The notes under the pieces are model-generated. The model had not been told where the DNA came from and ran no database searches. It saw nothing but the letters and a program-made list of their open reading frames with translations. From the NCBI RefSeq assembly GCF_002154725.1, contig NZ_MTAW01000221.1, forward strand, positions 62,001-126,000: 64,000 nucleotides of DNA. Reading direction: 5' to 3'. How positions within the stretch are numbered: the first letter of the stretch is position 1; each line of letters begins with the position of its first letter. Shown piece by piece: positions 1 to 64,000 of the stretch. Origin of the DNA: Nostoc sp. 106C. Its GTDB lineage: Bacteria > Cyanobacteriota > Cyanobacteriia > Cyanobacteriales > Nostocaceae. The position numbers and the translations under genes were made by a program.

Positions 1-2
1 TT

Positions 3-1427
3 GGTCGGGCGGTTTTCGGTACCATCGGCATGATTCGCGATTTGGTAGAAACTGGTAGATCGATTCTCATGCTGGGGCGGCCAGGAGTCGGTAAAACTAC
101 TGCCTTACGGGAAATTGCCCGTGTTTTGGCAGATGAACTCAATAAACGAGTAGTAATTATCGATACCTCCAACGAAATTGCTGGGGATGGTGATGTTGCC
201 CACCCCGCTATTGGTCGCGCCAGAAGGATGCAAGTAGCTCATCCAGAGCTTCAGCATCAAGTGATGATTGAAGCAGTAGAAAACCATATGCCAGAAGTCA
301 TCGTGATTGATGAAATTGGCACAGAACTCGAAGCCTTGGCAGCTCGCACCATTGCGGAACGAGGTGTGCAGCTAGTAGGTACAGCTCATGGCAACCAGAT
401 AGAAAACCTGATTAAAAACCCCACACTTTCTGATTTGGTGGGGGGTATCCAAGCGGTGACTTTAGGAGATGACGAAGCAAGACGCCGAGGCAGTCAAAAG
501 ACTGTTTTGGAACGCAAAGCCCCTCCTACATTTGAGATTGCTGTGGAAATGTTAGAACGGCAACGCTGGGTAGTCCACGAAAGCGTGGCTGACACGGTAG
601 ATACTCTACTGAGGGGACGCCAGCCTAGCCCGCAAACTAGAACTGTTGACGAGCAAGGCAAGATATCAGTTACCCGCCAGCTGTCAGTAGTCAATGGTCG
701 CGGTGGTGGACATCAAGCAGGTGGGGAAGATTCTTTTGCTGGATCTCGACAAGCTAATGGCTGGCGTTCATCCGGACAAATGGTAGCCTTGCCACCCCCT
801 TCTGTAGAGCGGGAAAGAGTTACTGGACGCAGTGAATTTGACCGCTTGCTGGATGAATCTTTTAATTACGCAGATACCATTGATTTTAGTGTCAGCAAAC
901 AGCCGGGACCAAATGGCGAAGATTTGCCACTGCACGTTTACCCCTATGGCGTTAGCCGCCACCAACTAGAGCAGGTAATCAGCGTGCTATCTTTGCCAGT
1001 GGTATTGACAAAAGATATCGATAGTGCTGATGCAATTTTGGCACTGCGATCGCATGTCAAAAACCATGCCAAACTCAGGCAAATGGCCAAAGCTCGTCAT
1101 GTGCCGATTCACATGATCAAGTCCAGTACTATACCGCAAATTACCCGTGGCTTGCGGCGGTTACTGAACATTGATGACCCAGAAATAGCCGATGACCGAG
1201 AACTGCAACTGTTTTTACACAGTGGTAGCGATGACGAAATGGACGCCCTAGAAGAAGCTAGGCTGGCAGTAGAACAGATAGTTATTCCCAAAGGACAGCC
1301 AGTTGAGTTATTGCCCCGTTCTCCTCAAGTCCGCAAAATGCAGCATGAGTTGGTAGAACATTATCGGCTCAAGTCCCATAGTTTTGGTGAAGAACCAAAT
1401 CGTCGCTTAAGGATTTATCCGGCGTAA
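3..1427 (+). CDS. R3H domain AAA ATPase, Ycf45-like (5' end missing)
   Basis: The frame is open from the window edge, with coding sequence before the first visible Met at 30, so the N-terminus lies outside. From that Met, a Walker A loop GRPGVGKTT is at about residues 17-25 and a Walker B-like VIVIDEIG at about 90-97. The last 55 residues form an R3H domain (RKMQHELVEHYRLKSHSFG), a fold that binds single-stranded nucleic acid. This ATPase-plus-R3H arrangement is that of the cyanobacterial/plastid Ycf45 family. The precise role of the family is not settled; nucleic-acid-linked ATPase activity is inferred from the domains. The middle (about 200-275) is low-complexity linker. A short GC-rich hairpin follows the stop. 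Confidence 0.88.
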   Translation, partial: GRAVFGTIGMIRDLVETGRSILMLGRPGVGKTTALREIARVLADELNKRVVIIDTSNEIAGDGDVAHPAIGRARRMQVAHPELQHQVMIEAVENHMPEVIVIDEIGTELEALAARTIAERGVQLVGTAHGNQIENLIKNPTLSDLVGGIQAVTLGDDEARRRGSQKTVLERKAPPTFEIAVEMLERQRWVVHESVADTVDTLLRGRQPSPQTRTVDEQGKISVTRQLSVVNGRGGGHQAGGEDSFAGSRQANGWRSSGQMVALPPPSVERERVTGRSEFDRLLDESFNYADTIDFSVSKQPGPNGEDLPLHVYPYGVSRHQLEQVISVLSLPVVLTKDIDSADAILALRSHVKNHAKLRQMAKARHVPIHMIKSSTIPQITRGLRRLLNIDDPEIADDRELQLFLHSGSDDEMDALEEARLAVEQIVIPKGQPVELLPRSPQVRKMQHELVEHYRLKSHSFGEEPNRRLRIYPA

Positions 1428-1438
1428 TATCACTCCTA

Positions 1439-1466
1439 TCCCCTCTTCTAGTTTCAGGAGAGGGGA
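1439..1466 (+). terminator. Hairpin after the R3H ATPase gene
   Basis: Perfect 8-bp arms tcccctct (1439-1446) and agagggga (1459-1466) lie just after the stop codon at 1427. There is no strong T-run behind the stem, so it may only stabilise the 3' end or be a repeat rather than a true intrinsic terminator. Confidence 0.4.
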
Positions 1467-1807
1467 ATTAACGGGAGAAAGTCTATGTTTTATAGAAACT
1501 TCTCTTTAGGAAAAGTAAAACAAGATTTTAACTTAAAGAATTCAACCTACCAAGGTGGGCTTTGTAAGAATAGCCTTAGGCTTCAAGCCTGCGAGTGGTA
1601 TGTCGGGTATGCGAGAAAACCGTTTGGCTCGCCATTGAGGGGTCAGACCTACCATTTGCTAGCTACATCCGACAGAAAGCGGTGCGTGATTGCGCCACCA
1701 ATTCCTCCAGCGACACCAGTAAAAGTTACAAATTTATTCAAGAATCCATCGTTTGCTCTTTTAGAAAAGTTAGCAGGTTCCGGTCTAATTGGGTTGTAAT
1801 TGTGAGT
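1467..1807. other. Intergenic spacer, no supported gene
   Basis: About 340 bp between the R3H ATPase gene and the converging NmrA-type gene. Open frames exist on the plus strand but have no ribosome-binding site and no recognisable protein. A small palindrome aggcttcaagcct is present near 1577-1589. On the minus strand the NmrA frame stays open past its stop and contains a TTG-initiated 30-codon frame with a glycine-rich stretch; I do not call it a gene. Confidence 0.5.
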
Positions 1808-2713
1808 TCACATTTTGGACCCAACGTCGGACACGCTGTCATCTGGTTTTGCCCAGCCCCGATCGAGCAGATAGGATTCAAAGTCGGTCGGTTCAGGAAA
1901 ATCGCGCTTCAACTGAGCTAAATTTGCTCCGTAGCCAACGTTCTCAAACCAGCGATACATCGTGGTTACTTCCTCTCCGACTTGCTGCTCAAACGCTTCA
2001 AACGGAATTTGTTGGTAGCTGACTGGTTTGCCTAGAACGCGGCTAAATGCGGCAGCGATTTCCGTCATGGTCATGTCTACACCTGCGACTTCCTTTTCGC
2101 GATTCAAGAAATCTGCGGGACGCTCGAACACTTCGGCAACCATTTCCCCGTAATCTTCTTCGGAAATCTGCTGCAATTTTCTGTCAGGACTGAGCGGTTG
2201 GAAAAGCTTTCCCTGCTCAATCATTGAACGCATCGCGTTGTAATTGTAAAAGAAGAAAACCGGACGCATTATCGTGTAGGGCAAATCAAGCGATCGAATG
2301 TATTCTTCGACTTGAAACTTGCTGTCGAAATGCGCTATGCCCGTGTTGCGTTCTGCGCTCCCTACTGAACTGTAGACGAAATGCTCAATGCTCACTGCTT
2401 TCGCCGCGTCTGCGACCGCCTTGCCATCTCGGATCTCGGCTTCTAATCCGCCTTGAAAGAAGGTCTGCAACGAAAAAACACCATAAGCACCTTGCAGCGC
2501 ACGATCAAGGGAAGCGCGATCGCCAAACTCTCCTACTACAAGTTCTGCCCCCGCTTGTTGGAGTGCTTGGGCAGGGGGCTTGTTTGGATCACGCACAAAG
2601 GCACGCACCTTGAAGTTTCCATGCTTTAAAAGATGACGCGCTACCGCACCGCCCTGATTTCCCGTGGCTCCGGTGACTAAGATAATCCGTTCTGCGGTTG
2701 TTTGCTGTGTCAT
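1808..2713 (-). CDS. NmrA-type NAD(P)-binding SDR family protein
   Basis: The 301-aa product opens with a Rossmann motif TGATGNQGG (about residues 14-22), the atypical short-chain dehydrogenase signature of the NmrA/HSCARG/QOR2 group. Members bind NAD(P)(H) and act as redox sensors or quinone/isoflavone-type reductases. The later stretch (FVYSSVG, YTIMRPVFF) fits the extended-SDR fold; the classical YxxxK pair is not obvious, as is common in NmrA-like proteins. It is transcribed divergently from a LysR regulator 130 bp away, an arrangement that usually means the regulator controls this gene. Substrate unknown. The ATG at 2713 is well placed at the start of the Rossmann fold. Confidence 0.88.
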   Translation of the reverse strand: MTQQTTAERIILVTGATGNQGGAVARHLLKHGNFKVRAFVRDPNKPPAQALQQAGAELVVGEFGDRASLDRALQGAYGVFSLQTFFQGGLEAEIRDGKAVADAAKAVSIEHFVYSSVGSAERNTGIAHFDSKFQVEEYIRSLDLPYTIMRPVFFFYNYNAMRSMIEQGKLFQPLSPDRKLQQISEEDYGEMVAEVFERPADFLNREKEVAGVDMTMTEIAAAFSRVLGKPVSYQQIPFEAFEQQVGEEVTTMYRWFENVGYGANLAQLKRDFPEPTDFESYLLDRGWAKPDDSVSDVGSKM

Positions 2714-2843
2714 ATCTGTTTTCTCAATACTGTTTGTGAATTTGAAATTTATCTTGTCTAAACAGTAACTTGTACAGAAAAAAAGAAAAAGTAGTTAAAA
2801 TTCAAAACAGTTATGCAAAAAATTCAAAAATGCGTTGGCGCTA
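2714..2843. promoter_or_regulatory. Divergent promoter region, NmrA gene / LysR gene
   Basis: A 130-bp AT-rich spacer separates the divergently transcribed reductase and LysR genes. LysR-type proteins normally bind such shared spacers at T-N11-A sites. The spacer has AT-rich dyad-like stretches (gaatttgaaattta near 2738-2751), but I cannot single out one operator with confidence. Confidence 0.4.
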
Positions 2844-3761
2844 ATGGACAAGCTGAAAAGCCTCATAATTTTTATGCGCTCCGCTCAATATTGCAGCTTT
2901 TCGGAAGCAGCACGACAGTTAGGAATGGCTCCTTCAGCCGTGAGTCGAGCCGTATTGCGTTTAGAAGATGAATTGGGGGTGCGCTTGCTCCAGCGGACGA
3001 CTCGCAGTTTGACACTGACCGAAAATGGCAATAGATTTTATCAACGCTGTCAGCAAGTTCTCAACGATTTGGAAGAAGCCGAACTCGAAGTCAAACAATC
3101 GCAATTAATGCCGATTGGAACATTGCGGCTCGATCTGAGCTTTGTATTTGGCAAAATGCATATCGCTCCGTCTCTGCTGCGATTTGCTGCACAATATCCT
3201 AAGCTACATCTGAATGTTTCTTTTAACGATCGCTTGATCGATCTGATTGAGGAAGGTATTGATGCGACTGTGCGGATTGGAATAAGTAACGATAGCCGTT
3301 TAATCATGCACCACCTAGCAACTGCACGCTACATCACTTGTGCCTCGCCGCAGTATCTCGCCCAGTATAGTACACCCACAACGCCCACAGAACTGTTACA
3401 GCATCGCTGTGTCAACTTTATCTATCCACAGACTGGGCGAGAGCCTAAATGGAAGTTTGAACAAGACGGAAAATTGATTGAGCTTTCTGTTGACAGTTAT
3501 CTGCGATTCGATAATTCAGAAGTTATTTTAGAGGCGGTCATTCAAGGAGCCGGTATAGTTCAATTTCCCAAATTTATAGCAGCGAAAGCGATCGCGCGTG
3601 GAGACCTCCAACCAATTCTCCAATCCTACGCGACCCAAGTTGGATTACCAATCGCAGTATTGTATCCGCAAAAACGCTATCTCTCAGCTAAAGTTCGCGT
3701 CTTTGTTGAGTTTATGACAGAATTGACGGCTGCATTAAAGCGAGTTGATGTTGTAGATTGA
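2844..3761 (+). CDS. LysR family transcriptional regulator
   Basis: A 305-aa protein with the LysR winged-helix at residues 1-60 (FSEAARQLGMAPSAVSRAVLRL is the recognition-helix region) followed by a type-2 periplasmic-binding-like effector domain (about 90-290). It resembles the proteobacterial-type regulators often found next to oxidoreductase genes. I chose the ATG at 2844 (MDKLKSL), where LysR proteins normally begin, over a TTG three codons upstream. It is divergent from the NmrA-type gene, its likely target, and such regulators commonly repress their own gene. The effector cannot be read from sequence. Confidence 0.92.
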   Translation: MDKLKSLIIFMRSAQYCSFSEAARQLGMAPSAVSRAVLRLEDELGVRLLQRTTRSLTLTENGNRFYQRCQQVLNDLEEAELEVKQSQLMPIGTLRLDLSFVFGKMHIAPSLLRFAAQYPKLHLNVSFNDRLIDLIEEGIDATVRIGISNDSRLIMHHLATARYITCASPQYLAQYSTPTTPTELLQHRCVNFIYPQTGREPKWKFEQDGKLIELSVDSYLRFDNSEVILEAVIQGAGIVQFPKFIAAKAIARGDLQPILQSYATQVGLPIAVLYPQKRYLSAKVRVFVEFMTELTAALKRVDVVD

Positions 3762-4191
3762 AAGCTCCAACCACTGAACGGCAGGCTTTGGGTTAGAAAA
3801 CAGCGCAGAAACCACTTAATCGATTTATCTATTAAATCAAGCTTTTAGTTGACAGTTTATGATTGACTCCAAAAAAACTGGAGCAAAGCAGCTTCATTCA
3901 TCTTTGCGCTTTTGCGCGATCGCCAATTAATTTCCAGCATTTATACTTATTTAATTAAGATTTACCGTGGTCCAAGTAACAAGTAAGATTTATCTAGCTA
4001 ATAATATTTAATCCCTCCTTCCGATAGAGATAACCTTACAGAATCTAAGTTGAATAGAAAGAGTTAGATCTTGCAAACCTACTGAATTGAGAGAACTAAT
4101 TTTTATTCTTTCAAAAAGTTGGTGGCAGTGATATTGCAATTAACAGATTAAATTCTGTGAGGCATTTCAGGAATTAGAGGGGAAACAGAAG
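3762..4191. other. Intergenic spacer, 430 bp
   Basis: AT-rich DNA between the LysR gene and the DUF4383 gene. It contains a small hairpin ctccaaaaaaactggag (about 3867-3883), suitable as a 3' structure for the LysR transcript, and presumably the promoter of the DUF4383 gene. I find no plausible reading frame or RNA gene. Confidence 0.5.
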
Positions 4192-4671
4192 ATGGAAAAC
4201 ACGAACGCGGCAAAAATGGCAGAGCGTTATTGTGCTTTGGGCATTGGAATTAGCTATTTACTGTTAGGTTTAGCTGGATTTATCCCAGCTTTAGTATCAG
4301 TACCAGGAACTGATACATCTTATATCCCGCTTAATGAATCTCCTACCGCTTATGCTGCGGGATTTGGCTATATATTTGGGTTATTTCCCACCAATTTCTT
4401 GCATAACATAGTACGCTGTGGCGTAGGCTTGTGGGGAATTTCTTCTTTTCTCAGTGCTAGTAGTTCTCGCATTTTTAATCGTGGTTTTGCCATAGCTTAT
4501 ATTGTGCTGGCAATCATGGGATTGTTGCCATTTGCTAAAACCTTCTTCGGTTTTATGCCACTATTTGGTAATGATGTTTGGGTGAATTTCCTAGCTGCGA
4601 TTGCAGCTCTTTACTATGGCATTATCATACCAGCCAAAGTAGAAGGTGTGAGTGTAGCACAAAGGTCTTAA
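4192..4671 (+). CDS. DUF4383 family membrane protein
   Basis: A 159-aa protein with four predicted membrane helices (about residues 15-35, 60-85, 98-120 and 128-150) separated by short loops. The pattern (AERYCALGIGISYLLLGLAG, FPTNFLHNIVRCGVGLWG) is that of DUF4383, a small integral membrane family common in cyanobacteria and actinobacteria without assigned function. The start is supported by a purine-rich ribosome-binding site (gaggggaaacagaag) just before the ATG. It appears to be a single-gene transcript. Confidence 0.82.
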   Translation: MENTNAAKMAERYCALGIGISYLLLGLAGFIPALVSVPGTDTSYIPLNESPTAYAAGFGYIFGLFPTNFLHNIVRCGVGLWGISSFLSASSSRIFNRGFAIAYIVLAIMGLLPFAKTFFGFMPLFGNDVWVNFLAAIAALYYGIIIPAKVEGVSVAQRS

Positions 4672-4757
4672 AATACCTGCTGCTACTCTATTTGAATAGG
4701 GGTGTAGGAATCTCACCACACCCTACATTCTGTCTCAACTAAGATAGCGCGAGAGAG

Positions 4758-5390
4758 TTAGTTTGATAATGACATAGGGGCAACAATAATCCCTACTAAA
4801 ACTCGCAGTAATTCTTCTAATTCTTCAGGAACGCGATAGAGTTTCAAGTCTTGAAAAATCAGTCTTTCTTGACGGTAAAATATGCCAAACCGCCAATCTT
4901 CGCCTGTGGTTACAGCACCATAAAGTAGAGGCGTTTCTGATTGTATCCATTGGTCAAGTGCAATCAATTCCACTGCTAGTTGAGTAAATCCCCGACCTAA
5001 ATCAGATTGTTTAGCTTCAACTACTAACATTCCCACGTTACTATTTATATAGTAATCAAAGCTACCTTTTAGCTGTTCGTTAACATTAATCGGATATTCA
5101 ATATTTAATTGGGTTTGAGTTTCGGCACAAATTTCTAATAAGGTAGGGGCAATTAATACCTCCCTCCTTGCCATTTCACTGATCGGGTTAACGTAGGCTA
5201 AATTTCTTTGCAAATAGCGGCTCAAAAAATCTAAACATTTCAGTTCGCCTAGAGATTTTGGTAAATCAAGCCGCTTGCGTTCATAAGTACAATTAAATTC
5301 TGCCAGGATGTCAGCTGGTGCATAAGGCAATTCAAAATATTTGCTAAATGTATAGCTTGTACCAGGTTGCAGAATGTGTGGACGGTTCAT
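4758..5390 (-). CDS. Conserved protein with PD-(D/E)XK nuclease-like core
   Basis: A 210-aa protein. Around residues 110-135 it has GSFDYYINS followed by MLVVEAKQ, matching the Asp...Glu-x-Lys spacing of the PD-(D/E)XK nuclease fold; helices follow (FTQLAVELIALDQW). Similar stand-alone proteins are frequent in filamentous cyanobacteria and are annotated as hypothetical or restriction-endonuclease-like. No methyltransferase or other restriction partner is adjacent, so a classical restriction-modification role is unlikely here. It lies 11 bp downstream of a GAF-LuxR gene on the same strand, so the two are probably co-transcribed. Nuclease activity is inferred only from the motif. Confidence 0.62.
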   Translation of the reverse strand: MNRPHILQPGTSYTFSKYFELPYAPADILAEFNCTYERKRLDLPKSLGELKCLDFLSRYLQRNLAYVNPISEMARREVLIAPTLLEICAETQTQLNIEYPINVNEQLKGSFDYYINSNVGMLVVEAKQSDLGRGFTQLAVELIALDQWIQSETPLLYGAVTTGEDWRFGIFYRQERLIFQDLKLYRVPEELEELLRVLVGIIVAPMSLSN

Positions 5391-5401
5391 TAAAGTATCC
5401 T

Positions 5402-6115
5402 CTATGCACTCAAAACATCTTGCAATCTTGCTACCATTTCGGCACGATTGACAACCTCTAACTTGCGAAACATTCTTTTCAGGGCTTGCTTAACTGAATT
5501 TTCTGTAATCCAAAGTTTTGTACCAATTTCAGCATTAGTTAAACCTTGGGCTACCAACTCTGCGATTTGTAGTTCACGGGGGGTCAAGCGATTGGTTAGA
5601 GTTGAGTAAAATCTTTGCGGTTGTTGCTGGAGCATAGCTAAACAAGCTGACAGATGAAGACATAAAGCGCTCAAATCAGCAAGATTCTCTACATTAAAAG
5701 CGGGTGTATTACCGACGCGAGCAAAGTTAATAGTACCAATTAGGCGACCACCACCAACAATGGGGCCTGTCATGATGTGTTCGTGGTCGTAGTACGCGCA
5801 ACAATGTTGATACAATTCGCATTGCTTCCAGCCGCCTGGGGGAAGTACCAATTCTTCATGGGCTGGCGCATGGCGCTTGACGACGTAGCGCATGACTGGA
5901 TCTACGGCTCTACCTACTTGCTCATAGCGCTCTACCAAAGAATCAGGGACACCGTGAACATCAACACTAGCTAGACGGGATTGTTCATCGGTAAGATAGA
6001 TACCCCAACGTTGCACACCAAAATACTTTCCAACTTCATCCATGAAAGCTAGCCGTAATTTGCGTTCATCACTGGCAGAAGCTATAGCATGAAATAAACT
6101 TTGCAAATTAGCCAT
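5402..6115 (-). CDS. GAF-LuxR transcriptional regulator (copy 1)
   Basis: A 237-aa protein with an N-terminal GAF-like sensory domain (about residues 10-160) and a C-terminal LuxR/FixJ helix-turn-helix (about 172-235, LTPRELQIAELVAQGLTNAE then LWITENSVKQALKRMFRKL). There is no receiver domain, so the signal is probably a small ligand or redox state sensed by the GAF part. I start it at the ATG at 6115 because the paralogue at 6922-7602 begins at the same point (MAN...); the GTG two codons upstream is less likely. It is followed after 11 bp by the PD-(D/E)XK-like gene and divergent from the DJ-1/PfpI gene. Confidence 0.88.
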   Translation of the reverse strand: MANLQSLFHAIASASDERKLRLAFMDEVGKYFGVQRWGIYLTDEQSRLASVDVHGVPDSLVERYEQVGRAVDPVMRYVVKRHAPAHEELVLPPGGWKQCELYQHCCAYYDHEHIMTGPIVGGGRLIGTINFARVGNTPAFNVENLADLSALCLHLSACLAMLQQQPQRFYSTLTNRLTPRELQIAELVAQGLTNAEIGTKLWITENSVKQALKRMFRKLEVVNRAEMVARLQDVLSA

Positions 6116-6221
6116 TTTCACTCAACAAAGTGTACTCGATCGAGGACTAGGCATAGCTCAGTAGTCAATCTTACTCTAGCAGTGATGAAATCCAAACGCG
6201 AAGTATAGGGAAATCAGAGTT

Positions 6222-6917
6222 ATGGATAGTCCAGCAGAGTACAAAATTGGTTTGCTAATTTATCCTGGGATGACGCAATTAGATATTACTGGGCCACAGC
6301 AAGTTTTTAGTTTGATGCCCAACACTAAAGTTTATTGGTTGTGGAAGACTCTAGAGCCAGTCACTAGTAGCGATGGTCTAACTATTTTGCCAAGTACCAC
6401 TTTTGCGGACTCTCCACCTTTGGACGTTTTGTGTGTACCAGGCGGGCCTGGACAGGTTGAGATGATGAGAGATGCGGAAGTACTGGAATTTCTGCAACAA
6501 CAAAGCCAGACAGCCAAATATATCACCTCAGTTTGTACTGGCTCCTTAATTCTGGCTGCGGCTGGATTGCTGCAAGGCTATCGCGCTGCTTGTCATTGGG
6601 CTTTTCGCGATCAGTTAGCCATTCTGGGTGTTGAGGTGGTAACTGAAAGAGTAGTGATTGATCGCAACCGGATTACTGGCGGTGGTGTGACTGCTGGTAT
6701 TGATTTTGGACTAGCGATCGCTGCTCATTTATGCGGTGAACAAACAGCTAAAATAATTCAGTTATTGATGGAGTATAACCCCGCACCACCTTTTAATGTT
6801 GGCTCACCGGAAAATGCTGGTCAGGTGTTAGTTCAGCAGGTACAAAAAATTGGTGAACAGCTAATTGCGGCATCCTTAAAACAGACAAAGGAGACTGCTA
6901 AATTGCTGGGAATCTAA
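6222..6917 (+). CDS. DJ-1/PfpI family protein, isonitrile hydratase-like
   Basis: A 231-aa glutamine-amidotransferase-like protein. The nucleophile elbow is SVCTGSL with Cys105, and the N-terminal LDITGP contributes Asp21; this Asp/Cys pair is the signature of the cyclohexyl-isocyanide hydratase (InhA) branch. VPGGPG around residues 72-77 is also typical. Family members hydrate isonitriles to N-formamides or serve as the sensory half of GlxA-type AraC regulators; this one has no AraC domain and is a stand-alone enzyme candidate. It sits between two GAF-LuxR regulators transcribed on the opposite strand: divergent from copy 1, and tail-to-tail with copy 2 (4 bp apart). The true substrate is unknown. 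Confidence 0.85.
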   Translation: MDSPAEYKIGLLIYPGMTQLDITGPQQVFSLMPNTKVYWLWKTLEPVTSSDGLTILPSTTFADSPPLDVLCVPGGPGQVEMMRDAEVLEFLQQQSQTAKYITSVCTGSLILAAAGLLQGYRAACHWAFRDQLAILGVEVVTERVVIDRNRITGGGVTAGIDFGLAIAAHLCGEQTAKIIQLLMEYNPAPPFNVGSPENAGQVLVQQVQKIGEQLIAASLKQTKETAKLLGI

Positions 6918-6921
6918 TGAT

Positions 6922-7602
6922 TTATTGGGGTGGAGGGGAAGATATCGAATGCAGCTTTGCTACCATCTCTGTACGCGCTGACACCCCAAGCTTGCGGAAC
7001 ATTCTTTTGAGGGCTTGCTTGACGGAATTTTGGGTAATCCAAAGCTTACCAGCGATTTCCGCATTAGTTAAACCTTGGGCAACTAATTCTGCAATTTCTA
7101 ATTCACGCGGTGTTAAAGGATTAGGTAAAGAAGATTTAAAAGTTGTTGGTTTCGCGCGCAGGGTAGCAAGTTTTGCTGATATGTGAATGCATAAGGCACT
7201 CAAATCGGCTAAATCGTTACCGTCAAAGGCTGGACTTCCCTCAGCACGAGCCAAGTTTAGCGTTCCTACAAGACGACCATCACAGATAATTGGACCAGTC
7301 ATCACGTGTTCGTGGTCATGGCGGGGGCAAATATCCTTCCAATCTTCTGGAGATAATATTAATTGCTCATGAGCAGGAGCGTGACGTTCAGCCACATAGC
7401 GTCCTACCGGATTGCCTTGTAAGCATACAGCTGGAATACCAGGAACATCAATCTCAGTCTTTGACTGGTCATCTATGAGATAGAGACCCCAATGTTGCAC
7501 GCCAAAATGCTCGCCAAGCGTGTCCATCAGAGCTTGTTTAAGTTCTTGCTCATTGCGGACGTTGGCGATCGCAGCAAATGCAGCATGAAGAGAATTAGCC
7601 AT
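6922..7602 (-). CDS. GAF-LuxR transcriptional regulator (copy 2)
   Basis: A 226-aa paralogue of the regulator at 5402-6115. It has a GAF-like domain (about residues 10-150) and a LuxR-type DNA-binding domain (about 160-222, LTPRELEIAELVAQGLTNAE, LWITQNSVKQALKRMFRKLG) that is nearly identical to copy 1. The GAF halves differ more, including a shorter segment around residues 60-85, suggesting the same DNA target class but different inputs. It converges with the DJ-1/PfpI gene (4 bp between stops) and is divergent from the DUF3386 gene. Co-regulation of the three neighbours is inference from this layout. Confidence 0.87.
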   Translation of the reverse strand: MANSLHAAFAAIANVRNEQELKQALMDTLGEHFGVQHWGLYLIDDQSKTEIDVPGIPAVCLQGNPVGRYVAERHAPAHEQLILSPEDWKDICPRHDHEHVMTGPIICDGRLVGTLNLARAEGSPAFDGNDLADLSALCIHISAKLATLRAKPTTFKSSLPNPLTPRELEIAELVAQGLTNAEIAGKLWITQNSVKQALKRMFRKLGVSARTEMVAKLHSISSPPPQ

Positions 7603-7703
7603 AAGTGTACCCAGTTGGGGACTATGCGGGGCTTCACAATTACTTCTATGCTAATACCAGCTAAGATAAAACGCTAATATCACTAGTCGCTATAGGTGAA
7701 CGC

Positions 7704-8360
7704 ATGACAGTTACACAAATTTCTGCTCAGGAACTTTTCCGGGCTGCTTATGAAAACCGTTACACTTGGGACAAGAATTTTCCTGGCTACACGGCTGATA
7801 TCACCTTTAAGCATGACGATCGAGTTATTACAGGTAAAGTAATTATCAGCGCCAATCTCAAGGCAGAAGTATTAGATGTAGAGGACGAACAAGCAAGCAA
7901 GGCGATTCACAACCAAGCTTGGGAAATCGCAATTCACCGCGTCCGTCGTTCCTTTGAAGATACTCACAGTGCAAATAGTTTTAGCTATGGTGCTACAGAC
8001 GAAAATGGTGCGGTTGAGATTTTAGTTGGTGGTAAAGCTGAGGGCGATAAATACAAAGTCCGCAATAATGAGGTGAGCCACGTTCACCGTCTTATTCACG
8101 GTACTTTTGTGACAATTGACACCTTTAGCAGCCATCAGACTGGGGAAGGCTATCTGTCTCACACCTACGACTCTGTATATAATGACCCCAAAACGGGCGA
8201 ACAAAAGGGTGGTAGAAGCGAGTTTACCGATGAATATGAAAAAGTCGGTAAGTATTTCATTCTTAATCGTCGCGAGATTCGCACCGAGACAGAAGGGAAA
8301 GTATCAACTCAGGAATTTATCTTCTCTAACATCAAGTTGTTAGAGCCTGTTGCTGCTTAA
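7704..8360 (+). CDS. DUF3386 family protein
   Basis: A 218-aa soluble, beta-rich protein of the DUF3386 family, which occurs mainly in cyanobacteria and plants and has no established function. Recognisable family features are the N-terminal LFRAAYENRYTWD, the central SFSYGATDENGAVEILVGG and the C-terminal REIRTET stretch. No signal peptide or membrane helix is seen. It is divergent from GAF-LuxR copy 2 and followed by a long hairpin at 8369-8423. A link to the adjacent regulators is only positional. Confidence 0.85.
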   Translation: MTVTQISAQELFRAAYENRYTWDKNFPGYTADITFKHDDRVITGKVIISANLKAEVLDVEDEQASKAIHNQAWEIAIHRVRRSFEDTHSANSFSYGATDENGAVEILVGGKAEGDKYKVRNNEVSHVHRLIHGTFVTIDTFSSHQTGEGYLSHTYDSVYNDPKTGEQKGGRSEFTDEYEKVGKYFILNRREIRTETEGKVSTQEFIFSNIKLLEPVAA

Positions 8361-8368
8361 TAAGTAGT

Positions 8369-8423
8369 GTAGAGTGGGCAATGCCCATCATATCCGGGTT
8401 TTGGTGGGCATTGCCCACCCTAC
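8369..8423 (+). terminator. Long hairpin after DUF3386 gene
   Basis: Arms of 19 bp at 8369-8387 and 8405-8423 pair with one mismatch around a 17-nt loop, beginning eight bases after the stop codon. The arm contains tgggcaatgccca, itself self-complementary. It should block or stabilise the transcript end, but the sequence type (agggtgggcaatgccca) is also a widespread dispersed repeat in filamentous cyanobacteria. Confidence 0.6.
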
Positions 8424-8470
8424 TTTATAGGCGATCGCATCTTTAAGTGAGTGCGATCGCTTTCGTTTTT

Positions 8471-8746
8471 GGTATTTCGAGTTCCAAACTCGGCGTTCCG
8501 AGTAAAAAGCTTGGCGTTTCGAGTTCCGAACTCGGCGTTCCGAGCAAAAAGCTCGACGTTTCGAGTTCCGAACTTGGCGTTCCGAGCAAAAAGCTCGACG
8601 TTCCGTGTTCCGAACTTGGCGTTCTGAGAAAAAAGCTCGACGTTCCGTGTTCCAAACTTGAAGTTTTGAGTAAAAAGCTCGGCGTTCCGTGTTCCAAACT
8701 TGAAGTTTTGAGTAAAAAGCTCGGCGTTCCGTGTTCTGAGCTTGGA
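8471..8746. repeat. 21-bp minisatellite array (about 13 units)
   Basis: About 13 tandem 21-bp units alternate between two subtypes, ggcgttccgag + NAAAAAGCTYG-like and ggcgttYcgag + ttccgaactY-like, giving a 42-bp higher-order period. Because 21 is divisible by three, all frames stay open and produce heptad-repeat pseudo-proteins on both strands (for example LGVPSKK/LGVSSSE). Each unit holds short dyads: gagttccgaactc, gagcaaaaagctc and ctcggcgttccgag. I treat it as a non-coding repeat; none of the overlapping frames has a convincing ribosome-binding site. Confidence 0.85.
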
Positions 8747-9228
8747 TAATGAAGCTCAAAGGTGCAATGACAAAGCTAAGTTCTCTGACGATGATAATAC
8801 TGAGAAACTTGTAAGCGATCGCCTTCTAAATAAGATGAAATTTTTGGCGGTAGTTTAGGCAGAAAAAATACTTAGGGACTTTCAATTACAAAAATATCTC
8901 ATTGATGTTGCGTTATGGCGATCGCCTAACGCACCATCAATGAGACTAAAGATGGTGCTTTACCTGCTTAGGTTAGTTGCATACCTTATCCGCAAGTAAA
9001 GCTAAAAATATTAAGGCAAAATATTTAAGACTCATCAAGCTTTATGCCTTAATCTGTGGAGCCTGACAAATCAAAAATAAATTTTAGTTAATTCATCTTC
9101 ATGTTAATGAGTCTGGTTATAAATTTTGGCTTTTTTACCGCAGTAATTAATTAAGAATTAAGTGCTTTTTGTAACTACCCTTTATCTAGTGAGATAATTT
9201 TGTCTAGGAATGGGTTTTAAACATAAAT
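8747..9228. other. Intergenic spacer containing a palindrome
   Basis: About 480 bp of AT-rich DNA between the minisatellite and the lipoprotein gene. Apart from the palindrome at 8898-8944 and HIP1 sites I see no gene or RNA. The promoter of the lipoprotein gene should lie in the last 100 bp. Confidence 0.5.
8898..8944. repeat. 47-bp near-perfect palindrome centred on a HIP1-like core
   Basis: Arms starting ctcattgatg and ending catcaatgag pair over the whole 47 bp with one mismatch and one bulged base, centred on ggcgatcgcc at 8917-8926. It is not next to a stop codon, so it is better seen as a dispersed repeat or small non-autonomous element than as a terminator. Confidence 0.7.
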
Positions 9229-10185
9229 ATGAAAGTTACGCGGATTAATGAATTCTCTTTATGGAGAGTTTGTATAGTAGCTTTTAGTCTTAGTGCTACT
9301 CTCAGCAGTTGTACACCAGAAAAAAGAACAATGCTCAGAGTAACCGCAGAAAATTTTCGTAATCAAGCGGTTGATGCTATAACTTCAGTCAAGAAAATTT
9401 ATCAACTTGATGAGTTACCTATAGATGCTAGAGTATCTCGTGATTTTATTGTTGAGCAATTACTAACAGATCGCACAATCAATTTTGGTGACCCTAGAGA
9501 AATAGATAAAATTATCTCAGGAGAAAATCAATCAAACAATCAGCCATCAGATTTTGATAGAGAACTTGATGCTTTACAAGCAGAATACGACACAGCTGTA
9601 GAGATTTTTAACAACTTAGAAACGATAGACTACGGAAGTGCCAGAATAGTAGCTCAAACTGCTAAACCTGCAAGATGCTTAACAGTAAAGATGCTACTTT
9701 TAGCTAAACAAATTCAAGAAAAACCACCAAAACCCAACAATCCCCAAAGGGTACTTATCGGGTTGAAGCTCCAACAGCTTCGTAAAAAGTATAATAATCC
9801 AAATACATCTTCACAAATTGGTACAGAAGAAATTAAGCGTCAAGTTGCTGAACAAATAGATGAGTGGGTAAAAGTTAATGCGACTGAACAGCAAATACTC
9901 AATGAGTCTACCTCTCGACTTTTAATAGCAGCCGATACTGGCAGAAAACTCTCAAAACTGATTGACGAATATCCCACTCTGAGCTTTGAAGCTATTGCGA
10001 TTAGAGTTACTAATATTGTGGGAGTAGCAAATTTTACTGGTAGAGACTACAGTTCAATCATCTCGAAGATGAATAGTATAGAGCAATCGATTAACGAAGA
10101 TAAAACTTTAAAAGAATTCTTGAGACAAGTATCTTTGAGAAGAATAAATTCACAACCTTTAGATACAAAATTATGTCAGGGTTAA
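9229..10185 (+). CDS. Putative lipoprotein, unknown function
   Basis: A 318-aa protein with a lipoprotein signal peptide: a hydrophobic stretch followed by lipobox LSSC (Cys at about residue 28), so it is probably anchored to a membrane by lipid. The mature part is hydrophilic and mostly helical, with charged repeats and a coiled-coil-like region around residues 95-125. I recognise no family. Its stop overlaps the start of the next gene, so the two are translationally coupled and probably work together. Confidence 0.72.
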   Translation: MKVTRINEFSLWRVCIVAFSLSATLSSCTPEKRTMLRVTAENFRNQAVDAITSVKKIYQLDELPIDARVSRDFIVEQLLTDRTINFGDPREIDKIISGENQSNNQPSDFDRELDALQAEYDTAVEIFNNLETIDYGSARIVAQTAKPARCLTVKMLLLAKQIQEKPPKPNNPQRVLIGLKLQQLRKKYNNPNTSSQIGTEEIKRQVAEQIDEWVKVNATEQQILNESTSRLLIAADTGRKLSKLIDEYPTLSFEAIAIRVTNIVGVANFTGRDYSSIISKMNSIEQSINEDKTLKEFLRQVSLRRINSQPLDTKLCQG

Positions 10186-10619
10186 TGAGAGCATTTATGA
10201 GTGACGCAGATAATTCAAATATAGAAATAACAGATAGCCATGAGATTTTAGAAAAATTGCAAGAAATAGTTTCTCAGCTAAAAGCAATACCAAGCAATCA
10301 AATAGATGTACCACATTTAAATAATACAGAGGATGAATTACAAAATATTCTACCTCAACTTCAGTTTGCACTATTCAATGCCCAAGATGAAAAGAACTGG
10401 GAGCAAGTCAATAAGCTAAGAGATGCAGTTCATGAATGCAAAGATACTTTGAATAGTGTAAGAGCAGCGATTATCAGAGCAACTATTATTGGAATTAAGC
10501 CAGCAAATCTAGCTGAAATGCAAAAAATATTACAGGAAATCAAGTCTACAGCTAAAACTAAATCTCAGATAGATTACATTATTTATGTTCTACGCTTTAT
10601 GCGTAAGTTGTTTTTGTAG
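10185..10619 (+). CDS. Hypothetical helical protein coupled to upstream lipoprotein
   Basis: The ATG at 10185 shares one base with the upstream TAA (TAATG), giving a 144-aa product; an ATG at 10173, inside the lipoprotein gene, and another at 10197 are alternatives. The protein is predicted almost wholly alpha-helical and charged (EILEKLQEIVSQLKAI), with no signal peptide or catalytic motif. I do not recognise the family. The overlap suggests a two-gene unit, perhaps a membrane-anchored protein and a cytoplasmic partner, but this is inference. Confidence 0.65.
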   Translation: MRAFMSDADNSNIEITDSHEILEKLQEIVSQLKAIPSNQIDVPHLNNTEDELQNILPQLQFALFNAQDEKNWEQVNKLRDAVHECKDTLNSVRAAIIRATIIGIKPANLAEMQKILQEIKSTAKTKSQIDYIIYVLRFMRKLFL

Positions 10620-10758
10620 ATATTATTAGTCTCAATTGTTGCCAACCATATACCGAATGTGAGAAAATCCGAAATTATTGAGTACAGCTTTGTATAGGTT
10701 TCTAGGCAATTAACCTAAATAAATTTTGTACTTTCTGCATTTGAGTAACGTGAAATTG

Positions 10759-11556
10759 ATGAAGTGGAAATGGCGGCAACTAATTTTGGGCTTAAGCTGT
10801 CTGCTATTAGTGATTGCTTGTAATGGTTTAAGCCATACAAGTACCATAAGTCCAAACTCAGGATTAAAAGCTTTGAAGGTGGCTACAGATCCAACTTTTG
10901 TACCTTTCGAGATGAAAAATGTAAATAGTAATCTGGAAGGTTTTGATATTGATCTGATGAATGCGATCGCTAAAGTAACTGGTTTAACAGTTCAGTGGGA
11001 AAGCCTACCTTTTGACGGGATGATTTCTACTTTGCAAGCCAAAACAGTTGATGCTGCAATTAGTGGGATCACAATTACTGCCGAACGCCAAAAAACAATT
11101 TCCTTTACACGACCTTATTTTAAAGCTGGATTGGCGATCGCAGTTCGGGAAAGCAATCAAGATATTCAAGACTTCAATAGCCTTCAAGGTAAAAAGATAG
11201 GTGTGCAAATAGGCTCAACTGGGGCAGATTTTGCCAAAACAATCCCCAATGCCAAAATTAGTACATATAACTCTGGCCCAGATTTCTTTCAAGACTTGCT
11301 CAATGGTAATGTTGATGCAGTAGTGAGCGATGCCTTTGCGACTTTGTATGCCATTAAAAACGGCAATCTCAAAGGTATTAAAGTTGTTGCTAATTTGCTG
11401 ACAGAAGAATTCTACGGGATTGCGACACCTCAAGATTCTCCTTATATAGAGTCAATTAACAAAGGCATAGCCACTTTGTTGTCTAATGGCACTTATCAGC
11501 AAATTTACCAAAAATGGTTTAATACTCATCCCCCTGCATTACCAGAAAAATTTTAA
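10759..11556 (+). CDS. Amino-acid ABC transporter substrate-binding lipoprotein
   Basis: A 265-aa type-2 periplasmic-binding protein (SBP_bac_3 family: polar amino acids, glutamine or arginine type). The signal peptide ends in lipobox VIAC. The core begins LKVATDPTFVPFEM, then GFDIDLMNAIAKVTG and the family motif AISGITITAERQKTISFTRPY. I start at the ATG at 10759 (MKWKWRQL) because the upstream TTG adds an unlikely leader. No permease or ATPase gene is adjacent, so it must serve a transporter encoded elsewhere or act as a sensor. The exact ligand is not readable. Confidence 0.88.
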   Translation: MKWKWRQLILGLSCLLLVIACNGLSHTSTISPNSGLKALKVATDPTFVPFEMKNVNSNLEGFDIDLMNAIAKVTGLTVQWESLPFDGMISTLQAKTVDAAISGITITAERQKTISFTRPYFKAGLAIAVRESNQDIQDFNSLQGKKIGVQIGSTGADFAKTIPNAKISTYNSGPDFFQDLLNGNVDAVVSDAFATLYAIKNGNLKGIKVVANLLTEEFYGIATPQDSPYIESINKGIATLLSNGTYQQIYQKWFNTHPPALPEKF

Positions 11557-11568
11557 CCACAAAGAATT

Positions 11569-11753
11569 CAGGATTTAGGAGCCAGAATTCAGAATTTACC
11601 TGAGTGCGACTGGTGTATTAATAAGCGGATTTAATTCCCCCTAAGTCGTTCGTGTAGCGTCTCCGACAGGAGAAGATTTAGTAGTCTACAATTAGTGGCT
11701 CTTCTGAATCCTTCACTAATAGATACTGTATTCTGTATACTGAATTCTGCATT
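11569..11753. repeat. Intergenic inverted and short tandem repeats
   Basis: The spacer holds aggatttaggagcca (about 11571-11585) and a roughly inverted copy (gtggctcttctgaatcct near 11695-11712), with gaattctg-type heptads on both sides. A small hairpin gtctccgacaggagaa sits near 11660-11675. This is typical STRR-rich cyanobacterial spacer at the convergence of two transcription units. Confidence 0.5.
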
Positions 11754-11758
11754 CTTCG

Positions 11759-12859
11759 CTAGCCCCTCACATTTAACATTTGCCTCCTAACAAGAGCATC
11801 GCCAGATTGCACATCAAACCAGTGAATATCTTCAGGGGGCAATGCCAGTGTAATATCCTCGCTGTTCCAATTTTGGTCTGTTGGCAATAAAGCACGTACC
11901 TTAATTGCTCCAGTTTGTGAACCCTCAACCCTGACACTGACTAAATAGTGCATACCCAAGTTTTCCACTAAAAACACTCGCCCTTGGATAGTCTGAGTAT
12001 CACCTGGTTGAGCAATGCGGACATTTTCTGGACGAATTCCCAGAACAATCTCGGGTGGTACAGTTGGGATATCTGGCAGACGCACTTGGAAGTCACCCAG
12101 TATCGCATATCGTCCCTGACAAGGTAAAGTTAGTAAATTCATTTGCGGACTACCAACAAATCCAGCCACAAATAGATTAGCTGGATGGTTATAGATGCGA
12201 TCGGGTGGATCGAGTTGCTGGACATAGCCATCGTTGAGCAATGCAACTTTTGTAGAGAGCGTCATCGCTTCTGTTTGGTCGTGGGTGACGTAGACAACTG
12301 GTACTTTTTGGGCTGCAAAAATTTGCTTGATATCGGCTCGAACTCGTTCTCGCAGTAGTGCATCCAGGTTACTTAAAGGTTCATCCAACAAGTACACATC
12401 AGCATTACGCACCAAAGCACGGCCGACTGCAACCCGCTGGCGTTGACCGCCAGACATTTGGCCTGGCTTACGGTTCATTAACTCTCCTAATCCCAAAACC
12501 TCTCCGACTTCTGCTACTCGTCGTTTAATTTCTACTGATGGTACTTTTTTCAGCTTCAGCCCAGAAGCGAGGTTTTCGTACACCGTCATGTGAGGATAAA
12601 GTGCATAGCTTTGGAATACCATTGCAATGTTGCGATCGCTTGCTCGTTTATGAGTAACATCTACATCCCCAATTTTGATTTGTCCGCGAGTAGGTTCTTC
12701 AAGACCTGCAATCATGCGTAGGACGGTGGATTTGCCACAGCCGGAAGGGCCAAGTAAAGTAAGAAACTCATCGTTATCTACAGTTAAGCTAACGTCTTTG
12801 ACCGGGACGACTTTGGGATTATAGGTTTTATTCAAATTTATGAGTTCAAGTTTAGCCAT
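11759..12859 (-). CDS. Sugar ABC transporter ATP-binding protein (MalK/UgpC type)
   Basis: A 366-aa ABC ATPase. It shows Walker A GPSGCGKST (about residues 38-46), signature MSGGQRQRVAVGRAL (about 135-149), Walker B VYLLDEPLSNLD and the switch His in VYVTHDQTEAMTLS, followed by a C-terminal TOBE/MalK regulatory domain (about 235-366). This long form belongs to the carbohydrate uptake (CUT1) class. The start is the ATG at 12859 (MAKLELINL), preceded by aaagga; the longer frame would run back into the permease gene. It is the last gene of a four-gene operon with both permeases and a binding protein, making a complete importer. Confidence 0.93.
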   Translation of the reverse strand: MAKLELINLNKTYNPKVVPVKDVSLTVDNDEFLTLLGPSGCGKSTVLRMIAGLEEPTRGQIKIGDVDVTHKRASDRNIAMVFQSYALYPHMTVYENLASGLKLKKVPSVEIKRRVAEVGEVLGLGELMNRKPGQMSGGQRQRVAVGRALVRNADVYLLDEPLSNLDALLRERVRADIKQIFAAQKVPVVYVTHDQTEAMTLSTKVALLNDGYVQQLDPPDRIYNHPANLFVAGFVGSPQMNLLTLPCQGRYAILGDFQVRLPDIPTVPPEIVLGIRPENVRIAQPGDTQTIQGRVFLVENLGMHYLVSVRVEGSQTGAIKVRALLPTDQNWNSEDITLALPPEDIHWFDVQSGDALVRRQMLNVRG

Positions 12860-12866
12860 TTTTCTT

Positions 12867-13748
12867 TTATCCTTTGACAGCCCCAGCGGTAAGACCTTGG
12901 ACAATCCGGCGCTGGAAAAACAAAACTAGTAAAACTAAGGGCACAGTCCCCACGACAGTTGCAGCGGCGATGGGGCCGTAGGGAATTTCATATACTGATG
13001 CACCACCCAATTGAGCAGCCGCTACGGGAATTGTTTTCAATTCTTCACGAGTCATAAACGTGAGGGCGAAGATAAACTCGTTCCAAGCGAAAATAAAAGT
13101 GAGAATTCCAGTAGTCACCAAGGCGGGAAGAGTCATGGGTAAAACAATTTGCCACAAAAGTTGAAAGGTGTTGTAACCATCGACTCTCGCGGAATCTTCC
13201 AAGTCTTTGGGTAATTGTTGGAAAAAGCTTCTGAGTACTAGAATTGTTAGCGGCAAATTAATTGCGGTGTAGGGTATAATCAGCGCCAAATAATTGTTGC
13301 CCAGTCTCAGCGCTTGGATAATTTCTAACAGTCCCAAGAATAAGAGAATTCCCGGAAATAAAGTCACAATTAGAACAGCGGCGAGGATAACTTGTCCACC
13401 CCAAGGGCGTAATCGTGCCAGAGCATAGGCAGCAGGTGCGCCGATTGCTAAAGATACAGCTGTGGAAATAATCGATACTAAGGCACTGTTGAAGATGTAG
13501 CGCCAAAACGGACGACGAGTGAATAACTCAATGTAGTGATTAAAAGTAAATCGCGTCGGAAAATAAACAGTAGGAACGGCGGCGATATCTTCATTGACTT
13601 TAAATGATGTCAGCAATTGCCATAAAGCTGGCGCTAAGCTGAATAGCACGACTAATGCAACTGTGATTAGCAGCAAGATATTTTTTAGAGAAAACTTGGT
13701 TCTCCCTGTGCGTTTTGTCGTTGGAACTGCTTGTGGAACTACACTCAT
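12867..13748 (-). CDS. Sugar ABC transporter permease, MalG type
   Basis: A 293-aa inner-membrane permease with six predicted helices (first at about residues 25-45). The EAA motif for contact with the ATPase is at about 193-212 (EDSARVDGYNTFQLLWQIVL with conserved Gly). It belongs to the BPD_transp_1 family, MalG/CUT1 branch, recognised by its long first periplasmic loop (VNEDIAAVPTVYFPTRF). It begins 3 bp after the partner permease stop and ends 7 bp before the ATPase start, indicating tight operon organisation. Confidence 0.92.
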   Translation of the reverse strand: MSVVPQAVPTTKRTGRTKFSLKNILLLITVALVVLFSLAPALWQLLTSFKVNEDIAAVPTVYFPTRFTFNHYIELFTRRPFWRYIFNSALVSIISTAVSLAIGAPAAYALARLRPWGGQVILAAVLIVTLFPGILLFLGLLEIIQALRLGNNYLALIIPYTAINLPLTILVLRSFFQQLPKDLEDSARVDGYNTFQLLWQIVLPMTLPALVTTGILTFIFAWNEFIFALTFMTREELKTIPVAAAQLGGASVYEIPYGPIAAATVVGTVPLVLLVLFFQRRIVQGLTAGAVKG

Positions 13749-13751
13749 CGG

Positions 13752-14660
13752 TTAAACGGCTCCTGATTTGGCACGGTATTTGGTAAGCAAGAAACTAGCG
13801 ATCGCCACCGCAGCAATTAGTATTAAAAATGTCACTACTACTAAGGCTGCTCCATAACCAAAATCTAAGTAGCGCATCACCGTAGAGTAAATGTACAGCG
13901 ACACCACTTCCGTAGCGCCACCAGGTCCACCCCCAGTCATCACAGCAATCAAGTCGAAAATCCCGAAAGCTTGAGCAAACCGAAATAGCACTGCAATTAA
14001 GATTTGCGGCAGCAGCAGTGGCAGGGTAATATTGCGGAAGCTTTGCCAAGCACTTGCCCCATCGACAGAGTAGGCTTCGTAGAGGTCTTTTGATATCGAC
14101 TGCAACCCAGCTAGCAGCAGGATACTGATAAAGGGCGTAGTTTTCCAAACATCGGCAAAAATCACTGCTATCATCGCCAGCGTTGGATCTCCTAACCAGT
14201 TAATTCCAGTTTTAATCAACCCTAGTCGTCGCAGAATATCGTTTACAATCCCAAACTGGTCGTTAAAAATCCAAGCCCATGCCAGACCAATCAAAGCGGT
14301 AGGCAAAGCCCAAGGTAGAATGGCGGTTGTACGCACTATACCCCGGCCAAAAAACGCCTGATTGAGAACCAGCGCAATCCCCAGTCCTAGCAGTAGTTCT
14401 AAAATTACTGATGATGTTGTGAACACCGTCGTCGCCCATAAACTCTGCCAAAAACGACCATCCCCCGCCATCCGCACGTAATTGTCTAAACCAGAGAATA
14501 CTGGTTGTAGCTCAGTTCCCAGATTCCTAGTAAATACACTTAACCAGAATGCTCGTAAAATCGGGTAAGCAAATACGAATAACAGCAGCAGCAATGCAGG
14601 TGTTAGTAATATCCAAGCTGTTCGTTGTTCCCGACTTCGGAGTGTATGTAAATTTGTCAT
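13752..14660 (-). CDS. Sugar ABC transporter permease, MalF type
   Basis: A 302-aa permease with six predicted transmembrane helices (first at about 15-35). The EAA loop is at about 200-220 (YEAYSVDGASAWQSFRNITL), and GGPGGATEVVSLYIY near the C-terminus is a hallmark of MalF/UgpA/ThuF-type subunits. It forms the heterodimeric channel with the MalG-type protein encoded 3 bp downstream. The gap to the upstream binding-protein gene is 125 bp and holds heptanucleotide repeats, which may modulate expression within the operon. Confidence 0.92.
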   Translation of the reverse strand: MTNLHTLRSREQRTAWILLTPALLLLLFVFAYPILRAFWLSVFTRNLGTELQPVFSGLDNYVRMAGDGRFWQSLWATTVFTTSSVILELLLGLGIALVLNQAFFGRGIVRTTAILPWALPTALIGLAWAWIFNDQFGIVNDILRRLGLIKTGINWLGDPTLAMIAVIFADVWKTTPFISILLLAGLQSISKDLYEAYSVDGASAWQSFRNITLPLLLPQILIAVLFRFAQAFGIFDLIAVMTGGGPGGATEVVSLYIYSTVMRYLDFGYGAALVVVTFLILIAAVAIASFLLTKYRAKSGAV

Positions 14661-14716
14661 TTGTCATTTGTTATTGGTCATGGGGCATTGGGCATTGGGC
14701 ATTGGGCATTTGTCAT
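14653..14716. repeat. STRR heptanucleotide repeats (ttgtcat / attgggc)
   Basis: Consecutive heptads tttgtca, tttgtca, then four attgggc-like units lie directly next to the start codon of the MalF-type permease. Such short tandemly repeated repetitive sequences are typical of heterocystous cyanobacteria. Confidence 0.8.
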
Positions 14717-14785
14717 TCTCCGCGTCTCCGTGTCTCTTTGTCTCCCTAACCGCCTTTGTTTCTCCCCACACTCCCTTCCCTGCCT

Positions 14786-16105
14786 TCATCCTTTCCTCCC
14801 CGCTTCTAACAGTCGGCGCGTTTCCGCAGCAGCAGCTTGCATTGCTCGTTCAGGATTCATCCGACCGGATAGCGCAGCGCTGAGATAACGCTGCAAAATA
14901 TCTGAGGTCTGAGCGTATTGGGCGATTGGCGGACGTAAAACTGCATTGTCTACAACCTCCAATAGCTTCGGATAGTGAGGATATTTGGCAACAATCTCTG
15001 GGTCTGTAAACAGTTCTCGGCGACTGGGCACATAACCTGCGGTCAAAATGAATCGACGCTGTGCTTTGCGACTGGTAAAATACTGAATTGCTTTCCAAGC
15101 TTCTTCAGGATGTCTAGAAGATTTAGCAATTCCTAAACCCCAGCCTCCTAGACAAGCCCCCCCAGTCTTACCAGGAGCATGAACCATCGGTTTAATTGCA
15201 ATTTTGCTCCGGATTGGCGAATTTTCTGCTTGGGCTAAAGGCCACGCATAGGGCCAGCTACGTAAAAATGCCACTTGACCACTTTGGAATAAGCGCCGGG
15301 TGTCTTCTTCTTGGTAGGTCGTCACTCCAGGAGGAGAAACGCCCTCACTAACAGTATTACGCAGAAACTCAATGGCTCGTAATGTTTCTGGTCGATCTAG
15401 CCCAACTTCCAGCGTATTGGGATTCACCCAGAAACCACCAAAGCCATTGAGGACTTCCACAAACATTGCCACGAGTCCTTCATATTGGCGACCTTGCCAA
15501 ACATAACCCCAATTCACCTTGTCTTGCTTCTTCAAGGTTTGGGAAATTCGCATCAAATCCTCAAAGGTTTCCGGCGGCTTTAGTCCTGCTTGTTTGATTA
15601 AATCTTCTCTGTAGTAGAGCATTCCCACATCGGAACGTATGGGAATTCTGTACAGCTTGTCTTGGTAACGTCCCCCTTCGACATCCTTAGGCGAAAACGC
15701 TGCCAAATCCTCCTTAGAAATGCGATCGCCTAAAGGTAGCAACCATCCAGCAGCAGCAAACTTGGATGTCCAGATGACATCCATATTTATCAGGTCATAA
15801 GCAGATTCACCCAAGATAAAAGATGAGGTATATAGGTCTTCGAGCAAATTTGTGGCATTCGGCCCTTCAACCAAGTTAATGCGAATGCCTGGGTTCTCAG
15901 CCTCAAAGTCTCTAATTAAACCCTGTCTCCAAGGTTGCGCATCAGGAGCAGTCATTAACAGATTGAGGGTAACTGGTTGCTGTGAGAGTGCTACCCAACT
16001 GAACAATATGATGCCTAACAGAGTTGCTAGAAAAACCCCTATACGCAAAAAACTTTGTTTTTGGATGAATTTTTGCAGCTTGTTTATTGGCTTGCGGTAC
16101 AACAT
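14786..16105 (-). CDS. Sugar ABC transporter substrate-binding protein
   Basis: A 439-aa extracellular solute-binding protein of family 1 (maltose/trehalose/ThuE-like). An N-terminal hydrophobic segment (about residues 20-42) serves as signal peptide or membrane anchor; the ligand domain follows (TLNLLMTAPDAQPWRQGL, FEAENPGIRINLVEGP, PIRSDVGMLYYRED). No lipobox Cys is apparent. I use the ATG at 16105 rather than a TTG two codons upstream. It heads the operon binding protein - permease - permease - ATPase. The substrate is probably a di- or oligosaccharide or glucoside, not determinable here. Confidence 0.9.
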   Translation of the reverse strand: MLYRKPINKLQKFIQKQSFLRIGVFLATLLGIILFSWVALSQQPVTLNLLMTAPDAQPWRQGLIRDFEAENPGIRINLVEGPNATNLLEDLYTSSFILGESAYDLINMDVIWTSKFAAAGWLLPLGDRISKEDLAAFSPKDVEGGRYQDKLYRIPIRSDVGMLYYREDLIKQAGLKPPETFEDLMRISQTLKKQDKVNWGYVWQGRQYEGLVAMFVEVLNGFGGFWVNPNTLEVGLDRPETLRAIEFLRNTVSEGVSPPGVTTYQEEDTRRLFQSGQVAFLRSWPYAWPLAQAENSPIRSKIAIKPMVHAPGKTGGACLGGWGLGIAKSSRHPEEAWKAIQYFTSRKAQRRFILTAGYVPSRRELFTDPEIVAKYPHYPKLLEVVDNAVLRPPIAQYAQTSDILQRYLSAALSGRMNPERAMQAAAAETRRLLEAGRKG

Positions 16106-16464
16106 TATCAATGTAGCGATCGCTCGTCTTAATAATTATTAGAAAATGAAAAGACGTAATATCTTAAAAAAGATTATTTTAAGTTACCTTTTAGCAAAAT
16201 ACTTAAATAATAAATAAAATTTAAAATTAAGCTCGCTTAAAAACAAGCAGCTTTATTGTAAATAAGCGTAAAAGTTTGGGAAAAATTCGGAAAAATACAG
16301 CAGTCTCTTCAAGAAAGAAAAAACTGTTTCCTAAGACAGTTAAAAGTTACTACTATAGATAGAAACTAATTTCTTCTTAATGAACTAAACGACTTTCTCA
16401 AGATAGAGAAAGCCACAAGAAATGGCTTCCCAAGGCTTAAACGTTTAGTATTTACTATTTTTAA
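16106..16464. other. Upstream region of sugar transporter operon
   Basis: About 360 bp of very AT-rich DNA upstream of the binding-protein gene. It must hold the operon promoter, but I cannot name a regulator site. No gene or RNA is evident. The MITE at 16465-16614 follows. Confidence 0.45.
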
Positions 16465-16614
16465 CGTGAGTTCGACAGATTCTATAGAAACCTTCTTCAA
16501 ACCTCTCCCCGAAGCGGGGAGAGGCTTAGAACCTAATTTCTCGTGCCCAACTCAGGATATTGAAGCCCCTCTCCGAGACGGAGAGGGGTTGGGGAGAGGT
16601 TCATCGAACTCACG
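16465..16614. mobile_element. 150-bp MITE-like element with 11-bp TIRs and 9-bp TSD
   Basis: Perfect 11-bp terminal inverted repeats cgtgagttcga (16465-16475) and tcgaactcacg (16604-16614) bound a 150-bp non-coding body. The same 9-mer tatttttaa flanks both sides (16456-16464 and 16615-16623), as expected of a target-site duplication. The interior has two hairpins built from cctctcccc/ggggagagg motifs. It has no transposase, so it would be moved in trans by an insertion sequence with the same ends. Confidence 0.85.
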
Positions 16615-16709
16615 TATTTTTAATATTTAGCTGATGTTTACTATGCTCTGAGTCGGCAGGTTTTGTTTGTGTAGTGGCGGTTTGTAACCGCCTTAACTAA
16701 GCTGTTTTT

Positions 16710-16928
16710 CTACTCTTTAGTGAAGCCAATGAGTTCATCAGTTGGTTCATCCAGCATTTCTGGTACTAAAGCTGGGTTAGATCTACGTTCTTCTGCTGAT
16801 TGTTCTCGGATCACATCGTCCATTTTCGGAGGGTGTTTAATTTTGTCTAGTACCTCTGGGCTTAATTGTGATGCATCACCTTCGGGATTCATCTTTTCGG
16901 CTTGACTAGGAACAGTTTCTTTATTCAT
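16710..16928 (-). CDS. Small conserved acidic hypothetical protein
   Basis: A 72-aa hydrophilic, proline- and charge-rich protein with no hydrophobic segment, probably largely disordered. The pattern SPEVLDKIKHPPKMDDVIRE is the kind seen in small conserved cyanobacterial hypothetical proteins. The ATG at 16928 is preceded by a purine-rich gggga stretch. Divergent from the CLC gene across 173 bp. Function unknown. Confidence 0.6.
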   Translation of the reverse strand: MNKETVPSQAEKMNPEGDASQLSPEVLDKIKHPPKMDDVIREQSAEERRSNPALVPEMLDEPTDELIGFTKE

Positions 16929-17101
16929 GACTATTTCCCCAAACTTCTACGCCAAGCTTAGATTTTCCAGTTGCGAAGCACACACTATCTAGAGACTTAA
17001 ATACTCTTTATAGGAACTAAAGATGATTTAGCTAGCCAATAGCTTTTACTATAGAAGATGTAAATATTCTGTAACTTTCGTTTCAAAATAGGAAATCAGC
17101 A

Positions 17102-18397
17102 GTGCTACCAAATAAGCCCCCGGCTAGCAATCAAACTCAACGCTGGACATTTTCTCAACTTTTTGGCTTGGCAAAGCGTAATCCGTTAATGATTTCACGC
17201 TGGGTTTTATGCTGGGCTGCTGTGGGGACTGTTAGTGGTCTTTTTGCTGGTTTCTACTGGAATGTTTTAGAGCTGATTACTCATGGACTGCGACAATTTC
17301 AAGGTCCGACTCTGCTTTTGGTAATGCCAATAAGCGGTTTATTGATTGGGTTAGTGATTCATTTTTTGGGAAATCCCGGTGAAATCGCTGTGATTGTTGA
17401 TAATATTCACTTTCGTGGCGGAAGGCTTGATACTCGAAAAAATCCCTCAATGATTCTTGCTTCTCTAGTCAGCATCTCAGCAGGTGGTAGTGCGGGGCCA
17501 GAAGCACCATTAGTACAAGTAACGGGTTCTTTTGGAACTTGGCTAGCCGATCGCCTAAGACTCCAAGGAGAAGACCTCAGATCTATGAGTTTAGCAGCGA
17601 TGGCGGCGGGGTTCACTGCCTTGTTTGGCTCACCCCTTGGTGGTGCGATGTTCGCCCTAGAGATTTTGCACCATCAGCATATTGTGGAATATTACGAAGC
17701 TTTGATGCCTGCGATTGTGGCTAGTTGCGCAAGTTATTTGGTATTTGCCACAATTACCCATTTAGGAATTGCACCGACTTGGAATTTTCCCCAATACAAC
17801 TTGGCGAACATTGATGATTTTGCTTTGGCGATCGCTTTCGGTATTTTAGGGGCCGTAGTGGGATGGATTTTTATGGGGATTTTTCGGAGTTGCGATCACT
17901 TATTTACCCATATCCCCGGGCCAATCTATGTACGTACCACAGTCGCAGGCTTGGGGCTTGGCAGTTTAGCAGCAGTTTTGCCACTTACCCGTTATTTTGG
18001 TCATGAAGAATTAGAATCTCTCGTTAATACTAACTTTCCTGCTATTTTTCTGTTGCTGCTAGCTTTAGGTAAAATGGCTGCGATCAGCATGACAGTTACA
18101 GGTGGCTGGCGTGGTGGATTTATTATTCCCCTATTTTTTACGGGTGCTTGTGTAGGTAAAGCAGTAGCAATCTTAATTCCGGGAGTCAATCCTGCCCTGG
18201 CGATGATTTGTACAATGGCTGCTATTAATGCAGCAGTGACGCGTACACCGATCAGTACAACTTTGCTACTATCTAAACTAACTAACTTCAGTCCGTTCAC
18301 ACCCATACTCTTTGCTAGTTTGATGGGATTTTTCTTCGCGCCTAAAGTGCCTTTGATTGCATCTCAACTCAAGAATCAAACAGAAACGGTTAATTAG
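17102..18397 (+). CDS. CLC family chloride channel/antiporter
   Basis: A 431-aa voltage-gated chloride channel (CLC) family protein with about 10-12 membrane helices and no C-terminal CBS domains. The selectivity-filter helix motif appears as GGSAGPEAPLVQVTGSFG (about residues 123-140): the gating Glu is kept, while the usual GREGP becomes GPEAP. A later loop GGWRGGFIIPLFFTGA (about 337-352) matches the GxFxP filter segment. I accept the GTG start at 17102 because an aggaaa box precedes it by about 6 bases. Whether it works as channel or Cl-/H+ exchanger is unknown. Confidence 0.9.
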   Translation: MLPNKPPASNQTQRWTFSQLFGLAKRNPLMISRWVLCWAAVGTVSGLFAGFYWNVLELITHGLRQFQGPTLLLVMPISGLLIGLVIHFLGNPGEIAVIVDNIHFRGGRLDTRKNPSMILASLVSISAGGSAGPEAPLVQVTGSFGTWLADRLRLQGEDLRSMSLAAMAAGFTALFGSPLGGAMFALEILHHQHIVEYYEALMPAIVASCASYLVFATITHLGIAPTWNFPQYNLANIDDFALAIAFGILGAVVGWIFMGIFRSCDHLFTHIPGPIYVRTTVAGLGLGSLAAVLPLTRYFGHEELESLVNTNFPAIFLLLLALGKMAAISMTVTGGWRGGFIIPLFFTGACVGKAVAILIPGVNPALAMICTMAAINAAVTRTPISTTLLLSKLTNFSPFTPILFASLMGFFFAPKVPLIASQLKNQTETVN

Positions 18398-18430
18398 CAC
18401 AAGTCTAATAATTTAAGACACCGTGCTCTC

Positions 18431-18522
18431 GAATGGTACTTACTTAAGCAAAAGTTGCTGCCCAGATCCCCGACTTTTTCAAAAAGTCGGGGATCTAAAT
18501 CTCGCTAAAGTAAGTGACATTC
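18431..18522. repeat. 92-bp hairpin element flanked by 12-bp direct repeats
   Basis: Outer arms gaatggtacttactt and aagtaagtgacattc, and inner arms agatccccgacttttt/aaaaagtcggggatct, make a nearly continuous stem. The flanks carry caccgtgctctc (18419-18430) and caccgtactctc (18523-18534), direct repeats differing at one base. It lies after the CLC stop and could end that transcript, but the direct repeats suggest an inserted element. Confidence 0.65.
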
Positions 18523-18534
18523 CACCGTACTCTC

Positions 18535-18797
18535 AGAGTTGTCACTCGATGCGATCGCTTGACCTTTAAAATAGTCCCTACAAATACTTAAATTAAAAAA
18601 AATCAAATCGGATTGCTAAATGACTGCTAATCTCTAGCTTTTGACTACGAAATAGCAGTGATCGCAATGTTTACATTTACAAACACAAGTAAAACCACAG
18701 AAAAATATAAGTTACCCTAAAGATGATGTTTTAAGAAAATTTTGTATACATTTGTATCTTTCCGCTAATAACTATTAATTTGCGGTCAGCAACCGCT
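18535..18797. other. Spacer upstream of signalling cluster
   Basis: AT-rich DNA (about 260 bp) presumably carrying the promoter of the response regulator gene. A cgcaatgtttacatttac stretch lies near 18662-18680, but no specific binding site can be assigned. Confidence 0.4.
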
Positions 18798-21356
18798 ATG
18801 AGAATTCTATTAGTTGAAGATGATGAACTCATTGCTGAATCACTTAGCAAAGCCCTAACAAACCAGCACTATGCTGTTGATGTCGCCAAGGATGGCCAAG
18901 AAGGTTGGGATTTGGCAGAGTTATTTACTTATGATTTGATTTTGCTAGATGTTTTGCTGCCCAAGCTTAACGGTATTAAGTTCTGTCAGCGATTGCGAGC
19001 CAATGGCAATCAAACGCCTGTTCTTTTATTAACAGCCCAAGACACCAGCACAAATAAAGTCATGGGGTTGGATGCTGGTGCTGATGATTATGTTGCCAAG
19101 CCTTTTGATTTTCAGGAGTTGTTAGCTCGCGTTCGTGCTTTATTACGTCGAGGCGGTTCTGCTTTACCGCCTTTATTGGACTGGAAAAACCTGCGGCTTG
19201 ACCCTAGCACTTGCGAAGTCACTTGTGACGGCAAACTCTTGCATTTGACTCCCAAAGAATACGGTCTACTTGAGCTTTTTCTGCGCAACACTCACCGGAT
19301 ATTTAGTTGTAGTGCGTTGATCGATCATCTGTGGTCATTTGAAGAACCTCCTACAGATGACACGGTTAGATCTCACATGAAAGGTTTACGGCAAAAACTT
19401 AAAACTGGCGGTGTTGCAGAAGATCCAATTGAAACAGTTTATGGGATTGGATATAAACTCAAGCCAACAGATAGAGAAGGCGTAGGTAAAGGAAAATCAA
19501 AGTCTTCAATCAATGGTAATGATGGGCGACAGAAACTCAAAGAGCAACAACCCCAATCTCCAGTGAGCACAATAGAGAAAGTCTCACCACAGGCGGCTAC
19601 AAGGGACGAAACTTCTACACGCGAGTGGCTCCAATATGACGCCACTGACGACAACGTGGGGAAGCCGCAACTCAATGTTGAAAATCAGGTTGTGACTAGA
19701 GTTGGCAAAGTTTGGGAAGAGGTAGCACAGAAACTCGAAGAGCGAGTGGCGACGATTGAGCAAGCCTCTACCATGTTGCTACAAGGTAAACTTTCCAAGG
19801 AAATGCAGTCAAAAGCAAAGATGGAGGCTCATAAGCTAGTTGGTTCTCTGGGGATGTTTGGATCTGATGAAGGTTCGCGTCTTGCTAAAGAAATAGAATC
19901 GTTGTGGGACAGTGGTATTAAGCTAAAGCCAGATACAAGACAGCAGATATCGCAATTGGTTGTGGCGTTGCATCAAGAACTGCAACTGTTGAACTCTGAG
20001 TATAAGCAGGAATTGCTCTGTGACAATCAACTAGTAGATGAACGTCCTTTGCTGTTGATTGTTAACCAGGATAGAGATTTAGCCCAAGCGTTAGCTAAAG
20101 AAACAAATAGTTGGGCGATGCGATCGCAAATTGCCAAAGATGCGATCGCGGCTAGAGAAGCGATCGCCAAAAATTCTCCTGATGTAGTCTTGCTCGACCT
20201 TTGTGCTAGCAACTCTACGGAAGATACTCTCGCTTTCCTAACAGAACTCAACGCCCGTAAATCCCCCATACCAGTGATCGTTTTAACAGATAAAGACAGT
20301 TTACTTGATCGCGTAAAAGTGGCGCGTTTGGGAGGAAGCGGTGTTTTACAAAAGCCTGTCTCCCCAAACCAAATTCTAGAGACTGTGACACAAATATTAC
20401 AGCGTAATCGCTCCACCCAAGCAAAGGTGATGGTTGTCGATGACGATCCTCACATCTTGGCTGCACTCCAGAATTTACTCATGCCTTGGGGGCTAAAGGT
20501 TTACACTCTAGAGAACCCCCTACGGTTTTTAGAAGCAATAGCGATAGCTCAACCAGATCTCATAATTTTAGATGTGGAAATGCCGGAAGTAAGTGGTATA
20601 GAATTATGCCAAGTTATTAGAAACGATCCGCAATGGAGTGGCTTGCCGATTTTATTTCTGACTGCGCATAACGATACCAAAACTAGACAGCAGGTATTTA
20701 TAGCAGGTGCAGACGACTACATCAGCAAGCCGATTGTAGAACCAGAACTGATTACACGCATACTCAATCGCCTAGAGCGATCGCGCTGGCTGCGAAATTT
20801 AGCAGAACTGGACGGCTTAACTTTAGTTGCCAATCGTCGCAAGTCTACTGAAGATTTAAATCGCTATCTTCAGTCGAGCGAGCGTCATCAACAGCCCTTC
20901 TGCTTCGCTATTGTTGAGCTAGACAACCTCAAAGAAATTAATCACCAGTACGGTCATGCTGTAGGCGATCGCGTGTTATCTCAACTAGGGGAACTCTTAC
21001 GCCAGACGTTTCACACTCAGGATGTAGTCGGGCGTTGGGGAGGTTCAGAATTTGTAGTAGGAATGGCAGGTATGACCAAAAGCGATGGAGTGCAACGGCT
21101 TTCAGAACTGCTCAAAAACTGGCGTCAAATTGAGTTTACCGTTGCTAATGGCCAGAAGTTTCATGCCAGCTTTAGTACCGCTGTGGTTGAGTATCCTCAA
21201 GATGGCGCTAATCTGCAAGCACTTTATCAAGCGGCTGATGCAGCCTTGGGGGAGGCAGGGGGGCAGGGAGCAGGTGAGTCCACTTGCCGTCTTGGCGGTT
21301 CCCGTCACGATGGCAAAGTGGCGAACCCGAAGGGGAGCAGGGGGAAGAAAGAATAA
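18798..21356 (+). CDS. Multidomain response regulator REC-wHTH-Hpt-REC-REC-GGDEF
   Basis: An 852-aa phosphorelay protein. Domain order: receiver (1-117, VEDD and phospho-acceptor Asp51), OmpR-type winged helix (about 125-222), linker, Hpt domain (about 300-400, AHKLVGSLG with His345), second receiver (about 425-545, Asp467), third receiver (about 550-670, VVDDD and Asp592) and a C-terminal GGDEF domain (about 690-840). The GGDEF motif is WGGSEF at 747-752, Asp replaced by Ser, so cyclase activity is doubtful. The start is the ATG at 18798; the longer TTG version is unlikely. The tail (last 35 residues) is Gly-rich and encoded by repeat DNA. Next gene, 45 bp downstream, is its probable kinase. 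Confidence 0.92.
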   Translation: MRILLVEDDELIAESLSKALTNQHYAVDVAKDGQEGWDLAELFTYDLILLDVLLPKLNGIKFCQRLRANGNQTPVLLLTAQDTSTNKVMGLDAGADDYVAKPFDFQELLARVRALLRRGGSALPPLLDWKNLRLDPSTCEVTCDGKLLHLTPKEYGLLELFLRNTHRIFSCSALIDHLWSFEEPPTDDTVRSHMKGLRQKLKTGGVAEDPIETVYGIGYKLKPTDREGVGKGKSKSSINGNDGRQKLKEQQPQSPVSTIEKVSPQAATRDETSTREWLQYDATDDNVGKPQLNVENQVVTRVGKVWEEVAQKLEERVATIEQASTMLLQGKLSKEMQSKAKMEAHKLVGSLGMFGSDEGSRLAKEIESLWDSGIKLKPDTRQQISQLVVALHQELQLLNSEYKQELLCDNQLVDERPLLLIVNQDRDLAQALAKETNSWAMRSQIAKDAIAAREAIAKNSPDVVLLDLCASNSTEDTLAFLTELNARKSPIPVIVLTDKDSLLDRVKVARLGGSGVLQKPVSPNQILETVTQILQRNRSTQAKVMVVDDDPHILAALQNLLMPWGLKVYTLENPLRFLEAIAIAQPDLIILDVEMPEVSGIELCQVIRNDPQWSGLPILFLTAHNDTKTRQQVFIAGADDYISKPIVEPELITRILNRLERSRWLRNLAELDGLTLVANRRKSTEDLNRYLQSSERHQQPFCFAIVELDNLKEINHQYGHAVGDRVLSQLGELLRQTFHTQDVVGRWGGSEFVVGMAGMTKSDGVQRLSELLKNWRQIEFTVANGQKFHASFSTAVVEYPQDGANLQALYQAADAALGEAGGQGAGESTCRLGGSRHDGKVANPKGSRGKKE
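21240..21345. repeat. GC-rich dispersed repeat forming the regulator's C-terminus
   Basis: G-rich runs (ggggaggcagggggg, agcagggggaag) and the segment ggcggttcccgtcac...aagtggcgaacccg resemble dispersed intergenic repeats of Nostoc-type genomes. Here they are read as the last codons of the response regulator, suggesting a repeat landed at the gene end and extended the frame. Confidence 0.55.
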
Positions 21357-21401
21357 ACTATTTGCTACTTAACCAATGCCCCATGCCCATAGGAGAATAT
21401 T

Positions 21402-24400
21402 ATGTTGCAATCGTTACATACCTTTTTAACCTCAAGCCCCTTTATCCCACACGGGCATTGTTATCTGTGGAATCCGGGGCTGGTATGGTTACATGTATTA
21501 TCTGATTTCCTCATTGTCCTGGCATATTATTTTATTCCTTTGACGTTGCTTTATTTCGTCTACAAGGGCAACACCTTTCCCTTTAAAACTATTTTTCTGT
21601 TATTTAGCGCTTTTATCATCGCTTGCGGCACAACTCATCTCATGTCAATTTGGACGCTCTGGTATCCAAATTATTGGGTATCTGGTGCTGTGAAAGCGGT
21701 GACAGCAATGACTTCGGTTTATGCAGCGCTTGTACTAGTGAAATTGTTGCCCAGAGCACTAGAAAGACTCAGTACAGTCCAGTTAGAAGTAACTAACCAA
21801 AAACTGCAACAGCAAATTATTGAACGCCAAAAAATAGAAGCCGCACTACGCGATAGCGAAAGACGATTTCGGGCTATCTTTGACCAGACTTTCCAATTTA
21901 TCGGGCTACTGCAACCAAATGGCACACTTGTGGAAGTCAACCGCACCGCCCTCAACTTTGGTGGGCTGACTCATGCTGATGTTATCAATCGCCCCTTTTG
22001 GGAGACGCGCTGGTGGACAATATCCCCGCAAATCCAAAACCGCTTAAAAACCGCGATCGCTCAAGCAGCATGTGGTCAATTCGTCCGTTATGAAGTCGAT
22101 CTCAGGGGTGCAGAAGATACACAAGCAATGGTTGATTTTTCCCTCAAGCCTGTGTTTGATGAAGCTGGGAAAGTAGTCATACTCATCGCTGAAGGTCGTG
22201 ATATTAGCGCTGTCTACTACGAGCTGCGCTTACGCAAACAAGCACAAGCCGCGTTACGCAGGGCACACGATGAGTTAGAAATTCGAGTTCAAGAACGAAC
22301 TACAGAGTTATTAGCAGTTAATGAAGCATTGCAGGCGGAAATTAATGAACGCCAGCGCATAGAATCAGAGTTACGAAATACGACAACACTGCAACGCGCA
22401 ATTTTAAATAGTGCTAACTACACAATTATTTCCACCACAGCAGAAGGCATCATTCAAACTTTTAATGCAGCAGCAGAACGATGGCTGGGGTATACTGCCC
22501 ATGAGGTAGTTGGGAAAACAACTCCAGCAATCATCCATGACTCGGATGAAATTGTGCGAGTGGCGCAAGAACTATCTCAAGAACTGGGCGTAACTATTGA
22601 GCCGGGATTTGAGGTATTTGTGGCTAAGGCGCGACGCGGACAAGTACACGAGCGCGAATGGACTTATATCCGTAAAGATGGTTCGCGCTTTCCGGTATTG
22701 CTATCAGTCACAGCTTTACGTGACGCTAAAAACAATATTACAGGCTTTCTAGGGATTGGCAACGATATCAGCGATCGCAAACTTACACGGGAAGCACTAA
22801 GCCAGAGTGAAGCCACCCTGCGCAGTTTCTTTGACAGCGCACCAATGCTGATGGGAGTTGTAGAGGTGCTAGACGATGACGTGCTACATATTTCTGATAA
22901 TGCAGCCGCCGCGAAATTTTATGGACAGACACCAGCCGCCATGCAAAATCGGCTAGCTAGTGAAATGGGTGCGCCACAAAACTATATCAACCAGTGGATT
23001 GAATATTACCGTGCAGCCGAACGCAACCATGCTCCAGTTCGCTTTGAGTACGCGCACGAAACGCCTACAGATAAAAAATGGCTGTCAGCGACAGTTTCGG
23101 CAATTAATAGCGATCGCACTGATCGTCCCCGATTTTCCTACATAGTTGAAGATATTAGCGATCGCAAGCACTATGAAGAAGAGCTAAAACAGCAAGCATT
23201 TCTCCTCGACTTAACTCACGACACTATCATAGTCCGCGACGCCAATGCCAGGATTACCTTTTGGAATCGTGGTGCAGAGGAGATGTACGGTTGGTCGAAA
23301 GCAGAAGCAATCGGCCAAATTTCTCATGAATTCCTGCAAACCCAATTTCCCCAGCCGTTAGCAGAAATCGAAGCTCAACTTTTGGAAACAGGGCGTTGGG
23401 AAGGCGAACTCGTACACAGTAAACGTGATGGTACTCCTGTTGTCGTGGCCAGCCGTTGGGCATTGCAGCGCGACGAGCAAGGTAATGTTGAGAGAACTCT
23501 GGAGATTAATAACGACATTACCGAGCGTCAACAAGCCGAAGAAGAATTTCGCCATCTCAGTTTGGCCTTAGAAAGTGCAGTTGAAGGTATTTCCCAATTA
23601 GATACTCAGGGACGTTATATCAAAGTCAATCCAGCTTATGCCAACGCCGTTGGTTATCAACCAGAGGAATTGATTGGCATGGAATGGGTATTAACCGTCC
23701 ACCCAGAAGATCTAGAAACATTGAATGCAGCCTATCAATTGATGCTGACTAACGGCAAGGTGGATGTAGAAGCTAGAGGCGTGCGCAAAGATCAATCGGT
23801 TTTTGACAAACAAGTGGTGATGGTCAAAGCCTACGATCGCCAGCAGCAATTCATCGGGCATTATTGCTTTATGAAAGATATTAGCGAGCGCCGCGAAATC
23901 GAACGCCTCAAAGATGAATTTGTTTCGGTAGTTAGTCACGAATTACGCACACCCCTCACTTCTATTGCAGGTGCCTTGGATTTATTGGCAGGTGGCGTTC
24001 TCTTAGCCGAACCAGAAGAAGCGCAACGGATGTTAAACATTGCGGCTAGTAATACAGACCGTTTGGTGCGCCTGATTAATGACATCTTGGATATTGAGCG
24101 CATCGAGTCCGGTAAGGTACAGATGACTCCGGAAATCTGCGATGCTAGCGAGTTAATGACTGAGTCAGTAGAAATTGTTGAGGAAATGGCAGAGCAAGCA
24201 GGGGTGACAATATCCGTTTCTCCCCTATCAGCGCCAATCTGGGCCGACCCTGACCGAATTATTCAAGTTTTCACCAATTTACTCAGCAATGCAATTAAAT
24301 TTTCTCCACCAGATTCAACAATTTCGTTGAGTGCTGAAATTCTCGCAGCAAAACAAATCCGCTTCCAAGTCAAAGACCAAGGTCGAGGTATCCCCACTGA

Positions 24401-25430
24401 GAAACTGGAATCTGTATTTGAGCGCTTTGGACAAGTTGATGCTTCCGACTCCCGCCAAAAGGGAGGAACAGGTTTAGGTTTAGCGATTTGTCGCAGTATT
24501 TTGCAACATCATAACGGGCAAATCTGGGTGGAAAGTACTTTGGGAGAAGGCAGCACTTTCTTCTTTACTTTGCCACTGCTTTCCGAAGATGAAACCAGAC
24601 AAAGGAACGCAGAGAATCAAGAAAATCTCTCCCCATCCGTGCTGATTCCAATCACCGCATCCTTAGCCTCGCCTCTAGTACTAGAGTGCGATGACGATCC
24701 TTCTGTTCGAGTGGTAGTGCAAACTATGTTAGAACGACAAGGTTATCGCGTCATGGCAGCTGCATCGGGACAAGAAGCTGTAGAGCAGGCAAAGTTGTAC
24801 CATCCGGATGCAATTATTCTCAACTTAATGATGCCGGGTATGGATGGTTGGGAAACCCTGGCAATTCTCAAACAGCAGCCACACACCCAAAATATCCCTG
24901 TAATTATTCTTAGCGGTTTGTTACCTGATGCTAATAAAGGTCTTGCGCAAAGTGTTAGCGATTGGATTGTCAAACCACCCAATCCCAAATTGTTGTGTCA
25001 AGCTTTAGAAAAAGCTACTGCTACGCAAAATCCATGTATCAAAGTTTTAATTATCGAAGATGACTTAGATTTAGCACAGGTACTTATTGCCTTATTCAAT
25101 CGTCACGGCATTACTACCTTTTACGCCCAAACAGGAAGGGAAGCTATCCAGATTAGCCAGAACATTCTGCCTGACTTGTTGGTACTGGATTTAGGCTTGC
25201 CAGAAAATGATGGTTTTGCAGTTGTCGATTGGCTCCGCCAACATCAACGTTTGTGCCAAGTACCATTAGTTGTATATACAGCGCGCGATTTAGATGAGAG
25301 CGATCGCGATCGCTTAAAGTTAGGACAAACCCTATTCTTCACCAAAGGACGCATTACTCCCCAAGAATTTGAACAGCGAGTAATTAACTTGCTCAACCGG
25401 ATGATTGGCAATAATAGTGAAGTCAGTTAA
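21402..25430 (+). CDS. Ethylene receptor-like multi-PAS hybrid histidine kinase
   Basis: A 1342-aa membrane sensor kinase. The three N-terminal helices (about residues 28-105) match the ETR1 ethylene-binding domain: Asp35, Tyr42, and the copper-ligand motif CGTTHL with Cys75 and His79, in the ETR1 spacing (D25, Y32, C65, H69 plus ten). Then a coiled coil, five PAS domains (about 155-275, 330-460, 465-590, 595-710, 715-835), HisKA (SHELRTPL, His846), HATPase_c (about 945-1060) and two receivers. The first receiver has Asn1141 (ILNLMMPG) where the phospho-Asp should be; the second keeps Asp1263. Start supported by taggag before ATG. Relative of cyanobacterial Etr1-type receptors; the ligand is inferred. 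Confidence 0.93.
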   Translation: MLQSLHTFLTSSPFIPHGHCYLWNPGLVWLHVLSDFLIVLAYYFIPLTLLYFVYKGNTFPFKTIFLLFSAFIIACGTTHLMSIWTLWYPNYWVSGAVKAVTAMTSVYAALVLVKLLPRALERLSTVQLEVTNQKLQQQIIERQKIEAALRDSERRFRAIFDQTFQFIGLLQPNGTLVEVNRTALNFGGLTHADVINRPFWETRWWTISPQIQNRLKTAIAQAACGQFVRYEVDLRGAEDTQAMVDFSLKPVFDEAGKVVILIAEGRDISAVYYELRLRKQAQAALRRAHDELEIRVQERTTELLAVNEALQAEINERQRIESELRNTTTLQRAILNSANYTIISTTAEGIIQTFNAAAERWLGYTAHEVVGKTTPAIIHDSDEIVRVAQELSQELGVTIEPGFEVFVAKARRGQVHEREWTYIRKDGSRFPVLLSVTALRDAKNNITGFLGIGNDISDRKLTREALSQSEATLRSFFDSAPMLMGVVEVLDDDVLHISDNAAAAKFYGQTPAAMQNRLASEMGAPQNYINQWIEYYRAAERNHAPVRFEYAHETPTDKKWLSATVSAINSDRTDRPRFSYIVEDISDRKHYEEELKQQAFLLDLTHDTIIVRDANARITFWNRGAEEMYGWSKAEAIGQISHEFLQTQFPQPLAEIEAQLLETGRWEGELVHSKRDGTPVVVASRWALQRDEQGNVERTLEINNDITERQQAEEEFRHLSLALESAVEGISQLDTQGRYIKVNPAYANAVGYQPEELIGMEWVLTVHPEDLETLNAAYQLMLTNGKVDVEARGVRKDQSVFDKQVVMVKAYDRQQQFIGHYCFMKDISERREIERLKDEFVSVVSHELRTPLTSIAGALDLLAGGVLLAEPEEAQRMLNIAASNTDRLVRLINDILDIERIESGKVQMTPEICDASELMTESVEIVEEMAEQAGVTISVSPLSAPIWADPDRIIQVFTNLLSNAIKFSPPDSTISLSAEILAAKQIRFQVKDQGRGIPTEKLESVFERFGQVDASDSRQKGGTGLGLAICRSILQHHNGQIWVESTLGEGSTFFFTLPLLSEDETRQRNAENQENLSPSVLIPITASLASPLVLECDDDPSVRVVVQTMLERQGYRVMAAASGQEAVEQAKLYHPDAIILNLMMPGMDGWETLAILKQQPHTQNIPVIILSGLLPDANKGLAQSVSDWIVKPPNPKLLCQALEKATATQNPCIKVLIIEDDLDLAQVLIALFNRHGITTFYAQTGREAIQISQNILPDLLVLDLGLPENDGFAVVDWLRQHQRLCQVPLVVYTARDLDESDRDRLKLGQTLFFTKGRITPQEFEQRVINLLNRMIGNNSEVS

Positions 25431-25548
25431 GAGTGAACAAAGCAGTCCTGATGAAAATTTTTTCATCGCCATGTATGAAAGGGAGATACGGAGAAATGAC
25501 AACTGACTATTATACAGACGCAAAATTTCGTATCTGTACCAATGACAA

Positions 25549-25923
25549 ATGACTACAAAACGCATTCTCATCATTGATGATGAATATGATATCCGGGCAG
25601 TAGCTGAACTCGCCTTGAAAGCGGTAGGTGCTTGGCAAGTTTCAACGGCTGCTTCTGGTAGCGAGGGAGTGGCTAAGGCAGTTGCCGAACAGCCAGATGC
25701 GATCCTTTTGGATGTTATGATGCCTGATATGGACGGAATCGCTACCTTTCAAGCGTTACAAGCAAATCCCGCCACTAAGTCAATTCCCGTTATTTTGCTG
25801 ACGGCGAAAGCACAAGCTACCGAAAAACGGCGATTTGCTGAACTAGCAGTCCGAGCAGTAATTACTAAGCCTTTCAAAGCCATGAAATTGCCTGCTCAAA
25901 TTGCAGCGGCTCTCAACTGGTAG
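25549..25923 (+). CDS. CheY-like single-domain response regulator
   Basis: A 124-aa receiver domain and nothing else: acidic pocket IIDDE at residues 8-12, phospho-acceptor Asp in ILLDVMMPDMDG (about residue 55), Thr in ILLTAKA, and Lys in ITKPFK. It lies 118 bp downstream of the ethylene-receptor-like kinase on the same strand, so it may be an additional phosphate acceptor or sink for it. The start codon sits inside a heptad-like aatgacaaatgac sequence without a clear Shine-Dalgarno. Confidence 0.9.
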   Translation: MTTKRILIIDDEYDIRAVAELALKAVGAWQVSTAASGSEGVAKAVAEQPDAILLDVMMPDMDGIATFQALQANPATKSIPVILLTAKAQATEKRRFAELAVRAVITKPFKAMKLPAQIAAALNW

Positions 25924-26160
25924 ACTTAAAAATTTTTTCTAAATTCTTTTCATCTCCACAATTTCTGCATTTTTGAGTTTTAAAGTTAAAAGCAACTAGA
26001 AAACCACTAACTTGATAACACCTTAACTCAGGGTGGAGTACAAATTCACCTCTACCCTACTTCCTCTCATTTGAAGATGTAAAAAGTTAAGCTCCCTCTT
26101 TTTATTAAAGCGAGTTGATTAGGTGACTAGGTTTTATTTGCTGTAACTCATAGGTGCAAT
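25924..26160. other. Spacer after the signalling cluster
   Basis: AT-rich DNA of 237 bp, no gene seen; it includes promoter space for the next gene pair. Confidence 0.4.
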
Positions 26161-26598
26161 ATGGAAGATTTAGAGCTATTTCACTTTCACCTTGAAAGAG
26201 CAATCTACATTTTAAACTTTCAAGATAAAAAATTAGCAGAATGTTGGGTAACCCAGCTTCACAGTAGCATGGGTTTTCAATATACAGAATCTTTTTTAAC
26301 AGCAGCAGTTCTTGAATTGTCTATAACTAATACTGAGACATTTCACTGGGTTTTAGATAACTTGCATGGCTGGAAACCCTACGCTCAATTACTAGCAGCA
26401 GTTACTAGATTTGTTCTCAAAAAACTTATTGAAAAAGGATTTATTCCTAGCCAAGACTTTAGTTTTGACGCTCAAGGTAAAATTTTAATGCATGAAAATA
26501 CCAAAACAGTAATCACGTCAGATACTTCCGATTCAGATAGACTCTTAATTGAAAAAGTCTTACTAACTCCCAAACAAGTTCATTCACTAACAAAATGA
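26161..26598 (+). CDS. Hypothetical protein
   Basis: A 145-aa soluble protein, predicted mainly helical (LERAIYILNFQDKKLAECWV; YAQLLAAVTRFVLKKLIEKG), with no signal peptide or catalytic motif I recognise. It overlaps the next gene by four bases (ATGA), so the two are translationally coupled. The partner belongs to a family named after the C-terminus of Mo-nitrogenase, common in nitrogen-fixing cyanobacteria, so a role near nitrogen metabolism is conceivable but unproven. Confidence 0.65.
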   Translation: MEDLELFHFHLERAIYILNFQDKKLAECWVTQLHSSMGFQYTESFLTAAVLELSITNTETFHWVLDNLHGWKPYAQLLAAVTRFVLKKLIEKGFIPSQDFSFDAQGKILMHENTKTVITSDTSDSDRLLIEKVLLTPKQVHSLTK

Positions 26599-26891
26599 TG
26601 TTTACCAGTAAATTCGCTTCAATTCAATTTCCCAAAGTTCTACTACAACCAGTCCGTCAACGCCTTGAATCCTTCAAAATAGAAAATTACCGATTAGCGC
26701 GATTACTCTGCAAGATTATTCCGGCCAGTTGTCCTTTTGAACGAGAAATTAAACTCTGCGATTGCACTATTGTTCACATTCCGCCTCTATGTAAGCTCAA
26801 TCCTTTCTACGAACAGTTAGTTGAGCTACGTTTCAAAGCTTTAAGTTATTTAGCAGATGAGCGTGGTGAAGATGTAACGATGTTTTGCTAA
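26595..26891 (+). CDS. Mo-dependent nitrogenase C-terminal family protein
   Basis: A 98-aa basic protein of the Mo-nitro_C family, typified by ENYRLARLLCKIIPASCPFERE and IPPLCKLNPFYEQLVELRFKALSYLAD. Members are small stand-alone proteins spread over many cyanobacteria, and their name reflects similarity to a nitrogenase C-terminal region; the biochemical role is unknown. Three conserved Cys (about residues 36, 42 and 53) are visible in the core. It overlaps the preceding gene by ATGA. A second ATG at 26598 is an equally possible start. Confidence 0.78.
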   Translation: MMFTSKFASIQFPKVLLQPVRQRLESFKIENYRLARLLCKIIPASCPFEREIKLCDCTIVHIPPLCKLNPFYEQLVELRFKALSYLADERGEDVTMFC

Positions 26892-26980
26892 CAGGTTTGC
26901 TTCCCGAATTAACATTTCTTTGATTCCCCAGTACCGAGCCTCAAATCCCTCTTTTTACGAATCTTTAGCCACTAAACCTA

Positions 26981-27193
26981 CTATTGCTGTAAGCTTTTCC
27001 AAAAATCTTGCTTTTCTGCCATATATTTAGCAATTTGTGCTCGATTTAAAGGTATAACTGTTGTTCCTGGACGAATAGGCTGTAATAGAGAATTCAGGCT
27101 GCAAGATGAATTGCTAGCCTTTCTATACACACAATTAAAACTTATACCAGGTATCCGAAAGTAATCGCCAATTCGTAATTGTTTAAAAGTCAT
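26981..27193 (-). CDS. Small hypothetical protein
   Basis: A 70-aa protein opening MTFKQLRIGDYFRIPG, a form seen in small cyanobacterial proteins of unknown function; two Cys (about residues 20 and 31) occur in the centre. A gagaat box lies about 3-8 bases before the ATG. It is isolated and convergent with the Mo-nitro_C family gene. Moderate confidence because it is short. Confidence 0.55.
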   Translation of the reverse strand: MTFKQLRIGDYFRIPGISFNCVYRKASNSSCSLNSLLQPIRPGTTVIPLNRAQIAKYMAEKQDFWKSLQQ

Positions 27194-27647
27194 AGAATTC
27201 TCAGATGATTATAGAAAATAACGGTTATAGAAGTAGAAACTGATGGAAATAATCTACACCGTTATCTTATATTTGCTTCGTGATGTCTATAGTTAATTCC
27301 ATCTGAATCCTCTATCAAACATTTAATTGGCGTGCACGTAGTAGCTATAATGCTTACTGTGTAATGATTATTTTTACTTCTGAGTTGTGAATTTTGAATT
27401 GCTTATATTTGGCAGGCTTTTTAGTTAGATGCACTTAACTCTCAGCCAAAAGCCCCTCAGCTACAGTCATTTACCATTCTCTAGTAAGGTGTTTTTTAGC
27501 CTTAAGAGTTAGCTCTCCCGGCAACAAAAAGCAAGATGTGATAGAATTGTACCAAAATATAGCAATTATTCAAGAGTAAATTGGAATAATTTTGCATTTT
27601 GTCAACTAGACGGGCTAAAATCTGCGATTTTTGGAGTTTTTTAGGTT
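27194..27647. other. Upstream region of gyrase/topoisomerase A gene
   Basis: About 450 bp without a gene. The DNA is AT-rich and should include divergent promoters for the small minus-strand gene and the topoisomerase gene. No regulatory RNA or repeat stands out. Confidence 0.5.
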
Positions 27648-30248
27648 ATGACAACCTCACAGGAGAGGATTATCCCGACAGATCTGCGGAACGAAATGTC
27701 CCGGTCTTATCTGGAATACGCCATGAGTGTGATTGTGGGTCGGGCGCTGCCAGATGCCAGGGATGGTCTGAAACCTGTGCATCGTCGCATCCTCTACGCA
27801 ATGCACGAGCTGGGTTTAACTCACGATCGCCCGTTTCGTAAATGCGCCCGTGTGGTTGGGGAAGTGTTGGGTAAATATCACCCCCACGGTGACACGGCGG
27901 TATATGATGCGTTGGTGCGGATGGCACAGGATTTTTCCATGCGATCGCCTTTAATCAACGGGCATGGTAATTTCGGTTCCGTAGATAACGATCCGCCAGC
28001 AGCAATGCGATACACAGAATGTCGCTTGCAAGCCTTAACTGGCACAGCCTTACTTCACGACATCGAATCGGAAACCGTAGATTTTATCGATAACTTCGAT
28101 GGTTCCCAACAAGAACCAACAGTTTTGCCAGCACGGATTCCGCAGTTGCTGCTGAATGGTTCCTCAGGGATTGCTGTGGGGATGGCAACTAATATCCCAC
28201 CGCACAATTTGGGTGAATTGATTGATGGATTAGTGGCATTGATTCACAATCCAGAAATCACCAATCTCCAGTTAATGCAGTATATCCACGGCCCAGACTT
28301 TCCCACTGGGGCCCAGGTGTTGGGGACGGCGGCGATTAAAGAAGCTTACACCACCGGGCGCGGTTCGATTACCATGCGCGGCGTGGCTAACATCGAAACG
28401 ATTGAACAAAGAGGCCGTCCGGAAAGAGAAGCAATTATTATCACAGAATTGCCTTATCAAACCAATAAAGCAGCATTAATTGAAAAAATTGCCGAGTTGG
28501 TAAATGACAAACGGATCGAGGGAATTGCAGATATTCGGGATGAAAGCGATCGCGATGGAATGCGAATCGTTATCGAACTCAAGCGCGATGCCTATCCGAG
28601 AGTAGTACTCAACAACCTCTACAAGCAAACCCCACTGCAAGCAAACTTTGGGGCCAACATGCTGGCGTTGGTGAATGGGGAACCCCAAACTCTCGCCATT
28701 AAGCAGTTCTTAGAAGTCTTTCTAGATTTCCGGATTGAATCGATTAATCGACGCACACGCTACGAACTGCGGAAAGCTGAAGAACGCGACCATATCCTGC
28801 AAGGATTGTTAATTGCCCTAGCGCATTTAGATGCAATTATTAACTTGATTCGTCATGCTTCTGATGCACCCACAGCCAAAGGTGAACTCATTACAACCTA
28901 TGGGCTTTCGGAAGTCCAAGCAGATGCAATTTTACAGATGCAACTACGGCGGTTAACAGCCTTAGAAGCAGATAAAATTCGTCAAGAACACGAAGATTTA
29001 CAAGCCCAAATTGCCGATCTGCAAGATATTTTGGCACGACGGGAAAGAGTGCTGACAATCATTGAAGACGAAGTTTCGCAAATCAAAACTAGCTTCGCCA
29101 CACCCCGACGCACAGTAATTACCCATGCGGAAGGAGAATTAGACGATCTTGACCTGATAGCAAATGAAAAAGCGATCATTTTGCTAACAGAGCAAGGTTA
29201 CATCAAACGGATGCCAGTCAACACCTTTGAAGCCCAAAGCCGTGCTACTAGAGGCAAAGCCGGGGCCAAGGTCAAAGATGATGACACCATTGAACATTTC
29301 CTCACTTGCTGCGATCACGACAGTATTTTATTCTTTAGCGATCGCGGAGTTGTCTACTGCCTGAAAGCTTATCAAATTCCTGTGGGTTCTCGTACTAGTC
29401 GCGGTACGCCAATTGTGCAAATGTTGCCGATTCCCAAGGAAGAAAAAATTACTTCCATTGTCCCAGTTGACGAATTTAGCAGCGAAGAATTCTTGGTGAT
29501 GCTAACCAAAGGTGGCAATATCAAGAAAACGGTATTGGAAGCATTTAGTAATATCCGGGCCAACGGCTTAATTGCGATTTCCTTAGAAGAAGGCGACCAA
29601 CTACGCTGGGTACGACGCGCTAAGGTAGAAGACAGTGTAATTGTGGGTTCTCGTCATGGGATGGCAATTCACTTTCGCTGTAACCATGAACAACTGCGTC
29701 CTCTAGGTAGGGCGACTCGTGGTGTAAAATCCATGAAACTGAAAGCTGGGGATGAATTGGTGGGTATGGATATCCTCCCAGCAGAAATTCTTGATACCTT
29801 GAGTACAGTTACAGAAACAGAAGGCGACATCGAAGAAATCATCGAAATCGAAGAAATCGAAATTGAAGAATCCACAGAAGTCCCAGCTAACGCTAGTACT
29901 GGACCTTGGGTTTTGGTAATTACGATGGGTGGATATGGAAAGCGCGTACCAGTTGCCCAATTCCGCTTGCAAAATCGAGCCGGTCAAGGCTTAATGGCAA
30001 CCAAATTCAAAAACCGCAAAACCAAAGACAAATTAGCCACCTTGCAGATTGTCAACAGCGATGATGAAATCATGATGGTCACAAATCGCGGTATTATTAT
30101 TCGCCAGGCAGTAAATGCGATTTCCATACAATCGCGATCGGCAACAGGCGTGAGAGTACAGCGTCTAGACGAAGATGATGCCATCACCGGAGTAGCAATA
30201 GTTCCTCCTGATACTGGCGATACTGGTGAATTAGAAGAGGCAGAATGA
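27648..30248 (+). CDS. gyrA: DNA gyrase subunit A (type IIA topoisomerase A subunit)
   Basis: An 866-aa type IIA topoisomerase subunit that cuts and religates DNA. The catalytic Tyr122 sits in AAMRYTE, numbering as in E. coli GyrA. The quinolone-determining region reads [13 protein letters not shown], with Thr at 83 (Ser in E. coli) and Asp at 87. The C-terminal beta-pinwheel starts near residue 500. The GyrA box, normally QRRGGKG, appears as QSRATRG (530-536), so DNA wrapping may be weakened and a ParC-like role is possible. An acidic insert rich in Glu/Ile lies at about 726-745. Monocistronic, with a strong terminator. Confidence 0.88.
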
Positions 30249-30287
30249 AGTATAGACCTTTGGCATAAGTCGATTTTTTAGATATCG

Positions 30288-30346
30288 AACCACAGATGAA
30301 CACAGATGAACACAGATAAAGATCGGTGTTCATCTGTGGTTTTTTA
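30288..30346 (+). terminator. Intrinsic terminator after gyrA
   Basis: aaccacagatgaacac (30288-30303) pairs with gtgttcatctgtggtt (30326-30341), and the stem runs into ttttttatt. The loop has two further copies of cacagatgaa/cacagataa, so alternative stems are possible. Confidence 0.8.
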
Positions 30347-30375
30347 TTCTTATTCGGATTTTTGCAAGAAATATT

Positions 30376-31938
30376 ATGAAGTATCAAGCAAAAAAACTAT
30401 TTTTATCCTTTAACCTTTACGCTTTATCCTTGATCGCTGGGGTATTGATGGGGCTGACTGTAGCCCCTGTGGGTGCTTGGTTCCTAGCTTGGATTGCCCT
30501 TGCCCCCCTTTGGGTTTTAGTTGTTCAACAAAGTAGGCAATTAGAAGGAAAAAGGCGAAAGTTCTTCCTTTTACCTTTATTGTGGGGTATTGGTTATCAC
30601 GGGTTAGCTTTATTTTGGATTACAGGCATCCATCCGATGAATTGGTTGGGTGTTCCTTGGCTGGCGAGTTTGGCAATTACCGTTTTCTGTTGGACATTCG
30701 TAACTCTTTGGGGGGCAGCAATAGTCGCTGTTTGGGCGGCTTTAATGCTTCGTTTAGCTAGCTCAAAACCACTTTTGCGAGTGCTGATTGGCACAGCTAT
30801 CTGGTGCGCGCTAGAAGGACTTTGGAGTGCTGGTGCTTTATGGTGGAGTTCTCTTTCTTATACACAAAGTCCGCATAATCTAGTAATTTTACACCTGGGT
30901 CAACTGACTGGACCGAGTGCTATTACAGCCGCAATTGTTGCCGTGAATGGCTTAATTGCAGAGGCGTGGCTTCACCGCCAGCAAGCGAAGAGTTACTCTC
31001 ATAAATATTTAGCGATCGCTGTTGGATTATTCATTACCTTACACCTCATCGGTTTTAGCTTATACAGTATTCCCCTCAGCAAATCCCCAGAAAAAGCTTT
31101 AAAAGTAGGAATTGTTCAAGGTAATATTCCTAACATCATTAAACTGCGACCAGAAGGTTTGCGTCGGGCGATCGCAGGTTACACCGATGGCTATTTAACT
31201 TTAGCAGATCAAGGTGTAGATGCAGTCCTTACCCCAGAAGGAGCCTTACCTTTTTTCCAGCGTAACTTGAGCGAAACTCCGATTGTTTCAGCAATCCGGG
31301 AAAAAGGCGTGGTTGCTTGGATTGGTGCTTTTGGAGAACGAGGACGCAGCTATACAAATAGCTTGTTTACTTATACTGGTAACGGAGAAGTTTTTAGCCG
31401 CTACGACAAAACCAAGCTAGTACCCTTGGGCGAATATATCCCCTTTGAGGCGATTTTAGGTCAAATTATTCAGCGCTTGTCACCACTGGATGAACACCAA
31501 GTTCCGGGTTCACCCAATCAGCTATTTGATACTCCTTTTGGTCGAGCGATCGCTGGTATTTGTTACGACTCAGCTTTTTCGGCACAATTTCGCCGTCAAG
31601 CGGCTGCGGGTGGGCAATTTATCCTCAGTTCCTCTAATGATGCTCATTATACTGCCGCAATGCCATTTCAGCACCATGCACAGGATATGATGCGAGCAAT
31701 TGAAACCGATAGATGGTCAGTGCGGGCGACTAATACAGGGTACTCAGCGTTTATCGATCCTCACGGTAGAACTTTGTGGATATCTGGATATAATAGCTAC
31801 CAAACCCATGCTGAAACTATTTATCAACGGCAAACCCAAACTTTATATGTGCGGTGGGGTGATTGGTTGACACCCTTGTTGTTAGGTTTAGGTGTATTGG
31901 GGTGGTTTTGGCAGAAAAAATTAAATCCTTTGGTATAG
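30376..31938 (+). CDS. lnt: Apolipoprotein N-acyltransferase
   Basis: A 520-aa inner-membrane enzyme that transfers the third acyl chain to the N-terminal Cys of lipoproteins. Multiple N-terminal membrane helices (about residues 10-235) precede a nitrilase-like domain (about 242-495). The catalytic triad is visible: Glu288 in TPEGALPF, Lys345 in YDKTKLVPLGEY and Cys396 in GICYDSAF. Length matches the family. The window also encodes at least two lipoproteins that would be its substrates. Confidence 0.93.
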   Translation: MKYQAKKLFLSFNLYALSLIAGVLMGLTVAPVGAWFLAWIALAPLWVLVVQQSRQLEGKRRKFFLLPLLWGIGYHGLALFWITGIHPMNWLGVPWLASLAITVFCWTFVTLWGAAIVAVWAALMLRLASSKPLLRVLIGTAIWCALEGLWSAGALWWSSLSYTQSPHNLVILHLGQLTGPSAITAAIVAVNGLIAEAWLHRQQAKSYSHKYLAIAVGLFITLHLIGFSLYSIPLSKSPEKALKVGIVQGNIPNIIKLRPEGLRRAIAGYTDGYLTLADQGVDAVLTPEGALPFFQRNLSETPIVSAIREKGVVAWIGAFGERGRSYTNSLFTYTGNGEVFSRYDKTKLVPLGEYIPFEAILGQIIQRLSPLDEHQVPGSPNQLFDTPFGRAIAGICYDSAFSAQFRRQAAAGGQFILSSSNDAHYTAAMPFQHHAQDMMRAIETDRWSVRATNTGYSAFIDPHGRTLWISGYNSYQTHAETIYQRQTQTLYVRWGDWLTPLLLGLGVLGWFWQKKLNPLV

Positions 31939-32038
31939 TTTTAGATGCTTTAGTTAAAGATATATTCTGACAGAATGATGGCGATCGCAAGTTGTGATCG
32001 TAAAATCGAGGGGTTAGCCAAACTGGAGGGATTGTGTC

Positions 32039-32374
32039 ATGGAAGACTTCCCGCAACGCAAGCTGTTATCTGCTCTCAGTCATGGAGCGATATTTTTTAG
32101 TTCTACGATTGTATCTATTGGCATACCAATTGCAATTTTGTTAATCAGCAACGACCCCGTTGTGAAAGACAATGCCAGAGAATCTCTGAATTTTCACATC
32201 AACCTTTATATTTATGCACTGATCTTTGGATTGCTGACTCTGGTGGGGATTGGGATTGTGCTGTTGATTGCCTTGTGGGCTATCAGTATCATCATGCCAA
32301 TTATTGCTATTGTCAAAATTTTGAGCGATCGCGATGTATTGTATCGCTACCCGTTTATCTTTCGCTTGGTTTAA
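32039..32374 (+). CDS. DUF4870 family membrane protein
   Basis: A 111-aa protein with about three membrane helices (residues 10-40, 55-90 and a short C-terminal one). The motif KDNARESLNFHINLYIYA is characteristic of DUF4870, a Tic20-like small membrane family common in bacteria; function unknown. A ggaggga sequence precedes the ATG. It converges with the PstS-like gene (31 bp between stops). Confidence 0.82.
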   Translation: MEDFPQRKLLSALSHGAIFFSSTIVSIGIPIAILLISNDPVVKDNARESLNFHINLYIYALIFGLLTLVGIGIVLLIALWAISIIMPIIAIVKILSDRDVLYRYPFIFRLV

Positions 32375-32405
32375 GGCGATCGCTGCCATTTTCAGAACAG
32401 CAATT

Positions 32406-33407
32406 TTAGCGAAGTCTGACAAATCCTGCTTTATCGAGCAACTCTTGTCCCTGATTTGTCAATAGCAAGTTAGCATAAGCTTCCCCTGCTTGTTGTTCAA
32501 ATTGTCCATTTTCTTTCACAACCACCACCAAGCGGCGGCTAAAGGGATATTCACCATTGCGAAAAGCATCATTATTTACTTGATTACGCTTCCCTGGACA
32601 TTCCGAAGCTGATACTAAAGGGAGTTTGTAGGGGGGAGTCAGTTTGCTAGATTGACGACCTATCGGTAATGGTTTAACACCACACTGTGGTACTAATAGC
32701 GTTGCAGAAGACCAATAAATCCCAGCCGGATCGGTAGCGACTTTACGTATAGCCTCGGTTGTGGTGAGTGTAAGTTTGAAGCGATCGCCACTATCTCGGC
32801 CCTGTTTGCCATAAAGCTGGATTTTCAAGTCTGGCCCGCCAACTTCTCGCCAATTGGTAATTTTGCCAGCAAAGATATTGTCATATTGATCTACAGTCAG
32901 ACCAGGAATGTCCAAACTAGGATGGACAACTGCTACTAGTCCATCAATAGCCACTGGAATTTCTCTCAACTTCAAGCCACGTTTTTGCGCTTCTTCATAC
33001 TCATTGTTGGCCAGTGGACGAGAAGATTGGGCAAACTCCAGTTGACTTTTCAGCAACATTGAAATTCCTGTTGCAGAACTAGGTGCTTCTTTTTCAGGGT
33101 TAGTATACCGTAACTGAAACTGCGGCCAGACGCTTTGAATTACTGGGTCAATTTCTTTACGTATAGGTGCCCAAGTGGTACTACCACCGTAGCTAATTAA
33201 ACCCCTAGGAACATTTTGAACTTGAGCAAAGGTCTGAGGATTAGATAATTGGGAATGAGTTGACCCAGTTGAAGTATTATTGCTGGTTTTTAGTAGACTG
33301 GTGGCAATACCAGAGTATTTGGCAAACCACCAAAAACCACTTCCAACTAGCCCAATCGTAATTACAAAAGCTAGCAAAAGAAGGGTGGTTTCATTCTTTT
33401 TTGACAT
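32406..33407 (-). CDS. PstS-like substrate-binding protein (membrane-anchored)
   Basis: A 333-aa protein with one N-terminal membrane helix (about 8-30) and a PBP-like domain. The motifs ISYGGSTTWAPI, FAQSSRPL and VDQYDNIFAGKITNWREVGG are those of phosphate-binding PstS/SphX-type proteins. It has no lipobox and keeps a transmembrane anchor. There are no pst permease or ATPase genes nearby, so phosphate uptake partners would be elsewhere; sensing or another oxyanion is also possible. Preceded by a long spacer upstream, single-gene unit. Confidence 0.82.
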   Translation of the reverse strand: MSKKNETTLLLLAFVITIGLVGSGFWWFAKYSGIATSLLKTSNNTSTGSTHSQLSNPQTFAQVQNVPRGLISYGGSTTWAPIRKEIDPVIQSVWPQFQLRYTNPEKEAPSSATGISMLLKSQLEFAQSSRPLANNEYEEAQKRGLKLREIPVAIDGLVAVVHPSLDIPGLTVDQYDNIFAGKITNWREVGGPDLKIQLYGKQGRDSGDRFKLTLTTTEAIRKVATDPAGIYWSSATLLVPQCGVKPLPIGRQSSKLTPPYKLPLVSASECPGKRNQVNNDAFRNGEYPFSRRLVVVVKENGQFEQQAGEAYANLLLTNQGQELLDKAGFVRLR

Positions 33408-33550
33408 ATTTGTAAATTTCTTGATAGACCGCTTCTGTGTTTATATTTCCCAAGTTAGATTTCTAACTTCTTGTTGACACCCGAAAGGTGGCTAGCCTAT
33501 GGGTAGAAGTCGAGAATCTCGCAGCCCATCAAAATTAATTAAATCAACTA

Positions 33551-34063
33551 CTAAGGACAAAACAAAGTATCACGAGTATCCCGCCCTGTTGTGGGATTAG
33601 CACCTTTAGCTACCCGGCATAATTTTTTTTGCTCATCCGGACGCAGCAGTACATCAGTAAAATCTGCTCCATCAACGATCGCACCATCAAACTTAGCATT
33701 CGCTGCAAAAGCACCTTCCAATACTGCATTGGTCAAATTTGCTTTAATAAAGCGAGCCGAATCTAAAGTAGCATTGGTGAGATTAGCTCCCTCGAAATTT
33801 GCTGATTCTAGATTAGCGGCAAAAAAGCTAACACCGCTCAAGTTGGCTTTACTGAAGTTGCTCTTTTTGAGATTAGCTTTAGTAAAGCTAGAGTCTGTTA
33901 AATCTCGTCCAGAGAAATCAGATTCTACCAAAATTTCTTTGTTGTATTCGAGCGCCAAAGCTGTGGGCGCACAACCTATAATTGCGGTGATGCCAAGTAA
34001 TCCCCAAAGCACTACACTGAGTACACTTTTCCAGATCCGAAGACTTAATCTCTTATTCATCAT
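33551..34063 (-). CDS. Secreted/lumenal pentapeptide repeat protein
   Basis: A 170-aa protein starting at the ATG at 34063 (MMNKRLSL), with a signal peptide ending near TALALEYN. About 12 pentapeptide A(N/D)LXX units follow (residues about 45-135; [16 protein letters not shown] is typical), giving a right-handed beta helix. The C-terminal module with two Cys (LCRVAKG ... LFCP) is found in thylakoid-lumen pentapeptide proteins. The longer frame to 34138 would overlap the divergent YraN gene. Function of these lumenal proteins is unknown. Confidence 0.82.
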
Positions 34064-34074
34064 ATTTTCAGACA

Positions 34075-34578
34075 ATGGCGAACCCTCCTGCATCTCATTA
34101 TCCCGACATTGGTGACCTAGGTGAAGACCTAGTAGCACAATGGCTGCAATCTACAGGTTGGTTAATTCTCCATCGTCGCTTTTTTTGCCGTTGGGGAGAA
34201 ATCGATATTATTGCCCAATATGATGGAATACAGGAGCCAATTAACTCTGTCCCTCTCCATCACTCAACCTTGGCATTTGTGGAAGTTAAAACTCGTAGTC
34301 CAGGTAATTGGGATTTAGGGGGAAAAAGTGCTATCACTCCCAAAAAGCAAACAAAACTTTGGCGTACCGCTGAGATGTTTTTAGCTAATTACCCGGAAAA
34401 GGCAGATTACTCATGCAGATTTGACGTTGCTATTGTCTGCTGCCAAAGGATTACAAACAAGTTTTCTGAAGTAACATTTACCCAGAAAGCTCTAGCCAGT
34501 TCATTAGTAGCTGGTTACGAGTTCCTACTCCAAGAATACATTCCTGCCGCTTTCGACTCTGTAGTTGATAACGCGTAA
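34075..34578 (+). CDS. YraN family (UPF0102) endonuclease-like protein
   Basis: A 167-aa protein of the UPF0102/YraN family, with the nuclease-like core [37 protein letters not shown] (Asp, Glu-x-Lys arrangement of a Holliday-resolvase-like fold). Its biological role is still unclear. A 19-residue insert (PINSVPLHH) separates the two catalytic strands, as in other cyanobacterial copies. Divergent from the pentapeptide protein gene with only about 11 bp between starts, so promoters lie within the coding regions. Confidence 0.85.
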
Positions 34579-34592
34579 TTGCTCCCCAAATT

Positions 34593-34654
34593 GTAGGGGC
34601 ACGGCGTAAATAAGATATCTATATAAACGAAGTCTTGAGATGCCGTGCCCCTAC
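34593..34654. terminator. Hairpin between convergent genes
   Basis: gtaggggcacggc (34593-34605) and gccgtgcccctac (34642-34654) are perfect 13-bp arms separated by 36 bases. It lies between the convergent YraN gene and the minus-strand hypothetical gene. Bidirectional termination is likely; the sequence is also a common dispersed repeat. Confidence 0.6.
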
Positions 34655-34700
34655 TTGTGGATTAATTTATTTTGTGGTATTTCCTTATAGTCAAAGGTGA

Positions 34701-35090
34701 TTACGCTAATGTTTCGGGACAGTAGCCTAATCCTCGAACAAACTGTTGCCGGAATGCCTCAATTTCCTCTCTTTCTGGGCTACCATGAGAAACAATGGCT
34801 ACTTGGTAGCGACGCATTACGTCTACAGGACACTGCCCCGCTTCTAAACTCCAAAGTGCCATTTGCACCCTCATTGGTGGCTCGTAGCTAATTCCTAACT
34901 CATTGAGAAAAGCGCGAAAGTCACCATCAACCTGAGGTGAGACTTGACCTTTGAGTTTGATCCTCACCACCCAGCCATCTATTTGATGAATTACGGTGAC
35001 GAAGGAAACAGGCATCTGGGGTCTGCCATGCAGGTATTGAACGACCCTCAGAGTTAGACTGGCATTTGCCAGGTAATACAAGTATTCCAT
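34701..35090 (-). CDS. Conserved hypothetical protein
   Basis: A 129-aa soluble protein starting at the ATG at 35090 (MEYLYYLANASL); a TTG start eight codons earlier is possible. It has an alternating strand pattern (VSFVTVIHQIDGWVVRIKLKG) and two Cys. I recognise no family with certainty. It is divergent from queA across about 220-300 bp. Confidence 0.6.
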   Translation of the reverse strand: MEYLYYLANASLTLRVVQYLHGRPQMPVSFVTVIHQIDGWVVRIKLKGQVSPQVDGDFRAFLNELGISYEPPMRVQMALWSLEAGQCPVDVMRRYQVAIVSHGSPEREEIEAFRQQFVRGLGYCPETLA

Positions 35091-35308
35091 GTTGGTGCTT
35101 GGGATCAAAGCCAATCCTACATCTCTATATTCGTCAATAAATGCTAGATCCCGGTAGGGTAAAAGCCCCCGTTTTTAGATAGGGAGTTTTACCCAATTTT
35201 TATATCGGGGTTTCCGTGTTACGTAATAGTATCGATCTTAAAATCTAGGAATTAAATTGAGCAACGATCCCCAGGAGTTTCATCAATCAGGAAAGCTCAA
35301 ACAGGCTT

Positions 35309-36487
35309 ATGAATGCAGACTCAATCTCAATGAAGCAACAAATAACACAGGAAAATTTGAACTATACCTCGAAAAGAGAAGTCGAAAATGTGAACTTAGA
35401 CTGTTCATTAGCTGGGTATGACTACGAACTTCCGCCCGAACTCATTGCCCAAAATCCAGTAGTACCTAGAGATAGCTCCCGGTTACTAGTAGTAAATTCC
35501 CGAAGTATACACCATCTTTTCCGCGATCTGCCAGAATTTTTACGGCCAGGCGATTTACTGATAATGAACAATACAAAAGTTATCCCGGCTCGGCTATATG
35601 GTCGTAAATCTACTGGTGCGGAAATTGAGGTGTTAATGTTAGAGGAACGGCAGTATAACTGTTGGTTAGCTTTAGTCAAACCAGGAAAACGCTTCACAAA
35701 AGGCGCAAAGATTATTTTTGAACCAAGAGGAGGTGGGGGAGCAAATTCTGCCTCATCCCCTTCTTCCCTCACAGCTACGGTACTAGAAACAGATCCGGCG
35801 ACTGGGGGACGGCTATTGCAATTTGAAGTGCCAGAGGGAGTTTCTTTAGTGCAATTGTTAGAGGTATTTGGTGAAGTACCTTTACCGCCTTACATCAGTG
35901 CATCTGAAGCTGGTGACGAACAGTATCAAACTGTTTATGCCAAATATCCAGGAGCGATCGCAGCGCCAACGGCAGGACTACACTTTACCCCAGAATTACT
36001 AGAAAAGTTGCGCGATCGCGGCATTAATCAAGCTTTTATTACACTGCACGTTGGGGTGGGAACATTTCGCCCAGTGGAAGTGGAAGATGTCACTAGCCAC
36101 CACATGCATGAAGAATGGATTGAAGTCCCCGCCTCAACAGTAGAGCAGATTAAGGCTACTAAAGCAGCAGGTGGTCGGATTATTGCTGTGGGCACAACGG
36201 CAGTACGAGCTTTAGAAGGGGCAGCGCAATCTGGGACATTACAACCATATTGTGGTAAGACAAACTTATTTATCTATCCTGGTTATCAATGGCGGGTAGT
36301 AGATGGTTTAATTACTAATTTTCACTTGCCACGCTCTAGCTTGTTGATGTTAGTGAGTGCTTTGATTGGTAGAGAAAAATTGTTAAATATATACCAAGAA
36401 GCGATCGCTGCTCGGTATCGTTTCTATTCTTTTGGCGATGCCATGTTAATTTTGCCAGAAGCAGTCAGAAATTCAAGTTCTGAGTGA
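35309..36487 (+). CDS. queA: S-adenosylmethionine:tRNA ribosyltransferase-isomerase
   Basis: QueA makes epoxyqueuosine in tRNA by transferring the ribose of SAM. Typical motifs are [12 protein letters not shown] near the N-terminus, [30 protein letters not shown], and [18 protein letters not shown]. The frame from 35309 codes 392 aa, longer than usual; the GTG at 35390 (reading [16 protein letters not shown]) would give 365 aa, nearer the family. I keep the long frame but favour the GTG. Between residues 150 and 165 there is a short Ser-rich insertion. Confidence 0.92.
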
Positions 36488-36583
36488 GGTATTTAAAATC
36501 TTTAAATTTGACTTTTAATTTTTCATGTTGTGGTGGGTACTCTGACTTATAAGGATCTAACAATAAGTACAGGCCTGCCACTC

Positions 36584-37726
36584 ATGTTTAACAAACATCA
36601 ACTTCGCCAGTGGTTTCGCAGTTTTTCTCAAGTAGCGCTGCACCGGAGTGCTCATCGGCAGTTGCTTTCGACTTCCGTTGCATTTTTGGTATTAGCTGCA
36701 CCAACAATGATTAATTTACCAGGAAGCAAGCTTTTGGCCCAGAACGTTGTCAGTAAGGATCTGGAAGCAGCTAGCTTTTTCCAACAGGGAGTCATGCGTT
36801 ATAACCGCCAAGACTTACAAGGCGCAGAATATGCCTTCCGCGAAGCGCTGCGGCGAGATGCCAACCTGGGAATAGCAAGGAATTACTTGGGTAATATTCT
36901 CTTACAGGAAAACCGTCTGGATGTTGCTGTACAAGAATATGCAGAGGCGATTCGCTTAAATCCTAATTACGGCGAGGCTTATTATAACTTAGGGTTAGCA
37001 TTGCACCAACAAGGTCAAAGAGAAGCAGCTATTACCGCTTATCGTCAAAGCTTGGTAATCGATCCAACAATGGCAGCAGCCCAGTATAACCTAGGTTTGG
37101 CACTTTACGAACAAGGGCAAATCCCAGAAGCGATCGCCGCGTACCAGCAAGCAATCAACCTCAATGGCAGCAATGGGAATGCTTATTTTAACCTAGCGAT
37201 CGCCCTACAACAGCAAGGTCAAATGCAAGAAGCGATCGCTGCTTACAAACAAGCTTTGCAACGAGATCCCGAAAATGCCGCAACTTACAATAATTTGGGA
37301 AGTCTGATGGCAATTCAAGGTCAATCATCTGAGGCTATTGCTGTTTACCAGCAAGCTATTAGTCAGAATCCCAAAAATGCTTTGGCTTACTACAATTTGG
37401 GCGTGACTTTGTACAATCAAGGTCATATGAAACAAGCCAACAGCGCCTTGAAACGTGCCCGCAAAGAGTACCAAAACCAAGGTCAAATAGCGCAAACCGA
37501 TAAAATTGACCAATTAATGCTGCAAATTGCTCAAAAAGAAGCAGTACAAAAAGCTCAAGCTAGTCAACCATCTACTCCTACTGCGGCTGCAACTACGAGA
37601 ACTATCTTATTCAAACAAACTGAGCCACAACAGCCAAATCAACCAGAAGTTCCGCAAGCAACTCAAAGCGATCCTGGTTATGTACCAGTTTTGGAACCAC
37701 AACCTACTTCTATGAGTCCCCGCTAA
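36584..37726 (+). CDS. TPR repeat protein with signal peptide
   Basis: A 380-aa protein beginning at the ATG at 36584 (MFNKHQLRQW); an upstream GTG at 36530 is less likely. The hydrophobic segment near residues 30-55, ending before LLAQN, looks like a signal peptide or anchor. Six or seven tetratricopeptide repeats follow (about residues 62-285, such as AEAIRLNPNYGEAYYNLGLAL). The C-terminal quarter is a Gln/Pro-rich, probably disordered tail. TPRs act as protein-protein scaffolds; partner unknown. Confidence 0.87.
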   Translation: MFNKHQLRQWFRSFSQVALHRSAHRQLLSTSVAFLVLAAPTMINLPGSKLLAQNVVSKDLEAASFFQQGVMRYNRQDLQGAEYAFREALRRDANLGIARNYLGNILLQENRLDVAVQEYAEAIRLNPNYGEAYYNLGLALHQQGQREAAITAYRQSLVIDPTMAAAQYNLGLALYEQGQIPEAIAAYQQAINLNGSNGNAYFNLAIALQQQGQMQEAIAAYKQALQRDPENAATYNNLGSLMAIQGQSSEAIAVYQQAISQNPKNALAYYNLGVTLYNQGHMKQANSALKRARKEYQNQGQIAQTDKIDQLMLQIAQKEAVQKAQASQPSTPTAAATTRTILFKQTEPQQPNQPEVPQATQSDPGYVPVLEPQPTSMSPR

Positions 37727-37804
37727 TCGGATGTCGAGGCTTGGCAGGTAGGAGAAGGGGGATAAAGAAGACAAGAATAAATTTCCCCCTGCTCCCTCTT
37801 ATGA
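37727..37804. other. Spacer, polypurine stretch
   Basis: Short spacer with ggagaagggggataaagaag-like purine-rich DNA and clusters of tcccc on the other strand. No gene. Confidence 0.4.
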
Positions 37805-38020
37805 TTATTTCACCTTGGCGCGGAAGCGAACAAAGTTATAGGAGTTAGATGGAGTACCAGATCCAGTTGCTTGCGTTAGGTTAGAGAAATCTGGATTCTG
37901 TATGATATTTATTACTATAGATCCATTGATGTTATTGCCACAAAATGATGGTGTGGATGGATTGTTAGCAACATAAAAACGTCCGCGATCGCTGTTTGAT
38001 AAATCTCTTGTTTTTTGGCG
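37805..38020 (-). pseudogene. Remnant of a gene C-terminus (pilin-like?)
   Basis: On the minus strand a 71-codon frame without start codon ends at 37805 and reads ...RGRFYVANNPSTPSFCGN... to SYNFVRFRAKVK. The amino-acid use is protein-like, unlike flanking noise, and contains a HIP1 site. The Cys, Thr/Ser-rich loop and terminal beta strands recall pseudopilin or secreted-protein ends, but I cannot name the family. A stop codon at 38021-38023 closes it upstream, so I regard it as a truncated gene remnant. Confidence 0.45.
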
Positions 38021-38023
38021 TCA

Positions 38024-38335
38024 TGGAAGTGTATATATTCAATCGAAATTAATCTTGGTGCAATATGCAGTATTTTTTCACAATTTATGTGAAACTTGTC
38101 AATTTAAAATCACCCAAAACTTCAAAGTTTTAGGAATGCATATTTGAGGATTTCAACGATTAATTGACCTTAAAAACTATTTAAGCAGTTGTGCAAATAT
38201 ATTTTCCTTAACTTAATCGATGTTTAGTTTGGATAATCAAAGCTTATATTTATGAAGCTAGGAATTAATTTTGTGTATTCTGCTTAATTGCTTATGTAAA
38301 TAAAAATAGCCTGCGGCAAGAGTTGATATTCTAGA
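38024..38335. other. Spacer downstream of ktrA
   Basis: AT-rich DNA of about 310 bp between a gene remnant and the ktrA stop. I see no gene, repeat or RNA here. Confidence 0.45.
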
Positions 38336-39031
38336 TTAAATTGGCAAGCGATTAATATCTTTGTTGTGGCCAATAACTACCATTGCCGAACCACGCTCTA
38401 AACGCTTAGTGGGGTCAGGATTTATGAGAAATTTACCATCCTGACTCACAGCCAGCAAATTCAACCCATAGCGGTTACGCAGTTGAAGTTCGGTGATAGT
38501 TTTACCGTGAAATTCGTCAGGAACAATCAACTCTACAATACTGTTATCTGGATCGAGGTCAAATCGCTCCAAAATTGATGGTTTGGTAAGTGTGCGTGCA
38601 AGGGCACAACCCGCTTCGTATTCAGGAAAAACAACGTGATCTGCTCCCACTCGTTTCAACAGCTTGCGGTGAACTTCGCTAGAAGCTTTGGCAACTACAT
38701 GGGGTACACCCCCCTCTTTTACATTTAAAGTAGTGATGATACTTTCTTGAACATAGTTGCCAATTGCCACGATAACCGTATCAAATTCAAAAATTCCTGC
38801 TTCTTTTAGTGCAGCAGGTTCTGTCGAGTCTAACTGTAAAGCATGAGCAACTATCTGTTCTGTCAGTGCTTCAGATACTCGCTTTTCATCAATATCTGTT
38901 GCTAGGACTTCGTAACCTAATTGATGCATTGTCGCACAAACAGAGCGACCAAATCGACCTAAACCAATCACAGCAAATTGATCGTTATCTTTACGTAAAC
39001 TGCGAAAAAAACTTAATGCTGACAGATTCAC
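38336..39031 (-). CDS. ktrA: K+ uptake regulatory subunit KtrA (RCK protein)
   Basis: A 231-aa cytoplasmic RCK protein that gates the KtrB channel in response to nucleotides. The N-terminal Rossmann fold has the NAD(H)/ATP-binding GLGRFG (about residues 23-28) and an acidic strand end ATDIDE; RCK_C begins near residue 150 (LDPDNSIVELIVP). There is no ATG at the start; the GTG at 39031 is preceded by aagga at suitable distance. It lies 149 bp downstream of ktrB on the same strand and very likely forms an operon with it. Confidence 0.88.
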   Translation of the reverse strand: MNLSALSFFRSLRKDNDQFAVIGLGRFGRSVCATMHQLGYEVLATDIDEKRVSEALTEQIVAHALQLDSTEPAALKEAGIFEFDTVIVAIGNYVQESIITTLNVKEGGVPHVVAKASSEVHRKLLKRVGADHVVFPEYEAGCALARTLTKPSILERFDLDPDNSIVELIVPDEFHGKTITELQLRNRYGLNLLAVSQDGKFLINPDPTKRLERGSAMVVIGHNKDINRLPI

Positions 39032-39180
39032 AAGTATTATCCTTAATAGCGCTCCCTAGGTCTAGGGCAAAAAAGTTATACTGAGTTAATTCAAAAATAT
39101 ACTTTTGCCTAATATTGTAAATTTTATCAGGTTATCACTTTAATATTATTATCATCTCGGTATTAATATATTGATTGTGA

Positions 39181-40542
39181 TTATCCTACTAATAAATTTT
39201 CTTCGGGATAGTGGATTCGGGTTGGGCGCGGGTCGCCTAGTATAGCGGACATTATAAGTAGAACCCCAACTCGTCCAATATACATTGTGATAATTAATAT
39301 GAGTTTGGCAGCAATAGAGACACTTCCTGTAATACCAGTTGAAAGACCTACTGTGGCAAAGGCTGATACTACTTCAAATAAAATTTGAATAAAATCCAAT
39401 TCTGGATCTGTAAGGGCAATCAAAATAGTAGACAAAATCACAGTTGCCACAGAACCAACTAACACACCTACAGCTTTCAAAATCAAATTTATTGCTATCT
39501 TACGTTCATATAATAAAACTTCTTCTTTACCTTGGAGAATTGATTGGGTGCAACTGGTGAGCACTCTCAGAGTTGTGGTCTTTATGCCACCACCTGTACC
39601 ACCTGGACTAGCACCAATAAACATCAGTGCAATGGTAATAAATAAACCAGCAGTTGTCATTTTGCCTATATCAATGGTGTTAAAACCAGCAGTTCTAGGA
39701 GTAACAGATTGAAACCAAGCTAATAATAACTGTTCACTTAAATTCATTTTTCCAAATGTTTCTGGGTTTCTAAACTCGATAACTAAAAAAGCAATTGTCC
39801 CAATAAATAAAAGGAGTAAAGTAGTACTAATTGCAACTTTAAAATCTAAGGAAAATACTTGATAAGGTGTTTTTTTAAGTATGCGTTGTCTATTAATAAG
39901 TCGCTTTGCACCTAAGCGTAACCAGAGGTACATTTCTAAAATTACCTGATAACCAATGCCTCCAAAAATAATTAGTGTTGTGATTGTGAAAACGACTAGA
40001 AAAGATGACTGATATCCAATCAAATTATCTTTGAAAAGGCTAAAACCTGCATTATTCCAACCATTAATACTATGAAAAATTGCTAGCCACAGTCCTTGAT
40101 TCCAACCATACTTGGGCACAAAAGCTGGCAATAGTAAAAACACGCCAGTAATTTCAAAAATTAAGGTGGTGGCAATAATCGAGCGAATAACTTGAGCACT
40201 ACCACTCATTCCTGGTCGATCTAAAGCTTGTTGAATCGCTATTTTATCTCGTAAATCAAACTTGCGCCCAATTAGCAAAATCAAAAAGGTGGTTGTTGTC
40301 ATGTAGCCCAAACCACCAACTTGAACCAACAGCGCAATAAATAATTGACCCCAAAAGGAGAAATAACTGCCAGGATCAACTACCGATAAACCAGTCACAC
40401 AAACTGCGGATGTTGATGTAAATAACGCCACAATTGGGTCATTCCAATTCCCACTACTAGTTGAAAAAGGCAGCATCAGTAGGATAGTTCCCACAGTGAT
40501 AACAGCTAAAAATCCTAAACAAATTGTGCGGGAAACAGTCAT
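39181..40542 (-). CDS. ktrB: K+ transporter membrane subunit KtrB (TrkH family)
   Basis: A 453-aa TrkH/KtrB-type potassium (Na+-coupled) transporter with four membrane-pore-membrane modules. Pore loops with conserved Gly are visible: TSTSAVCVTGLSVVD, FHSINGWNNAGFSLF, QSVTPRTAGFNTID and VVSAFATVGLSTGIT. The sequence GASPGGTGGGIKTTT is the intramembrane loop that gates the channel. Paired with ktrA downstream. In cyanobacteria Ktr systems are important for osmotic adaptation. Confidence 0.92.
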   Translation of the reverse strand: MTVSRTICLGFLAVITVGTILLMLPFSTSSGNWNDPIVALFTSTSAVCVTGLSVVDPGSYFSFWGQLFIALLVQVGGLGYMTTTTFLILLIGRKFDLRDKIAIQQALDRPGMSGSAQVIRSIIATTLIFEITGVFLLLPAFVPKYGWNQGLWLAIFHSINGWNNAGFSLFKDNLIGYQSSFLVVFTITTLIIFGGIGYQVILEMYLWLRLGAKRLINRQRILKKTPYQVFSLDFKVAISTTLLLLFIGTIAFLVIEFRNPETFGKMNLSEQLLLAWFQSVTPRTAGFNTIDIGKMTTAGLFITIALMFIGASPGGTGGGIKTTTLRVLTSCTQSILQGKEEVLLYERKIAINLILKAVGVLVGSVATVILSTILIALTDPELDFIQILFEVVSAFATVGLSTGITGSVSIAAKLILIITMYIGRVGVLLIMSAILGDPRPTRIHYPEENLLVG

Positions 40543-40693
40543 ACCAAGGTTAGATCCATAAATTTTGCTAAGGAGGTATGTAGGGCGTTTACCTTCCCTA
40601 AAATCAAAAACACCCTTATTTAATTAAAAACACACATGGTAGCCTACGAATATGTTTATTTAAATTCTGCGTTGTCTTAACACTGCTTTCTTC

Positions 40694-41536
40694 ATGAGTG
40701 CAACACTTTACCAACAAATTCAACAGTTTTACGATGCCTCCTCTGGTCTTTGGGAAGACATTTGGGGTGAACATATGCATCACGGCTACTACGGGCCAGA
40801 TGGCACGCAAAAAAAAGACCGCCGTCAAGCTCAAATTGATTTAATCGAAGAACTGCTTGATTGGGCAGGGGTAGAAACAGCAGAGAATATCTTGGATGTA
40901 GGCTGTGGTATTGGAGGTAGTTCTCTGTACCTAGCAGAAAAGTTTCATGCTAGGGCCACGGGGATTACTCTGAGTCCAGTGCAAGCCGCTAGAGCTACAG
41001 AACGTGCTCAAGAGCTTAATTTAAGTGCTAGAAGTCGATTCTTGGTGGCAGATGCTCAAGCAATGCCTTTTGAGGACAACACTTTTGACTTGGTTTGGTC
41101 TTTGGAAAGTGGCGAACATATGCCAGATAAAACCAAGTTTATGCACGAGTGCTATCGAGTGCTTAAACCTGGTGGCATGTTGATTATGGTGACATGGTGT
41201 CATCGCCCGATTGATAGCACACCACTGACAGATGATGAACAAAAACACTTGCAAGAAATTTATCGAGTGTATTGTTTACCTTATGTAATTTCGCTTCCAG
41301 AGTATAGCGCGATCGCCACGCAACTTCCCTTACAAAATATTCGCACTGCTGATTGGTCACGGGCTGTAGCTCCATTTTGGGATTTTGTGATTGATTCGGC
41401 ATTTACTCCCAAAGCTATTTGGGGGTTACTAACTTCTGGTTGGACGACGATTGTTGGGGCGCTATCACTAGGTTTAATGCGTCGGGGTTATCAACGCGGG
41501 TTGATTCGGTTTGGATTATTGTGCGGGAATAAGTAG
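40694..41536 (+). CDS. Gamma-tocopherol methyltransferase
   Basis: A 280-aa SAM-dependent methyltransferase. The N-terminal FYDASSGLWEDIWGEHMHHG is the hallmark of gamma-tocopherol methyltransferase; the SAM motif is LDVGCGIGGSSLYLAE (about residues 65-80), with AQAMPFEDNTFDLVWSLESGEHM later. It methylates gamma- to alpha-tocopherol, the last step of vitamin E synthesis. The neighbouring gene, three bases downstream, encodes homogentisate phytyltransferase, the first committed step, which supports the assignment over a phytylquinol methyltransferase. Confidence 0.88.
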   Translation: MSATLYQQIQQFYDASSGLWEDIWGEHMHHGYYGPDGTQKKDRRQAQIDLIEELLDWAGVETAENILDVGCGIGGSSLYLAEKFHARATGITLSPVQAARATERAQELNLSARSRFLVADAQAMPFEDNTFDLVWSLESGEHMPDKTKFMHECYRVLKPGGMLIMVTWCHRPIDSTPLTDDEQKHLQEIYRVYCLPYVISLPEYSAIATQLPLQNIRTADWSRAVAPFWDFVIDSAFTPKAIWGLLTSGWTTIVGALSLGLMRRGYQRGLIRFGLLCGNK

Positions 41537-41539
41537 AGC

Positions 41540-42472
41540 ATGAATCAGTTTTCTAGGCAAAAGTCTTCTAGTGTGTGGGGTCGCTGGTTTTATGCTTTTT
41601 GGCAATTTTCCCGTCCACACACAATTATTGGCACCAGTTTGAGTGTGTTGGCTTTGTATTTAATTGCTGTTGCTGTTGGTAATCGTCATTTCTCTCTCTT
41701 CCCTGTTTTGGGAGCTTGGATTGCCTGTTTATGTGGCAATGTTTACATTGTGGGGCTGAATCAATTGGAAGACATTGAGATTGACAAAATTAATAAGCCT
41801 CATCTACCGCTAGCATCAGGAGAATTTTCAAAGACACAAGGACAATTAATTGTTGCCATTGCTGGTGTTTTGGCACTGGTAGTAGCTTGGCTGAATGGCC
41901 CTTTTTTATTAGGGATGGTGGCTATTAGTCTAGCAATTGGCACTGCATATTCTTTACCACCAGTTCGCTTGAAGCGTTTTCCTTTTTGGGCAGCTTTCTG
42001 TATCTTTTCAGTGCGGGGAACCATTGTTAATTTAGGGCTATTTCTGCACTTTAGTTGGCTAGCGCAACAAAGCCTATCGATTCCACCGCCAGTGTGGGTG
42101 CTGACGGTATTTATTTTGGTCTTTACATTTGCGATCGCTATCTTTAAAGATGTCCCCGATATGGAAGGCGATCGCTTATACAATATCAATACTTTGACGA
42201 TCCAACTCGGGCCACGAGCAGTCTTTAATCTCGCTCTTTGGGTGCTAACTCTTTGCTATTTGGGGATGATTCTCGTGGGAGTGGTGCATCTAGCCTCAGT
42301 TAATTCACTGTTTTTAGTGATTACTCATTTGGTAGTGCTGTGTTTGATGTGGGTGCGGAGTTTGGCAGTAGACTTGCAAGAAAAAAGTGCGATCGCTCAG
42401 TTCTACCAATTTATTTGGAAACTTTTTTTCATTGAATATTTGATTTTCCCAATTGCCTGCCTTTTGGCTTAA
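41540..42472 (+). CDS. hpt: Homogentisate phytyltransferase
   Basis: A 310-aa UbiA-superfamily membrane prenyltransferase joining homogentisate to phytyl diphosphate (tocopherol synthesis, VTE2/Slr1736 type). About nine membrane helices. The first Asp-rich active-site motif is NQLEDIEIDKINKP (about residues 72-85), the second KDVPDMEGD (about 203-211). It follows the gamma-tocopherol methyltransferase gene after three bases, so they form an operon. Here hpt means phytyltransferase, not a purine salvage enzyme. Confidence 0.9.
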   Translation: MNQFSRQKSSSVWGRWFYAFWQFSRPHTIIGTSLSVLALYLIAVAVGNRHFSLFPVLGAWIACLCGNVYIVGLNQLEDIEIDKINKPHLPLASGEFSKTQGQLIVAIAGVLALVVAWLNGPFLLGMVAISLAIGTAYSLPPVRLKRFPFWAAFCIFSVRGTIVNLGLFLHFSWLAQQSLSIPPPVWVLTVFILVFTFAIAIFKDVPDMEGDRLYNINTLTIQLGPRAVFNLALWVLTLCYLGMILVGVVHLASVNSLFLVITHLVVLCLMWVRSLAVDLQEKSAIAQFYQFIWKLFFIEYLIFPIACLLA

Positions 42473-42476
42473 AAAA

Positions 42477-42950
42477 ATGCTCGAAACCTTTCAAACAAAT
42501 GATATCTTTGCCATTGTTGTCGTAGTTTCCAGTATTGCTTTACTCATTTATTTTGCTGGGAAAACCTTGATTACCTCAAATTTTTTCCAAAAAGGTGTCA
42601 ATCTTTATCAACAGCAAGATTACCAAGGTGCAGAAGCTGCTTTTCGGCAAGTAATTTCTCTCAACTCTACTAATGATATGGTTCGCTTGCTGTTAGGAGA
42701 TGTTTTAAGAGAGCAAGGCAAAGTTGAGGAAGCAAAAGAATGGTTTGAAGATGTAATTCGTCGCAGTCCTAAAAATCCTCAAGCTTATTTGCGTTTAGCA
42801 AATGTGCTGATGCAGCAAGAACAGCCAGAAGCGGCTAAAACTAATCTGCAACAAGCTAAAGAGTTATTGCGGAAACAACGTCAACCAGAAAAGGCTGAGA
42901 AAATCACGCAACTGCTAGATAAAATGAACGCTAAATCAAATCAATCCTAA
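42477..42950 (+). CDS. Membrane-anchored TPR protein
   Basis: A 157-aa protein with one N-terminal membrane helix (about residues 10-30) and about three tetratricopeptide-like repeats (FFQKGVNLYQQQDYQGAEAA, LLGDVLREQGKVEEA, AYLRLANVLMQQEQPEAA). Start taken at the ATG at 42477; a TTG at 42453 overlaps the hpt gene. Located 4 bp after hpt, so it is probably in the same transcript; a scaffold role in the membrane is plausible but not shown. Confidence 0.78.
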   Translation: MLETFQTNDIFAIVVVVSSIALLIYFAGKTLITSNFFQKGVNLYQQQDYQGAEAAFRQVISLNSTNDMVRLLLGDVLREQGKVEEAKEWFEDVIRRSPKNPQAYLRLANVLMQQEQPEAAKTNLQQAKELLRKQRQPEKAEKITQLLDKMNAKSNQS

Positions 42951-42982
42951 AACTCGATGCTCAAGGCAAACCACAAATAGCC

Positions 42983-44569
42983 ATGAATGAAGCAATGGGC
43001 AAAGTTTACCTCGTAGGTGCAGGGCCAGGAGATGTGGCATACCTAACGGTAAAAGCTGAGAATCTCTTGAAGCAAGCTCAGGTATTGGTATACGATGCCC
43101 TAGTAGATGAACAATTGTTGCAATGTGTACGACCTGATTGTCTAAAGCTAGATGTCGGTAAACGTGGTGGTAAACCCAGTACACCACAAGCTGAGATTAA
43201 TAAGTTATTAGTAGAGTACTGCCAGCAAGGCAAACAAGTTATCAGACTCAAGTCAGGCGATCCGTTTATCTTTGGGCGCTGTACTGCTGAAATTGAAGCA
43301 TTGAAAGCATCTGGCTGTGCATTTGAAGTTGTACCAGGAATCTCTTCCGCCCTAGCAGCACCGTTACTAGCAGGAATTCCTCTCACAGATCCAGTTTTGA
43401 GCCGTTGTTTTGCAGTGCTGACAGCTCATGAACCAGATGCTTTAGACTGGGAAGCGCTGTCACGCCTAGAAACTTTGGTAATTTTGATGGGTGGGCAACA
43501 TTTAGCAGAAATTGTACATCGATTGATCCGGCAAGGGCGATCGCGCCTCACACCTATTGCCATCATCCGCTGGGCAGGAACTTCCAATCAAGAAATTCGG
43601 ACAGCCCAACTGGAAAATATTTTAGAACAAACAGCTGGCTTATCTCTTTCGCCAGTGGTGATTATTATTGGTGAGGTTGTCGGACTACGCAATTACTTAC
43701 AACCTGAGAAAATATCCTCAGAGAACTTAACTACAGCTAAAACTTCCAGCCCTCCAACTATGTCAGGCAACCCTCAGCTTCCTCTGCGTGGTAAAACAAT
43801 CTTAGTCACACGTGCCGTCGGACAGTCAAGCCAATTTTGCGATCGCCTCACAGCAGCAGGCGCAACTGTCATTGAAATGCCAACCCTAGAAATTGGCCCG
43901 CCTTCGAGTTGGGATGCTTTAGATGAAGCGATCGCTAATTTAGCTGACTTCGACTGGTTAATTCTCACCTCTACTAATGGTGTAGATTACTTCTTTGACA
44001 GATTGACCGTACAGGGTAAGGATGCGCGGATATTAGCTCATGTCAAAATTGCTGTGGTTGGCGAGAAAACCGCCAAAAGTCTCAAAAAACGCGGTTTGCA
44101 ACCAGATTTTATTCCTCCTAATTTTGTCGCAGATTCTTTAGTAGAAAACTTTCCAGAAGCACTATCTGGGAAAAAGCTTTTATTTCCTAGAGTTGAAAGC
44201 GGTGGAAGAGAAGTTTTAGTTAAGGAATTAACTGCTAAGGGAGCAGAGGTGATAGAAGTTGCAGCATATCAATCTTGTTGTCCCAGCAGCATCCCTCAAA
44301 CCGCAGAATTAGCGCTGCAAAATCAAGCGGTAGATATAATTACCTTTGCTAGTTCTAAAACTGTGCAATTTTTCTGCCAATTGATTAACCACAGATTTGT
44401 ACATAACTCGGATGTCTTAGCCGGAGTCGGTATCGCTTCAATTGGCCCTCAAACGTCGAAAACTTGTCATGATTTAATCGGCAGAGTAGATGTAGAGGCA
44501 GAAGAATATACTTTAGATGGGTTAACCCAAGCATTGATTACATGGGCTACAAATGACAAATTAAATTGA
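42983..44569 (+). CDS. cobA-hemD: Uroporphyrinogen-III C-methyltransferase/synthase fusion
   Basis: A 528-aa bifunctional protein. Residues 1-245 are the SAM-dependent uroporphyrinogen-III C-methyltransferase (VYLVGAGPGDVAYLTVKA, RLKSGDPFIFGR, VVPGISSALA), feeding siroheme/cobalamin. Residues about 265-525 are uroporphyrinogen-III synthase (LRGKTILVTRAVGQSSQF, DWLILTSTNGVDYFFDRL). So the product of the second half is the substrate of the first, coupling the branch point. Such fusions also occur in other bacteria. A start at the ATG at 42995 is possible. Confidence 0.9.
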   Translation: MNEAMGKVYLVGAGPGDVAYLTVKAENLLKQAQVLVYDALVDEQLLQCVRPDCLKLDVGKRGGKPSTPQAEINKLLVEYCQQGKQVIRLKSGDPFIFGRCTAEIEALKASGCAFEVVPGISSALAAPLLAGIPLTDPVLSRCFAVLTAHEPDALDWEALSRLETLVILMGGQHLAEIVHRLIRQGRSRLTPIAIIRWAGTSNQEIRTAQLENILEQTAGLSLSPVVIIIGEVVGLRNYLQPEKISSENLTTAKTSSPPTMSGNPQLPLRGKTILVTRAVGQSSQFCDRLTAAGATVIEMPTLEIGPPSSWDALDEAIANLADFDWLILTSTNGVDYFFDRLTVQGKDARILAHVKIAVVGEKTAKSLKKRGLQPDFIPPNFVADSLVENFPEALSGKKLLFPRVESGGREVLVKELTAKGAEVIEVAAYQSCCPSSIPQTAELALQNQAVDIITFASSKTVQFFCQLINHRFVHNSDVLAGVGIASIGPQTSKTCHDLIGRVDVEAEEYTLDGLTQALITWATNDKLN

Positions 44570-44603
44570 AAAAATGACAAATAAAAATGACAAATGAGTA
44601 AAC
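44564..44603. repeat. STRR heptads overlapping the coaE start
   Basis: aaatgacaaat-type heptads (aatgaca repeated around 44571-44597) run into the coaE start codon, so the ribosome-binding region of coaE lies within repeat DNA. Confidence 0.55.
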
Positions 44604-45190
44604 GTATTATCGGTTTAACTGGAGGTATTGCTACAGGTAAAAGCACTGTCGCTAATTATTTAGCTAGCGCTTACAATCTGCCGATTTTGGATGCAGATAT
44701 TTATGCTAGAGATGCAGTGTCTGTAGGTTCCCCTATTCTGAGTGCGATCGCACAACGTTACGGCGCACAAATTTTACTCCCAGATGGCAACTTGAACCGC
44801 CAAAAGCTTGGCGAAATTATTTTTACTCATCCAGATGAACGAAATTGGGTAGAGAATTTAATTCATCCTTATGTAGGCGATCGCTTTTTGAAAGCAATTG
44901 CTGAATCCTCTGCGCCAACATTAGTATTAGTCATACCTCTGCTGTTTGAATCACAGATGGATATTTTAGTTACAGAAATTTGGGTAGTGTTTTGTTCTGA
45001 GTCACAGCAATTGCAAAGATTAATACATCGTAATCACTTAAATCAAGAACAAGCAGAAGCTCGGATTAAGAGCCAAATGCCTATCGCAGAAAAAGCGGTT
45101 CGTGCAAATGTTGTATTAGATAATTCCTCTACACTAGAAGATTTACTAAAGCAAGTAGATACTGCCCTGGAAAAAGTAAGCCCAAAATAA
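44594..45190 (+). CDS. coaE: Dephospho-CoA kinase
   Basis: A 198-aa kinase for the last step of coenzyme A biosynthesis, phosphorylating the 3'-OH of dephospho-CoA. P-loop GLTGGIATGKST at residues 6-18, DADIYARDAV as the substrate Asp motif and VIPLLFE near residue 115; the lid region is RLIHRNHL. Length as usual. It follows the cobA-hemD fusion by 24 bp with repeat-derived spacing and no obvious Shine-Dalgarno. Confidence 0.93.
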   Translation: MSKRIIGLTGGIATGKSTVANYLASAYNLPILDADIYARDAVSVGSPILSAIAQRYGAQILLPDGNLNRQKLGEIIFTHPDERNWVENLIHPYVGDRFLKAIAESSAPTLVLVIPLLFESQMDILVTEIWVVFCSESQQLQRLIHRNHLNQEQAEARIKSQMPIAEKAVRANVVLDNSSTLEDLLKQVDTALEKVSPK

Positions 45191-45996
45191 AGTCTTTTTG
45201 TTATTTAAAATACATACTAGTAATGTTCCAAACACATCAAACATTAGTACATTAATCAATATGTCAATTTCCAGGATAGAAGCATAGAGGAATCCTATTT
45301 AATTAAAAAAAAAGCGACCTACTCATCTATCTATTTCTGTTGTTTCCCTTGTTTCCCCTTGCCTGCCTCTACGAGTAATTTCACGAATCAAATATGAGGC
45401 TATATATGAATCTGTTGCACATAATAGTTTAGTAATTTTACAGTAGACGGTGAGATCGCTATTACTGTAAACTATTTATTAAGCTTGCACTTTATCTTGA
45501 AGGGTATATAGTTAGCTAGTAATAGGTTTCTACTTTTATTTTCCATTATGTATGGGGCATAAGCAACAATAAAAATTTTATGTACTAAGAATTAAAAAAT
45601 TCACAAATTCAAGTTAAAAAATAATTCCAAATTATAAATGCTAATCCTGGAATTCTTTTTGAGCGTGTTCCTAAAGAACTGCTAATAATTTTTGAGTTTA
45701 TGTTGCAATAGGGTGCAGATAAGACTTGGGTTCTATATTCCTTAACTTTGATAGGGGTTAAGGGTTATCTGAAAAATAAACAGGACTAACTGAGCTGTAT
45801 TAGTTCAGTTTTTGGCACATATAGGCGCAGTTGCTTGTTTCTAATTAGATAGACTCTTATTTAGATTAAAGTTTTTCAAAGTTATTATCTCTAATTAGAT
45901 TTTACACAACCTCTTTTCTAGCTTAGTTGCTGTAATAACCTAATATTCACCTAGTTAAAACCCTTTTTGTAAACATAATCTTTTGGAGAACTTACT
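45191..45996. other. Long intergenic region, no gene seen
   Basis: About 800 bp of AT-rich DNA. A pyrimidine-rich stretch (tgttgtttcccttgtttcccc) near 45339-45360 is low-complexity. No tRNA, promoter motif or frame with a ribosome-binding site is convincing; the last 100 bp must hold the promoter of the following gene. Confidence 0.5.
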
Positions 45997-46323
45997 ATGT
46001 CTATTTTTAGGACAGGTATTAATTTTAGCTTCAGTTTATTCAGTGGTTTATTACCAGTACTAGTTATATTAAATGAATCAAAACAAAAGCATAAAATACA
46101 CGATTATAGCCAATTAATTCGGGGAAAAGATTACATATTTGAAACACTGCAAGGAGGCTTGGAGGGTTATATGACCGGAACAGGAAAAGGTATTAAACCT
46201 AGTGATTATATTATTTTGCAATATGGCTGTCAAAATTATCGCTATAAAGTTGAGGAAATTGATTACTATGCAGATCCGTCAGATATGTGGATAGCTTTAC
46301 TAAAGCCAGTAATATTTGATTAA
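45997..46323 (+). CDS. Hypothetical protein with N-terminal hydrophobic helix
   Basis: A 108-aa protein with one hydrophobic segment (about residues 8-28) that could be a membrane anchor, followed by a beta-rich soluble part (GGLEGYMTGTGKGIKPSDYI). A ggag box lies 8-9 bases before the ATG. I do not recognise the family. It converges with the decayed gene at 46420-47108; a cttct/agaa dyad near 46361-46380 could terminate it. Confidence 0.6.
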   Translation: MSIFRTGINFSFSLFSGLLPVLVILNESKQKHKIHDYSQLIRGKDYIFETLQGGLEGYMTGTGKGIKPSDYIILQYGCQNYRYKVEEIDYYADPSDMWIALLKPVIFD

Positions 46324-46419
46324 ATAGCTATAATAAACTGCGTATGAAAGCAACAGATACGCGACTTCTCAAAGAAATCGGGTATTTTGTCTATCACGAA
46401 GGTTTTAGAATTGGTATAT

Positions 46420-47108
46420 TTATTCTAAATTCACCAAAAAATGAGCAATTAAAGTATTTCTTTCATCTGAAATTGGCAATCTAGGCAACTCTTCAAAATT
46501 AATCCCACTGATAAATAATCTGTTTTTTTCACCAATCTTGGTATCAGTGAATAACAACTCAATCTCCTGTAAATTTTCATCATTATTAACAGGCTTAACA
46601 TTCCTCAAAATCGCTTTTTCAAATTTACCAACTCTCCAGTATTGAGTATTCCAAGGTTGGTCAGAGTTATAAAATCCAGGTGGTTGAAAAGCTGCAAATC
46701 TAATTTCTTGTTGATTGCTATAAAAATCTCTCCAAGTTATAAGGTTTTTAGTTAATGTAGTTCTGATTTTCTATTTTGCTCTCCTAATGAGATGAGCCTT
46801 TCATCCAAAGGAAAATTAACATTAGCTTCTTTTTAATTAATTACCTATCTCAGCAGATTAATTCTCATAATAGAACCACTTGGTTCTTGCCAGTGTTCCA
46901 ATCTCCACCAATACTACCAATAAGAAATTTTATTGATATTTTCAAAGATATTTTTGTAATGTCCTAAAGGGAAAGTAAACCAATTTTGATAGTAAAGAGA
47001 TTTATTATTATCCTTTTTAGTAAAAAGTGGAATTTCCCAAAAGCCTGCATTTAAGCAATTGTTGGTTAAAACAATTTCATAAAGATTTTGCTTCAGCCGC
47101 TTTGTCAT
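46420..47108 (-). pseudogene. Decayed hypothetical gene (in-frame stop and frameshifts)
   Basis: A minus-strand gene starts at 47108 (MTKRLKQNLYEIVL) and reads to TAG at 46911-46913, but the same frame continues as protein-like sequence (WWRLEHWQEPSGS). Later parts in other frames also look coding: NFPLDERLISLGEQ, then WRDFYSNQQEIRFAAFQPPG and the final segment to 46420. Together they suggest one ancestral gene of about 220 codons broken by a nonsense mutation and at least two frameshifts. Family unknown. It sits beside the ars operon. Confidence 0.6.
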
Positions 47109-47149
47109 CCTGTCAGCCTATCTTTAAATAGGTGAGTCATGGCAATTGC

Positions 47150-47563
47150 TTATCCAACAGGTGTAAATTCTTCTGTCAGTGATTCAATTAGTTGAGTGAC
47201 TCGTTCTTTAATCTCATCGCGCACTCTGGGGAAAATTTCAGGTTGTTCGGCTGGATCATCCAATTGCCAGTCTGCAAATACTTCCCGCTTCACCCACTCT
47301 GTCGGCAAATTCACGCCACAACCACACAGAGAAATCACGACATCAAAGTCTTCCGCTTGGAAGTCACTCAGAGGTTTAGATTGTTGATCGGTAATATCGA
47401 TGCCAATTTCTTTCATAGTAGCGATCGCCTCTGGTCTGACTAGACTTGCTTCTAATCCAGAGCTAGTGACTTCAATCTTTCCCTTACCAAGTGTTTTGGC
47501 AAAGCCTTCCGCCATTTGGGAGCGTGCAGAATTCTTTTTGCAGACAAACATGACGCGTTTCAT
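47150..47563 (-). CDS. arsC: Arsenate reductase, low-MW phosphatase fold
   Basis: A 137-aa arsenate reductase converting As(V) to As(III) for export. The P-loop CKKNSARS contains Cys8; Cys80 and Cys82 (SLCGCG) complete the redox relay. These positions match the Synechocystis ArsC, which works with glutathione/glutaredoxin although its fold is of the thioredoxin-linked class. The gene lies 30 bp after acr3, third in the ars operon. Confidence 0.93.
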   Translation of the reverse strand: MKRVMFVCKKNSARSQMAEGFAKTLGKGKIEVTSSGLEASLVRPEAIATMKEIGIDITDQQSKPLSDFQAEDFDVVISLCGCGVNLPTEWVKREVFADWQLDDPAEQPEIFPRVRDEIKERVTQLIESLTEEFTPVG

Positions 47564-47593
47564 GCTTCAATTCCTCTAGTAATGTCGTTAAAT

Positions 47594-48661
47594 TTATAAA
47601 GTTCTGGATTCAGGTGCTGAGAAATAACGTTTTTGGAACCAGAAAGCAACATTAACAAGACTAATCAATACAGGCACTTCTACTAAGGGACCAACGACAG
47701 CTGCAAAAGCCGCACCCGAATTAATGCCGAACACTGCGATCGCCACCGCGATCGCCAACTCAAAATTATTTCCTGCGGCTGTAAATGCTACACTTGCGGC
47801 TCTGGAATAGTCCGTCTTGATTCGCCACGCCATGTAAAAGCTGACCAAAAACATGACGATAAAGTAGATAATTAGCGGAATTGCAATCTTAACCACATCC
47901 AAGGGAATTTGAACAATTAAATTCCCTTTTAAGCTGAACATGAAGACGATTGTAAATAACAAAGCAATCAATGTGATGGGGTTAATTTTAGGAACAAATT
48001 CCTCGTGATACCAGCGCTTGCTTTTCGCCTTTACTAAAAAGAAACGAGTCAAAAATCCGCCTAAAAAGGGAATACCAAGATAGATGAATACACTTTGAGC
48101 AATCTCGGCAATACTGACGTTAACGATACTACCTTGCAATCCAAATAGGGGAGGTAGCACAGTAATAAAGAACCAGGCATAAGGACTGTAGAAAATAACC
48201 TGAAATATGCTGTTGAAAGCAACCAATCCAGCTGTGTACTCAGTATTGCCTCGTGCTAGATCGCTCCACACAACTACCATCGCAATACAACGGGCTAATC
48301 CAATCAAAATCAATCCCGTCATGTATTCTGGATAATTACGTAAGAAGATAGCCGCCAGCGCAAACATCAGAATTGGCCCGATAATCCAATTCTGAATTAG
48401 TGACACACCGAGAATTTTTCCGTTGCGAAATACATCGCCTAACTCTTCATACCGCACCTTGGCTAAGGGTGGGTACATCATCAAAATTAAACCAATAGCG
48501 ATCGGTATATTGGTTGTTCCTACCTGAAACTGATTAATAAATGCTTCGACTCCAGACAGCAAATAGCCCAAGCCAACCCCAACAGCCATTGCCAGAAAAA
48601 TCCATAAGGTCAGGAAGCGGTCAAGAAAAGAAAGCTGTTTGGAAATGGTTTTCGTCGTCAT
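47594..48661 (-). CDS. acr3: Arsenite efflux transporter ACR3 family
   Basis: A 355-aa inner-membrane arsenite exporter of the ACR3 family (often called arsB), with about ten membrane helices. Typical stretches are [43 protein letters not shown] and [19 protein letters not shown], the last including the transport-relevant NN region. The ATG at 48661 overlaps by one base (TGATG) with the stop of a 29-codon ORF upstream. It lies between arsR and arsC. Confidence 0.92.
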
Positions 48662-48750
48662 CACTTATTCCACAGAAACTTACCACTGCTTGCTAAAGCC
48701 AGCGTCAAGAGCGCGATCGCCAATTGCTTAACTTTTGCTTGCATTGACAT
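48661..48750 (-). CDS. Tiny hydrophobic ORF overlapping acr3 start
   Basis: A 29-codon frame ([20 protein letters not shown]..., end KFLWNK) upstream of acr3. A ggtggag ribosome-binding site precedes it; with the second ATG (48744) the spacing is ideal, giving 27 aa. Its TGA shares the A with the ATG of acr3, a typical coupling. The product is a single hydrophobic helix flanked by Lys, like a micro membrane protein or leader. Not a known family to me; expression unproven. Confidence 0.5.
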
Positions 48751-48789
48751 CTCCACCATGTGTTGTAGCTAAGTTTGTCTATCGCTTAT

Positions 48790-48805
48790 TTCAAGAAAAG
48801 TTGAT
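48790..48805. promoter_or_regulatory. ArsR-type operator candidate 1
   Basis: ttcaa-gaaaag-ttgat, a half-site pair with six-base spacer. It matches two other copies (48843-48858 and 49191-49206) at nine or more of ten half-site positions. Located upstream of the acr3 transcription unit. Confidence 0.6.
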
Positions 48806-48812
48806 ATATAGG

Positions 48813-48824
48813 GTTGATGTCAAC
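48813..48824. promoter_or_regulatory. Palindrome gttgatgtcaac upstream of acr3
   Basis: A perfect 12-bp dyad gttga-tg-tcaac between the two operator candidates. On the minus strand it includes a ttgaca hexamer that could serve as a -35 element; no matching -10 is clear. Confidence 0.45.
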
Positions 48825-48842
48825 TACAGTATATAAAAATTA

Positions 48843-48858
48843 ATCAAAAAAAATTGAT
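48843..48858. promoter_or_regulatory. ArsR-type operator candidate 2
   Basis: atcaa-aaaaaa-ttgat, perfect ATCAA-N6-TTGAT inverted repeat, 17 bp after the arsR stop codon, in the acr3 promoter region. Confidence 0.65.
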
Positions 48859-48874
48859 GGATTATTTGAGAAGT

Positions 48875-49192
48875 TTAGCAGGGGCGGGCAGGTAAGATTT
48901 TAATTAAGCGGCGATAATCGGATAAATATTGCTCTAAGACAACAAATTGAGCCAAATTCAGGCTGTAGTAAATCCAGCGTCCCTCTTGACGCGATCTCAC
49001 TAACCCAGCTTCTTTGAGAGTTTTTAAGTGAAAAGACAGTTTTGACTGTGTAACTCCTAAAGTCGAGCACAAGTCACACACACATAATTCTTGCTCGCGC
49101 AGCAGTTCCAAGACCTTCAGCCGCAAAGGTTCAGACAGAGCATGAAAGCCTGCAACGATCGCATCGGAAGTGAAAGTGGAGAGAGAATCCAT
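48875..49192 (-). CDS. arsR: Arsenical resistance repressor ArsR
   Basis: A 105-aa winged-helix repressor of the ArsR/SmtB family. The ELCVCDLC segment (about residues 35-42) has the metal-binding Cys pair of arsenite-responsive members; LGVTQSKLSFHLKTLKEAGLV is the recognition helix. Additional C-terminal Cys is the last residue. I choose the ATG at 49192 instead of the overlapping TTG at 49195. It is first in the ars cluster, with 210 bp to acr3 that hold two operator candidates; a third covers its own start. Confidence 0.92.
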   Translation of the reverse strand: MDSLSTFTSDAIVAGFHALSEPLRLKVLELLREQELCVCDLCSTLGVTQSKLSFHLKTLKEAGLVRSRQEGRWIYYSLNLAQFVVLEQYLSDYRRLIKILPARPC

Positions 49193-49206
49193 CAAGTTTT
49201 ATTGAA
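49191..49206. promoter_or_regulatory. ArsR-type operator candidate 3 at arsR start
   Basis: atcaa-gtttta-ttgaa, overlapping the arsR start codon; the same ATCAA-N6-TTGAT architecture as the two sites before acr3, consistent with autoregulation. Confidence 0.6.
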
Positions 49207-49417
49207 ATACTTTTTGATGTTTATCATACTCTAAGCTAAATTCAACCTAGACTTCATTGCACTTGATATTATGTCCAGTTAAACACCTGTGATTGTGCTA
49301 AGCGTACTCCAAAAGAGAACTTGTACCAAGCTACGCGTAGCGTCATCCGATATGAGTTCTGAATGAAACACAGCTTAGTGGGGCTACTATGCTTGATAGC
49401 ACAATGGGCAACTAGGT

Positions 49418-49440
49418 TTGAGTCATTTGTCATTTGTTCC
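49418..49440. repeat. STRR heptads (gtcattt)
   Basis: Three gtcattt-type units in a row between arsR and the HD-GYP gene, followed by a ccctgctccc pyrimidine-rich run. Confidence 0.5.
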
Positions 49441-49481
49441 CCTGCTCCCTTGCCCCTTGTTCTTGGTACTGCTTTGTACCA

Positions 49482-50711
49482 CTAACAACCTTTTGTTTTG
49501 ATAAAATCTGCAAATTGCAGCATGAGTTCAGGATTCCGCCACCCAGAATTAGTTTCTTCTAGCATGACAGTAAGTGCTTCCTCTGAGGTAAAACTCCTTT
49601 TGTATGGTCGTTCGCTTGTCAGCGCATCATAAATATCGAGGACCTGAAACACTTGTGCTAGGTAGGGAATATCATCACCTTTGAGTCCATCAGGGTAGCC
49701 GGACCCATCCCAGCGCTCATGGTGATGGCGAATAATCGGAATTACACCTCGCATACTACGTAGTGGCTGGCAGATTTTTTCCCCAATGGAAACGTGCAGT
49801 CTCATAGTCTCCCACTCTTCGGTAGTGAGTTTGCCTTTTTTTAGTAGCACAGCATCAGGTATACCTACCTTACCAATATCGTGGAGATAACCACCCCACA
49901 TCAAATCTCTAATTTGGTTACGTGAGAGATTGAGGTATTCACCAAAAGCTTGTCCTAGTTTTACTAACCGTTCACAGTGGTCGCCAGTATTAGGATCTCG
50001 ACTTTCAATTGCCCTAGCAACGGAAAACAATACTTGTTCTGCATGGTCTAAGTCTTCATTCAAACGCTTTTGCCGTACTAAGGATTTAACACGCGCTGCT
50101 AGTTCTACACGATCAAAGGGTTTGGTGAGAAAATCATCTGCTCCTACTTCGATACCGCGGATACGCGATCGCCTGTCATTTAAAGCAGTAATAAAAATGA
50201 CCGGAATTAGCCTGGTATGCTCATTTTGTTTGAGGATCTGGCAGACTTCAAACCCATCCATTCCTGGCATCATCACATCGAGCAAAATCAGATCTGGTTG
50301 TTTGTCTGTAACCAGATTCACTGCCATAGAACCACTGTCAGCTTCAATGACTTCGTACCCTTCCATACCCAATAGTGCAACAGCAGTCATCCGGCTAGCA
50401 GCATGGTCATCAACTACTAAAATTTTCGGCAGATCCCAATCCCAGCCATTCACTTTAGAACCTTGAAATTGTAGCGATCTTGAGTCTAATGATTCCTCCT
50501 CAGTATTAACATTTTGCTGTTTCATCCAAGAAGGCAATGCTGGGGTTTTTTCAAGCATAAACTCTCCTTTAGATAAGCCCATTGAATCACCCTCTACATT
50601 TTGTAATTCTAGGGCATGATTTGAACTTATATTCGTCAATTTGCTTAGGGGGTTAGACCCTTCAGCATTTTTTTCGACAGAGTTTGTATGCTTGGGTTCC
50701 CATTGAATCAC
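49482..50711 (-). CDS. HD-GYP response regulator (c-di-GMP phosphodiesterase type)
   Basis: A 409-aa protein: an 85-residue disordered N-terminus, a receiver domain (about 95-215; VVDDH, phospho-Asp in LILLDVMMPGMDG, Lys in TKPFD) and an HD-GYP domain (about 235-405). The metal/active motifs HCERLVKLG, YLHDIGKVGIPD and HHERWDGSGYPDGLKG are intact. RpfG-like proteins hydrolyse c-di-GMP to GMP when phosphorylated. The GTG start at 50711 is preceded by ggag; no kinase is adjacent. Confidence 0.9.
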   Translation of the reverse strand: MIQWEPKHTNSVEKNAEGSNPLSKLTNISSNHALELQNVEGDSMGLSKGEFMLEKTPALPSWMKQQNVNTEEESLDSRSLQFQGSKVNGWDWDLPKILVVDDHAASRMTAVALLGMEGYEVIEADSGSMAVNLVTDKQPDLILLDVMMPGMDGFEVCQILKQNEHTRLIPVIFITALNDRRSRIRGIEVGADDFLTKPFDRVELAARVKSLVRQKRLNEDLDHAEQVLFSVARAIESRDPNTGDHCERLVKLGQAFGEYLNLSRNQIRDLMWGGYLHDIGKVGIPDAVLLKKGKLTTEEWETMRLHVSIGEKICQPLRSMRGVIPIIRHHHERWDGSGYPDGLKGDDIPYLAQVFQVLDIYDALTSERPYKRSFTSEEALTVMLEETNSGWRNPELMLQFADFIKTKGC

Positions 50712-51399
50712 AAAACTGCTCCAGTTTTTTCAATAAAAGTTAACAGTGTCAATTTCTTTAAATTGTAAGTTTATTAGTAGTTTGTATTCCAAGAATAGTC
50801 CACAAACTTTAGGTAATTATCATATCCATCTTTCTTTGCATCAGATACATTATTTTTTTAATAATTTTTGAAAAAATTTAAATAGTTTTTAAACTATTAA
50901 TCTTCTCATTTACATAAAAGCAAATTGCTTAAGTTTTTACTGAGATTTGTTAAGATAACATTCTCAAAACTTGCTATTTTTTCTCAATTTATTTCTAAGT
51001 AAGGACTAAAATTGAAATTTTTTATATCTTTCTAAAGATATAAAAAATTGTGCCAATTGAGTCTAGTGCATTATCTACTAAATAGTAGCTATGGTTGAGT
51101 GATTTAGAACACAAAAATTAATGATCCTGATTACTATAAAAAAATTAAGTCGCTTCACTGACTAATGACTCCGTGGGTTTTCTTCAACTATAAAGAATCT
51201 AGTTTACCTAAGCCAAGAATTCAAGCCTATTTTTATGCAAAGAGGGCAAGTTATATAGCAAAAAACCCATGAATCAAAAATGAATTTTTTTGTAGTGGAA
51301 AATTAAAGATGAGGCGAATACCTGCGATGTCTCTTAACAAAGCGATTTTTATTTAAGCATAAATACTCAATCGATTCCTAGCTTTGTTTCATCCTGAAG
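50712..51399. other. Long AT-rich spacer, no gene
   Basis: About 690 bp of strongly AT-rich DNA upstream of the HD-GYP gene, without recognisable gene or RNA. The homopolymeric A/T tracts may form curved promoter DNA. Confidence 0.5.
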
Positions 51400-51587
51400 G
51401 TGAGGACAAGCCCTACCCTACCCTGCGGGAACCCCTTCGGGGAACGGGAACGTCTTCGACGAACGGGTTCAGCAGTTGCTACCCTGCGGGAAGCCTCCCG
51501 GAGGAATCTACAAGTCGGGGAACCCGCCCCAGCGCAATGCTGTCGCTACTGCTGCGCTAACACCGCTTTGCGTCTAAGCACGACGAA
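51400..51587. repeat. GC-rich hairpin repeat cluster
   Basis: Several short hairpins in a row: ccctgcggg, ccccttcgggg, cgtcttcgacg, ccctgcggg and cctcccggagg. The composition is far more GC-rich than the surrounding spacer. These are typical dispersed palindromic repeats; the array ends in the last codons of the MnmD-like gene. Confidence 0.65.
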
Positions 51588-52502
51588 TTACGAGTCTGCT
51601 TCCCGAAAATTTTTAGCTGTATTTCCAAAAAGCCACCGTTTTCGCCAACGGGAGGTAGGCTCTAGTGAAGAAGCTTGTTGCTCTTGTTTTCGTCGCATCA
51701 ATATAACATCAGCAGGGTCATTCAATTGAGGATCGCGATAGGGAATAGCAGCACGAGTCAGCAAATGCTCTTGTTCAGACTGGGAAAGTGGAGGAAGTGC
51801 TAAGTTGCCAGAAAATCCCTGATGAACCGCTACTGTTCCAGGCGATCGCCTTCCTACTGGTGGGGTAGAACCTATCGTTAAGCCAGCTGTTAATAAAGCT
51901 GTACGTACAGACGCAGCACAGGAATAAGTTGAGAGCATACCATCTGAGTGCAAACACAAAGCTATTTGCTGAATAAATTCCACAGTCCATAACTGAGGAC
52001 ACTGTGGCGGCGAAAAGGGATCGAGAAAAATTGCATCTGCTTGAAAACCTCGCTCTCGGAGAATTTTAATTGAGTTTCTAGCATCGCTAATGATTAACTC
52101 AGCCTTCAGATGCTCTTGCTGCACTTGGTACTCAAAAGCTAACTGAGTCATAATATCGGTATACTTGTAGTGCCAGTTATCAAATAAGTAATGGGCGATC
52201 GCAGCCTGTGGCACAGCCCGATTGAATTCTAAAGCCATAAGTTCAACATAACAATTGGGATTCACTTCCCAGATTGTCTGCAAAGCCGCTGCTGTGTTGT
52301 ATCCTAGACCATAACAAATATCCAACAGCCGCAAGACTGGTTTTTGAGCACGCGCAGCCAGCTGAGTAGGTACTGCAAACTTGAGAAAACTCTCCTGCTT
52401 GGCTCCATAATGACTGTGAAAAGCTTCGCCAAACTCTTGAGAAGTAAAGGTGAAGGAACCATCTGCCGTTGGTTGTGGTACAAATATGTCAAAGTCTGGC
52501 AT
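51588..52502 (-). CDS. MnmD-like tRNA wobble-uridine methyltransferase (MnmC N-domain)
   Basis: A 304-aa SAM methyltransferase related to the N-terminal half of MnmC (DUF752), which adds the final methyl in mnm5s2U of tRNA. Motifs: LDICYGLGYNTAAAL as the SAM site (about residues 60-74), and LDPFSPPQCPQLWT (about 155-168), equivalent to the DGFAPxxNPxLW signature. No FAD-dependent MnmC half is present, so it is a stand-alone MnmD type. The last 15-20 residues are basic and border a repeat cluster. Divergent from the sulfurtransferase gene. Confidence 0.82.
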   Translation of the reverse strand: MPDFDIFVPQPTADGSFTFTSQEFGEAFHSHYGAKQESFLKFAVPTQLAARAQKPVLRLLDICYGLGYNTAAALQTIWEVNPNCYVELMALEFNRAVPQAAIAHYLFDNWHYKYTDIMTQLAFEYQVQQEHLKAELIISDARNSIKILRERGFQADAIFLDPFSPPQCPQLWTVEFIQQIALCLHSDGMLSTYSCAASVRTALLTAGLTIGSTPPVGRRSPGTVAVHQGFSGNLALPPLSQSEQEHLLTRAAIPYRDPQLNDPADVILMRRKQEQQASSLEPTSRWRKRWLFGNTAKNFREADS

Positions 52503-52538
52503 GATAATTTTTCACCGGATAATAATTTGTAATTGTTT

Positions 52539-53360
52539 ATGTCTGACTCCCAAATAGTGGTTTCGCCATCATGGCTGTTGCAACACCTCAACGATCCGCA
52601 AGTTGTGATTGTCGATTGTCGCTTTTCGCTTGCCGATCCCCACCTAGGACGACAGCAGTACCAACAAAGCCATATACAGGGATCTTACTATTTAGATTTG
52701 AACCAGGATCTTTCCAGCCCTGTAGGAGAGCATGGTGGGAGACATCCTTTACCCAATACCATCGATTTAGCTGACAAGTTATCAAAAATCGGAGTGCATT
52801 ACCAAAAAACTTTGGTTGTAGCTTACGATGATTCCCGGTTTGCTTTTGCAGCGCGTTTATGGTGGCTGTTGCACTATTTAGGGCATAAAAAAGTGGCGGT
52901 ATTAGATGGCGGATTTAGCGGATGGCAAAAAGCTGGTTATCCTGTTACAAATATTATTCCTCAACTTCAGACTGCTAGCTTTGTTCCGCAAATCGAAACA
53001 GATAAAGTAGTAGATATTAAAACTATAAAAAATAAAAAAGATTTGCCAGAGATAGTTTTAGTAGATTCTAGAGAGAGCGATCGCTATCGAGGTGAACGAG
53101 AACCAATTGATAAAATTGCTGGTCATATTCCTGGTGCTGTTAATTATCCTTGGCAGGAAGTCACAAATTCTTCAGGATATTTACTTTCCCCAATAGAACA
53201 ACGCCGTCGCTGGGAAAAGATAGCAACTGCGGAGGAAATTCTAGTTTATTGTGGTTCTGGTGTTACTGCTTGCGTGAATTTACTTTCTTTAGAACTAGCA
53301 GGTATTTTAAAAGGTAAACTCTATGCTGGTAGCTGGAGTGATTGGATTAGTTATATGTAG
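52539..53360 (+). CDS. sseA: Sulfurtransferase, double rhodanese domain (SseA type)
   Basis: A 273-aa protein with two rhodanese domains (about residues 5-140 and 155-270). Only the second holds the catalytic Cys, in the loop CGSGVTA, the 3-mercaptopyruvate sulfurtransferase version (thiosulfate enzymes have CRKGVTA). The first domain keeps the CRF/WWLLHYLGHKKVAVLDGG structural segments. I use the ATG at 52539 rather than a TTG two codons upstream. Divergent from the MnmD-like gene with about 36 bp between starts. Confidence 0.87.
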   Translation: MSDSQIVVSPSWLLQHLNDPQVVIVDCRFSLADPHLGRQQYQQSHIQGSYYLDLNQDLSSPVGEHGGRHPLPNTIDLADKLSKIGVHYQKTLVVAYDDSRFAFAARLWWLLHYLGHKKVAVLDGGFSGWQKAGYPVTNIIPQLQTASFVPQIETDKVVDIKTIKNKKDLPEIVLVDSRESDRYRGEREPIDKIAGHIPGAVNYPWQEVTNSSGYLLSPIEQRRRWEKIATAEEILVYCGSGVTACVNLLSLELAGILKGKLYAGSWSDWISYM

Positions 53361-53518
53361 TTTTGACTCTAGAAACCTATGAGAATAGGCATTTCAAAAA
53401 TAGATAATTAGAATACAATAAAAGAGAATTTGCCAAGTGATTTTTATCTATTTCGGTGAATCTGCACAGCTTAAACTGTAGCAGAATGATTAAGCAATAT
53501 CATTAAAGCTAAGAGCAA

Positions 53519-54280
53519 ATGAGCGAAACTAGCCAGCGTCGAATTGTAATTGGGGATGTGCATGGTCACTATGAAGGATTAATGACTTTATTGGCAGCCA
53601 TTGCTCCAGCATCAAACGATCAACTCTATTTCCTGGGAGATTTAATTGATCGCGGTCCTCAAAGTGCACAGGTAGTAAATTTTGTCAAGAATAATAACTA
53701 TCCCTGTCTGCTGGGAAATCATGAGCAGATGTTATTAAATGTATTGAGCAATGGTAGTGCTTCCACTCCAGCGATGCAAGCATGGTTATACAGCGGTGGG
53801 CAAGCGACCATAGCCAGTTACCAAGAAGCGACAATTCCCCAAGAGCATATCGATTGGTTCACAACGCTACCGACATATCTTGATTTAGGAGATGTTTGGT
53901 TAACTCATGCTGGTGTTGACCCTTTCATGCCTTTAAATAAACAAACTGCTGAGCAATTTTGCTGGATTAGAGAAGAATTTCACGGCATTGAAAAACCTTT
54001 CTTTCCTGATAAGTTAATTATTGTTGGTCACACGATTACCTTTACCCTACCTGGCGTTATTCCTGGTCAGCTGGCACAAGGAAAGGGGTGGCTAGACATA
54101 GATACTGGTGCATATCATCCTCGTAGTGGCTGGTTAACAGCACTGGATGTCACAAATAACCTGGTTTATCAAGCCAACGTTTTTAAGAAGCGCGTCCGCA
54201 CTCTGCCTTTAGAAGAAGCATCCGTCATGATTGATCCAGCCGAAATCAAAGGTGCTCGCCGCAACCAGCAGCGAGCATAG
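53519..54280 (+). CDS. PPP family metallophosphatase (Ser/Thr phosphatase-like)
   Basis: A 253-aa phosphoprotein phosphatase-fold enzyme with the full metal motif set: GDVHGHYEGL (residues 8-17), GDLIDRGPQS (about 41-50) and GNHEQMLL (about 67-74), plus a later VGHT. These ligate two metal ions. The size matches small bacterial PPP or diadenosine tetraphosphatase-like proteins, so the natural substrate may be a phosphoprotein or a nucleotide. Converges with the M48 protease gene. Confidence 0.88.
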   Translation: MSETSQRRIVIGDVHGHYEGLMTLLAAIAPASNDQLYFLGDLIDRGPQSAQVVNFVKNNNYPCLLGNHEQMLLNVLSNGSASTPAMQAWLYSGGQATIASYQEATIPQEHIDWFTTLPTYLDLGDVWLTHAGVDPFMPLNKQTAEQFCWIREEFHGIEKPFFPDKLIIVGHTITFTLPGVIPGQLAQGKGWLDIDTGAYHPRSGWLTALDVTNNLVYQANVFKKRVRTLPLEEASVMIDPAEIKGARRNQQRA

Positions 54281-54298
54281 TAAAAGATATGGTGGATA

Positions 54299-55177
54299 TT
54301 AAGACCGCAGTGCACGAGTATTAGTTTTATAAATAGAATTATCCAACCCATCACGCCCATTGGTAGGTTGAGAACTAATAGCACGTTTGAGGGCATCAAT
54401 GCGATCGCCAGTTGCGGGATGAGTACTTAAAAATGCTGGCGTAGAACCCTTCCCCAATAGCTTGTTCATAAAGGAAACCATTCCAGACTGAGCATAACCA
54501 GTACGGGATAAAGTTTTTAATCCTCTTTGATCGGCATCAAATTCATTTTTCCGGCTGCGTGGTAAGTCTCGTACTAATTGCATACCTATTGATACAGCTG
54601 TATTCCGGTCTAGACCTGCTGCAGTTAATAGACCACTTTCTAGCGCTTTTTGCTGCATCTGTTTTACTAGGTGTTTACCGCCAATATGACCGATTTCATG
54701 AGCGAGTACACTTGCTAGTTCTGCTTCATTGTCTGCGGTTTTGAGCAAACCCGTATGGACATAAACATAGCCACCTAATGTGGCAAAAGCATTAATACTA
54801 TCATCCTGTACAACTTGAAAAGTATAGGGAAGGTTGGGGCGATCGCTACTAGCAGCCAAGCGCCGACCAATCTGTTCTACATAACGATTAACTTCTGGAT
54901 TGCGATAAAGCCGAACTTCACTACTTAATTGCTGATTCATCTCCTTACCCAGATCCACTTCCTGGCGATCGGATATATTAGATAGCTGAAAGATCTGGAC
55001 TCCCTGGAATAGAAGTGGCAATAAGTCAAATGCCCTTCCCGGAAGGGGTGCGCTCAGACATACACTCAGGGCAACTACCAGCGAAATTAAAGGATAAAAC
55101 CAGCGACGCCGCCACAAACGATAATTTGTCAAAAAGGCTTGCCAAGCAATCATAATCCGATTTTTTTGAAGAATCAT
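54299..55177 (-). CDS. M48 family metalloprotease, BepA-like
   Basis: A 292-aa zinc protease with an N-terminal membrane segment/signal (about 28-50) followed by the catalytic domain. Zinc-binding HEIGHIGGKH (about residues 140-149) and a downstream Glu in EFDADQRG are present; the STHPATGDRI segment is typical of M48C/BepA/LoiP-type. The C-terminal TPR domain of BepA is lacking. Probably quality control of envelope or thylakoid membrane proteins. Confidence 0.88.
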   Translation of the reverse strand: MILQKNRIMIAWQAFLTNYRLWRRRWFYPLISLVVALSVCLSAPLPGRAFDLLPLLFQGVQIFQLSNISDRQEVDLGKEMNQQLSSEVRLYRNPEVNRYVEQIGRRLAASSDRPNLPYTFQVVQDDSINAFATLGGYVYVHTGLLKTADNEAELASVLAHEIGHIGGKHLVKQMQQKALESGLLTAAGLDRNTAVSIGMQLVRDLPRSRKNEFDADQRGLKTLSRTGYAQSGMVSFMNKLLGKGSTPAFLSTHPATGDRIDALKRAISSQPTNGRDGLDNSIYKTNTRALRS

Positions 55178-55437
55178 GAAAGAACATAAATTTATGGGAC
55201 GAAATTAATGCGTTTTAAGTTGCATTTTTAACTAAAAACTGAAATTGCGTAGATCCGTAGCAGCTTAATTTCAAAAGTGGGCTGCCTCGTCCCAGAATTT
55301 TGGAAGTCGTGATAAACTGTCGCTTGACTGCAACCCCCAGCCGCTTCTAGCGCTTACTACATAGGGAACACTGCCATCGCCTTAGTAAAGCCTGCTGCTA
55401 CAAACGATTACTCTGCTCTTATCTGGGAAAACTTGTT
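55178..55437. other. Spacer, divergent promoters
   Basis: 260 bp between the divergent M48 and DUF4330 genes, without recognisable RNA or repeat. Confidence 0.4.
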
Positions 55438-55971
55438 ATGGCTCTTTTAGATTCCAAAGGTCGCTTGTTCGGTAAAATCAATCTCCTCGATTTAGGTGCT
55501 GTACTAGTGATTGTGCTAGTTATATTCGGCATATTTGTCTTTCCCGGTACTTCCGGTTCTGTGGCCCAAGTGGGTGCAAAAACAGTACCTATGGAAGTAG
55601 ATTTAGTAGTTCGAGGTTTGAATGTCCGCGACCCACAGCAGTTATTTGATAAAGGACTGAAAGCCAATGGTAAAACTAACGTAATTATCCGCAATCAACC
55701 TCACGGTGAAATTGCAATTAAATCAATTCAACAATTACCAAGAACAGTAAATGTTCCCCAACCTGATGGTTCCATTAAAGAGTTACCAGATCCAAAAGCC
55801 AACAATTTTAGTACAGATATGCTGTTGACCTTAGAAGGCAAAGCACAAGTTACTGCAAACGGTCCAGTTTTAGGCAACAGCAAAGTAAAAATTGGTATGC
55901 CATTTGAGTTAGAAGGCTTCAACTACAACTTTAATGCCACTGTCATCGATTTAAGATTGAAAGATAAATAG
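55438..55971 (+). CDS. DUF4330 family membrane-anchored protein
   Basis: A 177-aa protein with an N-terminal LDSKGRLFGKINLLDLGA motif and a single membrane helix (about 18-38), then a soluble beta-rich domain. This is the DUF4330 family, nearly confined to cyanobacteria, function unknown. One gene in its transcript. Confidence 0.85.
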   Translation: MALLDSKGRLFGKINLLDLGAVLVIVLVIFGIFVFPGTSGSVAQVGAKTVPMEVDLVVRGLNVRDPQQLFDKGLKANGKTNVIIRNQPHGEIAIKSIQQLPRTVNVPQPDGSIKELPDPKANNFSTDMLLTLEGKAQVTANGPVLGNSKVKIGMPFELEGFNYNFNATVIDLRLKDK

Positions 55972-56571
55972 GTTAGTTTATCGGCAACACCAATAAGCTT
56001 GACTTTGTCCACATCAAACAAACTAACTGTGTCTTTACAATCTGGCGACAGCAAGAAGGCTAAACACACTGTTAAATAAGGGTTTTACTGTATGCATAAA
56101 CGCTTTTTAAGTAGTTGGCGCAGGCATCACAAATATGGAAAATGGATAAGGTCGAGCTAGTTGGTAAATTGGCTATGAGGATCTAGTTGGTTCCGTGGTT
56201 GGCAAGTAATAAAACTGTATCCAAGGATCAAAAATCTGTGTAGAAACTACCGATACGGGGTAGGATAGGACATCGACAATTAAAAATGAAAGTGTTAAAA
56301 CGCCAGTAATAGATGTAAGTTTGATCGACCTGTCTTACCTAACCTCCCATACTTCGAGGAAAGGAGGAAATGTAAAAATCAGGGTTTTAAGCTTCTACTT
56401 TGATCGCACAGAGGTCAAATCACCTTTATCGAACTCAGGTTAATTAAGTTTTCACTGAAAAAATATCCAAATTTATATTTGGGAAGATTTTGGGGAAACC
56501 TGCTGGACTAAATAATTATTTTTTCTTCTAGTTAGAGAATTTTTGGACTCAGTAGACGAAGTAATAGAGCC
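55972..56571. other. Intergenic region, 600 bp, no gene seen
   Basis: AT-rich DNA with a weak cctcc...ggagg dyad near 56343-56369. I see no tRNA, ORF or terminator of note. Long enough to host an untranslated leader or a small RNA, but I have no evidence for one. Confidence 0.5.
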
Positions 56572-57138
56572 TTGAATAAGCTATTGTTTACAGGTAAATC
56601 TTTTCGCTTTATGGCTTTCGCCCTACCGCTCTTAATGTGGTGGGGATATAAGGAAGTGAAAAACCAGATTGTACAGCCGCAAGCGGTCTTAGTTTTAGGC
56701 GGTTCCACAAAAAATTTAGAGCGAGAAAAATTTACAGCTGATTTTGCTAAGAGGCATCCAAATTTACCAATTTGGATTAGTGGCGGTAGTCCACCTAGAT
56801 CGACTCAAAAGGTGTTTACTAAAGCTGGAGTTGATCCTGACCGTTTACACTTGGATTATGAAGCAGTAGATACAGTTACTAATTTTACAACGTTGGTCGA
56901 TGATTTGCAAGCTCACGGCATCAAGAGTGTTTATTTAATTACCTCTGACTTCCACATGCGTCGTGCTAGTGTCATTGGTGAGATTGTTCTAGGTAGTCGG
57001 GGTATTGAGTTCAAAACCGTGCCAGTTCCTTCTGAAAAACCACCAGAACCTATAGAAAAATCTCTTCGTGATGGGGCTAGAGCTATACTTTGGGTAGCAA
57101 CTGGTTACACGGGTGCAGAGGAGACGAAGAATAAATAG
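56572..57138 (+). CDS. YdcF family (DUF218) membrane protein
   Basis: A 188-aa protein with an N-terminal membrane helix (about 8-25) and a DUF218/YdcF-SanA domain: VLVLGGSTKNLEREKFTADF, ISGGSPPRSTQKV, then LDYEAVDTVTNF and TSDFHMRRA, the conserved His-containing loop. Homologues (SanA, ElyC) affect envelope polymer metabolism. No ATG exists at the start; TTG at 56572 is used, with a tagag box upstream. Followed by a repeat cluster. Confidence 0.85.
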   Translation: MNKLLFTGKSFRFMAFALPLLMWWGYKEVKNQIVQPQAVLVLGGSTKNLEREKFTADFAKRHPNLPIWISGGSPPRSTQKVFTKAGVDPDRLHLDYEAVDTVTNFTTLVDDLQAHGIKSVYLITSDFHMRRASVIGEIVLGSRGIEFKTVPVPSEKPPEPIEKSLRDGARAILWVATGYTGAEETKNK

Positions 57139-57149
57139 GGACAAGGAAG

Positions 57150-57395
57150 CGTGGGAAGTGTGGGAGAGGGCGGGGAGAAATGGAACAAGGTGAGACAGCG
57201 CTGCGGGAGGGGAGCCACTGCGTTGGTGTTAGCGTAGCGGTAGCGACGTAGGAGCGTCGGCAGTCCGGTCTTGGGGGTCTCCCCCAGGAGGAACTGCCGA
57301 AAGGGTTTCCCGGCTTGGTCGCCGGAGGCGGAAGGGCAGCAAGTGGCGTTTTCCCTCCGCAGGCGACTGCGAATCCGAAGGAGAGACAAATTACT
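57150..57395. repeat. GC-rich palindromic repeat cluster
   Basis: Between the YdcF-like gene and proA: cggcagtcc...ggaactgccg forms a large stem with gggggtctccccc inside (57258-57301). Further G-rich runs occur on both sides, and a gtagcggtagcgacgtaggagcg stretch. Base composition contrasts sharply with neighbouring AT-rich spacer, as for other dispersed repeats here. Confidence 0.65.
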
Positions 57396-57415
57396 CTTGA
57401 CTCGCCAAAGTGGTT

Positions 57416-58723
57416 TTAAAGCAAATCCTGATGAGTAAATGACTTAGCATTTGCGCCAGTGTAGGTAGCTACAATATGACCATCGCCAGTTATTTGATAC
57501 TTGTACGTTACCAATCCTTCTAAACCAACAGGGCCTCTGGGGGGCATTTGTTGAGTACTGATCCCAACTTCTGCACCAAAACCGTAGCGGAAACCATCAG
57601 CAAAGCGCGTAGAACAGTTATGGTAAACTCCTGCTGCATTCACCAATCCTATAAAAGTTTCAGCAGCCGCTAAATCTTCAGTGACTATGGCTTCTGTATG
57701 ACGCGAACCATATTCGTTAATATGAGCGATCGCATCTTCTAAGGAATCTACAATTTTAATTGCCAAAATCAAATCGCTGTATTCTGTTTCCCAATCTTTT
57801 GCTGTTGTGCTGTAAATATGAGGCAGAATCTTGCGAGTGCGTTCATCACCTCTTAATTCCACATGATTTTCTTGTAAAGCGGCGGCTACTTTGGGGAGAA
57901 ATGCTGGTGCAATACTTGCGTGAACTAGCAAGGTTTCAATGGCATTACAAGCTGCGGGATATTGAATTTTAGCATCAACGGCAATGCTTACTGCTTTGGC
58001 AACATCAGCGGCTTTATCTACATAAACATGACAAATACCATCAGCATGACCAAGTACTGGAATTCGGGTATTTTCTTGCACGAAGCGGACAAAAGAATTA
58101 GAACCTCTAGGAATAATTAAATCTACATATTTATCTAAATTTAAAAGCTCTAAAGTTTCTTCCCTAGTTGTTAGCAACTGCACTGCATCTGGACTAACAG
58201 CAGTTTGTGATAAACCTTGCTTAATTGCTTTTACAATAGCTTCGCAAGAACGGATAGCTTCTTTGCCACCTTTGAGGATGACACCATTCCCTGATTTGAT
58301 AGCCAAAGAAACGATTTGAATTGCGGCTTCTGGACGTGCTTCAAAAATAATGCCCAAAACGCCTAAAGGACAAGTAATCCGCTTAAGAACCAAGCCTGTA
58401 TCAATTTCGCGGTGAATTTGGACTTTCCCTACCGGATCGGCTAGCTTACCGACATCTCTGACTCCCGCGATCGCATCTCTCAATTTGTGTTCATCCAACT
58501 GCAAGCGTTTATACAGTGGTTTAGCAATACCATCAGCAGTAGCGGCTTCACAATCAGCAATATTTGCCTGCAAGATTTCATCTCTTGCCGATTCTAAAGC
58601 TTGGGCGATCGCTTCAATAGCTTGATTTTTCGCTTCAGTCGAGATAACTGCCAGCTTACTTGCTGCTTGGCGGGTTTTTTGAGCGATCGCAATTAGGGGA
58701 GAGGCAGCTTGGAGAGTAGTCAT
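57416..58723 (-). CDS. proA: Gamma-glutamyl phosphate reductase
   Basis: A 435-aa NADPH-dependent enzyme of proline biosynthesis, reducing gamma-glutamyl phosphate to the semialdehyde. Aldehyde-dehydrogenase fold: [20 protein letters not shown] (residues about 122-141), catalytic Cys in [13 protein letters not shown] (about 255-267) and [20 protein letters not shown] near the C-terminus. Length typical. No proB adjacent. Confidence 0.94.
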
Positions 58724-58793
58724 ATCACAGAATAACCGTCAAGTATGGCACAAATCTTTGGCTTTTACCCATCCTATCAACCTTAGTTAGTTA

Positions 58794-58858
58794 TTTGTCA
58801 TTGGTCATTTGCCATTGGTCAAGAATCAAGCTCAAAAGTCATAATTTATGACTTTTGA
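58794..58858. repeat. STRR heptads and 27-bp hairpin
   Basis: ttggtca/tttgcca-type heptads (58794-58822) precede a hairpin tcaaaagtcata-att-tatgacttttga (58832-58858, perfect 12-bp arms). Located in the divergent spacer of proA and the following M48 gene; likely dispersed-repeat DNA. Confidence 0.6.
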
Positions 58859-59008
58859 ATTGATTGTCTTCCCTTGCTTTCCTCATCTGCCAATCACTTA
58901 AGATAATTTATACCGCTGGTATTTGAAGTTTTACGAAATAGCGATGACGAGTGTTGGATCTATTGAGTATTGATCGATCAATTACTACTCCTTTGCCAAG
59001 GAGATACT

Positions 59009-61006
59009 ATGTCATTGCAATCTGGATTAGATGCCTTTAACCAAGGACGTTATCAGGAAGCCGTTCAAATACTGGAACAATTCTGCCGGAATGCTGTAGA
59101 TCAAAATTCCTCAGATTATCTTTCAGCACAGATGTGGCTAATGAAAGCCTATCAAGGCACAGGGGAAATCGAAAAAGCGACCATCCTGTGTCAAAAGTTG
59201 ATGATGAGCGACAATCCCCAGGTGCGGAGTTGGGCAGAACAAGCTCGCCAATCCTTCCCGCAAGCACCAGCAACCCAGTCTAGACCAATGTCCCAAGCCG
59301 GACGTGCGGCGACGGCTGGTGTCACATTAGCAATGGGTGGTGTAGGAGGAAGCCTAGTATTAGCTTCTGGCGTCACCATTACCTTGCTGTTTGGGATGGT
59401 GTTAGCTTTAGGTTTGAGTTTAGTATTTATTTTGGGTAGTAACGATCCACTGCAAGGGTTAGCGATCGCGATCGCTATTACTATAGTTTTTAATCTTGCT
59501 GCCTTTTTCCTGTCACCCTTTCTCTTGGATTTAACCCAACGTTGGCTTTACCAAACGCGCTGGGTAGATTTAGCAGAAATTGAAAGCCTCAGTCCCGAGA
59601 CAGCGAGAGTTATTCAGCAAGTCTGTCAACAGAAGAACCTGAAAACTCCTAGATTGGGCATTATTAACGACCAAAACCCCACAGCTTTTACTTACGGCTC
59701 ACTGCCTAATAGCGCTCGGTTAGTCGTCAGCCAAGGGCTTTTCACTTATCTAGATGATGATGAAATTGCTACTGTCTACGCTCACGAATTAGGGCACATC
59801 GTCCATTGGGACTTTGCAGTGATGACAGCAGCTTCTACCCTAGTGCAAATTTGCTACTTAATTTACAGTACAGCCAACAGATTTGGTCGTGGTGGCGGCG
59901 ATAGTAAAATCAAAGACGCCTTGCAGACGGCTGCCCTTGTTGCATATATATTCTATATTGTCGGCACTTACCTACTACTGTATCTTTCCCGTACAAGAGA
60001 ATACTTTGCTGACCATTTTGCTGCGGAAACCACGGGCAATCCCAATGGACTGTCCCGCGCTTTGGTGAAAATTGCCTACGGCATTTTGGAAGAAGGCTCT
60101 CGGACGCAAGAACCTAGCCGTTTAATTGAAGGAACGCGCGCCTTAGGCATTTATGACCCAAAAGCTGCTGCTTCTACTGGAACCGCCTACCGTATTGCTT
60201 CCGATCCCCAAAAAATTGGTCGCGTCTTTTTGTGGGATATATTTAACCCTTGGGGCTGGTGGATGGAGTTAAATTCCACTCACCCACTCACTGGTAAACG
60301 AGTCCGCGCCCTTAGCACCTATGCAGAACAGTTGGGATTACCAATTGAGTTTGATATGGGGCGAGTCATGGGTGAAGGAAAGAATCTCAATCGAAGTAAG
60401 CTTTACGGTAATTTCTTTTTAGATGTAGTGCTGTACGGCGCTGAAACCATCGGTTTTATAGTTGGCTTGGTCATAGGCATTATTCTATTGTCTAGTTCCC
60501 CTCATTTCGGTTTGGTATTTGGCGCACCACTTATTGGCTTAGGCTTAGGAATCGTGGTCAAAGCCTTGGTAATGTTCCCAGACTATAAACAAGCACCGGA
60601 AACGGACATTTTAACTCTGATGTCAGACCCCTATGCCAGTCCGTTGCGGGGTCAACCTGCAAAACTGCAAGGACAACTTATAGGTCGCGGCGACGCAGGG
60701 AATAAATTTGGTTCTGATTTAAAAATTCAAGATCGTAGTGGGATGCTTTATCTACACTACGCCTCACGTTTTGGACCCATCGGCAATTTCTTGTTTGGCA
60801 TGAAGCGAGTGCAAAGCTTGATTGGTGAACAAGTGGGGGCTGTGGGTTGGTTCCGTCGTGGGGTTGCTCCTTGGATGGATCTGATTCAACTCCAGAGCGA
60901 TAGTGGTACGGTTGTCAATAGTTACCACCGCTTCTGGTCATTTATTCTGGGTGGTGGAACAATTATCTTGGGATTGGCCTTGACGATATTTATAAGCAGC
61001 AGTTAG
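59009..61006 (+). CDS. M48 family metalloprotease with N-terminal TPR and membrane helices
   Basis: A 665-aa HtpX-related zinc protease. Residues 1-80 resemble a TPR (LDAFNQGRYQEAVQILEQF). Two membrane helices (about 110-185) precede the catalytic AHELGHIVHWDF (about residues 253-264) and the later Glu in YFADHFAAE. Two more hydrophobic segments (about 470-530) and a C-terminal soluble part (about 545-640) follow. The ATG at 59009 is chosen for its strong aaggagata site; the longer frame from 58970 is not needed. Probable membrane protein quality control. Confidence 0.88.
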   Translation: MSLQSGLDAFNQGRYQEAVQILEQFCRNAVDQNSSDYLSAQMWLMKAYQGTGEIEKATILCQKLMMSDNPQVRSWAEQARQSFPQAPATQSRPMSQAGRAATAGVTLAMGGVGGSLVLASGVTITLLFGMVLALGLSLVFILGSNDPLQGLAIAIAITIVFNLAAFFLSPFLLDLTQRWLYQTRWVDLAEIESLSPETARVIQQVCQQKNLKTPRLGIINDQNPTAFTYGSLPNSARLVVSQGLFTYLDDDEIATVYAHELGHIVHWDFAVMTAASTLVQICYLIYSTANRFGRGGGDSKIKDALQTAALVAYIFYIVGTYLLLYLSRTREYFADHFAAETTGNPNGLSRALVKIAYGILEEGSRTQEPSRLIEGTRALGIYDPKAAASTGTAYRIASDPQKIGRVFLWDIFNPWGWWMELNSTHPLTGKRVRALSTYAEQLGLPIEFDMGRVMGEGKNLNRSKLYGNFFLDVVLYGAETIGFIVGLVIGIILLSSSPHFGLVFGAPLIGLGLGIVVKALVMFPDYKQAPETDILTLMSDPYASPLRGQPAKLQGQLIGRGDAGNKFGSDLKIQDRSGMLYLHYASRFGPIGNFLFGMKRVQSLIGEQVGAVGWFRRGVAPWMDLIQLQSDSGTVVNSYHRFWSFILGGGTIILGLALTIFISSS

Positions 61007-61050
61007 CCTGTTCCCAGAGCATTTCTAATTTATCCAAGCTGTAATTTGCT

Positions 61051-61081
61051 AGGGGCAGTGAATCACTGCCCCTATTTTTTT
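61051..61081 (+). terminator. Intrinsic terminator between convergent genes
   Basis: aggggcagtg and cactgcccct form a perfect 10-bp stem with a 3-base loop, followed by atttttttt. A textbook rho-independent terminator for the M48 gene. Confidence 0.85.
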
Positions 61082-61133
61082 GTAGCAAATGGCCTTTTAC
61101 CTCCTGAAGAAACTACGGTAGTTGCGATCGCCT

Positions 61134-64000
61134 TTAAAACTCTAGCTTAGACGCTAGCAACGCACTAGTTTTTTCTCTATCTAAAGGACGTGAGAACAAG
61201 TAACCTTGGGCTTGGTCACATTCCAACAATCTAAGTTGTACCAACTGGTTGATCGTTTCTACCCCTTCCGCAACTACACTCATCCCTAGGTTGTGCGCCA
61301 AGGTAATAATGGCTCGAATAATGGCCAATTGGTCACCATCGCGATCGATTTGATTGACAAAAGAGCGGTCAATTTTTAGAACATCAATAGGGAAATGGTG
61401 CAAATAAGCTAGGGATGAGTAACCTGTCCCAAAGTCATCAATACATAATTGCAGACCAAAAGCTTTGAGTTTTTCCAGAACAGTAGCAGCCTTTTCAGGG
61501 CTAGTGATAATTGCACTTTCAGTGATTTCTAGCTTTAAGCTACTGGGATCAAGACCAGTCTCTTGCAGAATTTGGTCGATTTGCTCAACTAGATGGGGTT
61601 GAGAAAACTGTTTACCAGAAAGGTTGACATTGATCGTCAAGGGCTTCATTGCTGGAAATTGTAGCTGCCACTGCCGCAACTGTTGGCAAGATTCACGTAG
61701 TACCCATTGACTAATCGGGACGATTAGCCCAGTTTCTTCGGCTACTGGAATAAACTCACTTGGTGAGATGAGTCCTCGTTCTGGATGCTGCCAGCGAACT
61801 AGGGCTTCAAATCCTGTAATCTTTCCTGTGGCAACGGACACAATTGGCTGATAGAAAACTTGCAACTCCTGACGCTCTATTGCCCAGCGCAAGTCGGTTT
61901 CTAACTGCAAAAGCGCTACTGCTCGGTCATACATAGTAGTGTCAAAGACAATATGCCAAGCTTTACCCTGCTCTTTAGCACGGTACAGGGCAGTATCAGC
62001 ATCTCGGAGCAAATCAGCAGGTTGATTATAGCCAGTCGTACTTAAGGCAATGCCAATGCTGGCAGTTGTAAATACTTCATATCCATGTAAGTTGAACGGT
62101 AACTTGAGTAATTGATGGATTTGTTCCGCTATCCGGGTAGCGTCGTCAATGCTTTTAATGTCGGAAAGCAAGATTGTAAACTCGTCTCCGCCTAAACGAG
62201 CCACAATATCTTCAGACTGTAGACAGCTTTGCAGGCGTTGGGCAAATGCTACCAGTAGTTGATCGCCAACCAAGTGTCCGAGGCTATCATTGACAACTTT
62301 AAAACGATCGAGGTCTAGAAATAGAACGGCAAATAAGTCATCTGGGTAGCTCTTTACTCTTTCTATGGCTTGTCCTAACCTGTCCATAAATAAAACTCGG
62401 TTGGGCAACCCAGTAAGAGCATCGTAGAACGCATGGCGGACTAACTTCTCCTCCATCTGTTTACGCTCAGTAATATCTGTAGCAATTCCCTCGATGCGAA
62501 CAGGCTGACCACTAGTGTTATAGGTCAAATGGCTGCGGTTCAAGAGCCAGCGTACCTGTCCATCAGGTCTGATAATTCGGTATTCTAGTTCTTGATTTCC
62601 AGTCAAGAATAACGGTTGAATTGCAGCCTGAACCCGTTGTTGATCCTCTGGGTGAATGACTTCAAACCAAAGGTTCAAGTTATCAAAGAATTCAGATGCC
62701 GGACGACCATAAATCTTTAGGACAGCAGGATTGAGATAGAGGGTCTCAAAAGTATCGGCTGAAATCGACCAGACGACATCTTCAATAGAACACAAAATTC
62801 CATCCAGACGTTGTTTGCTTTCCTGTAAAGCGTCTTCTGCCAGTTTGCGATCGGTGATGTTAGTAATCATCCCTAAGACCCCAGCATAATTCCCTTGCTC
62901 GTCAAACATTGGGGCACAAGAAACGATGGCCCACAAATCTGAGCCGTCCTGACAGCGGAATTTGAAATCATGTGTCTCGTTAATTCCCTGATGACGACGC
63001 TCAAGGTAGGTGTTAGCAATCTCCACCCCCTCTGCATCCATAAAGGAGAACAGCGTCGCACCCAGCATCTGGTCTGTCGTGTAGCCCAACATAGTTGCCA
63101 TCTGTTGGTTGACAAAGGAGGTCTGGTTATTCTCATCAAGTACCCAGATGCCTTCAGTTGCCGTTTCCACAATGCGGCGATACTGTTCTTCTCGCTGCCG
63201 TAAAGTCTCAAGAGCCTGCAAATGCTCGGTAATATCGGTCTGAACACCAATAAAGTGAGTTAAATACCCAAGGGCATCAAACACAGGAGCTAGGTAGAGT
63301 TCATGCCAAAACAGAGTCCCGTCTTTACGATAATTGCGTAAAATAACATGGCATTCTCTTTGTTCTTGTATGGCTGTACGCAACTCGCTTAAGGCTGGCT
63401 GGTTATGGTCGGTTCCGCGTAAGAAGCGGCAGTTACGTCCAATGACTTCATCTGCGGAGTAGCCTGTAATGGCTTCAAAAGCTGGATTGACGTAAATAAT
63501 TGGATTGTCTGGTTGATTGGGATCTGTGAGAATAATCCCGTTACTGCTAGCAGCGATCGCACGTTCCATCAGATGTAAGCGTGTCTCTGGCTGCTGGAGT
63601 GCGATCGCTGGTGCTTGGGCAAAAGCAGGGTTTACATATTCCAACTTTGCCTGAACATCTGTAATTTCAATTGCATCTCCTAGCTTTTGGGTGTTCATAT
63701 CCATGAATATGAACAGCGCCACCAGCTTACCCTCGTAATTAACGACTTTGGCAGAAATTTTAGATGTAAAGGTATCTCCGTTAACTCTTTTGAGTTGTAC
63801 TGCACAATGCTTAACGGAATTGCCACTTTGAAGCTGACTAGCCAACTGATTCCACTCTCCAGGATTGGCGTAAAAATCAGGGGTGATTTTGTCGAGGGTT
63901 TTGCTCGACTCAACTCCAAAAAAAGGTTCTAAATTCTGGTTTTTAAATAAAATTTGATTGCTTTCCAAGCACACAATTGCGACAGGAAATGGGCTGAGTT
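61134..64000 (-). CDS. LOV/PAS-GGDEF-EAL signalling protein (5' end outside window)
   Basis: At least 954 residues are visible; the frame stays open at the right edge, and residues PVAIVCLES precede the first GTG at 63974, so the N-terminus is cut. Numbering from that GTG: PAS-like (about 1-100), LOV-type PAS (about 135-250) with GRNCRFLRG, adduct Cys182, and IGVQTDIT, PAS (about 255-380), PAS (about 385-500), GGDEF (about 510-670, intact LGGDEF) and EAL (about 685-935, FEALVRW and DDFGTGYSSL intact). Both c-di-GMP synthesis and hydrolysis motifs are preserved, so it may be light-modulated in either direction. Confidence 0.9.
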   Translation of the reverse strand, partial: LSPFPVAIVCLESNQILFKNQNLEPFFGVESSKTLDKITPDFYANPGEWNQLASQLQSGNSVKHCAVQLKRVNGDTFTSKISAKVVNYEGKLVALFIFMDMNTQKLGDAIEITDVQAKLEYVNPAFAQAPAIALQQPETRLHLMERAIAASSNGIILTDPNQPDNPIIYVNPAFEAITGYSADEVIGRNCRFLRGTDHNQPALSELRTAIQEQRECHVILRNYRKDGTLFWHELYLAPVFDALGYLTHFIGVQTDITEHLQALETLRQREEQYRRIVETATEGIWVLDENNQTSFVNQQMATMLGYTTDQMLGATLFSFMDAEGVEIANTYLERRHQGINETHDFKFRCQDGSDLWAIVSCAPMFDEQGNYAGVLGMITNITDRKLAEDALQESKQRLDGILCSIEDVVWSISADTFETLYLNPAVLKIYGRPASEFFDNLNLWFEVIHPEDQQRVQAAIQPLFLTGNQELEYRIIRPDGQVRWLLNRSHLTYNTSGQPVRIEGIATDITERKQMEEKLVRHAFYDALTGLPNRVLFMDRLGQAIERVKSYPDDLFAVLFLDLDRFKVVNDSLGHLVGDQLLVAFAQRLQSCLQSEDIVARLGGDEFTILLSDIKSIDDATRIAEQIHQLLKLPFNLHGYEVFTTASIGIALSTTGYNQPADLLRDADTALYRAKEQGKAWHIVFDTTMYDRAVALLQLETDLRWAIERQELQVFYQPIVSVATGKITGFEALVRWQHPERGLISPSEFIPVAEETGLIVPISQWVLRESCQQLRQWQLQFPAMKPLTINVNLSGKQFSQPHLVEQIDQILQETGLDPSSLKLEITESAIITSPEKAATVLEKLKAFGLQLCIDDFGTGYSSLAYLHHFPIDVLKIDRSFVNQIDRDGDQLAIIRAIITLAHNLGMSVVAEGVETINQLVQLRLLECDQAQGYLFSRPLDREKTSALLASKLEF

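Follow-up and report, generated by a model that had tools for sequence, protein, structure and literature searches.

Ethylene receptors are known in bacteria, and few of their targets are known. Among large regulators that assemble several signalling domains in one protein, RcaC contains an Hpt domain. The plant receptor AtETR1 requires seven residues, according to PMC6682694, which also describes SynEtr1 (slr1212) and GeiEtr1/2 as kinases with a seven-residue ETR1-type domain and PAS domains, to which SynEtr1 and GeiEtr2 add GAF, and places the GeiEtr2 gene next to genes for a diguanylate cyclase and a starch phosphorylase. AzoEtr1 of Azospirillum, as portrayed in PMC11819568, is a 525-aa protein with a single PAS and no receivers, whose N-terminal domain binds ethylene and in which D35 and C75 were tested. 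The phytochrome-class photosensor RcaE acts on RcaC via RcaF according to PMC8256508, and in this system the kinase is combined with a small lone receiver and with a large multi-receiver winged-helix regulator (PMC8256508, PMC4390838). No description of a kinase with an ethylene-binding-type domain (EBD) accompanied by an RcaC-like regulator was found in searches of the open PMC literature (subscription papers lying outside it); by RcaC-like we mean a likeness in architecture and proposed workings.

The locus analyzed here belongs to Nostoc sp. 106C and lies in a stretch of 64,000 nucleotides, referred to as a whole as the window. It comprises the following features:

18781..18797, + strand: hairpin TGCGGT-N5-ACCGCT abutting the regulator ATG (18798), from a pattern search
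18798..21356, + strand: regulator of 852 aa, REC-wHTH-Hpt-REC-REC-GGDEF (degenerate), with D51, H345, D467 and D592 (Pfam, residues)
19830..19832, + strand: codon of the Hpt residue His345, His in 51/51 aligned regulators
21039..21053, + strand: GGSEF replacing GGDEF/GGEEF (residue reading)
21402..25430, + strand: hybrid kinase of 1342 aa, EBD-PASx5-HisKA-HATPase-REC-REC, with H846 and D1263 (ORF list, Pfam, NCBIfam, residues)
21480..21764, + strand: ETR1_N ethylene-binding-type membrane domain, aa 27-121 (Pfam, residues, hydrophobicity, model)
24822..24824, + strand: Asn1141 in kinase receiver 1, at the phospho-acceptor position, Asn in 24/25 aligned cassette kinases
25188..25190, + strand: Asp1263 of kinase receiver 2, Asp in 24/25 aligned cassette kinases
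25549..25923, + strand: lone receiver of 124 aa, D55 at an RcaF-like position (Pfam), Asp in 25/25 aligned
26161..26598, + strand: fourth cassette gene, 145 aa, predicted mainly helical, with tblastn homologues in 17/22 EBD-cassette records

A preliminary description of this DNA had delimited the first three genes correctly and had rightly located the phosphotransfer residues H846, D1263 and H345; Pfam also agrees with it on the one-piece upstream regulator and the lone receiver downstream. N1141, the GGSEF and metal-site changes, the fourth gene and the hairpin come in addition to that account.

The N-terminal domain of the kinase matches ETR1_N (PF25487) at an E-value of 2.1e-38 and 130.9 bits, against a curated Pfam cut-off of 27, and belongs to that family. 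The ligand site is complete: D35, Y42, C75 and H79, already pointed out at a constant offset of ten, are joined at the same offset by I45, P46 and I72, and we take these seven to be the counterparts of the residues required in AtETR1. Three hydrophobic stretches (about 25-56, 56-84 and 93-117) and a structure model with three long helices (25-55, 62-87 and 91-129; mean pLDDT 69, a modest confidence) give the kinase N-terminus the predicted three-transmembrane-helix arrangement of an ETR1-type receptor, and we infer ethylene to be its ligand. The remaining domains comprise HisKA, HATPase_c, two Response_reg and PAS_4 in five stretches (Pfam), in keeping with five stretches of sensory_box (NCBIfam) and with the five PAS domains reported before. 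In kinase receiver 1, Asn stands at the phospho-acceptor place in EBD and non-EBD cassettes alike and is, on these alignments, which count one strain twice (L038 and L098), a conserved trait.

At E <= 0.01 Pfam detects no GAF domain in the kinase of the window, so that this kinase is no phytochrome or cyanobacteriochrome GAF photosensor, and the locus is therefore classed not as an RcaE system but as an RcaC-like cassette with an ETR1-type kinase. It has both a winged-helix multi-receiver regulator and a lone receiver beside the kinase, as the Rca system does, and differs from that system, as far as the cited accounts extend, in its ETR1-type membrane sensor with PAS domains, the two kinase receivers, the degenerate regulator GGDEF, the fourth gene and the hairpin. 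In the accounts given in PMC6682694, the partners of SynEtr1 and GeiEtr1/2 also differ from those of the window kinase. The lack of GAF, which distinguishes the kinase from SynEtr1 and GeiEtr2, had been taken to set it apart from cyanobacterial Etr1-type receptors in general, and this claim does not hold up. The genome's own assembly (8.66 Mb) encodes six EBD proteins, of which the other five show no GAF at E <= 1e-5; AzoEtr1, according to PMC11819568, is already an EBD-PAS-HK protein without GAF, with D35 and C75 in identical numbering, and departs from the window kinase in size, PAS number, receivers and partner; and two of four sampled cassette relatives carry GAF.

The regulator matches three Response_reg, Trans_reg_C, Hpt (E 2e-7 for the protein) and GGDEF (E 4e-32) in Pfam. 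The Asp of its first and third receivers is found, like the Hpt His, in 51/51 regulator rows, and that of the second in 42/51 overall and in 17/18 of the EBD-cassette rows. Its start is likely the ATG at 18798. An alternative start at TTG 18780 was rejected because its bases form part of the conserved hairpin and some relatives have in-frame stops there.

The preliminary description had proposed looking for the same adjacency in other genomes, and the gene set does recur. Gene order was read in the loci of relatives using the window domains as phmmer queries. Among the best 80 named loci (of 548 relatives), 12 have the regulator and an EBD kinase on one strand, with the regulator immediately upstream; the carriers are Amazonocrinis nigriterrae, Trichormus sp. 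M33_DOE_039, two Fischerella muscicola, Tolypothrix sp. FACHB-123, Chlorogloeopsis fritschii, Dulcicalothrix desertica, three Calothrix, FACHB-471 and an Oscillatoriophycideae MAG. The kinases of FACHB-471 and of the MAG have no receivers. Allowing up to 1.2 kb between regulator and EBD kinase on the same strand yields 22 distinct records, the window and further genomes included, after removal of duplicates and leaving out L062 (regulator 2.6 kb away), a count of what was found, not a frequency, as the loci were gathered by similarity to the window. The lone receiver follows within 400 bp in 19/22 of these records; it lies at 1.9 kb in L037 and at about 2.6 kb in L201, and L100 shows just a 208-aa receiver ORF 0.8 kb away. 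Trees of the kinase core and the regulator (24 pairs) have 15 of 21 inner branches in common, and each tree pairs the window with Tolypothrix FACHB-123.

Regulator and kinase also occur in one piece. Locus L216 of the same genome (C55, 2770-7992) encodes a 1740-aa protein that runs from a receiver, winged helix and Hpt through two receivers and PAS/GAF to the kinase and two more receivers; a 128-aa lone receiver follows. Shorter fusions are found in L212 (1156 aa) and L072 (1300 aa); the domain scan found no EBD in any of the three. As the gene set recurs in related cyanobacteria, the cassette is a real signalling unit.

On balance, the locus is probably a phosphorelay cassette that operates in the manner of RcaE-RcaF-RcaC and has an exchangeable sensor, in this case one of the ETR1 type; the basis for this reading is gene order, domains, conserved phospho-residues, co-inheritance and fusions. 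Ethylene, or some similar small molecule, would be sensed at a copper site in the membrane domain, and this domain and the PAS domains would jointly set autophosphorylation at H846. Phosphate would pass from H846 to D1263, to D55 of the lone receiver or to both, and on to H345 of the Hpt domain, whence it would reach D51 in the first receiver of the regulator and control the winged helix on DNA. The Asn-bearing first receiver of the kinase would act as a pseudo-receiver, and the GGDEF remnant may have a structural or regulatory role instead of cyclase activity.

The cassette is found with other sensors as well, and the ethylene-type domain is therefore one exchangeable input. Matches to kinase aa 1-333 at E <= 1e-40 occur in 211 of 291 genomes of the order, some of them through PAS only, since this query includes PAS1, and the full seven-residue string is present in 91/104 EBD proteins of the examined loci, a few records being entered twice. 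The regulator is matched in 154/291 genomes at the cut-off used. Of the best 40 regulators from these 154 genomes, three precede an EBD-HK-REC-REC kinase, one precedes an EBD kinase truncated at the contig end, nine precede a non-EBD HK-REC-REC kinase (eight of these with a lone receiver) and seven precede other kinases; the other 20 have no kinase within the 3 kb examined downstream, and the regulator family is therefore not tied to this type of kinase everywhere. The EBD label requires two changes on the kinase tree and three on the regulator tree, a quick tree with long-branch warnings in which the 15-row EBD clade has an SH-aLRT of only 88; with at least three changes on the latter, placement of an ethylene sensor into the cassette may have occurred more than once.

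This variability also bears on a second reading, possible and less probable than the first, which keeps the phosphorelay and lets the EBD no longer report ethylene: it would sense copper, redox or some other small molecule, or be no more than a membrane anchor, and the PAS domains would carry the signal. Consistent with it, the kinase has three PAS domains in L037 and L038 versus five in the window and L097; GAF is present in the cassette kinases of L155 and L171 and missing from those of L097 and L108, from which sensor modules are seen to vary; nine loci (L057, L059, L060, L065, L066, L068, L073, L080 and L085) have the same cassette without EBD; and four of 18 cassette EBD rows deviate from the seven-residue site at one position, with Phe for Tyr in two (one strain, entered twice) and Ala or Ser for Pro in two. 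Asp, Ile72, Cys and His are nevertheless kept in 18/18 rows, which would be needless for an anchor.

The preliminary description had suggested that the pathway could feed both transcription and a c-di-GMP-like output. Its first half stands as a likely phosphorelay to transcription, on the conserved adjacency, the largely congruent trees and the fusions. The second half corresponds to a third reading, in which the regulator makes c-di-GMP and gives the cassette a second-messenger output, and this we consider improbable. An active diguanylate cyclase would show GG(D/E)EF and the first metal Asp; the window regulator has GGSEF and, among the positions that we take to bind the metals, Glu in place of that Asp. 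Motif position 3 is Thr or Ser in 15/15 rows of the main EBD clade, and across the EBD-cassette rows it is T in 14 and S, D, E and K in one each, the acidic or Lys residues (L067, L118 and L151) all falling outside the main clade. The regulators of L067, L099 and L108 keep the first metal Asp. In view of this degeneracy in the main EBD clade, c-di-GMP synthesis by the window regulator appears unlikely from its residues, and the domain might still bind GTP or c-di-GMP. What speaks for a cyclase is the strength of the Pfam GGDEF match itself, the Glu of a GGEEF-type motif at position 3 in 17/33 non-EBD regulators (the others having A in nine, S in three and T, D, G and I in one each), and links between EBD and GGDEF elsewhere, including one-piece proteins in eight loci and, according to PMC6682694, the cyclase gene beside GeiEtr2.

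That unrelated genes lie adjacent by chance, both being common at the cut-offs used (regulator in 154 and EBD kinase in 211 of 291 order genomes), is most improbable and was ruled out by the recurrent order, the largely congruent trees and the fused forms.

The fourth gene is a conserved member of the cassette. Its homologues sit after the lone receiver in 17/22 EBD-cassette records and were not found by tblastn in L061, L064, L067, L118 and L151; the gene is also present in six non-EBD cassettes (L059, L060, L065, L066, L209 and L213). Counting weaker relatives, it occurs in 56/291 order genomes at E <= 1e-5, and 14 such places were examined, three directly beside a lone receiver (L235, L236 and L237) and 11 not. 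The 145-aa protein has no Pfam or NCBIfam match at E <= 0.01, only scattered weak Pfam matches at E <= 1 and no PDB sequence match. Its AlphaFold model is mainly helical (mean pLDDT 75), and a Foldseek comparison with PDB folds returned nothing at E <= 0.001 (best E 2.3).

The hairpin at the start codon is almost specific to this regulator. The pattern TGCGGT-N5-RCCGCY-ATG has a single match in the genome itself and matches in 19/217 family genomes, once each, against one match for a reversed-pattern control. Seventeen of the 19 abut the ATG of the same regulator type (the exceptions are G342 and G477), and these 17 regulators are followed by an EBD kinase in 11 cases and by a PAS kinase cassette in two, the remainder being one regulator-kinase fusion and three without adjoining kinase. 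The stem is conserved and the loop variable (nine sequences). The hairpin is present in 14/52 regulator rows, many relatives being without it. Rfam gave no match over the window at gathering scores, and the hairpin may act in translational control or as an operator. Promoter and terminator scans of the window gave fewer sites than in shuffles. A direct repeat, TTGTAT-N4-TTGTAT (18742-18757), was considered as an OmpR-type autoregulatory site and rejected, as it was not seen by eye upstream in relatives. A TAGGCTT element, a possible promoter element, was seen by eye about 60-95 bases 5' of the regulator ATG in L059, L066, L097, L099 and L127, in EBD and non-EBD cassettes alike, and is not obvious in the window.

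Taken together, we tentatively propose a dedicated ethylene-to-transcription operon in heterocyst-forming cyanobacteria, made up of an ETR1-type kinase, an RcaC-like regulator, a lone receiver, the 145-aa partner and the start-codon hairpin, which would have originated when an ethylene sensor was placed into a pre-existing exchangeable cassette. If so, gas and light sensors share one RcaC-like output design. Conserved gene order singles out the probable downstream regulator together with its phosphorelay residues, and a fourth partner as well. This opens the ligand, the phosphotransfer and the target genes to direct tests in strains that can be cultured, for example Chlorogloeopsis fritschii PCC 6912 and Fischerella muscicola PCC 7414.

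Some further arrangements were observed in the loci examined. At L215:168-2424 (C111 of the same genome), a REC-wHTH-Hpt-REC-REC protein and an adjoining lone receiver form an RcaC/RcaF-like pair at a contig end. The one-piece EBD-GGDEF proteins (L052, L143, L147, L148, L149, L152, L165 and L175) are candidates for ethylene-type receptors that feed a diguanylate cyclase output directly, and an EBD sensor adjoins a REC-(PAS)-GGDEF gene in L045, L046/L116, L047, L053/L101 and L125.
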